A DNA stretch of 36,085 nt, taken from NCBI RefSeq assembly GCF_003611695.1, contig NZ_RAWE01000085.1, forward strand, positions 1 through 36,085. Direction: 5' to 3'. The stretch is from Corallococcus carmarthensis. GTDB lineage: Bacteria > Myxococcota > Myxococcia > Myxococcales > Myxococcaceae. The translations under genes were made by a program, and so were the position numbers. The notes under the pieces are model-generated. The model had not been told where the DNA came from. It searched no databases and worked only from the letters and a program-made list of their open reading frames with translations. Positions within the stretch are counted from its first letter, which is position 1. Every line of letters begins with the position of its first letter. Of this stretch, positions 1-36,085 are shown piece after piece.

Positions 1-1212
<1,212 letters not shown>

Positions 1213-1219
1213 GGGGTCC

Positions 1220-2206
1220 TCAGGCGGCGAACGTCAGCGTGAACACCATCCCTGGCTCCGCACTCCCCTGTGCCGCCACGTCGCCCCCCACGCCCGTCAT
1301 CACCCGCCTCAAGGCGGCCAGGGACAGCCCCGCGCCCCGCGCCAGCCGCGAGCCGAAGGGGTCGAACAGCGTGCCCTTCTCCTCTGGAGGCAGGGCCGCC
1401 GCCGGATCATCCAGGATGAGGCTGACGTGGCCGGGGTCGTCCTGGCGCAGCGTCACCTGGACGCGGCCCTCTTCGGGCAGGCCCATGGCCACGTTGAGCA
1501 GGACTTGAGCGAGCACGGGCCTCAACCGGTTGGGATCCACCCGCACGCGGGGCAGGTCCGCCTCTTCCTTCACATCCACCTCGATGCGGCGCTCGGCCAA
1601 CTCCGGGGCCACCATGGCGGTCGCCTCCTGGACGACCGAGCGCAGGGCGTGGGCGTCCAGGTTCGCGGCGCTCTCCCGGCCGTATTCGGAGAGGAGCCAC
1701 AGCATGCGCTCCATGGTCCGGATCTCGCGGTTGGCGATGGTGAGCCGCCGCTTGTCCCGGTCCGACAGGCCGGTGTTCCGGGCCAGCGTCTGCACCGCCA
1801 TCTTCACGGAGGAGAGCGGGTTGCGGATCTCATGGCTGAGCGACGAGGACAGCTTGCTGATCTGCACCGGCGGGGCGCCCTCCAGCACGGTGCCCAGGTC
1901 GAGCACGCCCGCGGCGGCCTCCTCGCCATCCATGCCCAGCACGAGCCGCAGGTGCGAGGCGGGCGGGTTGCCGGTGGGGCCGCCCGCGGAGAGGGTGACG
2001 AACTCCACCGCGCGGCGGTCCTCGCGCGCTCGCGCATCCAGTTCGCGGGCGCGCTCCTGCGAAACCCCGAGCGCGGTGTGCAGGGTCATGCCCACGAGCG
2101 CCTTGGCGTCCCGGCGCAGGACCTGGGCGCAATCACCCTCGGCACGTGTCACCCGGAGGTGGGGAGACCAGGCGAGCTGCGCGGCTTGCAGGAGATGGGC
2201 GTTCAT
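1220..2206 (-). CDS. Soluble sensor histidine kinase with a degenerate ATP-binding domain
   Basis: 328 aa, no membrane segment or signal peptide. Residues 1-110 look like a small sensor region, possibly PAS-like but not clearly so. The dimerisation/phospho-acceptor helix has the H-box SHEIRNPLSSVK with His125. The HATPase domain shows N238 in the N-box, an F-box FDPF at 281-284 and a G2-like GAGLSLA at 291-297. The G1 box, normally DxGxG, reads DDPAAAL at 266-272 and lacks the glycines. The ATG at 2206 is preferred over an in-frame ATG at 2260, because the longer form would overlap the start of the divergent gene at 2250. It is the first gene of a two-gene unit with the NtrC-type regulator 7 bp downstream and probably phosphorylates or dephosphorylates it. 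Confidence 0.92.
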   Translation of the reverse strand: MNAHLLQAAQLAWSPHLRVTRAEGDCAQVLRRDAKALVGMTLHTALGVSQERARELDARAREDRRAVEFVTLSAGGPTGNPPASHLRLVLGMDGEEAAAGVLDLGTVLEGAPPVQISKLSSSLSHEIRNPLSSVKMAVQTLARNTGLSDRDKRRLTIANREIRTMERMLWLLSEYGRESAANLDAHALRSVVQEATAMVAPELAERRIEVDVKEEADLPRVRVDPNRLRPVLAQVLLNVAMGLPEEGRVQVTLRQDDPGHVSLILDDPAAALPPEEKGTLFDPFGSRLARGAGLSLAALRRVMTGVGGDVAAQGSAEPGMVFTLTFAA

Positions 2207-2249
2207 TGGTGGACCTGAAACATACCGGGTAACGTCGAGTGCTGTCCCT

Positions 2250-5141
2250 ATGACCCGCACCCCACGTCCTCCGAAGAACCTTGTGGCCGCCCTTCTGTTC
2301 CTGTCCGGGGCGACCGCGCTCGTCTACGAGCTGGTCTGGTCCAAATACCTGGGGAACGTGCTGGGCAACAGCGGGCAGGCGCACGCCGTCGTGCTGGCCA
2401 CGTTCATGGGGGGCCTGGCGCTGGGGGCGTTTGTCTTCGGGCGGACAGCGGACCGGGTGAAGAGCCCGCTGGCGCTCTACGGGGTGCTGGAACTGGGCGT
2501 GGGCCTGTACGCGCTGGCGTTCCCCTATGTGCTGGGCGCGCTGGAGCACCTGTGGCTGGCCCTGGCGCCCCACGTGCCGGAGGGCCTGCGGGTGGCGCCG
2601 CGCCTGCTCGTGTCCTCGCTGTCGCTGGTGGTGCCCACGCTGCTCATGGGCGGCACGCTGCCGGCGCTGGTGCGCCACTTCGCGGCGAGCCTCGCGGGCG
2701 TGCGCAAGGAGCTGGCGCGGCTGTATGCCATCAACAGCCTGGGCGCGGCGGTGGGCGTCTACGTGGCGGGCACGCGGCTGGTGCCGCTGGTGGGCCTGTC
2801 CGCGTCCGCGCAGATCGCCGCCGGGCTCAACGTGTTCCTCGCGCTGGCGGCGCTGGCGCTGGCCCGGGAGCACCCACCGGCGGTGGTGGTGGGGGCGGCC
2901 GCGGCCGCGGAGGACGTGGCCTATCCCCGGCGGGCGGTGCGGGCCGCGCTCGTCGGCGTGATGCTGTCCGGCTTCACGTCCATGCTGTATCAGGTGACGT
3001 GGATCCGCCTGCTGGCCATTGTGCTGGGCGCTTCCACGTATGCCTTCACGCTCATCCTGACGGCGTTCATCCTGGGCATCGGCCTGGGCAGCTTCTGGCT
3101 GATGACGCGCAAGGAGGGTGGGGATTCGCTGAAACTGTATGGCTGGACGCAGGTGGGGCTGGTGTTGAGCCTCTGCGTGGCGCTGCCCCTGTACGTGCGG
3201 CTGCCGCACCTGTTCCGCTGGTCGGAGTGGATGCTCACGCGCGCGGTGGAGACGTGGCCCCTCTTCCAGGGCATCACCTTCGCGTTCTGCTGCGCGGTGC
3301 TGCTGGTGCCCACGTTCATCATGGGCGCGGCGTTCCCGGCGGCGGCCCGCGTGGCCACGGCGAAGGTGTCCGAGGTGGGGCGCGAGCTGGGCGGCGTGTA
3401 CCTGTGGAACACGGTGGGCACGCTGTCCGGCTCCGTGCTGGGCGGTCTGGTGCTGATGCCCTTCTGGGGCATGCAGGGCAACTTCATCGCGGGGGCGGTG
3501 GCGAACCTCCTCGCCGCGACGCTGGCGTTCCGGGCGCTGTCCGCGCCGAAGGAAGGGGAGGGCGCGAGCGCGGTGCCACCGGCTCCGGCCTGGCGGGCGC
3601 TGGCGCCGGTGGGCGTGGCGGCGGTGCTGGCGGCGGTGGTGCTGGGGAGCATGCAGGGCTGGCCGCAGCGGCTGTCCAGCATCGCGGCGGTGCGCGCGTA
3701 CAACAAGCCGCCGGAGAGCTACGCGAAGCTGGTGGAGGACACGGAGAAGGCCATCACCCCCCGGTTCTACGCGGACGACACCTTCGCCACGGTGATGGTG
3801 GGGGACCTGGCGAGCGAGAACCTCCGCTACATGAAGATCAACGGCAAGACGGACGCTTCGAACGGGGGGGACATCGAGACGCAGGTGATGGCGGGTCACC
3901 TGGGCGTGCTCCTGCACCCGCGCGACCCGAAGAACGTGCTGGTCATCGGCTCCGGCGCGGCCATCACCACGGGCAGCGTGCTGTCTCACCCGGTGGAGCG
4001 CCTGGACATGGTGGAGATCTCCCCGGCGGTCATCGAGGCGGCGCGCCTGTTCAAGGCGGACAACCGCAACGCGGTGGATGATCCGCGCACGCACGTGCAC
4101 ATCGACGACGCGAAGACGTTCATGGCGCTGGCGCCCATCAAGTACGACCTCATCGTCAGCGTGCCGTCCAACCCCTGGGTGACGGGCGTGTCCGGCCTCT
4201 TCACGCGCGACTTCTTCCAGCTGGTGGACAAGCACCTGACGGACGACGGCGTGCTGGTGCAGTGGATCCACACCTACGAGAGCAACCGCGAGCTGGTGCG
4301 GCTGGTGATGCGCACGCTGCAGGACACCTTCCCCCACGCCACGACGTGGTTGGGGCCGGAGGACCTGGTGCTGGTGGCCAGCCGCAAGCCGCTGTCGTTC
4401 GACGCGGCGACGGTCGCCGCGCGCATGGCCCGGCCGGACGTGAAGGCGGACCTGGCGCGGGTGGAGATCAACGACATGTTCGGCTTCTTGTCCAAGCAGG
4501 TGCACACCGAGGCCGGGCAGCGGGACTTCGCGGGCGAGGGGCCGCTCAACACGGACGACCACAACCTGCTGGAGTACGCCTCGCCGGTGGCCTTCTTCCT
4601 GGCGAACCTGGACGTGCGCGTGAAGGACGAGCGCCGGGCACCGGACTCAGGGCCCGGGCTGCTCCTGCATCAGTACCTGCGCGAGCACCCGCCCACCGCC
4701 GAGCAGGTCGCGGGGCTGTACCGCAACGTGGATCGCTACCATTCGGAGAAGGATCCGGTGGTGCGGGGCGTGGCGACGTTGTGGCGTTCGCTGGCGCCGG
4801 AGGACCCCGCGTCGGCGCTCGCGCTGGGCCGGGCGGTGCTGGCGCAGGGGGACCTGACCCTGGCGGCGTCGCTGCTGGAGCCGGAGGTGGCGCGGGGCGG
4901 CCGTTCGCCGGAGCTGGTGACGGAGTACCTCAAGCTGGTGACGGCCCGGACCTGGTCGTCGCGCACGGTGTGGACGCCGATGAACGCGGACGGGGCGCTG
5001 GCGCTGGGCCGGGAGGTGGCGGCCCGGTACCCCCAGGACGCGAAGCTGCAGAAGGCGTTCAAGGCCTACTGCGAGGCCCTGCCACCGGCCGCCTGCGAGA
5101 GCACGGCCCGTACGCCCACCGCGGCCCCCGGCGGACCCTGA
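2250..5141 (+). CDS. Fused polytopic membrane / spermidine-synthase-like protein
   Basis: 963 aa. Roughly residues 1-490 are a series of hydrophobic helices starting with LVAALLFLSGATALVYELVW, as in the 'fused MFS/spermidine synthase' family. From about residue 560 there is a Rossmann methyltransferase-like fold of the spermidine synthase type: glycine loop NVLVIGSGAAITTGS, then the acidic strand LDMVEISPAVIEAA. The place of the catalytic Asp motif of true spermidine synthases (usually D-S-x-D-P) reads IVSVPSNPW, so polyamine synthesis is doubtful. The last 150-200 residues are helical and resemble TPR-like repeats. The ATG at 2250 directly precedes the first helix. It is divergent from the histidine kinase, with 43 bp between the starts. 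Substrate unknown; the membrane location is an inference from hydrophobicity. Confidence 0.9.
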   Translation: MTRTPRPPKNLVAALLFLSGATALVYELVWSKYLGNVLGNSGQAHAVVLATFMGGLALGAFVFGRTADRVKSPLALYGVLELGVGLYALAFPYVLGALEHLWLALAPHVPEGLRVAPRLLVSSLSLVVPTLLMGGTLPALVRHFAASLAGVRKELARLYAINSLGAAVGVYVAGTRLVPLVGLSASAQIAAGLNVFLALAALALAREHPPAVVVGAAAAAEDVAYPRRAVRAALVGVMLSGFTSMLYQVTWIRLLAIVLGASTYAFTLILTAFILGIGLGSFWLMTRKEGGDSLKLYGWTQVGLVLSLCVALPLYVRLPHLFRWSEWMLTRAVETWPLFQGITFAFCCAVLLVPTFIMGAAFPAAARVATAKVSEVGRELGGVYLWNTVGTLSGSVLGGLVLMPFWGMQGNFIAGAVANLLAATLAFRALSAPKEGEGASAVPPAPAWRALAPVGVAAVLAAVVLGSMQGWPQRLSSIAAVRAYNKPPESYAKLVEDTEKAITPRFYADDTFATVMVGDLASENLRYMKINGKTDASNGGDIETQVMAGHLGVLLHPRDPKNVLVIGSGAAITTGSVLSHPVERLDMVEISPAVIEAARLFKADNRNAVDDPRTHVHIDDAKTFMALAPIKYDLIVSVPSNPWVTGVSGLFTRDFFQLVDKHLTDDGVLVQWIHTYESNRELVRLVMRTLQDTFPHATTWLGPEDLVLVASRKPLSFDAATVAARMARPDVKADLARVEINDMFGFLSKQVHTEAGQRDFAGEGPLNTDDHNLLEYASPVAFFLANLDVRVKDERRAPDSGPGLLLHQYLREHPPTAEQVAGLYRNVDRYHSEKDPVVRGVATLWRSLAPEDPASALALGRAVLAQGDLTLAASLLEPEVARGGRSPELVTEYLKLVTARTWSSRTVWTPMNADGALALGREVAARYPQDAKLQKAFKAYCEALPPAACESTARTPTAAPGGP

Positions 5142-5316
5142 AACAGGGGCGGATGAAACCTTGAGTGGCTCCAGGTCCGCGATATTCCTTGATCCGGCCC
5201 CCCCATCCTCCCGATGACGGATGGAGGTGCTTGCTCGCCCGTTGTACTGTCCGTATCGACCCTGACTTCCCGCAGGGTGTGTCTCTCCACCGCTGCAACG
5301 ACCCCCGGAGTTTCCC

Positions 5317-5583
5317 ATGAACGCGATCGCGAAGGCCCCGAAGAAGCAGTTCCGCAAGAACCGTGGTCAGGGCATGACCGAGTACATCATCATCGTGGCC
5401 CTCATCGCGATCGCCGCCATCGGCGTGATCACGCTGTTCGGCGACAACATCCGCAAGCTGTTCGGCGCCTCCGCCGCGGCGCTGGCCGGTGAGGACAACG
5501 TGGCGAACGACGGCCAGACGGCGTCCGACGCGCTGAAGAAGAAGACGATGAAGAACTTCGGCCAGAACAACACCTACAACTGA
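5317..5583 (+). CDS. Flp-type pilin (class IVb prepilin-like)
   Basis: 88 aa. The N-terminus is basic and short and ends with a prepilin peptidase site: G17 followed by QGMTEY, which puts Glu22 at +5 and Tyr23 at +6 of the mature protein, as in Flp/Tad pilins. A 20-residue hydrophobic helix follows (IIIVALIAIAAIGVITLFGD), then a short polar tail. A GGAG Shine-Dalgarno sequence lies 8 bp before the ATG. The gene is monocistronic: a strong intrinsic terminator starts 18 bp after the stop. No tadA, cpaB or rcpA genes lie in the window, so the assembly machine must be elsewhere, or the protein serves another export system. Its role in adhesion is inferred only from the family. Confidence 0.9.
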   Translation: MNAIAKAPKKQFRKNRGQGMTEYIIIVALIAIAAIGVITLFGDNIRKLFGASAAALAGEDNVANDGQTASDALKKKTMKNFGQNNTYN

Positions 5584-5601
5584 GCCATCTCGGTTGTGTG
5601 G

Positions 5602-5645
5602 AAATGGCAGGTCCCTCCACTTGGAAGGGCCTGCCATTTTTCTTT
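5602..5645 (+). terminator. Intrinsic terminator of the pilin gene
   Basis: A 17-nt arm beginning AAATGGCAGG at 5602 pairs with an arm ending CCTGCCATTT (15 of 17 positions), with the loop ACTT. A run of T residues interrupted by a single C follows. It lies 18 bp after the pilin stop and before the convergent membrane protein gene; the A-rich left arm could make it work for the minus strand as well. Confidence 0.9.
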
Positions 5646-5659
5646 GCGGGGTGGGGGGA

Positions 5660-6856
5660 CTACCGCGCGTCGGAGGCCGGGCGGGGCGCGAGGGTGAAGC
5701 CCAGCCGGCGCAGCATCACCTGCCGGATGGAGGGGATGCGGAAGCGGAAGATGAAGGCGTCCGCGAAGTAGTGGGCGAGCACGCACGCGAAGCCCAGCGA
5801 GGTGAGCGCGCGGAGCAGGGGATGCGCCTGCGCGCCGCCGCCAATGCCCAGCGAGCCGCGCATGGGGCCATCCAGCAGGAAGCCATGCACCACGCCCAGC
5901 GCGAACAGCGGGAGCATGGACACGGCCATCGCGGGCCAGATGAGCTTCTGGCTCAGGCGGGGTGAGTCACCCTCGCGCGGCTCCAGCATGCGGGCGCTGA
6001 GGACGTAGTACTCCAGGCCGTGCATGCCTGGGAGCATGACGTAGCCCCAGGACGGGGCCACGAGCGCGAGCCCGGTCGCCGTGGCCATGCCCAGGAGGTA
6101 GAGCACCTTGGGGCCGCTGGCGGTGCCGGAGCGGAGCACGGAGCGGAACAGCAGGAGGAAGTAGCCCAGCCAGACGGCGATGAGCACGGGGAGCGTCTGC
6201 CACGGAAGGACGGCGCCCTGGCCCACGTCGAGGTAGGCGGCGGCGCCCGGGGCGGCGGACTCGGCGACGAAGAAGATGCGGGTGAGGAGGACGGAGAGGA
6301 GCAGCGGGACGTAGAGCTGCTGGAGCTTGCGTTCGAGGGGTGAGGGCGGGGACAGGCCCTCCTGTCCGCCGCGCAGGCCATGCAGGGACCACAGGCCCCG
6401 GTGTTGCGACAGGGTGTGGTGCATGCCGAAGACGTTGAAGATGACGGCGACGGCGAAGGTGTGGATGGAGCGGTCGGCGTAGAAGGTGAAGAACAGGGCC
6501 GCGCCCACGGCGAGCATGGCGACCGCGCCGGCGAGGATGTTTCGCGGCTGCTTGGGGGCGGCGGTGAGCACGTCGCGGTGCACGCCGAAGAGCAGGAACG
6601 TGAGGATGACGTGCGTGGCGTTGCCCAGGAGGTTCTGGGCGGTCCATCCCAGGATCCGGTGGGCGTTGTCCGCCGCATCCGGCGCGAGGAACGCGCTGGC
6701 GACGGCGGCCACCAGCGTCAGGGCCAGGGGGATGCCCAGGATGGCGAGGTCGGCCCGGGGGGAGAACAGCCACAGGCGGCGAAAGCGCAGGGTGCCAGGC
6801 GCGGCCGGCGTGTCCTGCTCCGTGGCGGTGGCGACTCCGGGGCTCAGCGGTGTCAT
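5660..6856 (-). CDS. Polytopic membrane protein of unknown function
   Basis: 398 aa with about eight to ten hydrophobic helices, for example LAILGIPLALTLVAAVASAF and VYPLL-like stretches in the middle. His-containing motifs sit near helix ends (NATHVILTFLLFGVHRD, FGMHHTLSQHRG, PGMHGLEYYVLSAR), a pattern seen in some metal- or haem-binding membrane enzymes; this is only a suggestion. I do not recognise a named family. The ATG at 6856 is preceded by a stretch that was copied elsewhere: the first ~33 codons and the upstream region recur at 7730-7935. The gene converges on the pilin gene and shares its terminator region. Confidence 0.85.
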   Translation of the reverse strand: MTPLSPGVATATEQDTPAAPGTLRFRRLWLFSPRADLAILGIPLALTLVAAVASAFLAPDAADNAHRILGWTAQNLLGNATHVILTFLLFGVHRDVLTAAPKQPRNILAGAVAMLAVGAALFFTFYADRSIHTFAVAVIFNVFGMHHTLSQHRGLWSLHGLRGGQEGLSPPSPLERKLQQLYVPLLLSVLLTRIFFVAESAAPGAAAYLDVGQGAVLPWQTLPVLIAVWLGYFLLLFRSVLRSGTASGPKVLYLLGMATATGLALVAPSWGYVMLPGMHGLEYYVLSARMLEPREGDSPRLSQKLIWPAMAVSMLPLFALGVVHGFLLDGPMRGSLGIGGGAQAHPLLRALTSLGFACVLAHYFADAFIFRFRIPSIRQVMLRRLGFTLAPRPASDAR

Positions 6857-6990
6857 GGGGCTGGGAGTATACCGGGTCGCCCAGGCCCCCAGAACCCGAG
6901 CCAGCCTGCCTGCCAGGCGAGAGGAAGGGAGGGTGGGGTGGGGACGCGCCCGGGGGACGGTTCAAGCCGACGGAGGTGGGACGGATGCCA
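6763..6990. repeat. Duplicated segment, copy A
   Basis: Covers the first ~31 codons of the minus-strand membrane protein gene, its upstream region and a plus-strand ribosome binding site plus ATG (GGAGGTGGGACGGATGCC). It matches 7730-7935 closely (near identity over about 110 bp, then patchier, with about 21 bp missing in the second copy). Confidence 0.85.
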
Positions 6991-7355
6991 CTCAGTCATG
7001 GAACCTCTCTGATGAGTCCACGAAGGCGAAGGAGGAGTCCAGGCGGCTTTTCCCGTATGGCCATGGGCACGAAACCGACATGAAGCGGGATGCTGTGCGG
7101 CATTGTTCCGCAAGTTGGGGGGATTCGATGTCGACGGCCATGGCAGGGTGGTTGAATGAGGCGGAGAGCTGGCCCAATGGAAACACCCCCGCGGAGCGGT
7201 CCATGGATTTGAACAACAATCGATGTGGCCGGCAGTTGGCGCGTGAGCGAGGGCTGACGGGAAAGCCCTGCATGGACTTGTGCGTGGAGGCCTTGTCCAA
7301 TGGTTCGTTGACGACTGATGACATGGGGGGTGGGCCATCAACAGGACCTTACTGA
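6985..7355 (+). pseudogene. Relic of a DUF6973-like gene without a usable start
   Basis: The reading frame ending with the TGA at 7353-7355 encodes HGHETDMKRDAVRHC, then a stretch ending in MDLNNNRCGRQLA. The RHA/RHC motif followed by D-x-x-NN-x-x-GR is, to my knowledge, the pattern of the DUF6973 type of domain found alone or at the end of secreted proteins. The convincing coding signal starts upstream of the first in-frame ATG (7080). The well-placed ATG with a GGAGGTG ribosome site at 6985 is in another frame and meets a stop at 7081-7083. A frameshift or 5' deletion after the duplicated segment is the simplest reading. It could still be expressed from the ATG at 7080 as a 91-residue fragment. 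Confidence 0.55.
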
Positions 7356-7696
7356 AGATTCTGGGAGGCGGGCTGCTGGCCCTGGCGGCTCTTTTTCTTA
7401 CGATCTATGTCATGGGGAGGACCCGAATTGTTGTCGTGAATGAGACCGGACGGGAGCTGCGTGTTTTGACTGCCCGGATTCCTGGTGAGCAATGTGTTTT
7501 TGAAAACGTCCCGCCCCACGGTCGTGTCACCTGCCGGGGGCGGGCAAACGCTGACGGGAACCTGTCTGTTGACCTGGAGTTTACGGATGGCAGCAAGGCC
7601 CAGCTGGGGTCCGATGCGTACGTGAATGCGCTGCTCGGATTGCGCGGAGTCGCTACCGTGAATGCGGACGGTGGAATCAGTCTGCAGGAAGACTGA
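7337..7696 (+). CDS. Small membrane-anchored protein; start codon ATC, CTG or a later ATG
   Basis: An ATG at 7412 gives 94 aa with no signal, but the frame is open upstream and encodes a typical N-terminal anchor: basic INRTLLK, then LGGGLLALAALFLTIYV. The first plausible initiation site is ATC at 7337, 4 nt after GGGGGGTGGG, giving 119 aa; CTG at 7352 is another option. In-frame stops lie at 7316-7321. The soluble part starts RIVVVNETGRELRVL and is rich in beta-strand pattern, resembling small carboxypeptidase-like or immunoglobulin-like folds, but no family is recognised. It overlaps the end of the DUF6973-like relic, so the two were probably a coupled pair. GC content is lower than in flanking operons. 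Confidence 0.6.
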   Translation: MNRTLLKILGGGLLALAALFLTIYVMGRTRIVVVNETGRELRVLTARIPGEQCVFENVPPHGRVTCRGRANADGNLSVDLEFTDGSKAQLGSDAYVNALLGLRGVATVNADGGISLQED

Positions 7697-7729
7697 GCAC
7701 CGCGGCGATGGACCCTGCGGACCGGAGAG

Positions 7730-7935
7730 AGAACAGCCACGGACGGCGAAAGCGCAGGGTGCCGGGAACGGCCGGCATGTCCTGCTCCGTGGCGGTGGCG
7801 ACTCCGGGGCTCAGCGGTGTCATGGGACTGGGAGTATACCGGGTCCCCTGGCCCCAAGAACCCGAGCCACCCTGCCTGCCAAGCGAGAGGCGGAGGGGGG
7901 CGCGCCCATGGGACGACGGAGGTGTGACGGATGCC
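7730..7935. repeat. Duplicated segment, copy B, with fossil N-terminus of the membrane protein gene
   Basis: Second copy of 6763-6990. On the minus strand it still reads MTPLSPGVATATEQDMPAV and about 15 further residues from the 5660-6856 protein, then loses similarity. At its other end it provides GGAGGTGTGACGG and the ATG of the next gene at 7931. The fragment has no continuing coding function. Confidence 0.85.
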
Positions 7936-8257
7936 GCGAGGACGACCCATTGCTTCACTGACTCCAGATTCATACCGGGAGTGGCTGAACCTGGCGGCGG
8001 CCTACCTTGCGATGGTCACGTGCATCGCCGTGGTGTCCTGGGGACGCCCGCTCCTCGGTGGCCCCGTGTTCTGGATGCTTTGGGGCGTGTGGCTGGCTGT
8101 CACGGTGTTCTTTCTGGGGCGGCGCGCCTGGTTGATTCATGCCTCGCGGGCTTCGACCTTCACTGACGCCGACATAAACCTGTGGACCTGCTTCCAGGTG
8201 TTGGGTGTCGCCTCTTTCGCCGTGAGTTGGGCCAGTGGGTTCACCTTCCATCGTTGA
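7931..8257 (+). CDS. Small membrane protein, unknown
   Basis: 108 aa with three predicted membrane helices: WLNLAAAYLAMVTCIAVVSW, FWMLWGVWLAVTVFFLG and FQVLGVASFAVSWASGF. A GGAGGTG ribosome binding site lies 6 bp before the ATG; site and start codon come from the duplicated segment (copy B). No family is recognised. It is the first gene of a series of short plus-strand genes between two regions of ordinary housekeeping genes. Confidence 0.7.
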   Translation: MPRGRPIASLTPDSYREWLNLAAAYLAMVTCIAVVSWGRPLLGGPVFWMLWGVWLAVTVFFLGRRAWLIHASRASTFTDADINLWTCFQVLGVASFAVSWASGFTFHR

Positions 8258-8324
8258 GGACACCCATGCGTGGATGCTGGTCGATGGGTATGACTTCTCC
8301 GTCGAATGGGTGGGGCGGGTCTAA
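8240..8324 (+). pseudogene. Possible C-terminal gene remnant
   Basis: After the 7931-8257 gene, the other frame reads SIVEDTHAWMLVDGYDFSVE and WVGRV before a TAA at 8322-8324. The composition looks like real protein, but no start is available. It could be the original end of the preceding gene after a frameshift, or a leftover of a lost neighbour. A GGGGCG/CGCCCC hairpin overlaps its stop. Confidence 0.25.
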
Positions 8325-8351
8325 ACGCCCCATACACGAGTCCAGCGGGTT

Positions 8352-8382
8352 GGAGCGTTGATCCCCGGTTGGGAAACGCTCC
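8352..8382. terminator. Hairpin, possible factor-assisted terminator
   Basis: GGAGCGTT at 8352 pairs perfectly with AACGCTCC ending at 8382, with a 15-nt loop and no T run. It lies between the small membrane protein and the first lipoprotein gene; it may instead be an mRNA leader structure. Confidence 0.3.
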
Positions 8383-8453
8383 ATCCGAGTGCCCTGCGTT
8401 CCTCGCGATCCAACTCCACTGAGTCCGCCTACTCCTCGTCGGCAGGTAAGAAC

Positions 8454-8747
8454 ATGAAACCCGAATGGCTTTTGCTGGTGCCCCTGATTCTCCTTTCCTC
8501 CTGTGCTGTTAGCCGTGGTCCCAAGATGGCCCCAGTTCATGGTCAAGATGGAGGGAGCTGCAGGAGTAGCTCCGACTGCGAAGAGGAGCTGGAATGCATG
8601 TTCTGGCCGCTGACAACACCGGAGTCAGCAGGTACGTGTCAGCGGGCGTGCGAAGAGACTTCGGATTGCCCGATCGGACAGCTGTGCGGCGGGGGATTTT
8701 TTACCGATTCGCCGGGATCTTTTTGCACCCCTCCGGGCGTCTCCTGA
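8454..8747 (+). CDS. Cys-rich lipoprotein A
   Basis: 97 aa. The ATG at 8454 is chosen because it is followed directly by a lipoprotein signal peptide, MKPEWLLLVPLILLSSC, with the lipobox LLSSC. The mature part has eight cysteines spaced C-x5-C-x5-C, then C-x3-C-x5-C-x5-C, then a final C. The same layout occurs in the lipoprotein encoded at 8989-9309. Such patterns suggest a small disulfide-bonded knot on the cell surface or in the periplasm. Function unknown. The weak GGCAGGTAAG upstream is the likely ribosome site. Confidence 0.75.
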   Translation: MKPEWLLLVPLILLSSCAVSRGPKMAPVHGQDGGSCRSSSDCEEELECMFWPLTTPESAGTCQRACEETSDCPIGQLCGGGFFTDSPGSFCTPPGVS

Positions 8748-8860
8748 TGGAGATGCGTTCAGACATGCCCCCACTGGCACAACCTCCAGCTTTCGCCCCA
8801 CTCCGGATTCCTCGTCCTCGGCTGCTGCGTCATGCTCCTACGCCGGCTCTGTCCTGACAT

Positions 8861-8992
8861 TTGTTGGAGCCTGTGAAGACCTTCTGGGATGTCGATGAGG
8901 ATGTTCTCTCCCTACGGACCTTGGAGGGCATCATCGAGAGGTCCGACCCCGATGCATGCCTTCCGCCCGCGGGAAGCATGGAGGGGCCATGA
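8861..8992 (+). pseudogene. Short ORF or remnant coupled to lipoprotein B
   Basis: From TTG 8861 or GTG 8873 (GGAG just upstream) an ORF of about 40 codons reads VKTFWDVDEDVLSLRTLEGI and then IERSDPDACLPPAGSMEGP. Its TGA overlaps the ATG of lipoprotein B (ATGA), which is typical of translational coupling. The amphipathic, acidic composition looks coding, but the length suggests the C-terminal piece of a lost gene. Apart from this, I see nothing coding in 8748-8988. Confidence 0.3.
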
Positions 8993-9309
8993 GGCTCGTT
9001 GTTTCGACGCTGCTGTTTGTCATGCTCGGCGTGCACATGGGCTGCAAGCGAGGTGCGGACTCCAGAGGAGTCCCTGCGGCCGTGCTTGAGCGGATTGGAA
9101 CGGAGTGTCTCCCAACGGGAGGCTGCGGGACTGGCCTGGTGTGTGCCGGTCGCACGAATTTCGCTCACGTTGACGCGGGGTTTACCTGTGAGCTTGTTTG
9201 TGACCCGTGGAACGACTCAGTATGTCCCGAGAAGTGGCTCTGCGTGAAGACCTCCGATGGCCGAGGTGCGGGGCTTCTCGGACATTGTATCCGTGCCTCG
9301 GAGATGTGA
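8989..9309 (+). CDS. Cys-rich lipoprotein B, paralogue of lipoprotein A
   Basis: 106 aa. The ATG at 8989 has GAGGGG 2-7 nt upstream and starts a lipoprotein signal ending VHMGC. An upstream in-frame ATG at 8956 would bury the signal peptide and is rejected. Mature cysteines are C-x5-C-x5-C, then C-x3-C-x7-C-x5-C, then a final C, closely matching lipoprotein A apart from one two-residue insertion. Sequence identity outside the cysteines is low, so the duplication is old. The next gene starts 3 bp after the stop, so they are probably one transcript. Confidence 0.8.
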   Translation: MRLVVSTLLFVMLGVHMGCKRGADSRGVPAAVLERIGTECLPTGGCGTGLVCAGRTNFAHVDAGFTCELVCDPWNDSVCPEKWLCVKTSDGRGAGLLGHCIRASEM

Positions 9310-9312
9310 CGG

Positions 9313-9702
9313 ATGACTGCGACCTCCCAGGAAATGAAAGTGGCGTCGCCCCCGCTGGTGGTCCGGGCTGCCATGGTCGTGTCCGCTCTGGTCTGGGTCT
9401 ACCAGCTCTTCATCCTGCTGCCGTCTCCACTCTCCTGGTACCTCGCCGACCTCCTGCGAGGCATGCTCCATGGCTTTGCACTGGGGGTCATCGGGTTGGG
9501 CGTGGTGTCGCTTTTCTCTCGCCGGGAGACGCTGCTGCGATGGCGGTGGACGTGGGGAGGGTGGTTCATCGTCGCTGTCGGGTGGTTTCCCATCACGATG
9601 CTGGTGAGCGCGGTCATTGGATACAGTCCAGTCTTCCTGGTTCTGTGGGGTGTAGGGCTTCCGTTGCTTCTGCTTGCGGAGCGCCGTGCTCCTGCGCGGT
9701 GA
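9313..9702 (+). CDS. Small polytopic membrane protein, unknown
   Basis: 129 aa with four likely membrane helices: MVVSALVWVYQLFILL, GFALGVIGLGVVSLF, FIVAVGWFPITMLVSAVIG and FLVLWGVGLPLLLL. It starts 3 bp after the lipoprotein B stop, and the next gene starts 11 bp after its own stop, so it sits inside a three-gene unit. No family recognised. Confidence 0.72.
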   Translation: MTATSQEMKVASPPLVVRAAMVVSALVWVYQLFILLPSPLSWYLADLLRGMLHGFALGVIGLGVVSLFSRRETLLRWRWTWGGWFIVAVGWFPITMLVSAVIGYSPVFLVLWGVGLPLLLLAERRAPAR

Positions 9703-9713
9703 GGAAGACGATC

Positions 9714-10283
9714 ATGGCTTCAGTGAGAAGAGAAGTCCTGGAGGTGGCTGGGGATGTCTGCCAGCAGTTGGGCAGGCAGCAGCGCCTTGAGTCCGTGTTG
9801 GAGCGTGCGTGGCGGTCGTCGACGCACTTCGCGCTCATCCGGCGGGGACGGATGCGTGTCGACGGTGCGGATGTCGTCGTGCCCACGCCGGAGTTGAAAC
9901 GCCTTCAGCGTGACTTCGGGCGGATCCGGGTGGTGGCGGTGGAGTCGCTGTGGGTTTCGTCCTGGCCGGGGACGACCTCTGGCTCCAGTGCCGCGCTGTG
10001 GGTGCGGTGCCGGACGGATGGCGGCGTGCGCCTGCCCTTGAACGATGAGAGCGTCTGGAAGGAATTCGACGGGTGGGATGATCTCCAGTTGTTCGAGGGC
10101 CCCCGGCTGAAGCTGTTCGTCTGCAGCCACGAGGGGTTTGGCACCGTCTGGGGAAACGAGCGATTCTTCCGGGATCTGGGCGTTGTTCCCACGCAGCGGA
10201 AACACGAGACGTATGAACTGGTAGGCGAGCCCATGGCACCTGCTGCCTGGTCACTGCTCATGCAGGGAACGCCCATTCCGTAG
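9714..10283 (+). CDS. Soluble hypothetical protein
   Basis: 189 aa, no signal peptide or membrane helix. The ATG at 9714 has GAGGAAG upstream; the open frame extends further 5' but only over the neighbouring membrane protein gene, so this start is preferred. It contains alternating hydrophobic strands (RIRVVAVESLWVSSW, AALWVRCRTDGGVRLPL) and an acidic stretch WKEFDGWDDLQLFEG. No known domain recognised. It is the third gene of a tight unit with lipoprotein B and a membrane protein; a cytoplasmic partner for these is possible but unproven. Confidence 0.7.
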   Translation: MASVRREVLEVAGDVCQQLGRQQRLESVLERAWRSSTHFALIRRGRMRVDGADVVVPTPELKRLQRDFGRIRVVAVESLWVSSWPGTTSGSSAALWVRCRTDGGVRLPLNDESVWKEFDGWDDLQLFEGPRLKLFVCSHEGFGTVWGNERFFRDLGVVPTQRKHETYELVGEPMAPAAWSLLMQGTPIP

Positions 10284-10341
10284 GGCGGCCATGCGATTGG
10301 TCTGGGCTTGGAGGCAGCGGTTTGAGCGCTGAAAAACAGAA

Positions 10342-10953
10342 ATGAGCGTGTCTCCTCGCTGGCTCCCACGGTTGGGAATCATTGGATTGGTGTGTGGCTT
10401 CGTGCCGTCGGTGGGCGTCGCGGTGGGGCTGTGCGTCCTGGGGATTTGCGAGATCGTGTTGGGGGATCCGCACCCCTTCCCTGGGGATCCACCTGTGGAC
10501 CTGCTCGTGGGGGTTGCGGTCTTTGGATGGGTGCTCCTCCTGGTGGGCCATGGGTGCTTTTTCGTCGCCCGGAGGGAGTCCGATCAGATCGTCCAGTTCT
10601 GGCGATGGGTGATGCTTCCGTTGACCCTGGCGTCATTCCTCGTGCTGTCGCCAGCCTTTGCGCAGATTGCTGGCAGACATTGGGGGGAATGGGGCCACCT
10701 CAAGGACCTGCTTCAAGACAACGAGGCCCGGGTTCGTGCATTCTCGAGCCGGGCCGATGGTGCCTTGTCGGAGGAGGAGTTCGCGCGGGCGAAAGCGTGG
10801 TTTCAGCCCGTCACCTTCCACTTCAAGACGGAGCCTGAACCTGTGAAGATTCATCTCAGGAGATGGAATCCCCCGTACCTGGGAATCGATTTCGGCCAAG
10901 GACAGAATGCGGTCTTCGACCCGGTGACGATGCTTTGCATCTACTCGGATTGA
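10342..10953 (+). CDS. Membrane protein with a C-terminal soluble domain, unknown
   Basis: 203 aa. Three or four hydrophobic helices in residues 10-115 (IGLVCGFVPSVGVAVGLCVL, LLVGVAVFGWVLLLVGHGCFF, WVMLPLTLASFLVLSPAF) are followed by an 85-residue soluble domain ending in MLCIYSD. Gly-rich segments and Trp/Tyr pairs suggest a small beta domain. No family recognised. There is no clear ribosome binding site (CTGAAAAACAGAA precedes the ATG), another sign of atypical composition in this stretch. Confidence 0.68.
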   Translation: MSVSPRWLPRLGIIGLVCGFVPSVGVAVGLCVLGICEIVLGDPHPFPGDPPVDLLVGVAVFGWVLLLVGHGCFFVARRESDQIVQFWRWVMLPLTLASFLVLSPAFAQIAGRHWGEWGHLKDLLQDNEARVRAFSSRADGALSEEEFARAKAWFQPVTFHFKTEPEPVKIHLRRWNPPYLGIDFGQGQNAVFDPVTMLCIYSD

Positions 10954-11062
10954 GGGGTCACGTGAGCGAGCGCCAGGATTGGGGTGGTCCAGGCAGAGAG
11001 GCGCCGGACCTCATGGGGAGTTCCGAAACGGTGCATGGATCCGCCGCTCAGGGACTCCAGTA

Positions 11063-11088
11063 GGGACGGGGTTCAGGGACGGGGTTCA
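11063..11088. repeat. Tandem 13-bp direct repeat
   Basis: Two perfect adjacent copies of GGGACGGGGTTCA lie 36-61 bp before the amidohydrolase start. They mark the boundary between the low-GC accessory stretch and the following operon. They could be a slippage product or a regulator site. Nothing else is seen in 10954-11123 except a short CCCGT/ACGGG hairpin at about 11102-11117. Confidence 0.8.
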
Positions 11089-11123
11089 TCCGCCACCCAC
11101 CCCGTGTTAAAACGGGAAGGTCC

Positions 11124-12452
11124 ATGGAAGGCCGACTGCTTCTGAAGAACTGCGCCGTGTTCCGTGCGGACGGTCGCGTCCGCCACGGCATGGCCGTCGT
11201 GGTCGAAGAGGGCATCATCCGCCGCGTCGCCCCCGACGCAGAGGTGCCCGTGCTCCCGGGTGACTGGGAAGTGGCGTGTCGCGGCCGGCTCGTCGCTCCC
11301 GGCCTCGTGGACTGTCACTCGCACATGGTCAACGGGCAGTTGCTGCCCCCCAATGGCGACTTCCTCCTGCGCCAGCCCCGCTCGCGCCTGGAGCGCATGC
11401 GCTCGGTGGCCAACCTCCTCACCGCCGAGGACGTCGAGGTCCTGACCCGCTTCGCCGCCGCCCGCGCCCTGCTCGATGGCGTCTCCCTGGTCGTCGACCA
11501 CCTGTCGTGCCCCACCGACGTCGCCGGCGGCCTGGAGGCCCAGGCCCGCGCCGCGGACACGCTGGGCATCCGCCTGGTCGCGTCCCACTCCACGCACAGC
11601 CTGGACGGCGCCGCCGTGGCTGAGGCCCAAGCGGACGCCAACGCAGAGTTCGTCCGCCGCTACCGTGAACATCCCCGCGTTCGTGGCGCGCTCGGCTTCC
11701 ATGCGTCCTACACCTGCGAGGACACCCTCCTGTCCCGCATCGCGCGGCTGCGCGAGGAGTTGAACGCGTCCGTCGTCTTCCACCTCGCGGAGAACGAGGA
11801 CGACCTCTCCACCACCTACGCCACGTACGGCCGCCGCGTCGTGCCCCGCCTGGACGCGCTGGGCCTCCTGGGGCCCCACGCCATCACCGGCTACCCCCGC
11901 GCCGTGGAGCGCTCCGAGGCCGAACGCCTGGCCGCCTCCGGCTCCTTCATCGCCCTCACGCCTCGCGCCACCCGCTCCATGGAGCGCGCGGCCGAATCCG
12001 CCGACGGCGCGCTGTCCAGCCTCCACCTCGTGGGCCTGGGCACTGGCGGCCATGGCACCCTCCAGGAGGAACTGGCCGGGGCGCTCGTCAGCATGCTGTC
12101 CCTGGCCCGCTCCGGCCGCATGCCGGACCTGGATGACTCGCTGGCGCACCTGTTCGTCAGCGGCCCCGCGGAGCTGTGCACCCGCCTGTACGGCAAGCCT
12201 TCCGGCGGCGTGGAGGAGGGCAGCATCGCGGACCTCGTCGTCTACGACGCCATCCCCGCCGCCGACCCGGAGACGGGCTACTCGCCCTTCCTCCTGGGCC
12301 AGCTCGTCGCCTCCCGCGTGGCGTGGACCATCGTCGACGGCCGCGTCTGTGTCCGCGAAGGGCAGCTGCTGGGCAGCGACTACGTGGACCTGTCCCGCGA
12401 CGCCGCCGCCGCGCTCGCTCGCGTCTGGTCCCGCGCACGGCTGGGTTCGTAG
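11124..12452 (+). CDS. Amidohydrolase-family protein (SsnA/chlorohydrolase type) lacking metal ligands
   Basis: 442 aa, the usual length for the ATZ/TRZ-SsnA-guanine deaminase group. The N-terminal beta domain is followed by the HxH metal motif in VAPGLVDCHSHMVN (His65, His67), and a later FHLAEN keeps the His220/Glu223 pair. Two other expected sites are missing. The segment that normally carries the third His (A-H-C/G-x-H) reads AITGYPRAVE at 253-262, and the Asp of the usual G-T-D/S-D motif is Gly308 in GLGTGGHG. The protein may therefore be an inactive or re-purposed member. It is probably co-transcribed with the methyltransferase 14 bp downstream. Substrate unknown. Confidence 0.85.
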   Translation: MEGRLLLKNCAVFRADGRVRHGMAVVVEEGIIRRVAPDAEVPVLPGDWEVACRGRLVAPGLVDCHSHMVNGQLLPPNGDFLLRQPRSRLERMRSVANLLTAEDVEVLTRFAAARALLDGVSLVVDHLSCPTDVAGGLEAQARAADTLGIRLVASHSTHSLDGAAVAEAQADANAEFVRRYREHPRVRGALGFHASYTCEDTLLSRIARLREELNASVVFHLAENEDDLSTTYATYGRRVVPRLDALGLLGPHAITGYPRAVERSEAERLAASGSFIALTPRATRSMERAAESADGALSSLHLVGLGTGGHGTLQEELAGALVSMLSLARSGRMPDLDDSLAHLFVSGPAELCTRLYGKPSGGVEEGSIADLVVYDAIPAADPETGYSPFLLGQLVASRVAWTIVDGRVCVREGQLLGSDYVDLSRDAAAALARVWSRARLGS

Positions 12453-12466
12453 GGTAGAAGGGGCGC

Positions 12467-13453
12467 GTGAGTGCCCTGCCTCCCCGCCTCGTGGACCTCC
12501 TGCTCGCTTCCCGCGCCCGCAGGGGGCCGCTGCTCGCCGACCCCGCCACCTCCGCCTTCCGGCTCCTGAACGGCGCCGCGGATGGCGTGCCCGAAGTGAC
12601 GGCGGATGTCTTCGGCGACGTCGTCGTGGTCAGCCTCTACCGCGACCTCACCGACGCGGAGGAGGCCACGCTGCTCGATGCCTCCGTTGCCGCCTGGACT
12701 CCCCGCAGCGTCTACCTGAAGCGCCGCCCTCGGGAAGCCCGCGTGCTCGCCAACGTGGCGAAGGACGCGCTCGCTCCAGAGTCCGCGGCACGGGGTGAAC
12801 CCGTGGAGGACTTCGTCGCGAAGGAGAACGGTCTGTCCTTCCACATCCGCCCCGGACAGGGCCTCTCCGTGGGGCTGTACCTGGACATGCGCGACACCCG
12901 CGCGTGGCTCCAGGCCCAGGCCTCCGGCCTCACCGTCCTCAACCTCTTCGCGTACACCTGCGCCTTCGGCGTCGCCGCGACCGCCGGGGGCGCGAAGCGC
13001 GTGCTCAACATGGACGCCAGCCGCCGCGTGCTGGAATGGGGCGAGGAAAACGCGCGCCTCAACGGTCAATCCGTGGACCGCTACGACTACGTGGCTGGCG
13101 ATGTCTTCGATTGGCTCGGGCGGCTCGCGAAGAAGGGGGAAACCTTCGACGTCGTGGTCGCGGACCCGCCGTCGTTCTCCACCACGAAGACGACCCGCTT
13201 CTCCGCCGCCCGTGACTACGCCCGGCTGGCCGAGGCCGCCGCGAAGGTGGTCGCTCCCAAGGGCCGCCTGGTCGCCTGCTGCAACCTGGCGGGACTGCCC
13301 GTGCGCCGGTTCGAAACGATGGTGCTGGAGGGCGTGACGCGGGCTGGCAGGGCAGGGAAGACGGTGGGGTCGCTCGGTCCCTCGGGGCTCGACTTTCCGG
13401 CTCCTTCCGGTGAGGAACCGGCACTCAAGGTGCACGTCGTCCAACTTCGTTAG
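12467..13453 (+). CDS. Class I SAM-dependent rRNA (cytosine-C5) methyltransferase, RlmI-like
   Basis: 328 aa from a GTG start at 12467; an AAGGGG ribosome site lies just upstream. Motif I is LNLFAYTCAFGVAA, preceded by the family segment GQGLSVGLYLDMRDTR. The catalytic/substrate motif DPPSFS lies in VVVADPPSFSTTK. Length and motif order fit the RlmI/YccW family, which methylates 23S rRNA, but the PUA domain is short or degenerate. The exact target nucleotide cannot be read from the sequence. It follows the amidohydrolase gene by 14 bp and precedes a Ser/Thr kinase gene by 33 bp. Confidence 0.88.
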   Translation: MSALPPRLVDLLLASRARRGPLLADPATSAFRLLNGAADGVPEVTADVFGDVVVVSLYRDLTDAEEATLLDASVAAWTPRSVYLKRRPREARVLANVAKDALAPESAARGEPVEDFVAKENGLSFHIRPGQGLSVGLYLDMRDTRAWLQAQASGLTVLNLFAYTCAFGVAATAGGAKRVLNMDASRRVLEWGEENARLNGQSVDRYDYVAGDVFDWLGRLAKKGETFDVVVADPPSFSTTKTTRFSAARDYARLAEAAAKVVAPKGRLVACCNLAGLPVRRFETMVLEGVTRAGRAGKTVGSLGPSGLDFPAPSGEEPALKVHVVQLR

Positions 13454-13486
13454 CGCCGCCGGGCGGGGCGCGGCTACATTGCTTCC

Positions 13487-14707
13487 ATGGCTCCCGCCGC
13501 CTCTTCGCCCCCGCGCGACGCGTTCCGCTTCGGCAACTACCGGCTCATCGACCGGATTGCCGTAGGGGGCATGGCGGAGATCTTCCTCGCGCACCAGGTG
13601 GATGCCAGCGGTGACGAGACGCCCATCGTCATCAAGCGCATCCGCCCGCATCTGTCCAAGCACGCGGCCTTCGTGAAGATGTTCCTCAACGAGGCGCGGC
13701 TGGCCGCCCAGCTCAACCACCCCAACATCGTGCAGATCCACGACCTGGGGAAGATCGTCGACAGCTACTTCATCGCCATGGAGTACGTGTCCGGCCGCGA
13801 CATGCGCCGCGTCGTGCCCAAGGCCGAGTCCATGGGGATTCCCTTCCCCATGGTGTACGCGCTGAAGATTGCCTCGTGCGTCTGCGCGGGCCTGCACTAC
13901 GCGCACCAGAAGAAGGACCGCTTCAACAACCCGCTCAACATCGTCCACCGCGACGTCACGCCGGAGAACATCATCGTCGCGTTCGACGGCTCGGTGAAGG
14001 TGCTCGACTTCGGCATCGCCAAGGCCGCCAACCAGGTGGAGGAGACGCGGTCGGGCGAAATCAAAGGCAAGCTCAGCTACCTGTCCCCGGAGCAGTGCCT
14101 GGGCCGGCCGCTGGACTGCCGCAGCGACATCTTCTCGCTGGGCACCGTCCTCTACGAGTGGCTCACCGGCTTCAAGCTCTTCACCGGCGACTCCGACGTC
14201 GCCGTCATGCGCAGCATCACCGAGGCGAAGATCTACGCGCCGTCGTACTTCCGCGAGGACCTGCCGGAGCGCGTGGAGGCCATCCTGATGCGCGCGCTCG
14301 CCCGCGACCGCGAGCGCCGCTACCAGACGGCGTTGGACATGCAGCGCGACCTGGACGCCTTCCTGGACGCCTACGACTTCACGCCCTCGCCGCTGCACCT
14401 GGCCAACTTCGTCAAGCAGCTCTTCGAGGACGAACGCCCGCAGGAATTGAAGCGGCTGTCCACGCGCCAGTCCTCCGCGCCCACGTCGGAAGTGGCGCTG
14501 GAGCTGGCGGAGGTGGTGGCGTCCGTGGACGGACCGCCCACGGAGGCCATGCGCCTGGACGAGGGCCCCGCCACCGAGCCGCGCCTGCTCGCGCTGACGT
14601 TGGCGCCCGCGCTGTACGAGAAGCTGGAGGCCCAGGCCCGCAAGGCCCATGTCGCTCCGGCGAAGCTCGCGGCGGATGTGCTGGAGGGTTGGCTGAAGAC
14701 GCGCTGA
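13487..14707 (+). CDS. Ser/Thr protein kinase with a possible C-terminal ribbon-helix-helix
   Basis: 406 aa, no transmembrane helix. Kinase features: glycine loop IAVGGMAEIF (24-33), invariant Lys50 in VIKRIRPH, the catalytic loop HRDVTPEN with Asp156, DFG with Asp174, and YLSPEQ in the activation segment. HRDVTPEN instead of HRDLKPEN is common among myxobacterial kinases. After a low-complexity linker, the last 40 residues (LTLAPALYEKLEAQARKAHV, then APAKLAADVLEGWL) have the strand-helix-helix pattern of CopG/Arc DNA-binding folds; this is an inference. It is likely a cytosolic signalling kinase. Substrates unknown. Confidence 0.93.
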   Translation: MAPAASSPPRDAFRFGNYRLIDRIAVGGMAEIFLAHQVDASGDETPIVIKRIRPHLSKHAAFVKMFLNEARLAAQLNHPNIVQIHDLGKIVDSYFIAMEYVSGRDMRRVVPKAESMGIPFPMVYALKIASCVCAGLHYAHQKKDRFNNPLNIVHRDVTPENIIVAFDGSVKVLDFGIAKAANQVEETRSGEIKGKLSYLSPEQCLGRPLDCRSDIFSLGTVLYEWLTGFKLFTGDSDVAVMRSITEAKIYAPSYFREDLPERVEAILMRALARDRERRYQTALDMQRDLDAFLDAYDFTPSPLHLANFVKQLFEDERPQELKRLSTRQSSAPTSEVALELAEVVASVDGPPTEAMRLDEGPATEPRLLALTLAPALYEKLEAQARKAHVAPAKLAADVLEGWLKTR

Positions 14708-14733
14708 TCCGCGTGCCTTTGGTTGCCGCACCC

Positions 14734-15531
14734 ATGCCCCGGCTGAAGCTGACGCTCGAATACGAAGGCACGCGGTACGTGGGCTGGCAGGTGCAGCCCA
14801 ATGGCCCGTCCATCCAGTCCACGCTCCAGGAGGCGCTCCAGAAGCTGCTGGGGGAACGCGTGTTCGTGGCCTCCGCTGGCCGCACCGACTCGGGCGTGCA
14901 TGCGACGGGGCAGGTGGCCTGCTTCGACTCGCCGCGCGTGCTGCCGATGAAGGCCTACACGATGGGCCTCAACGGCATCCTCCCTCCGGACATCGCGGTG
15001 GTGGCCGCGGAGGAGGTGGTGCCGGAGTTCGACCCGCGCCGCTGGTCGCTCGGCAAGCGCTACCGGTACCGGCTGAGCAACCGGCGCACGCGGTCTCCGT
15101 TGCTGCGCACGACGCACTGGGAGCTGTTCGCCCCGCTGGACGTGGAGGCCATGCGCCGCGCGTCCCAGGCCCTGCTGGGCCGGCACGACTTCTCCGCCTT
15201 CCGCGCCGCGGACTGCCAGGCGAAGCACGCGGTGCGCGAGGTGCGGCAGGTGCGCGTGGAAGGCACGCCCGGCGACGCCGTGGCCGTCGTGGTGGAGGGC
15301 ACCGCGTTCCTCAAGCACATGGTGCGCAACCTGGTGGGCACGCTGGTGGAGGTGGGCAAGGGCCGCCGCCCCGAGGCCTGGGTGGCCCAGGTGCTGGCCT
15401 CGCGCGAGCGCAAGCTGGCCGGAGCCACCGCCCCGCCCCAGGGGCTGGTGCTGGAGGAGGTCTTCTACGGCGACGGCCCGCCCCCTCGCTCGGCGGGGGA
15501 CTCGGCTGTCGGGGAAGAGGACGAAGGGTGA
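14734..15531 (+). CDS. truA: tRNA pseudouridine(38-40) synthase TruA
   Basis: 265 aa. It converts U38-U40 of the tRNA anticodon arm to pseudouridine. The N-terminus LKLTLEYEGTRYVGWQVQP is characteristic, and the catalytic Asp52 lies in AGRTDSGVHATGQVA. Later family motifs are KRYRYRL, SFRAADC-like SAFRAADCQAKH and FLKHMVRNLVGTL. The ATG at 14734 is chosen over an in-frame GTG at 14713, because family members begin just before this strand. It starts 26 bp after the kinase stop and could be co-transcribed with it. Confidence 0.97.
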   Translation: MPRLKLTLEYEGTRYVGWQVQPNGPSIQSTLQEALQKLLGERVFVASAGRTDSGVHATGQVACFDSPRVLPMKAYTMGLNGILPPDIAVVAAEEVVPEFDPRRWSLGKRYRYRLSNRRTRSPLLRTTHWELFAPLDVEAMRRASQALLGRHDFSAFRAADCQAKHAVREVRQVRVEGTPGDAVAVVVEGTAFLKHMVRNLVGTLVEVGKGRRPEAWVAQVLASRERKLAGATAPPQGLVLEEVFYGDGPPPRSAGDSAVGEEDEG

Positions 15532-15553
15532 GAGTGCGCTAGGCTTTCGGGCC

Positions 15554-16279
15554 GTGAGCCCCAAACCCGGTGTCCTTGAGCCCCTGCGCGTCCGCGTCCG
15601 CCGCTTCCAGTTCATCGTCGGACTGGGCTTCCTGTCGCTGGTGGTGGGGGCCATGCTCAGCGTGTCGCTGGTGCTGCGCCTGCACGCGCGGGTGAACGCG
15701 CTGCCCTCCGACTTCCTGCGCATTCCGGTGGCGGTGGTGCTGGAGGACCTGTGGGTGCTCGCGGTGCTGCCGGCGTTCTGCTACGGCGCCGCGCGCATCG
15801 TCGCGCTGCGCACGTGGACCACGGCCGTGGGGGCCGCGGCGTCCGGCGGGCTGTTCGTGCTGGCGCTCAACTTCGTGCGCGACGGCATGGATGGCCTCAC
15901 CACGGGCTGGAGCGTCGCGTCGGGGCTGCGCGTGGTGGCGTTCGTCGGGGGCATCCTGCTGAGCGCCCGGGCCATCCGCGCGGGCCGTGCCGCCGCCGAG
16001 CGGGGCTCCACCGCCGCCCAGGAGAAGGCCTCGGCGCGCAAGTCGGAGTACGACGAGTTCCTCAAGGCCGCCGAGGCGGGTGGGGCGCGTCTGGAGCAGC
16101 GCGAGGGTGGCGCCGCCGCCGAAGCTCCGGCTCCGTCCGGGAGCACCCCTGTCGTGGGGGATTCCGCCGCGACGCAGGCAGCCGCTGCCACCGAGGCGCC
16201 TATGCCGTCAGGTGACGCGAGCCGCGCGGGAGAGGCCATCGCGCCTCCGGTCGACGTACCGAAGACGCCCGCGGCCTGA
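15554..16279 (+). CDS. Membrane protein with an Ala/Pro-rich tail, unknown
   Basis: 241 aa from a GTG at 15554, 22 bp after truA. Four hydrophobic helices in residues 18-150 (FIVGLGFLSLVVGAMLSVSL, LWVLAVLPAFCYGAARIVAL, TAVGAAASGGLFVLALNFV, VVAFVGGILLSARAI) are followed by a charged helix (AAAERGSTAAQEKASARKSE) and a low-complexity tail rich in Ala, Pro and Ser, presumably cytoplasmic. No known family recognised. It ends 86 bp from the convergent argC stop, with a hairpin between. Confidence 0.75.
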   Translation: MSPKPGVLEPLRVRVRRFQFIVGLGFLSLVVGAMLSVSLVLRLHARVNALPSDFLRIPVAVVLEDLWVLAVLPAFCYGAARIVALRTWTTAVGAAASGGLFVLALNFVRDGMDGLTTGWSVASGLRVVAFVGGILLSARAIRAGRAAAERGSTAAQEKASARKSEYDEFLKAAEAGGARLEQREGGAAAEAPAPSGSTPVVGDSAATQAAAATEAPMPSGDASRAGEAIAPPVDVPKTPAA

Positions 16280-16322
16280 GAACGGCGGCCCCGGGCGGGG
16301 GCCGAAGACGCCCGCGACTGGA

Positions 16323-16351
16323 GGCGGCTCCGGTTTCGCGCCGAAGCCGCC
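16323..16351. terminator. Hairpin between convergent genes
   Basis: GGCGGCTCCGG pairs with CCGAAGCCGCC (10 of 11) across a 7-nt loop. It lies between the ends of the membrane protein gene and argC. There is no T run on either side, so it would need help from a factor or act as an mRNA 3' stabiliser. Confidence 0.5.
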
Positions 16352-16365
16352 CCGGGTCCACGGTC

Positions 16366-17436
16366 CTACGGGTAGCAGGCCGCCTGGCGCAGGCCAGTGT
16401 CCTCGGGGTAGCCGAGGGCCACGTTGAAGTTCTGCACCGCCTGTCCGGCCATGCCCTTCACCAGGTTGTCCAGCGCCGCCATCACCGCCACCGAGCGGCC
16501 CTTCGTCGCCACGGAGATGTCGCAGAAGTTGCTGCCCGCGACGGCCGCCACGCGCGGCGTGCCCTCCACGATGCGCACGAACTTCGAGCCCTCGTAGTAG
16601 CGGCGGTACTTCTCCGTCAGCGACTGCGTCACCACCGCGCCGCCGTGCTCCGGCCACTCGAACTGCACCGTGGCGAAGATGCCGCGCACCATGGGCGCCG
16701 AGTGCGGCACGAAGGCCAGCCGGTGCCGCTGCGCTCCGTGCGCCACCAGCATCACCTCCACCTCCGCCTCGTGCTGGTGCTCCAGCGGCTTGTACGCGCG
16801 GAAGTCGTGCGCGCGCGTCGGGTGGTGCGTGCCCTCGCCCGGCAGCGAACCGGAGCCGGACGAGCCCGTCACGCCCGACACCGCCAGGAGCCCCAGTCCC
16901 GGCGTGGCCGCGATGGGCAAGAGCGCCAGCTGCACCGCCGTCGCGAAGCAGCCCGGGTTGGCGATGCGCTTCGCCGTCTTCACCTGCTCACGCTTCCACT
17001 CCGTGAGGCCGTAGGTGAACGTGCCCAGCAGGTCCGGGGACGGGTGCGGCCGGCCGTAGGCGCCCGCGTACCGGCCCGGGTGGTCCAGGCGGAAGTCGGA
17101 CGACAGGTCCACCAGCAGCATCCGGTCCGCGATCCCCGCGTCCGCCCACTGCTTCTCCAGCCCGGCGAACTGCGACGCCAGGTCCCCGTGCCCCAGCGCG
17201 CTGAACACCACCGGGCGCTGCGAGTCCGCGAGCCAGCGCCAGTCCGGCTCCGCCTCGAAGCGGCCGTCCACCAGCCCGCGCAGGTGCGGGTGCACCTTGT
17301 GGATGGGAGAACCCGCATGGTGCCGCGACACCACGCGGATGCCGGCGTTGCCGGGGTGGCCCGAGAGCAGCCGCAACAGCTCGCCTCCGCCGAAACCGGA
17401 GGCCCCCAGGATGTAGATGTGCGCAGGCGACGTCAT
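16366..17436 (-). CDS. argC: N-acetyl-gamma-glutamyl-phosphate reductase
   Basis: 356 aa. It reduces acyl-glutamyl phosphate to the semialdehyde with NADPH, the third step of the acylated arginine route. The nucleotide loop is GASGFGGGELLRLL (11-24); the active-site Cys163 is in IANPGCFATAVQL. SGVTGSSGSGSLPGEGTHH and a later HQHEAEVE match the extended ArgC form seen in Bacteroidetes-like operons. The ATG at 17436 overlaps the stop of the preceding P-loop gene by 4 bp (ATGA), so translation is coupled. It is the last gene of the arginine operon; a hairpin at 16323-16351 follows. Confidence 0.95.
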   Translation of the reverse strand: MTSPAHIYILGASGFGGGELLRLLSGHPGNAGIRVVSRHHAGSPIHKVHPHLRGLVDGRFEAEPDWRWLADSQRPVVFSALGHGDLASQFAGLEKQWADAGIADRMLLVDLSSDFRLDHPGRYAGAYGRPHPSPDLLGTFTYGLTEWKREQVKTAKRIANPGCFATAVQLALLPIAATPGLGLLAVSGVTGSSGSGSLPGEGTHHPTRAHDFRAYKPLEHQHEAEVEVMLVAHGAQRHRLAFVPHSAPMVRGIFATVQFEWPEHGGAVVTQSLTEKYRRYYEGSKFVRIVEGTPRVAAVAGSNFCDISVATKGRSVAVMAALDNLVKGMAGQAVQNFNVALGYPEDTGLRQAACYP

Positions 17437-18494
17437 GACTTCCTCCCCGCACCCAGCTTGGGCGCGAGCTTCTCCACGATGAGATTCCCCAGGGCGTTCG
17501 GATCCGCGCGCGCGTTGCGAGCGGGCAGCCCCACCACCTGCTCCACGAAGCGCACGCCCACCGCGTTGTCCGTGGCGGGCCCGGCCACCATGTCCATCTC
17601 GATGCCGTACACCTCGCGCAGGTGCCGCACGCCGCCGGCCGCGCCCACCGGGTCGTTCGCGCACAGGATGAACGCGCCACCCAGCGCCTTGAGCTCCGGA
17701 TCCGCCAGGATGGCCTGCACGCCGTACTCACCCATGATGCCGTCGCCCGTCTCCGCGACGATGACATCCACCTCCTGGGCCGCCATCTCCGAGAAGACGA
17801 TGCGCGCCACCTTGGACGCCGTGCGCGCCCCGGTGCACACGACGCCCGCGTCCGTGAAGTCCATCACCACGTCCGCGCCGCTGTCCTGCATGGACAGGGT
17901 GTCGCGCATCAGCGACACGCCGGTGAGCTTCGCGCCGCCCACGCGGTAGCCCGCCTGGGACAGCTTCCGCACCACCACGCTGGCCGCGTACGTCTTGCCC
18001 GCGTTCATGCAGGTGCCCACCACGTACACCACCGGGCACGTCACCGCCCTCGACGTGCCCTTGAGCGCGCCGGTGGAGATGTGCGCGTGCTGGCCCGCGC
18101 GCGACTGGAACTCCGGGAAGGTGAGGACCTGGCCCAGCACCTCCGCCTCGAACGGCGGCCCCACGCCCGGGTTGTGCGACGTGCACTTCCCGATGACGCC
18201 GCCCATGTTGAGGATGTTGAGCTTGTCGCCCACCGTGACGGACGAGGGCACCACGCCCTCGTAGCCGTGCAGGGCGTTGCGGTGGCCCAGCGCGCCCACG
18301 ACGATGTCGCCCGCGTGGAGCGTGACGAGCCGGCCGTTCACGTCCTCCAACTGGTTGTAGACGCTCTTCTCCCCGTGGATGCGCACCGCGATGACGGCGC
18401 CTTCCTCGCACTTGACCTCATCCGTGAGGTGCACCGTGCGCCCCACCTGGAGGTTGCGCGTGACACTGCCCACCTTGTCGACGTGGATCTTCAT
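17433..18494 (-). CDS. P-loop protein of unknown function inside the arginine operon
   Basis: 353 aa, soluble. The N-terminal 150 residues form a beta-rich domain (VHLTDEVKCEEGAVIAVRIH, VVGALGHRNALHGYEG). A Walker A motif GTCMNAGKT at 160-168 starts a second domain. It continues with GGAKLTGVSLMRDT, a switch-like VIVAETGDGIMGEYG at 245-259, and LCANDP-VGAAGGVR at 278-290. This pattern resembles the dethiobiotin-synthetase/CobQ/DUF1611 group of P-loop enzymes, which handle a small acid substrate with ATP, but I cannot name a family. It lies 4 bp after argG and overlaps argC by 4 bp, so it is made in fixed proportion to them. A ligase or kinase step on a glutamate- or arginine-related compound is an inference. 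Confidence 0.85.
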   Translation of the reverse strand: MKIHVDKVGSVTRNLQVGRTVHLTDEVKCEEGAVIAVRIHGEKSVYNQLEDVNGRLVTLHAGDIVVGALGHRNALHGYEGVVPSSVTVGDKLNILNMGGVIGKCTSHNPGVGPPFEAEVLGQVLTFPEFQSRAGQHAHISTGALKGTSRAVTCPVVYVVGTCMNAGKTYAASVVVRKLSQAGYRVGGAKLTGVSLMRDTLSMQDSGADVVMDFTDAGVVCTGARTASKVARIVFSEMAAQEVDVIVAETGDGIMGEYGVQAILADPELKALGGAFILCANDPVGAAGGVRHLREVYGIEMDMVAGPATDNAVGVRFVEQVVGLPARNARADPNALGNLIVEKLAPKLGAGRKS

Positions 18495-18498
18495 GTCG

Positions 18499-19686
18499 TC
18501 ACTTCGCTTTCTGCGAGAGCATCTGCGCGACGCCGTAGAGCTTGGCGAACCCCGCCGCTTCCGTCCCCGTCCACAACACGTTGGCCTCTCCGTACGTCGC
18601 CACCTTCGCGTCCATCAGCGAGTGCGGCGAACGCACGCCTTCCACGACGTGGGCGCGCGGGGTGAGCACCAGCTTCACCTCGCCCGTCACGCGGTCCTGC
18701 GAGGAGGCGAGGAACGCCTCCAGGTCCTTCACCAGCGGGTCGAAGAAGTGCCCTTCGTGGAGCAGCGACCCGTACAGGTTGCCCACCGTCTCCTTCCAGA
18801 AGAGCTGCTTGCCCGACAGCACCAGCTTCTCCAGCTCGCGGTGCGACGCGATGAGCAGGTGCGCCGCGGGCGCCTCGAAGCCCACGCGGCCCTTGATGCC
18901 CAGGATGGTGTCGCCCAGGTGCACGCCCCGGCCGATGCCGTACGGCCGGCCGATGGCGTTGAGCTTCTCCACCACCTCCACCGCGGACATCGCCTTGCCG
19001 TCGAGCGCCACCGGCACGCCCTTCTCGAAGGAGATGATCAGCGGCAGGGGCTTCAGGTCGGTGGGGATTTCGCCACCCGGGAAGGCCGCCTCCGGCAGGG
19101 TGCTCCACGAGTCCAGCGTCTCGCGGCCGCCCACGGACGTGCCCCACATGCCCTCGTTGACGGAGTACGTGCCCGTCTTCGCCGGCAGGTGGAAGCCGCG
19201 CTCCGCGAGGAAGGAGATCTCCTGCTGGCGGGAGAGCGCCAGGTCGCGGATGGGGGTGATGAGCTGCAGCTGCGGCGCGAGCGTGCGGAAGGCCACGTCG
19301 AAGCGGACCTGATCATTCCCCGCGCCGGTGCTGCCGTGGGCCACGGCCTGCACGCCCAGCTTCTCCGCCATGCGCACCGCCTCCACGGCCTGGCAGGCGC
19401 GCTCGGCGGAGACGCTCAGCGGGTAGAGCTGGCCGCGCAGCACGTTGCCGGCGACGAGGAAGCGCAGGTAGCCCTGGAAGAGGGTGTCGCGCGCGTCCAC
19501 CGTGTGGTGCGCCACCGAGCCCAGCTTCTGGGACAGGGCCTGGATGCGCTCCAGCTGCTCGGGCGGGAAGCCGCCCGTGTCCACGGTGACGGTGGTGACG
19601 TCCCAGCCCTGCTCGCGCAGGTACACCGTGCAGAACGCGGTATCGAGGCCACCAGAGAACGCCAGCACCACGGACTTCTTGCTCAT
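18499..19686 (-). CDS. argG: Argininosuccinate synthase
   Basis: 395 aa. It joins citrulline and aspartate using ATP. The pyrophosphatase loop SGGLDT is at 10-15, and the family motif AHGSTGAGNDQVRFD binds citrulline/aspartate. The variants VDTGGFPPEQ, LSVSAERACQAVE and GMWGTSVGGRETL resemble the Bacteroidetes-type ArgG rather than the proteobacterial one; this comes from recall of the family, not from an alignment. The ATG at 19686 is directly followed by the first strand, KKSVVLAFSGG. It lies between argH and the P-loop gene. Confidence 0.96.
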   Translation of the reverse strand: MSKKSVVLAFSGGLDTAFCTVYLREQGWDVTTVTVDTGGFPPEQLERIQALSQKLGSVAHHTVDARDTLFQGYLRFLVAGNVLRGQLYPLSVSAERACQAVEAVRMAEKLGVQAVAHGSTGAGNDQVRFDVAFRTLAPQLQLITPIRDLALSRQQEISFLAERGFHLPAKTGTYSVNEGMWGTSVGGRETLDSWSTLPEAAFPGGEIPTDLKPLPLIISFEKGVPVALDGKAMSAVEVVEKLNAIGRPYGIGRGVHLGDTILGIKGRVGFEAPAAHLLIASHRELEKLVLSGKQLFWKETVGNLYGSLLHEGHFFDPLVKDLEAFLASSQDRVTGEVKLVLTPRAHVVEGVRSPHSLMDAKVATYGEANVLWTGTEAAGFAKLYGVAQMLSQKAK

Positions 19687-19726
19687 CTTCGGACTCCTGT
19701 TGCTGCGAAAGGGGGTGAGGAAGTCT

Positions 19727-21076
19727 TCAGGGGGCCCAGACGCGGGAGGCGGCCTGGGTCGCTTGCGCGTGGGTGCGCGTGAGCCAGTCGCGCGCATCCG
19801 CCAGTTCCTCGCGCGCGGTGGCGAGGCCCAGGTTGCCGGCGCCACCCAGGTGGGTGGCCGTCAGCGCGCCGCGGTCCGGCTGGAAGCTGCCGTCGCTCAA
19901 CTGACGGCCCACCTCCCGGTACGCGTCTCGGAAGGGCTGCCCCTTGGCCACGAGCGCGTAGGCATGGTGCGCGGCGTAGAGCGTGTCGTCGCACGCCGCG
20001 CGCGCCTTCTCCGCGTTCACCTTCAGCGCGGGCACCAGCCGCGCCAGCACCTCCAGCAGCGCCTTCGCGCTGGTGAGGGCCTGGAGGGTGGGGCGCTTCA
20101 GCAGCTGGAAGTCACGGTGGTAGCTGGAGGGAAGCCCGCCGGCCACCGCCTCCACCTGGTGCGCAAGGCCGCGCAGCTCGCGGCAGCGGCCCCGGGCCAG
20201 CTCCACCACGTCCGGGTTCTTCTTCTGCGGCATGATGGACGAGCCGGTCGTGAAGGCATCCGGCAGGGCCAGGAAGCCGAACTCGTCCATGCTGTAGAGC
20301 TGCACGTCCCAAAGCCACTTCTCCAGAGTGCCCGCCACCGAGCACGCCCAGGTGAGCAGCGCCGCTTCATGCCGCCCCCGACTGTCCTGCGCGTCGATGG
20401 GGCTGCGTTGAACTCGACTGAAACCGAGCAACCGCGCGACATATTCACGGTCGATGGGAAGCGGCACGCCGAAACCCGCGGCGGCGCCCAGCGGGCAGCG
20501 GTCGAGCCGCCCCCACACGCCCTTCAGCGCCTCCAGCTCCTCCAGCAGTCCCTCGGCGAACGCCATGCCCCACAGGCCGAAGGTGGACGGCATCGCGCGG
20601 CGCAGGTGCGTGTAGCCGGGCAGGGGCAGGTCCGCATTCGCTTGCGCGAAGTCGAGGAACGTCCCCGCCAGCTCCGCCGTGCGCGCGCCCAGGGCGAGCA
20701 GCTCCTCGCGCATGAACAGGCGCAGGGCCAGCAGCACCTGGTCGTTGCGCGAGCGCGCCAGGTGGATGCGCTTGCCCGCCTCGCCGGTGCGCTCCACGAG
20801 CGCCGCCTCCAGCGCGGTGTGGCCGTCCTCCTGCTCCGGGCGGATGGTGAAGCGGCCCGCGCGGGCCTCGTCGTGCAGCGCGTGCAGCGCGGCCACGAGC
20901 GACGTGGCGGCCTCCGGGGTGAGCAGCCCCACGTGCGCGAGCATGCGCGCGTGCGCGGCGCTGCCCAGCGCGTCGTGCGGCACCAGCGACAGGTCCACCA
21001 CGGGGTCGTCGCCCACGGTGAAGGCGTGGATGGCCGCGTCCAGCGGCTGGCCCTTGCCCCACAATGTCTCAGCCAC
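19727..21076 (-). CDS. argH: Argininosuccinate lyase
   Basis: 449 aa. It splits argininosuccinate into arginine and fumarate. The fumarase/lyase signature is TGSSIMPQKKNPDVVEL; an earlier LARSRNDQV carries the conserved Arg-Asn-Asp. The GTG at 21076 is chosen because GGGAGG lies 7 nt upstream; the in-frame ATG at 21094 has no ribosome site. The start overlaps the end of argE by 8 bp. The gene is followed after 40 bp by argG, the only noticeable gap in the lower part of the operon. Confidence 0.96.
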   Translation of the reverse strand: MAETLWGKGQPLDAAIHAFTVGDDPVVDLSLVPHDALGSAAHARMLAHVGLLTPEAATSLVAALHALHDEARAGRFTIRPEQEDGHTALEAALVERTGEAGKRIHLARSRNDQVLLALRLFMREELLALGARTAELAGTFLDFAQANADLPLPGYTHLRRAMPSTFGLWGMAFAEGLLEELEALKGVWGRLDRCPLGAAAGFGVPLPIDREYVARLLGFSRVQRSPIDAQDSRGRHEAALLTWACSVAGTLEKWLWDVQLYSMDEFGFLALPDAFTTGSSIMPQKKNPDVVELARGRCRELRGLAHQVEAVAGGLPSSYHRDFQLLKRPTLQALTSAKALLEVLARLVPALKVNAEKARAACDDTLYAAHHAYALVAKGQPFRDAYREVGRQLSDGSFQPDRGALTATHLGGAGNLGLATAREELADARDWLTRTHAQATQAASRVWAP

Positions 21077-22139
21077 GCGACACCTCCCCGGCATAGCCGT
21101 GCAGCAGTCGTCGATAGAACGCGAGCCCCGCCTCCAGCTCCGCGCGCGTGAGGTACTCGTTCGCCTGGTGGCTCCGCAGCGTGTCGCCCGGGCCCACCTT
21201 CACCGCCGGGAGGTCGCCCAGGAACGCCCAGTCGGACGTGGTGCTGGAGCCCACCGTTCCCTGGCCCGACGCCGCCACCGCCGCGCGCACCAGCGGGTGC
21301 GCCGCGTCCGTGCCCTTGGGCAGGTAGCGCGCGGAGTGCACCACCACCTCGCTCTCCAGCGCCGCGCCCACGTCTTGCGCCACCTTCGCGTGGTCCATGC
21401 CCGGCGTGGTGCGCAGGTCCACGAAGAACTCGCACCGGTCCGGCACCTGGTTGCGCGCCAGGCCTCCGGACACCTGCGTCACCTGCGCCCGCGCCTCACC
21501 CAGCAGCGGGTGCGCGGGGAAGCGCAGCGCGGACACAGCCTGGATGTCCCGGGCCGCCTTGAGGATGGCGTTGGATTCCGAGCCCAGGCCGCCCGTGTGC
21601 GCGTGCGCGACGTGTCCGCTCTTGCCGTGCGCCACGCAGCGCAACAGCAGCATGCCCCGCTGCGCCGTGCAGGGCTTGAGCGACGTGGGCTCGCCCACGA
21701 TGGCGGCGTCCAGCGGCCCCAGCGTGGACAACAGCGGCCCCAGCCCCTTGCCGCCCGTCTCCTCCTCGGCGGTGAGCGCGAAGACGCACTCGACACCCTC
21801 GGGCGCGCCTTCGGTGAGGAGCGCCTTCGCGGTGAGGAGCATGGCGGTGACGCAGCCCTTGGCGTCGTTGGCGCCCAGGCCGTAGAGCGTGTCGTCCTTC
21901 CACACGGCCTCTTGTGGCTCCGTGTTCCACCCGGCGCACGGCTTCACCGTGTCCAGGTGCGAGTTGACGAGCAGGCGCTTCGGCCCGCTGCCCACGCTGA
22001 ACCACACGTTGTGGCCCTGGCGGTGCACGCGGGCACCCCAGGACTCCGCATGGCCCGAGACGAGGTCCGCGATGCGGGCCTCGTCGCCGGAGACGCTGGG
22101 TGTGGCGACCAGCGCGGTGAGCAGCTCGGCGGGGTTCAA
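21069..22139 (-). CDS. argE: M20-family N-acyl-citrulline/ornithine deacylase
   Basis: 356 aa. It removes the acyl group from N-acyl-citrulline (or N-acyl-ornithine); the nature of the operon's transcarbamylase favours citrulline as product. Zinc and catalytic residues are visible: His61 and Asp63 in LLVNSHLDTVKP, Asp92 in GLGANDAKG, Glu125-Glu126 in LTAEEETGG and Glu in VGEPTSL. The dimerisation lid domain is the middle part from about 165 to 270. It starts with TTG at 22139, whose last bases overlap the argB stop (TTGA), and ends inside argH. No ATG is available near this point, so the TTG start is firm. Confidence 0.92.
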   Translation of the reverse strand: MNPAELLTALVATPSVSGDEARIADLVSGHAESWGARVHRQGHNVWFSVGSGPKRLLVNSHLDTVKPCAGWNTEPQEAVWKDDTLYGLGANDAKGCVTAMLLTAKALLTEGAPEGVECVFALTAEEETGGKGLGPLLSTLGPLDAAIVGEPTSLKPCTAQRGMLLLRCVAHGKSGHVAHAHTGGLGSESNAILKAARDIQAVSALRFPAHPLLGEARAQVTQVSGGLARNQVPDRCEFFVDLRTTPGMDHAKVAQDVGAALESEVVVHSARYLPKGTDAAHPLVRAAVAASGQGTVGSSTTSDWAFLGDLPAVKVGPGDTLRSHQANEYLTRAELEAGLAFYRRLLHGYAGEVSRG

Positions 22140-23062
22140 CCCTTGGCCTCGCCGTGCTTCACCGGGTGCTCGCGCACGACCATGGTGCCGCTGCCCTCGT
22201 TGGTGAACACTTCCTCCAGGAGCGCGTCGGACTGCTTGCCGCTCACCAGGTGCACGCTGCCCACGCCGCCCACGAGCGCGTGGCGCATGGCGTGCGCCTT
22301 GGGACGCATGCCGCCCGTGAGCCGGCCTTCGGCCTCCAGGGAGGCCAGGTCCGACAGCGTGGCCAGCGAGATGAGCGAGGACGGGTCGGAGACGTCCTTG
22401 AGGAGCCCCGGCACCTCCACCATGAAGAAGAGCTTCTCCGCATGCAGCGCCGCCGCCAGGGCCGCCGCCACCGTGTCCGCGTTGGTGTTGTACACGGCGC
22501 CGTCCTGGCCGCCCGACAGCGGGGCGATGACGGGCACGTAGTCGGCGCTTCGCAGGTGCTCCACGACGCGCGTGTCCACCGACTCGATGTCGCCCACGAG
22601 GCCGTAGTCCACCATCCGGCCCTGCGTCTCGCCGGGCTCCGTCACCAGCACGGGCGGGCGCTTGCGCGCCTTGATGAGGCCCGCGTCCACGCCGGACAGG
22701 CCCACCGCGGGCACGCCCGCGGCCTGGAGGTCCGCGAGCAGGTCCGTGTGCAGCTTGCCCGCCAGCACCATCTTCGCCGCGTCCAGCACGGGCGCGGAGG
22801 TGACGCGGCGGCCGGCCACCTTCTCGATGGGCAGGTGCAGGGCGTCACAGAGCGCGTCCAGCTCCGGACCGCCGCCGTGCACGACGACGGGGCGGATGGA
22901 GAAGGCCCACAAGAGGGCGATCTGCTCGCACGCCGTCTTGCGGGTGCGCGGATCCGTCAGCACGGCGCCGCCCAGCTTCACCACGAAGGTCTTGCTGCGG
23001 AACTGCTTCACGTACTTCGCCGCGTTGCGAAGCGCGGCGTACGGGTCGGGAGACAAAGGCAC
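22136..23062 (-). CDS. argB: Acetylglutamate kinase
   Basis: 308 aa from GTG 23062, with AGAGG 7-11 nt upstream. It phosphorylates N-acylglutamate. Motifs: FVVKLGGAVL near the N-terminus, VVVHGGGPELD for the nucleotide/substrate loop, YNTNADTVAAALAAAL, and TGGMRPKAHA for the conserved C-terminal Lys loop. The Glu after HGGGP replaces the usual Gln of HGGGPQ, a small variation near the substrate site. The gene lies between argF' (59 bp upstream) and argE (overlapping). Whether it prefers acetyl or succinyl glutamate is unknown. Confidence 0.94.
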   Translation of the reverse strand: MPLSPDPYAALRNAAKYVKQFRSKTFVVKLGGAVLTDPRTRKTACEQIALLWAFSIRPVVVHGGGPELDALCDALHLPIEKVAGRRVTSAPVLDAAKMVLAGKLHTDLLADLQAAGVPAVGLSGVDAGLIKARKRPPVLVTEPGETQGRMVDYGLVGDIESVDTRVVEHLRSADYVPVIAPLSGGQDGAVYNTNADTVAAALAAALHAEKLFFMVEVPGLLKDVSDPSSLISLATLSDLASLEAEGRLTGGMRPKAHAMRHALVGGVGSVHLVSGKQSDALLEEVFTNEGSGTMVVREHPVKHGEAKG

Positions 23063-23121
23063 GGTGGACCTCTGAAAAGGCGAAAGGGGACGAAGAAGGG
23101 TGGGGCGGCTGGCTTCTAGAC

Positions 23122-24126
23122 TCAGCCGCCGCGCATCCAGGCCAGGAGGGCGCGCTGCACGTGGTAGCGGTTGCCCGCCTCGTCCACGACGCGGCTGCTC
23201 GCGTGGTCCAGCACCTCGTCGGCGACCTCCACGTTGCGGCGCACGGGCAGGCAGTGCAGGAACGCCGCATCCTTCGCGGCCTTCGCCATGTGCCGGCGCG
23301 TGGGCATCCAGCCCGAGTACGACGCGAGCAGCGCCGCGACGTCCGTGGGCGTGCTCGCCGTCTGCGCGGTGGGGCCCCAGGACTTCGCGTACACGGCGCG
23401 GCTGCCCACCAGCGCCTCGTCCTGGTCGTGCGTGTACGTGATGCTGCCGCCGGTGGCCTTGGCGTACGCCTCGGCCTCCGCGCGCACGGCCGGGTGCAGG
23501 TCGAAGCCCGGAGGATGCGCCACGCGCACCTCGCAGCCCGCGGCCGCCGCGGACAGCAGGAACGAGTTGGGCACGGCCTTGGGCAGCGGCTTGATGTGCG
23601 GCGCCCAGGTGAGCGTCACCGGCAGCTTCTTCGTGGTGCCGAACGTCTCGCGCAGCGTGAGCGCGTCCGCCAGGCCCTGGCAGGGGTGCTCGCGCGCGGA
23701 CTCCATGCTCACCACCGGCACGGTGGCCCACTTGCGGAAGGCGTTGATGACGGGGTCGGCCTCGTCCTCCTCGTCACCGCCACCCTGGGAAAAGGTGCGG
23801 ATGCCGAGCATGTCCACGAAGCGCGACAGGACGGGCGACGCCTCCTTGATGTGCTCCGCACGGTCCGCGTTCATCACCGCGCCCGGACGGTCCTCCAGCT
23901 TCCACACGCCAGAGCCCACGTCGAGCACGATGGCGTGCCCGCCCGCGCGCAGCATCACGGCCTCGAAGGACGTGCGCGTGCGCAGGGACGGGTTGAAGAA
24001 CACCATGCCCAGGATCTTCCCGGGGAACAGCGCCCCGGGGTCCTTCTGCTTCCACGCGGCCGCCTGCGAGAGGACCGCCTCGACGCCTTCCGGCCCCAGG
24101 TCCTGGATGCGGGTGACATGCTTCAT
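23122..24126 (-). CDS. argF': N-acyl-ornithine carbamoyltransferase (AOTCase/SOTCase type)
   Basis: 334 aa. It transfers a carbamoyl group to N-acetyl- or N-succinyl-ornithine. The carbamoyl-phosphate loop reads FFNPSLRTRTSFE (43-55), as in N-acyl-ornithine enzymes, rather than STRTR of classical OTC. TWAPHIKPLPKAVPNSF and HCLPVRRNVEVADEVLD also follow that group. The residue that decides acetyl (Glu92 in Xanthomonas) versus succinyl (Pro90 in Bacteroides) is Ala90 here, in NADRAEHIKE. Small residues at this point are reported to allow succinyl-ornithine, so a succinyl substrate is plausible. The ATG at 24126 is the first gene of the operon, about 45 bp after a palindromic operator-like site. 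Confidence 0.92.
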   Translation of the reverse strand: MKHVTRIQDLGPEGVEAVLSQAAAWKQKDPGALFPGKILGMVFFNPSLRTRTSFEAVMLRAGGHAIVLDVGSGVWKLEDRPGAVMNADRAEHIKEASPVLSRFVDMLGIRTFSQGGGDEEDEADPVINAFRKWATVPVVSMESAREHPCQGLADALTLRETFGTTKKLPVTLTWAPHIKPLPKAVPNSFLLSAAAAGCEVRVAHPPGFDLHPAVRAEAEAYAKATGGSITYTHDQDEALVGSRAVYAKSWGPTAQTASTPTDVAALLASYSGWMPTRRHMAKAAKDAAFLHCLPVRRNVEVADEVLDHASSRVVDEAGNRYHVQRALLAWMRGG

Positions 24127-24170
24127 GGGCTTCGTGCTCCCCCGGCCGCGCCGGATGGATGGGGACTGCT

Positions 24171-24198
24171 GAATATGCACTTGAATTCGTGCATATTC
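24171..24198. promoter_or_regulatory. Palindromic operator, probable ArgR site, in the argF'-argR divergent region
   Basis: A perfect inverted repeat, GAATATGCAC and GTGCATATTC, is separated by TTGAATTC. It lies in the 180-bp region between the divergent argF' operon and argR, and resembles the TGAAT/ATTCA half-sites of known ARG boxes. A second half-site-like TGCGTATTCA lies at about 24275-24284. A TATTAT -10-like box for argR is at 24215-24220, so a bound repressor here could control both directions. ArgR binding is an inference. Confidence 0.75.
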
Positions 24199-24306
24199 TT
24201 TGAGGAGGCGCGGATATTATGCAGAACGGCGCAGCGCGCAAGAACATTCACTGGGATTTTTCATGCGCCTTGCGTGCGTATTCAGCCGCATGCATGGTGA
24301 ACGTGA

Positions 24307-24726
24307 ATGAACCTGGACGACGCCATCCTTCAGCTCATCTCCCGGCAGGACGTTCCGGATCAGTTCGTCCTGCAGTCGCTGCTGGAGGAGGCGGGGCACA
24401 CGCCCAGCCAGTCCACGCTGTCGCGGCGGCTGAAGAAGCTGAGCGTGCAGAAGGTGAACGGGCGCTACCAGCGCACGGAGCCGGCGGTGGCGCCGGTGCC
24501 GCTCGCGCCCTCGGTGACCATCATCGAGGCGCCGCCCAACATGCTGGTGCTGAAGACGGCGCCCGGCTACGCGCAGATCTTCGGGCTGGCGCTGGACCGC
24601 GAGGAGGTGGAGGGCCTGGCGGGCACGGTGGCGGGCGACGACACCATCTTCATCGCGGTGAGGGACCCTTCGCTGTTGCAGGACGTGCGCGAGGCGGTGC
24701 AGCAGCTCATCCAGCGCGGCCCGTGA
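24307..24726 (+). CDS. argR: Arginine repressor
   Basis: 139 aa, slightly shorter than the usual 150. The N-terminal winged helix contains the recognition segment HTPSQSTLSRRLKKL. The C-terminal hexamerisation and arginine-binding domain ends with GLAGTVAGDDTIFIAV, including the GTxAGDDT motif. An in-frame TGA lies directly before the ATG, so the start is certain. It is divergent from the arginine operon with a palindrome between them, and should sense arginine and repress the operon and itself. Its last 20 bp overlap the convergent 2'-5' RNA ligase gene. Confidence 0.95.
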   Translation: MNLDDAILQLISRQDVPDQFVLQSLLEEAGHTPSQSTLSRRLKKLSVQKVNGRYQRTEPAVAPVPLAPSVTIIEAPPNMLVLKTAPGYAQIFGLALDREEVEGLAGTVAGDDTIFIAVRDPSLLQDVREAVQQLIQRGP

Positions 24727-25231
24727 ACGGGAAGCGGCGCACGGGTTCCCATGGGCCTCCGAGGTAGCGCCAGAGCAGCAGCGCGGGGGCATGCGAGTCG
24801 AAGGCGGACCAGTCCGCGCTCAATTCCTCGAGCGCGGCCTTCGCCTCCTCGACGGCGGCCTTGTTCATCAGCGTGACGTGGGGCCGGAAGGGTTGGCGGT
24901 CCTGCGGCGTGAGCCACTCCGCGAAGGCGCGGGACAGCTCGCGGTGCACGGGGGACAGGCCCGGGGCCTCCACGTCCACCGCCATGCCGCGTCCCAGGCT
25001 TCGCAGCTTCGTGAAGCGCAGCGTGGGCGCGGGGCGTTCGCTGACGACCTCGAGCGCGGCCTCCACGGCGTCCTGTTCGGACGCGGGCAGGTGGTGGAAG
25101 AGGGAGACGTGCGCCGGGATGACGTTGCGCTCGGGTGGGAAGTAGCGGCGGCGCAGGCCGTCCAGGCGCGCGAAGGCTTCCGGCTCCAACTCGGCGGTGA
25201 CGAGCAGCGGGGCTTCGGTGGAGGATGTCAT
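24707..25231 (-). CDS. 2'-5' RNA ligase-like (2H phosphoesterase superfamily) protein
   Basis: 174 aa from ATG 25231. The two HxT/S motifs of the 2H family are visible: HVSLFH (His41) and HVTLMN (His118), about 77 residues apart. Strand order and length fit the LigT/ThpR and YjcG-like group, which act on 2',5'-linked or cyclic phosphodiesters in RNA or small nucleotides. Substrate unknown. The gene overlaps the end of argR by 20 bp on the opposite strand. Confidence 0.85.
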   Translation of the reverse strand: MTSSTEAPLLVTAELEPEAFARLDGLRRRYFPPERNVIPAHVSLFHHLPASEQDAVEAALEVVSERPAPTLRFTKLRSLGRGMAVDVEAPGLSPVHRELSRAFAEWLTPQDRQPFRPHVTLMNKAAVEEAKAALEELSADWSAFDSHAPALLLWRYLGGPWEPVRRFPFTGRAG

Positions 25232-25289
25232 GAGTGCAGGCGCACTCTTGGCCCGGAGCCTCCGGTCCCACAAGTCGTGAGGGGCGCCT

Positions 25290-25508
25290 GTGTCCTTCCG
25301 GAGGCGTCTCCATGACGTCGGTGTCCGTGGTGCGGCTGCCATGGCCCTCTTCCGCTGGCAGCGACAGAGCCAGCGGCCGCTCAGCATCGACAGTCCGGGA
25401 CCCGAGCGGAACATCGCCTATGCGCTGGAGCGGTACGACTCACGGCGGCAGCGGGAGATGCCGCCCGCCGCGCCGTTCGACTACGACGTGTTCAAGCCGC
25501 TGGCGTGA
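25290..25508 (+). CDS. Small hypothetical protein
   Basis: 72 aa if translated from GTG 25290, which has GAGGGG 7 nt upstream. An ATG at 25341 would give 55 aa starting MALFRWQRQSQRPLSID. The C-terminal half (RNIAYALERYDSRRQREM, ending FDYDVFKPLA) has a natural protein look, with charged helix and aromatic end. No family recognised. It stands between two minus-strand genes, only 3 bp from the end of the reductase gene. Confidence 0.45.
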   Translation: MSFRRRLHDVGVRGAAAMALFRWQRQSQRPLSIDSPGPERNIAYALERYDSRRQREMPPAAPFDYDVFKPLA

Positions 25509-25511
25509 GCC

Positions 25512-26210
25512 TCAGCCCTGCGACTGCAGGTACTTCTTCAGCCCCTCGTCGGCGTTGTTCCGGTACTCCGGAAGGCGGCTGCGCTCGGCCTCGGCGAGCG
25601 CCTTCTTCACGCCCGGCGCATCGAAGTCATGGGTGTAGACCGGGGTGCCAGGCTGCTGGCGCCACGACTCGGAGAGGCTCCCCGCGTCGATGCCGTCGAA
25701 GCCCAGCTCCTCCACGAGCTTGAGCACCTTCGCGCGGTGCTCGGGCGGATCCCCCGCGACCGGCAGCGCCACGCGTCCGGGCGTGCCCTTGGGCTTGCCC
25801 TTCTGGTCGAGGCTCTGGAAGAAGATGTTGTTGAAGGCCTTGATGACGGGGCGGCCGATGAGCTTCGAGACCCACTCGCTCTCCAGCGTGCCGCCGAGCA
25901 GCTCCGCGATCTGCCCGTCACGCACGGGGTAGTAGTTGTTGGTGTCGATGACCACGACGTCCTTCGGCACGTTCGCGAAGAGGCCCTTGGGCAGGTCCGG
26001 GACCGCCTTCTGCGGGATGGTCACGACGACGACCTCGCCAGCCTGCGCGGCCTCTTGCGCGGTGACGGCCTTCGCGCCCGTCTCCTTCGCGAGGTCCTTG
26101 AGCGTGTCCGGCCCGCGTGAGTTCGCGATGAACACCTCGTGTCCGAGCTTCGTCCACCGCTTCGCCAGGGTTCCGCCGATCAGCCCCGCGCCAATGATTC
26201 CGATCTTCAT
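25512..26210 (-). CDS. NADP-dependent F420-reductase-like oxidoreductase
   Basis: 232 aa. The Rossmann loop GxGxxG is at 7-12 in GIIGAGLIGGTLAKRW, with HEVFIANSRGP placing Asn-Ser-Arg for NADP phosphate binding. Later segments are VVVTIPQKAV, VIDTNNYYPVRDG and KAFNNIFFQSL, all typical of the NADPH-dependent F420 reductase / 'NAD-binding, COG2085' family. Whether it uses F420 or another hydride acceptor is unclear; no F420 biosynthesis gene lies in the window. The ATG at 26210 is directly before the first strand, with AGGAGT 5 nt upstream. Confidence 0.88.
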   Translation of the reverse strand: MKIGIIGAGLIGGTLAKRWTKLGHEVFIANSRGPDTLKDLAKETGAKAVTAQEAAQAGEVVVVTIPQKAVPDLPKGLFANVPKDVVVIDTNNYYPVRDGQIAELLGGTLESEWVSKLIGRPVIKAFNNIFFQSLDQKGKPKGTPGRVALPVAGDPPEHRAKVLKLVEELGFDGIDAGSLSESWRQQPGTPVYTHDFDAPGVKKALAEAERSRLPEYRNNADEGLKKYLQSQG

Positions 26211-26419
26211 GTCGCACTCCTCCGGGAAGTGAGCCCCACGACTCCAAGCGCCGGTCGGATGCATGACCCGCGTCCGCGATGCGCGGAACCTGGCGGGTTC
26301 TCCGGAAAAGGTCCGGACGTGGACGCCCGCCGCGCGCCTACCCCCTGGGGTCTTCCTCCCTGGCCAACCCATTCGCTAGCATTCCCGCCCAGCCGGTCCT
26401 TGGGGGGCCGGTCGTTGCC

Positions 26420-27307
26420 ATGGCGAACATTCCATCCGAGCTGGTCGCGGCCTTCCGGGGGGCCGCGCGACCCCTGACCTCCGAGGAGGCGGCGGGGCTG
26501 CTGCCCGTCCTGGCAAGCGTGCTGGAGCGCTGCGAAACGGCCTGGCCCGGCGTCAGGCTCGCACCCGCGACCTTCGCCGCGCACCTGGGCCAGCACACGC
26601 CGGCGGGCGAGCCCCCCGCGCAGGCACTGGCCGCGCTGCACTGCGAGGACCTGTACCTGGCGCTGGCGGCGGTGGAGGGACAGCGGGCCGCGCTGGACGC
26701 GTTGGAGTCCACCGTGCTGTTGCCCGCGGGCCGCGCGGTGCGCCGCGTGGAGGACTCGGAGGCCTTCGTGGACGAGGTGCTCCAGCTCACGCGCCTGCGG
26801 CTCCTGGTGGAGGAGGGCGACCGCGCCCCGCGCCTCACGGAGTACGCGGGCCGGGGGCCGTTGCGGCGGTGGGCGGAGGCCGTGTCGCTGGGCATCGCGC
26901 TGTCGCTCAAGCGCAGGCCGGAGCGGACCACGGCGCTGGATGACGCCGTCCTGGCCGCGGACCTGGGCGCCGCGGATCCGGAGCTGGAGCACATCCGCCA
27001 CCGCTACCGTCCCGCCTTCCGCGCCGCCTTCGCCGAGGCGCTGGCCGGGCTGTCCCCGCGAGATCGCAACCTGCTGCGCCTGGGGCTCGTGCAGGGGCTG
27101 GGCGTGGAGTCGTTGGGCGCGCTGCACCAGGTGCACGCCTCCACCGTGTCGCGGTGGATGGCGAAGGCCCGCGAAGCGCTCCTGGAGCACACCCGCGAGG
27201 GCCTGGCCCGAAGGCTCGCGCTCAACACGTCCCAGCTGGACAGCCTGCTGCGCGTCCTGAACGGCAGCCTGGAAGTCAGCCTCGCGTCCCTCTTGAAGAA
27301 AGACTGA
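26420..27307 (+). CDS. ECF-like sigma-70 family factor paired with a kinase
   Basis: 295 aa. The C-terminal part LSPRDRNLLRLGLVQGLGVE and LGALHQVHASTVSRWMAKA form the region-4 helix-turn-helix of a sigma factor; the middle (residues ~110-150) is a probable region 2, weakly conserved. The long N-terminus (1-100) is Ala/Leu-rich and unlike ordinary ECF factors. It starts at ATG 26420, the first with correct spacing from the upstream region; earlier in-frame ATGs are rejected. The kinase gene follows after 8 bp, and that protein carries a zinc-finger anti-sigma-like motif, so this is probably its cognate factor. Confidence 0.78.
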   Translation: MANIPSELVAAFRGAARPLTSEEAAGLLPVLASVLERCETAWPGVRLAPATFAAHLGQHTPAGEPPAQALAALHCEDLYLALAAVEGQRAALDALESTVLLPAGRAVRRVEDSEAFVDEVLQLTRLRLLVEEGDRAPRLTEYAGRGPLRRWAEAVSLGIALSLKRRPERTTALDDAVLAADLGAADPELEHIRHRYRPAFRAAFAEALAGLSPRDRNLLRLGLVQGLGVESLGALHQVHASTVSRWMAKAREALLEHTREGLARRLALNTSQLDSLLRVLNGSLEVSLASLLKKD

Positions 27308-27315
27308 GCCTGTCC

Positions 27316-30300
27316 ATGTCCGAGTCGTCTCCTCACCTGGAGGAGGTCGAGCTGCTCGACCTCGCGGACGGCATCCCGTCTCAGCCCCTGCGCGAGCGCG
27401 CCGAGTCGCACCTGGACGCGTGCGCGTCCTGCCGTGAGGCCCTGGCGGACTTCCTGCGCGTCCGTGCCGCCTCCGCGCCCGACGTGCACGCCGCGCGCAC
27501 GGCCGTGATGGTGACGGAGCCTCCGCGCACGCGCGTCTCCCGGTCGGGCTTTCCACAGGTCGCCCAGGGCACGCTGCTGGGGCGCTACGTGGTGCTGGAA
27601 CGGCTGGGCGCGGGCGGGATGGGCGTCGTCCACGCGGCGTATGACCCCAGCCTCGACCGGCGCATCGGCCTGAAGCTGCTGCGCGCGCTGCCCGCGGTGG
27701 ACGGCTCCGCGGGCCTGACGGAGCGGCTGCTTCGCGAGGCCCAGGCCGCCGCGCGCACGCGCCACCCGCATGTCGTCACCGTGCACGACGTGGGGACGTT
27801 CGGGGACGTCGTCTTCATCGCGATGGAGCTGGTGGATGGTGGCACGCTGCGCCAGCACCTGAAGGCCTCGCCCCGGCCGTGGCGCGACGTGGTGCGGCTG
27901 TACCTCCAGGCGGGCCGGGGGCTCGCGGCGGCGCACGCGGCGGGCGTCGTGCACCGGGACTTCAAGCCGGACAACGTCCTCGTGGACAAGGAGGGCCGCG
28001 CCCGCGTGACGGACTTCGGTCTGGCCCGCGTGGAGTCCATCACGGCCGGCGTCGCCACCGCGCCGGCCACGTCGCCGACGGGCTCCCCGCTGGCCACCAC
28101 CCTCGCGGGGACGCCCGGCTACATCGCGCCGGAGGTGCTCGCGGGCGCACCCGCCGACGCGCGGTCGGACCAGTACGCCTTCTGCGTCTCGCTGTACGAA
28201 GGGCTGCACGGCCAGCGCCCTGAAGCCGGGGAGGCGGGCGGCCTGACGAACCGGAGCAATGTCCCGCGCGCCGTGCACGCGCTCCTCGTGCGCGGGCTGT
28301 CGCCGGAGCCGGTGGCGCGCCATCCCTCCATGACGGTCCTGCTCGACGCACTGGAGCGGGCCGCCTTCCCACGCATCAGCGCGAAGGTGGCGGCCGCTGG
28401 CGTGGGCGCGAGCCTGGCCGTGGTCGCGGCCACGGTGTTCGCGGTGATGGGCCCCTCGCCCTGCGCGGATGATCCGCTGCGGCTGGCCAGCGTCTGGGAC
28501 ATGGACCGCAAGGCGGCGCTGCTCAAGGCCTTCCAGGCCACGGGCGCGCCGGGTGCCCTGGCCGCGCACGAGGCCACGGCCCGCGCGCTGGATGCGTATG
28601 CCTCCGCCTGGCACGTCGGCCGGCGCGAGGCGTGCGAGGCCACGCGGGGACGCGGTGGCCAGTCGGAAGCCGTGATGGATTTGCGCATGAGCTGCCTGGA
28701 GCGCCGCCGCCGCGAACTGGGCGCGCTCACGGACGTGCTGCTCTCCACGGACAAGGACCGCGTCCCGGCCGCTCCGGAAACGGTGCAGGCCCTGAGCCCT
28801 CTGTCGCGCTGCGCGGACGTGGAGGCGCTGTCTCAGCCGGTGCCCCCTCCCGAGCGGCCGGAGGTCGCCGCCCGCGTGAAGGCCGCGTACGCGAAGCTGG
28901 ACGACGTTCGTGCCCGGTTGAACGCGGACCGTTGGCAGGAGGCCGTGGACCGCGTGGGGCCCCTCGTCACGGAGGCGGAGGCGCTGGGCTACAAGCCGCT
29001 GCTGGGCGAGGCGCTGCTCATCGAAGGAGAGGCGCGTGCCTTCCTGCGCGACGAGGCCGCCACCACGACCCTGCGCCGCGCGATGCTGGCGTCGCTCGCG
29101 GGCCGCGACGACCTGCACGCCACCGAGGCCGTGGTGCATCAGGTGTTCATCGACGGCGAGGTCGCCCAGCGTCCGGAGCAGGCGAAGGTCCATGCGGAGG
29201 AGGCCCGGGCGCTCCTGGATCGCTCCGGCGGCAACCCGGAACTGGAGGCCCGGTTGCTGGCGTTCCAGGCCTCGTCGCTCGTGCAGCAGTCCCGGCCCGC
29301 GGACGCGCTCCCGCTCCTCGAGCAATCCCTGACCCTCCAGGAGCGGTTGTCCGGCAGCGACTCGCCCCGCGTCGCGCGCGAACTGTTGCTCAAGGCCACG
29401 GCGCTTCGCCAGATGGGGCGCCCCGAGGAGTCCCTCGCGGCCGGTGAGCGGGCCCAGGCGTTGCTGGAGAAGGCCTACGGCCCGGACCACCCGAAGGTCG
29501 CCATGGTGCTCAACAACCGGGGCTCCACGCTGGTCGGAATGGGCCGCTATCAGGAGGCGCACGACGCCTTTCAGGAGAGCCTCACGCGCTACGAGCGCAT
29601 GTACGGGCCCGGCCAGCCGCTGCGCTATGTCATCAGCCTGCGCGCCAACCTGGGCGCGGTGGCCTTCGTCATGGGCCACTACGACGAGGCCGAGCGCCTG
29701 CAACGCGAGGCCCTGAAGCTCTACCAGCAGCAGTACCCGCCCGGCTCCGCCTACCGCGTCCGCACGGGCAACAACCTGTCGCTGGTGCTCACGAACCAGG
29801 GCCGCATGAAAGAGGCGTTGAAGCTCCTCCAGGAGATGGAGGCGGAGCGAGAGGCGGCCGCCGTGGACGGACGCAAGGACCCCGTGTTCGCCACGGCGCC
29901 AATGCACGCCACGGAGGTGCACCTGCGCATGGGCCGGCCCGACCTCGCCGTTGCCTCCGCGAAGCGCGCGGTGGCGCTCCTGCGCGAGATGGGCGCGGAG
30001 GGCCAGCTGGTGGATGCCCTGCGCAACCTGGCCGGCGCGCTCACCCGCGCGGAGCAACTTCCCGAAGCCTGGCGCACGGGGCAGGAAGCGCTCGTGCTGC
30101 ACCACAAGCTCGCCGGCGCGGAGGCACCTCCTCCGCCGGACCTGGGCCAGGTGTTGGGCGAGCTGGCGCTGGAGCGCGGCGACGCCGCGGGCGCCTGTCA
30201 GTGGCTGAACGACGCGCTGGCGCAGTGGGAGAAGACGGAGGCCCCGCCGCTGGAACTGGCCGCCATCCGCTTCACCCTGGCGCGCGCCCTGCGCAAGGCC

Positions 30301-30420
30301 CACCGCGAGCCGGAGCGGGCCCGTGCGCTCGTCACCGCCGCCCGCGACGCCGTCCTGCCCACCGCCGAACCCCGGTTGCTGCGCCTCGAGGAGCTGGACG
30401 CGTTCCTTCGCGAACACTGA
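27316..30420 (+). CDS. Membrane Ser/Thr kinase with N-terminal zinc-finger motif and TPR-like C-terminus
   Basis: 1034 aa. Residues 32-39 (HLDACASC, His32, Cys36, Cys39) match the HxxxCxxC core of zf-HC2 anti-sigma factors. The kinase domain has its glycine loop LGAGGMGVVH (97-106), Lys120, HRDFKPDN with Asp215, DFG with Asp233 and GTPGYIAPE. A single membrane helix lies near residue 360-380 (AAGVGASLAVVAATVFAVMG). The rest, from about 500 to 1030, contains TPR-like repeats such as AKVAMVLNNRGSTLVGMGRY and EERLYGPDHPKVA-type motifs of the tetratricopeptide-10 kind. It is translated 8 bp after the sigma factor. It probably senses a signal through the TPR part and controls the sigma factor by binding, phosphorylation or both. 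Confidence 0.92.
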   Translation: MSESSPHLEEVELLDLADGIPSQPLRERAESHLDACASCREALADFLRVRAASAPDVHAARTAVMVTEPPRTRVSRSGFPQVAQGTLLGRYVVLERLGAGGMGVVHAAYDPSLDRRIGLKLLRALPAVDGSAGLTERLLREAQAAARTRHPHVVTVHDVGTFGDVVFIAMELVDGGTLRQHLKASPRPWRDVVRLYLQAGRGLAAAHAAGVVHRDFKPDNVLVDKEGRARVTDFGLARVESITAGVATAPATSPTGSPLATTLAGTPGYIAPEVLAGAPADARSDQYAFCVSLYEGLHGQRPEAGEAGGLTNRSNVPRAVHALLVRGLSPEPVARHPSMTVLLDALERAAFPRISAKVAAAGVGASLAVVAATVFAVMGPSPCADDPLRLASVWDMDRKAALLKAFQATGAPGALAAHEATARALDAYASAWHVGRREACEATRGRGGQSEAVMDLRMSCLERRRRELGALTDVLLSTDKDRVPAAPETVQALSPLSRCADVEALSQPVPPPERPEVAARVKAAYAKLDDVRARLNADRWQEAVDRVGPLVTEAEALGYKPLLGEALLIEGEARAFLRDEAATTTLRRAMLASLAGRDDLHATEAVVHQVFIDGEVAQRPEQAKVHAEEARALLDRSGGNPELEARLLAFQASSLVQQSRPADALPLLEQSLTLQERLSGSDSPRVARELLLKATALRQMGRPEESLAAGERAQALLEKAYGPDHPKVAMVLNNRGSTLVGMGRYQEAHDAFQESLTRYERMYGPGQPLRYVISLRANLGAVAFVMGHYDEAERLQREALKLYQQQYPPGSAYRVRTGNNLSLVLTNQGRMKEALKLLQEMEAEREAAAVDGRKDPVFATAPMHATEVHLRMGRPDLAVASAKRAVALLREMGAEGQLVDALRNLAGALTRAEQLPEAWRTGQEALVLHHKLAGAEAPPPPDLGQVLGELALERGDAAGACQWLNDALAQWEKTEAPPLELAAIRFTLARALRKAHREPERARALVTAARDAVLPTAEPRLLRLEELDAFLREH

Positions 30421-30458
30421 GGTCCGGAGGGGAAGGCCCTGCTAGGGTTCCGCCCCCT

Positions 30459-31199
30459 ATGCGAACCCTCGTCGGACTGACCTCTTCGGGCTGGACGGAG
30501 AAGGCCCGGTGGGCGTTGGACCACCACCGCGTCGCCTACCGCTACCAGGACTACGTCCCCCTCATCCAGGAGCGCTGGCTGCGCAAGCAGGTGGCGCCCG
30601 GCGTGAAGCCCTCCGTGCCCCTGCTCGTGGATCCGCCCCAGCCGGCCACGCACGGCTCGTTCGCCATCGCGAAGTACGCCGAAGCGGTGGGGCAGGGCAG
30701 CCCGCTCTTCCCGGCCGCGCAGCTGGACGCCATCACCGCCTGGAACGACACCAGCGAGCAGGTGCTGGACGCGGCGCGCGCGTACGCCATGCCGCGCATG
30801 CTGACGAACGCCCGCGCCCAGGCGGACCTGCTGCCGAAGTTCGTTCCCGGCTGGCTGCGCCCGGTGTTCGCGCCCTCCGCGCGCCTGGGCATGCGCTTCG
30901 TGGTGAAGAAGCACCAGGTGGCGAACGGCGCTCCGGAGGTCATCGAGGCCGCGGTCGCCCCCTCCTACGAGAAGCTGCGCGCGGCGCTGGGCGGCCGGCC
31001 CTACCTGCTGGACGCGGGCTTCACCTACGCGGACATCACCGCCGCGGCGATGCTCGTGCTGCTGGGGCCCCCGGCGGACCGGCACCTGCCCCTGGGACAG
31101 GGCACGCGCGAGGTGTGGACCCATCCGGGGCTCGCCGCGCGCTTCCCCGACCTGCTCGCGTGGCGCGACGCGCTCTACGACAAGCACCGCCGCACCTGA
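30459..31199 (+). CDS. Glutathione S-transferase-like protein
   Basis: 246 aa. The N-terminus MRTLVGLTSSGWTEKARWAL followed by HHRVAYRYQDYVP has the thioredoxin-like beta-alpha-beta start of GSTs, with SxxTEKARWAL in the active-site position. KPSVPLLVD supplies the cis-Pro, and the SFAIAKYAE helix would hold the glutathione-binding Ser. The C-terminal helical domain ends FTYADITAAAMLVLLGP, also typical. Substrate unknown. It is separated from the kinase gene by 38 bp and from clpB (convergent) by a hairpin. Confidence 0.82.
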   Translation: MRTLVGLTSSGWTEKARWALDHHRVAYRYQDYVPLIQERWLRKQVAPGVKPSVPLLVDPPQPATHGSFAIAKYAEAVGQGSPLFPAAQLDAITAWNDTSEQVLDAARAYAMPRMLTNARAQADLLPKFVPGWLRPVFAPSARLGMRFVVKKHQVANGAPEVIEAAVAPSYEKLRAALGGRPYLLDAGFTYADITAAAMLVLLGPPADRHLPLGQGTREVWTHPGLAARFPDLLAWRDALYDKHRRT

Positions 31200-31209
31200 A
31201 GAACACCAC

Positions 31210-31240
31210 GGGCCGCCTCCCGTGTGAGGGAAGGCGGCCC
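31210..31240. terminator. Hairpin between the GST and clpB genes
   Basis: GGGCCGCCTCCC pairs with GGGAAGGCGGCCC (one bulged A), with a 6-nt loop. It lies between the two convergent stops. No T run is present, so termination strength is uncertain. Confidence 0.6.
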
Positions 31241-31273
31241 GCCGTGAGTCGAATCCCCGGTGCGTGAAGCGGA

Positions 31274-33898
31274 CTACGCCGTCTTCGTCACGCCCTTCGT
31301 GTTGTCCACCAGCACCTTGGCGAAGGTGAGCCCGTTGGGGCCCGCGTCCGCCTGGATGTGCTCGCCCGGCGCGAACTCGCCGTTCAGCACCTTGAGCGCG
31401 AGCGGATCCAACAGGTACTTCTGCACCGCGCGCTTCAGCGGCCGGGCGCCGTACGTGGGGTCGTAGCCGCGCTCCGCCAACAGCTCCCGCGCGCCCTCCG
31501 TGAGGTCCAGCGTGAGGCGCTTGGCCTGGAGCAGCTTCTGGAGCTTGCCCAGCTGGATGTCGACGATGCGGTAGATGTCCTTCTTGCGCAGCGGCTCGAA
31601 GATGACGATTTCGTCCACGCGGTTGAGGAACTCCGGACGGAAGTGTCCGCGCAGCGCCTCCATCACCTCGCCGCGCGTCTTCTCGTTGAGCGTGTCCGTG
31701 CCCGCCATGCCCTCCTGGATGGCCTGCGAGCCGATGTTGGACGTGAGGATGAGCACCGTGTTGCGGAAGTCCACCGTGCGGCCCTGGCTGTCCGTCACCC
31801 GGCCCTCATCCAGGATTTGCAGCAGGATGTTGAACACGTCGTGGTGCGCCTTCTCGATTTCATCGAAGAGCACCACCGTGTACGGCCTGCGGCGGACGGC
31901 CTCCGTGAGCTGGCCGCCCTCCTCGTAGCCCACGTAGCCCGGGGGCGCGCCCACGAGCCGCGACACCGCGTGCTTCTCCATGTACTCGGACATGTCGATG
32001 CGGACCATGGCCGTGTCGTCGTCGAAGAGGAACTCCGCCAGCGCCTTCGCCGTCTCCGTCTTGCCCACGCCCGTGGGGCCCAGGAAGATGAACGAGCCGA
32101 TGGGCCGGTTCGGATCCTGCAGCCCGCTGCGCGCACGGCGCACGGCGTTGGCCACGGCTTCAATGGGGCTGCGCTGCCCGATGACGCGCTCGGCGAGCCG
32201 GTCCTCCATGTGGACCAGCTTCTGCATCTCGCCTTCCATGAGCTTGGAGACGGGGATGCCCGTCCACTTGGCCACCACGGACGCGATGTCCTCGGAGTCC
32301 ACTTCCTCCTTGAGGAACTTCTGGTGCTTCTGCAGCTCCGCCAGCTTCTCGTTCTGCGCCGCGACCTCCTTCTCCAGCGAGGGGATGACGCCGAACTTCA
32401 GCTCCGCCGCGCGGTTCAGGTCGCCCTGACGCTCGGCCGCGGCCTGGTCGTTGCGCGCCTTCTCCTGCTTCTCCTTGAGCGTGCGCAGGGCCGCGATGGC
32501 CTTCTTCTCCTCGTCCCAGTGGGCCTTGAGCGAGTTGAACTTCTCGTTCAGGTTCGCGAGCTCCTTCTCGATGGTGGCCAGGCGCTCACGCGAGTGCGGG
32601 TCGGTCTCCTTGCGCAGGCCCTCGCGCTCGATTTCGAGCTGCGTCACCTTGCGGCGGATGTCGTCGATCTCCGTGGGCATGGAGTCGATTTCGATGCGCA
32701 GGCGGCTGGAGGCCTCGTCGACCAGGTCGATGGCCTTGTCCGGCAGGAAGCGGTCCGAGATGTACCGGTGGCTGAGCGTGGCCGCCGCGACGAGCGCGGT
32801 GTCCTGGATGCGCACGCCGTGGTGCACCTCGTAGCGCTCCTTGAGGCCGCGCAGGATGCTGATGGTGTCGTGCACCGTGGGCTCGCCCACGAACACCGGC
32901 TGGAAGCGGCGCTCCAGCGCGGCGTCCTTTTCAATGTGCTTGCGGTACTCATCCAGCGTCGTCGCGCCAATGCAGTGCAGCTCGCCGCGCGCGAGCGCGG
33001 GCTTGAGCATGTTGCCCGCGTCCATGGCGCCTTCGGCCTTCCCGGCGCCCACGAGCGTGTGCATCTCGTCGATGAAGAGGATGATCTCCCCGGCCGCGTC
33101 CGAGACCTCCTTGAGGACCGCCTTGAGGCGCTCCTCGAACTCGCCGCGGTACTTGGCGCCGGCCACCATGGACCCCAGGTCCAGGGTGATGAGGCGCTTG
33201 TTCTTCAAGCCCTCGGGCACGTCGCCGTCCACGATGCGGCGGGCCAGCCCTTCGGCGATGGCCGTCTTGCCCACGCCCGGCTCACCGATGAGCACGGGGT
33301 TGTTCTTGGTGCGGCGGCTGAGCACCTGGATGCAGCGGCGGATCTCCTCGTCACGGCCGATGACGGGGTCCAGCTTCCCGCTGCGCGCGGCCTCCGTGAG
33401 GTCGCGGCCGTACTTCTCCAGCGCCTGGTAGGTGGACTCCGCGTCGGCGCTCGTCACGCGCGAGGAGCCCCGCACCTCCTTGAGGCCCGCCTGCACGCGC
33501 TCGCGCGTGACGCCGGAGGACTTCATGGCCTCGCCGACCGCGCCCTTGTCCTGGGTCAGCGCGAGCAGCAGGTGTTCGGAGGAGGTGAACTCGTCCTTCA
33601 GCGCCTTGGCCTCGTCCTCGGCCTTGTCGAAGGTCTTCATCAGGCGCTGGCTGAGCATGGCGCTCTCGCCGCCCTGGATGCGCGGGAGCTTCTGGAGCGC
33701 TTCGCCCAGGCGGCCCGCGAACAGCTTCACGTCCACGCCAATCTTGCGAAGCAGGGGGTCGACGATGCCGTCCTTCTGCCCCAGCAACGCCGTGGCCAGG
33801 TGCTCCGGCTCGTAGTGGGGGTTGTCGGCCCGGCGGGCCAGGGACTGACCCTCCTGGATCGCCTCCTGCGCCTTCACCGTATATTTGTCGAGTCGCAT
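31274..33898 (-). CDS. clpB: ATP-dependent disaggregase ClpB
   Basis: 874 aa. It unfolds and rescues aggregated proteins together with DnaK. The Clp_N repeat domain is at 1-145 ([16 protein letters not shown]), then the first AAA+ with Walker A GEPGVGKT at 205-212, the coiled-coil middle domain around 410-540 (rich in Glu, Lys and Leu), and the second AAA+ with GPTGVGKT at 607-614. Length and order match standard ClpB. The ATG at 33898 begins with [13 protein letters not shown]. No clear CIRCE element or heat-shock promoter was recognised upstream, so regulation cannot be assigned from the sequence. Confidence 0.97.
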
Positions 33899-34116
33899 GA
33901 CCTCAACGTAAGGGCCGGGGACCCCTTGGCAAGGCGACACCGCCCGTACGCCCTGCGTTTTCCCCGGAATACTTTGAGCCGCTGGAAGCAGCCGGGTAAT
34001 CGTGGTGGCGAAGTTGCCAGGGGATGGGGGGTCGGTTATAGGCGGCGCCCATCCTCGGGGGCTTCATTCTGGACGCGCACGGCGGCTATCTCGTTCGACT
34101 CGACACCTTCTCCGGG

Positions 34117-34671
34117 TTGGCGCTCGTGCGCCTGGCCCGGGAGGCCCTGTCGTTGGACAGCGCCCCGGCCGCCACGGCGCTGCGCGTCACCATCAACCGC
34201 CGCCGCAAGGTGGTGCGCCTGGCCTTCCTGGGGCCCTTCTCCCAGGGACGGCAGGGCGCCCACTGGTACGCGGCGCACCACGCCCTGGCCCGCCTCCTGT
34301 CCGCCGCCGCCAACGCCACCGTGCACGCCTACGTGTACGACGCGGACGAAGGCGAAGAAGTGATTGCGTACGGCAATGGCCGGCGGGTGGGTGGAGAGAA
34401 GGTGGTGTACGAGGACGCGGAGCTGCCGTGCCCCCTGGAGGAACTGGATGACGCGGCGTTCGACCGGCTCCAGTCGCGCTGGCCCATGGGGCATCTGGCG
34501 TACGTGTTCGGGCTGACGCGGGACGAGCTCCTGCGCATCCCCCGCGCCCCGCTGGCCCGCGTGCTGCCGCTGGAAGGCACGGCCGCCGGCTCCGAGGCGG
34601 ACGCGATGACCGCCCTGGAAGCGCTGCTGCTGGGCCCCGCGCAGCCCCGCGCGGAGACAGACGCGGGCTGA
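34117..34671 (+). CDS. Conserved-looking protein of unknown function; true start uncertain
   Basis: 184 aa from TTG 34117. The frame is open back to a TAG at 34039-34041, and the extra residues ([18 protein letters not shown], then TFSGLALVRLA) look coding, but no ATG, GTG or TTG exists before 34117; ATC 34051, ATT 34066 or CTG 34069 would be needed. The protein has basic beta-strand segments (ALRVTINRRRKVVRLAFLGP), an acidic middle and a C-terminal helix-rich part. I do not recognise a family. Confidence 0.65.
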   Translation: MALVRLAREALSLDSAPAATALRVTINRRRKVVRLAFLGPFSQGRQGAHWYAAHHALARLLSAAANATVHAYVYDADEGEEVIAYGNGRRVGGEKVVYEDAELPCPLEELDDAAFDRLQSRWPMGHLAYVFGLTRDELLRIPRAPLARVLPLEGTAAGSEADAMTALEALLLGPAQPRAETDAG

Positions 34672-34731
34672 AGCGGGCGGACGGCCTTCGCGCCGCGCCG
34701 CGTCAGTCCTGCTCGAGCGTCAAGTCGAGCC

Positions 34732-35394
34732 TCAGGGGTCTTCGGTGGGCCCGTCGAGCGTGACGATGGCCTCGCGCACGCCCTCGCTGCGGAAGTACTG
34801 GGCGAGCAGGGCGAACCCGCCAGCCACCAGCACCGTGGGCAGCACCGCGCTGACGGTCATCAGGGATGGGACGAGCGCGTAGAGCTGCTGCGCCGCGGCC
34901 GGGTCCTGGAACTCGGGCAGGCCCTTGAGCCCCTCCACCATGGCCTGGCTGGTGTGCCGGGCCACGACGGTCCACTGGGCCCCGTCGATGGTGCGCATCA
35001 GCGCGGCGAAGAGGCCCGCGCCGCCCAGGAGCTGACGGAAGCCGTCCCGGGGCATGCCTTCGGGGGAGCGCAGCATGCGGCTGGAGGCGAAGAAGAGCAG
35101 GGTGCAGGCCACCGTCAGCCCGGTCAGCACCAGGGCGCGGGACTCGCGCATGGGGGAGAGCGCGGACAGCTGCGCCTCCATGATGGCCTGGGTGACGGCG
35201 GGGTCCTTGCCCAGGAGGGCCAGGGTGGGGGTGTGCTCCCGCTGCGCTTCGCGGTGGGCCTCGAAGTTCATCATGACGGAGGCCTCGCTGCAGGCGAGGA
35301 ACCCCGTCAGGGTGGAGAGCACCAGGCACAGCGCGGCGGCGATCCGCACGCCCCGGGGCAGTGCCCCCGGGCGGGTGACTTCAGGGGGCTTCAC
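34732..35394 (-). CDS. Membrane protein, third gene of the DUF1844 operon
   Basis: 220 aa. Hydrophobic helices include IAAALCLVLSTLTGFLACSE near the N-terminus, ALVLTGLTVACTLLFFAS in the middle and TVSAVLPTVLVAGGFALLA near the C-terminus. The first could be a signal anchor, with GFLAC resembling a lipobox but set far inside. No family recognised. The ATG at 35394 overlaps the stop of the DUF1844 gene by 4 bp (ATGA), so it is translationally coupled. Confidence 0.78.
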   Translation of the reverse strand: MKPPEVTRPGALPRGVRIAAALCLVLSTLTGFLACSEASVMMNFEAHREAQREHTPTLALLGKDPAVTQAIMEAQLSALSPMRESRALVLTGLTVACTLLFFASSRMLRSPEGMPRDGFRQLLGGAGLFAALMRTIDGAQWTVVARHTSQAMVEGLKGLPEFQDPAAAQQLYALVPSLMTVSAVLPTVLVAGGFALLAQYFRSEGVREAIVTLDGPTEDP

Positions 35395-35702
35395 TTCCGG
35401 CTTGCCTCCACGTAGCGCAGGCGCAGGTCGGACAGGAGGTTGTCCACCAGCTTCTCTTCCTCGGCGGTGAGGTTGCCGCGCGTCTTCTCGCGGAGCATCG
35501 CCAGGAGGTCCAGGTTCTGCCGGGCCAACGGAAGGTCCTTCTCCATGCGGCCCGTCTCCGGGTTCGGCGCCCCACCCAGGTGGATGAGGACGGCGGAACC
35601 CAGTCCGACGATGAAGGTGCTGAACGACAGGGACTCCTCGGAGGCGGGGCTCGCTTCCCCCGTCATCACGAAGGTCTCACCCCGCTTCTCCGAAGGGCTC
35701 AT
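35391..35702 (-). CDS. DUF1844 family protein
   Basis: 103 aa. SFSTFIVGLGSAVLIHLGGA followed by PLARQNLDLLAMLREKTRGN and LTAEEEKLVDNLLSDLRLRY is the clear DUF1844 pattern (one hydrophobic helix, then two charged helices). The function of the family is unknown; it is found in deltaproteobacteria, planctomycetes and acidobacteria. The ATG at 35702 overlaps the stop of the preceding acidic protein gene, and its own stop overlaps the next start, giving a fixed three-gene unit. Confidence 0.9.
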   Translation of the reverse strand: MSPSEKRGETFVMTGEASPASEESLSFSTFIVGLGSAVLIHLGGAPNPETGRMEKDLPLARQNLDLLAMLREKTRGNLTAEEEKLVDNLLSDLRLRYVEASRK

Positions 35703-35977
35703 TCGGACGCCTTGTCCTCTTCGTCGGCCGGCTCGTCCGCCTCGTCCGCGTCGTCGTCCTCGTCGGAGGCGTCGTCGTCCGTGTCGTCCTCGTCCTCGTC
35801 ATCGAAGTCGTCTTCGATTTCGCCATCCATCAGCGTCTCGATGGGGACGGCCTTGTCGGCCACGTCCGGCAGCTCCTCGAGGTGCTTCTTGTACGCGTCC
35901 TCGTCCACCTGCCCGCCGCGCTGGTAGCGCTCGGCGGTGCGCTTGTCGAGGTGCTTCGGGTTGATGCCTTCAGCCAT
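35699..35977 (-). CDS. Highly acidic hypothetical protein
   Basis: 92 aa. The N-terminal half (AEGINPKHLDKRTAERYQRG, YKKHLEELPD) is a normal charged helical domain. From residue 52 onwards the sequence is almost only Asp, Glu and Ala, such as DDFDDEDEDDTDDDASDEDD. The tail is probably disordered and could bind cations or basic partners. It is the first gene of the three-gene operon; a strong promoter-like region lies upstream. Confidence 0.85.
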   Translation of the reverse strand: MAEGINPKHLDKRTAERYQRGGQVDEDAYKKHLEELPDVADKAVPIETLMDGEIEDDFDDEDEDDTDDDASDEDDDADEADEPADEEDKASE

Positions 35978-36017
35978 GATTCAAATCCTCGGAATTGCTT
36001 GGAAAACAGCGCGGCAC

Positions 36018-36043
36018 CTTATAGCAGGAGGGGCGCCTGTCAA
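36018..36043 (-). promoter_or_regulatory. Promoter candidate for the acidic protein/DUF1844 operon
   Basis: On the minus strand a perfect TTGACA is followed after 14 bp by TATAAG, or after 16 bp by TAAGGT. The 14-bp spacing is shorter than the optimum of 17, so the exact -10 is unsure. The site lies about 40 bp before the ATG at 35977. Nothing else is seen in 35978-36085. Confidence 0.6.
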
Positions 36044-36085
36044 CGCCGCTGTCCCCAGGCCCGGAATCCGATGAACGTCTCGCCC

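Follow-up and report, generated by a model that had tools for sequence, protein, structure and literature searches.

An unnamed P-loop protein in a Corallococcus arginine operon as a candidate first enzyme of an N-acylated pathway

Described acylated routes and the Corallococcus operon

In the Bacteroidetes succinyl pathway, represented by the B. fragilis SOTCase and by BT3717, BT3761 (ArgA2) and BT3549, carbamoylation precedes deacylation, and the acyl-ornithine carbamoyltransferase (ArgF′) has Ala or Pro at the specificity position, with Pro and Glu, Val or Ile at two others. Its first enzyme is a GNAT, ArgA2/BT3761, as stated in excerpts of PMC7311316 and PMC9026213. The Xanthomonas pathway pairs an AOTCase with a bifunctional NAGS-kinase.

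Here, we analysed a 36,085-nucleotide stretch (the window) from Corallococcus carmarthensis, a predatory soil bacterium. Its arginine operon shares with the Bacteroidetes pathway the residue pattern of ArgF′ and, in the route proposed below, the order of carbamoylation and deacylation; unlike that pathway, the operon encodes no GNAT and instead contains a gene for an unrelated P-loop protein, and its ArgF′ and the B. fragilis enzyme are not closely related. With the Xanthomonas pathway it has in common the acyl-ornithine carbamoyltransferase family and the clustering of arg genes. Xanthomonas-type clusters in Myxococcota, however, have an ArgF′ with Glu/Asn/Lys, lack the P-loop gene and encode an ArgB of 410-423 aa where complete (three loci).

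The gene order and span given by an earlier, sequence-only reading were borne out: seven packed genes, argF′-argB-M20-argH-argG-P-loop-argC, run on the minus strand from 24126 to 16366 (Table 1). Successive genes overlap by four to 26 bases or are separated by at most 60 bases, assuming that argB starts at GTG 23061 and argG at ATG 19686. The third gene, previously called argE, does belong to the M20 family, but the ArgE name could not be kept, as its score falls far short of the cut-off for every NCBIfam model listed. For ArgG, whose Bacteroidetes appearance in the earlier reading was not confirmed, NF003385 and NF001770 gave slightly more bits than TIGR00032, yet both remained below their own cut-offs. 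PADLOC gave no match.

A divergent argR gene adjoins the operon, and the inverted repeat GAATATGCAC-N8-GTGCATATTC between argR and argF′, set against the E. coli ARG-box pattern, is likely to be an ArgR operator, as predicted from sequence. It is the sole match in the window at up to three mismatches, and none was found in 100 shuffles. Among 16 loci compared beside the window, a similar repeat occupies the same place in all five Corallococcus/Myxococcaceae loci L054-L057 and L059, and was not the best repeat in six other Myxococcaceae record or genome loci, nor in three others.

Table 1. Features of the arg operon and adjoining region, in window coordinates
Feature	Position	Strand	Evidence or remark
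argR, arginine repressor	24307..24726	+	PF02863 66.6 bits and PF01316 34.5 bits, both above cut-off; TIGR01529 84 bits, below cut-off
Inverted repeat GAATATGCAC-N8-GTGCATATTC	24171..24198	.	Candidate ArgR operator
argF′, N-acyl-ornithine carbamoyltransferase, succinyl-type residues	23122..24126	-	NF003384 447.9 bits; A90/P182/E300
Ala90 codon, specificity position	23857..23859	-	Equivalent to Glu92 (X. campestris), Pro90 (B. fragilis)
argB, N-acylglutamate kinase without NAGS domain	22136..23061	-	TIGR00761 204.5 bits, cut-off 151.3; PF04768 absent from genome
M20-family deacylase, ArgE/DapE type	21069..22139	-	PF01546 78.4 bits; TIGR01892 135.7 vs cut-off 297.7; TIGR01900 (dapE-gram_pos) 133.5 vs 304.2
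argH, argininosuccinate lyase	19727..21094	-	TIGR00838 303.5 bits, cut-off 279.5
argG, argininosuccinate synthase	18499..19686	-	TIGR00032 307.3 bits, cut-off 268.2
Unnamed P-loop protein, 353 aa, proposed N-acylglutamate synthase	17433..18494	-	PF07755 23.3 bits vs 25; weak mobB/bioD NCBIfam matches
Walker A motif GTCMNAGKT, P-loop protein residues 160-168	17991..18017	-	Kept in relatives
N-terminal beta-rich domain, P-loop protein residues 1-152	18039..18494	-	Model pLDDT 90.9
argC, N-acyl-gamma-glutamyl-phosphate reductase	16366..17436	-	TIGR01850 325.8 bits, cut-off 233.6

Specificity residues and relatives of ArgF′

ArgF′ is a protein of 334 aa (start ATG 24126) that carries FFNPSLRTRTSFE and PHIKPLPKAVPNSF, the stretches of acyl-ornithine enzymes to which the sequence-only reading had drawn attention. 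In the alignment, Ala90 stands opposite Xanthomonas Glu92, as that reading had it; Pro182 (Asn185 in Xanthomonas) and Glu300 (Lys302), which it had not used, are likewise of the succinyl type. Under the three-position rule separating succinyl- from acetyl-ornithine carbamoyltransferases, as given in an excerpt of PMC4581275, the window ArgF′ is thus of the succinyl type at three of three positions. NCBIfam names the protein N-acetylornithine carbamoyltransferase (NF003384, cut-off 288); although the score exceeds that cut-off, Ala, Pro and Glu differ from the acetyl-type set. Identification of ArgF′ as an acyl-ornithine carbamoyltransferase with succinyl-type specificity residues is therefore supported by its predicted protein sequence. 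It is the only ornithine carbamoyltransferase found in the genome at an E value cut of 1e-20, a cut that fails to pick up an ornithine carbamoyltransferase in some genomes with ArgJ (e.g. G091).

The pattern extends to other ArgF′ proteins linked to the P-loop gene. Position 92 is never Glu in 72 such sequences (70 distinct), being A in 42, V in 15, P in 7, T in 4, Q in 3 and S in 1; all three succinyl-type residues are present in 62 of the 72 and at least one is missing in the other 10, a count that omits six carbamoyltransferases of 346-347 aa (L048-L053) judged by motifs to be of another kind. In genomes that encode the NAGS domain PF04768, the five ArgF′ looked at all had Glu/Asn/Lys.

The suggestion that ArgF′ came from Bacteroidetes was not supported, the protein falling in a well-supported 33-row group of the tree with Acidobacteriota and Gammaproteobacteria rows. 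Forcing the Myxococcaceae ArgF′ together with one Bacteroidetes sequence lowered the likelihood by 22.95 (AU p 0.019), in a test where the constrained group was named after the tree had been seen, the Bacteroidetes were represented by the partial B. fragilis sequence alone and long branches were in play. A close tie between ArgF′ and Bacteroidetes was rejected, since both tree and AU test speak against it. Nor is the operon type confined to this genome; it is present in records of many phyla.

Linkage, distribution and fold of the P-loop protein

The main finding concerns the P-loop gene, which had previously been listed without comment. Among the best 80 of 567 confirmed relatives from a scan of genome contigs, argC lay downstream on the same strand in all 80 cases (median gap 39 bases, largest 703), and argG upstream within 900 bases in 72 of these 80. 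According to record titles, many of which belong to MAGs, the gene occurs in Myxococcota, Acidobacteriota, Gammaproteobacteria, Armatimonadota, Planctomycetota, Verrucomicrobia, Bdellovibrionales, Elusimicrobia and Gemmatimonadota. Further ORFs were sought at 15 loci, and six of them (L066, L074, L109, L111, L113 and L123) contain argB, argC, argD, argF′, M20, argG and argH, the argD ORFs having TIGR00707 as best or second-best match, below cut-off; all arginine steps are thus present in these six loci except step one, for which no gene was mapped. Geothrix and other Holophagaceae records also carry the P-loop gene, and most Holophagaceae looked at lack N-acetylglutamate synthase according to an excerpt of PMC11561045.

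Among 195 Myxococcota genomes, the P-loop protein was found in 60 and ArgJ in 90, with both in a single genome (G016), where the P-loop match is a weak, 29% identical relative not near any mapped arg gene. By genera of the window's family, five have the P-loop protein, 18 ArgJ, three neither and none both (Fisher p 0.0009, kinship ignored). ArgJ was also absent from all 50 genomes searched out of 58 further P-loop genomes, at least three of the 50 being Myxococcota as well by title. The NAGS domain PF04768 was present in 10 of the 195 genomes, none of which has the P-loop gene. In 39 of the 195 genomes the P-loop protein, ArgJ and PF04768 are all missing, so there must be additional first enzymes. 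At the level of genome comparison, these data show linkage of the P-loop gene with argC and a distribution nearly exclusive with ArgJ and the NAGS domain. Across 64 loci, P-loop protein identities parallel those of ArgF′, ArgC and ArgB (r 0.945, 0.945 and 0.90; 0 of 999 permutations). The P-loop protein is not tied to ArgF′, since two P-loop genomes have a standard ornithine carbamoyltransferase (L102, 343 bits against a cut-off of 306; G194, by motif).

Of 119 aligned P-loop relatives, 99% or more retain each of the Walker A residues G160, M163, G166, K167 and T168. The match to PF07755 (DUF1611) is below the cut-off, reaching 25 bits with in-frame neighbours in the genome search, and is weak in all 11 relatives of set A1 too; the NCBIfam profile matches to BioD/mobB are also weak. 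No Pfam or NCBIfam match to GNAT, ArgJ or NAT domains was found in the protein. In the predicted model, the C-terminal P-loop domain is similar to BioD, CTP synthase and DgcN, and the fold match is unspecific: DgcN (7xrj) aligned with Z 14.8 (rmsd 3.2, 179 aligned), with near ties to the DUF1611 structures 2g0t (Z 16.9) and 2obn (15.7), to CTP synthases (up to 16.6) and to BioD (15.7), while Foldseek ranked SRP GTPases at the top. When the N-terminal domain was predicted alone, a search of the PDB gave nothing at E 0.001; its best Z, 3.2, was to C-terminal domains of a repressor and LexA type and was taken as chance.

DgcN is a D-glutamate N-acetyltransferase of DUF1611, acyl transfer to glutamate being given by the name of NF041892 and by EC 2.3.1.312 in an excerpt of PMC11747546, and it serves here as a fold precedent only. 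Membership of the P-loop protein in DgcN was rejected: neither it nor the 11 members of set A1 matched NF041892, and profile comparison aligned only the Walker A stretch with a probability of 4%, a weak test given few, near-identical DgcN rows. The N-terminal domains also differ, as read from the models. The genome's own true DgcN (L001) lies elsewhere and scores 522.1 bits with NF041892. BioD and CTP synthase, with Z values of about 15 to 17, differ from the P-loop protein in gene context.

Proposed route and competing explanations

Gene context shows that the P-loop protein has a role in arginine synthesis, without telling which. From context only, we infer that it is a new, non-GNAT N-acylglutamate synthase. 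That the operon works on N-acylated intermediates up to citrulline, with the P-loop protein making N-acylglutamate, appears moderately probable. N-acylglutamate would then be activated and reduced by ArgB and ArgC, an amino group would be added by ArgD, encoded elsewhere, N-acylornithine would be carbamoylated by ArgF′, the M20 deacylase would release citrulline, and ArgG and ArgH would complete the synthesis. DgcN is named for acyl-CoA transfer, whereas BioD and CTP synthase form acyl phosphates with ATP; the P-loop protein may use either chemistry. More tentatively, and with somewhat less than even confidence, the family, combining a BioD-like P-loop domain with an N-terminal domain that has no clear structural counterpart, could make N-succinylglutamate, perhaps with ATP rather than acyl-CoA, and start a succinyl-type pathway in many phyla outside Bacteroidetes. 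Genome annotations repeatedly leave the first arginine step unassigned, and if the proposal is true, one unnamed family fills this gap in several phyla. It would also be a fourth unrelated kind of protein for this step, beside GNAT, ArgJ and the amidohydrolase-like ArgA3 proposed in an excerpt of PMC9026213, and arginine synthesis via a non-acetyl, probably succinyl, tag would reach beyond Bacteroidetes. A search of an open-access library of papers found none proposing the P-loop protein for arginine synthesis.

The identity of the acyl group is where the succinyl pathway advanced by the sequence-only reading stands only in part: the residues of ArgF′ agree with it, but M. xanthus requires ArgE. 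In excerpts of PMC5801462, M. xanthus grows without arginine and an insertion mutant of argE (MXAN_1012) is an arginine auxotroph. The window genome has a second ArgE, above cut-off, outside the operon, and in related genomes an above-cut-off, acetylornithine-type ArgE lies where MXAN_1012 would fall, far from the operon; judging by gene-number position, the required ArgE is apparently this unlinked, acetylornithine-deacetylase-type enzyme, and the succinyl identity is contested for that reason. An acetyl pathway, in which the Ala90 ArgF′ uses N-acetylornithine, the unlinked ArgE deacetylates N-acetylcitrulline and N-acetylglutamate comes from the P-loop protein or a different one, is possible but rather unlikely. 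Besides the auxotrophy, it would fit the ArgE scores above the acetylornithine deacetylase cut-off in every P-loop Myxococcaceae genome tested (six of six and 23 of 23), and the N-acetyltransferase activity of the named fold relative, DgcN. ArgE, however, is ancestral in the family, being found also in 25 of 27 P-loop-negative members, and occurs in only three of 30 P-loop genomes tested outside it; two residues tied to ArgE specificity are lost in the M. xanthus protein (PMC11270798, excerpt), and both the three diagnostic residues of ArgF′ and the lack of Glu92 in all linked copies argue against acetyl. Judged from these residues, succinyl is the likelier acyl group, though contested, and a tag other than acetyl is probably carried through the pathway here and in several other phyla.

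The proposed role in step one would fall if an unlinked GNAT made N-acetyl- or N-succinylglutamate and the P-loop protein regulated, assembled or fed the enzymes, which we consider unlikely. P-loop ATPases often serve other proteins, and the genome is rich in GNATs. Step one in Bacteroidetes is itself catalysed by a GNAT (excerpts of PMC7311316 and PMC9026213). The window genome contains no classical ArgA above cut-off, no ArgJ and no PF04768. Two of its GNATs resemble the ArgA GNAT region weakly (24.7 and 20.7 bits); the better-scoring one is patchy, being found at E 1e-20 in 23 of the 53 P-loop genomes of the family and in one without the P-loop gene (195 genomes followed). The invariable position of the P-loop gene beside argC in the best relatives, and its near exclusivity with known first enzymes, also speak against such a GNAT.

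A later specialised step, e.g. with ArgF′ or in carbamoyl phosphate supply, is quite improbable: the P-loop protein is strongly linked to ArgF′ and diverges in parallel with it, but equally so with ArgC, the two genomes with a standard ornithine carbamoyltransferase have the P-loop protein nonetheless, and Xanthomonas-type ArgF′ manages without it.

Arginine operon and its setting

The window lies on contig 514 of a 10.8 Mb Myxococcota genome (G000), and among the matches listed for ArgF′ and the P-loop protein the nearest named relatives are Corallococcus, Citreicoccus, Myxococcus and Pyxidicoccus. The sequence-only reading had proposed an arginine operon with an Ala-type ArgF′, and both the operon and its gene order were confirmed. 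Neighboring genes overlap or are separated by at most 60 bases, with the argB start placed at 23061. The inverted repeat next to argF′ had no occurrence in 100 shuffles and a similar repeat is present in five close relatives; we read it as a putative ArgR site. The 455-residue ArgH is covered by its model as far as residue 398 and diverges towards the C-terminus.

Features of the arginine locus in the window
Feature	Position	Strand or orientation	Remark
argF′-argB-M20-argH-argG-P-loop-argC	24126 to 16366	minus	gene order as read
inverted repeat	24171-24198		perfect, 10-base arms, 8-base spacer; between argR and argF′
argR	24307-24726	divergent from arginine operon
M20 deacylase	21069-22139	minus
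argH	19727-21094	minus

The P-loop gene and the first arginine step

The Walker A motif of the 353-aa P-loop protein is intact; the protein is matched weakly by PF07755 and MobB, and has no named NCBIfam family that we could find. A scan of genome contigs confirmed at least 567 relatives. Among the best 80, used for context, argC is the next mapped gene on the same strand in every case, argG lies just upstream in 72, and the stretch covered includes ArgF′ or an ornithine carbamoyltransferase in 67 and argB in 69. In loci that do not belong to the window's group, the usual order runs argG, P-loop, argC, argD, argF′, argB, M20, argH. All later arginine steps are encoded in six of the 15 loci inspected for further reading frames (their argD frames belong to the acylornithine transaminase family, with scores below cut-off), and the arginine step without a gene in these six is the first. 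Over 64 loci, the distances of the P-loop protein, ArgF′, ArgC and ArgB are parallel. A standard ornithine carbamoyltransferase accompanies the P-loop gene in a Bdellovibrionales locus (L102) and in genome G194, so the P-loop protein is not bound to ArgF′, which fits a step common to both routes, i.e. before argC.

Among 195 Myxococcota genomes, 60 encode the P-loop protein and 90 the known first-step enzyme ArgJ. Both occur together only in G016, where the P-loop relative is 29% identical and has no mapped arg gene nearby. Of the genera in the window's family, five have the P-loop protein, 18 ArgJ, three neither and none both. In the wider scan, ArgJ was found in none of the 50 P-loop genomes searched out of 58; at least three of the 50 are Myxococcota, and some may be incomplete. 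The Xanthomonas-type NAGS domain PF04768 is present in 10 of the 195 genomes, none of which has the P-loop protein; argB is 410-423 aa long in the three loci of PF04768 genomes that reach it and 253-317 aa in P-loop loci, except one cut by a contig end. Fisher tests on this distribution ignore kinship, and 39 of the 195 genomes lack all three proteins.

On balance, we favor N-acylglutamate synthesis as the activity of the P-loop protein; this candidate new first enzyme is the stronger finding here. In earlier work (GapMind, PMC7311316; PMC9026213), the first enzyme of the Bacteroidetes succinyl pathway is a GNAT and an amidohydrolase-like one is proposed for Veillonella; PMC11561045 reports N-acetylglutamate synthase as missing from other Holophagaceae. 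No paper proposing the P-loop protein was found in searches of an open-access library, which excludes subscription papers and preprints.

The protein was modeled with a pLDDT of 88. In VIA-align comparisons the C-terminal domain best matches TM0796 (2g0t; Z 16.9, 181 aligned, 3.3 Å), followed by CTP synthases (16.6 and lower), the DUF1611 protein 2obn (15.7), BioD (15.7) and DgcN (7xrj; 14.8), which, judged from the model, are near ties as fold matches; Foldseek ranked SRP GTPases first. Profiles of the P-loop and DgcN families align over 30 columns around Walker A and no more (probability 4%). A DUF1611 gene elsewhere in the window's genome (L001, contig 179), unlinked to the arginine operon, is classed as DgcN by its NCBIfam score of 522.1 bits (cut-off 480). 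The N-terminal 152 residues modeled alone (pLDDT 90.9) gave no PDB match at E 0.001 (best Z 3.2). Positions conserved in 99% or more of 119 relatives include K43, Y46, E50, R55, D63, R72, Y78, N96, C104 and R132 in the N-terminal part, and K167, K189, D198, D204, D215, E248 and D251 in the C-terminal part.

ArgF′ residues and the nature of the acyl group

Acetyl enzymes carry Glu92, Asn185 and Lys302, whereas succinyl enzymes carry A/S/P/V/Q, P and V/I/E (PMC4581275). In the alignment, ArgF′ has Ala90, Pro182 and Glu300, and the B. fragilis enzyme Pro, Pro and Ile. The Ala previously noted at the specificity position thus holds, and the observation is stronger than stated because Pro182 and Glu300 join it. 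The best-matching solved structures are chains of X. campestris enzymes, headed by an engineered one with Ala at this position. None of 72 P-loop-linked ArgF′ sequences (70 distinct, many closely related) has Glu at position 92, and 62 have all three succinyl-type residues; the five examined from the 10 PF04768 genomes are all Glu/Asn/Lys. Since no second carbamoyltransferase was found in G000 at E 1e-20, a cut that fails to pick up such enzymes in some relatives and so gives no proof, the route to citrulline likely runs via acylated intermediates. Another kind of carbamoyltransferase, 346-347 aa long with AYSPSVHKP and MHCLPxDRG stretches, is found at L048-L053 in genomes without ArgJ (G003, G004, G005, G007, G009).

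That the acyl group is succinyl, as the diagnostic residues of ArgF′ suggest, appears somewhat less probable than N-acylglutamate synthesis itself. Against it stands an argE insertion mutant (MXAN_1012) of M. xanthus DK1622, which needs arginine, A1 medium supporting growth of DK1622 (both from PMC5801462). Older papers class M. xanthus as having the linear acetyl pathway with ArgE (PMC1865377, PMC1382215, PMC4258820). Two complete genomes, likely of the genus Myxococcus, encode at 1.24 Mb an ArgE that scores above the cut-off for acetylornithine deacetylase, and their operon M20 is found at 6.29 and 6.44 Mb; the gene number MXAN_1012 would suit this ArgE rather than the M20 gene. No same-strand gene follows this ArgE closely in the one genome inspected, and a polar effect of the insertion is therefore unlikely. 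Above-cut-off ArgE is present in 29 of 29 P-loop members tested of the window's family, in 25 of 27 members without the P-loop protein, and in three of the 30 P-loop genomes tested from elsewhere. Myxococcaceae therefore have two candidate deacylases, and the role of the operon M20 is putative. According to PMC11270798, two residues linked to ArgE specificity are replaced in M. xanthus ArgE, making a different acyl group conceivable. The window's genome has its above-cut-off ArgE at L175 (contig 133), in addition to the M20 enzyme of the operon. No M20 deacylase was mapped in P-loop arginine operons of seven records with Gammaproteobacteria titles (L078, L080, L083, L086, L088, L097, L101).

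Origin of the operon

The earlier interpretation, a possible succinyl route with a Bacteroidetes link, is partly supported, by the succinyl-type residues but not by phylogeny: joining the Myxococcaceae ArgF′ to the B. fragilis enzyme, represented by a partial sequence, was disfavored (AU p 0.019, for a group named after the tree was seen). The window's ArgF′ belongs to a well-supported group of 33 rows that also includes Acidobacteriota (Holophagaceae), Gammaproteobacteria and others, the remaining Myxococcota ArgF′ being placed elsewhere. The patchy occurrence of the operon among members of the window's family points to lateral acquisition of the entire operon or to its differential loss.

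A Myxococcaceae-type arginine operon, with 77-90% protein identity for most genes, is present in L062 (BNCN01000006.1, titled Comamonas sp. KCTC 72670), a record that looks mislabelled or contaminated. P-loop arginine operons are also present in MAGs titled Klebsiella pneumoniae (L118) and Methanoregulaceae archaeon (L125); their ArgF′ are placed with uncultured bacteria in the tree, and the titles are probably wrong or the bins mixed.
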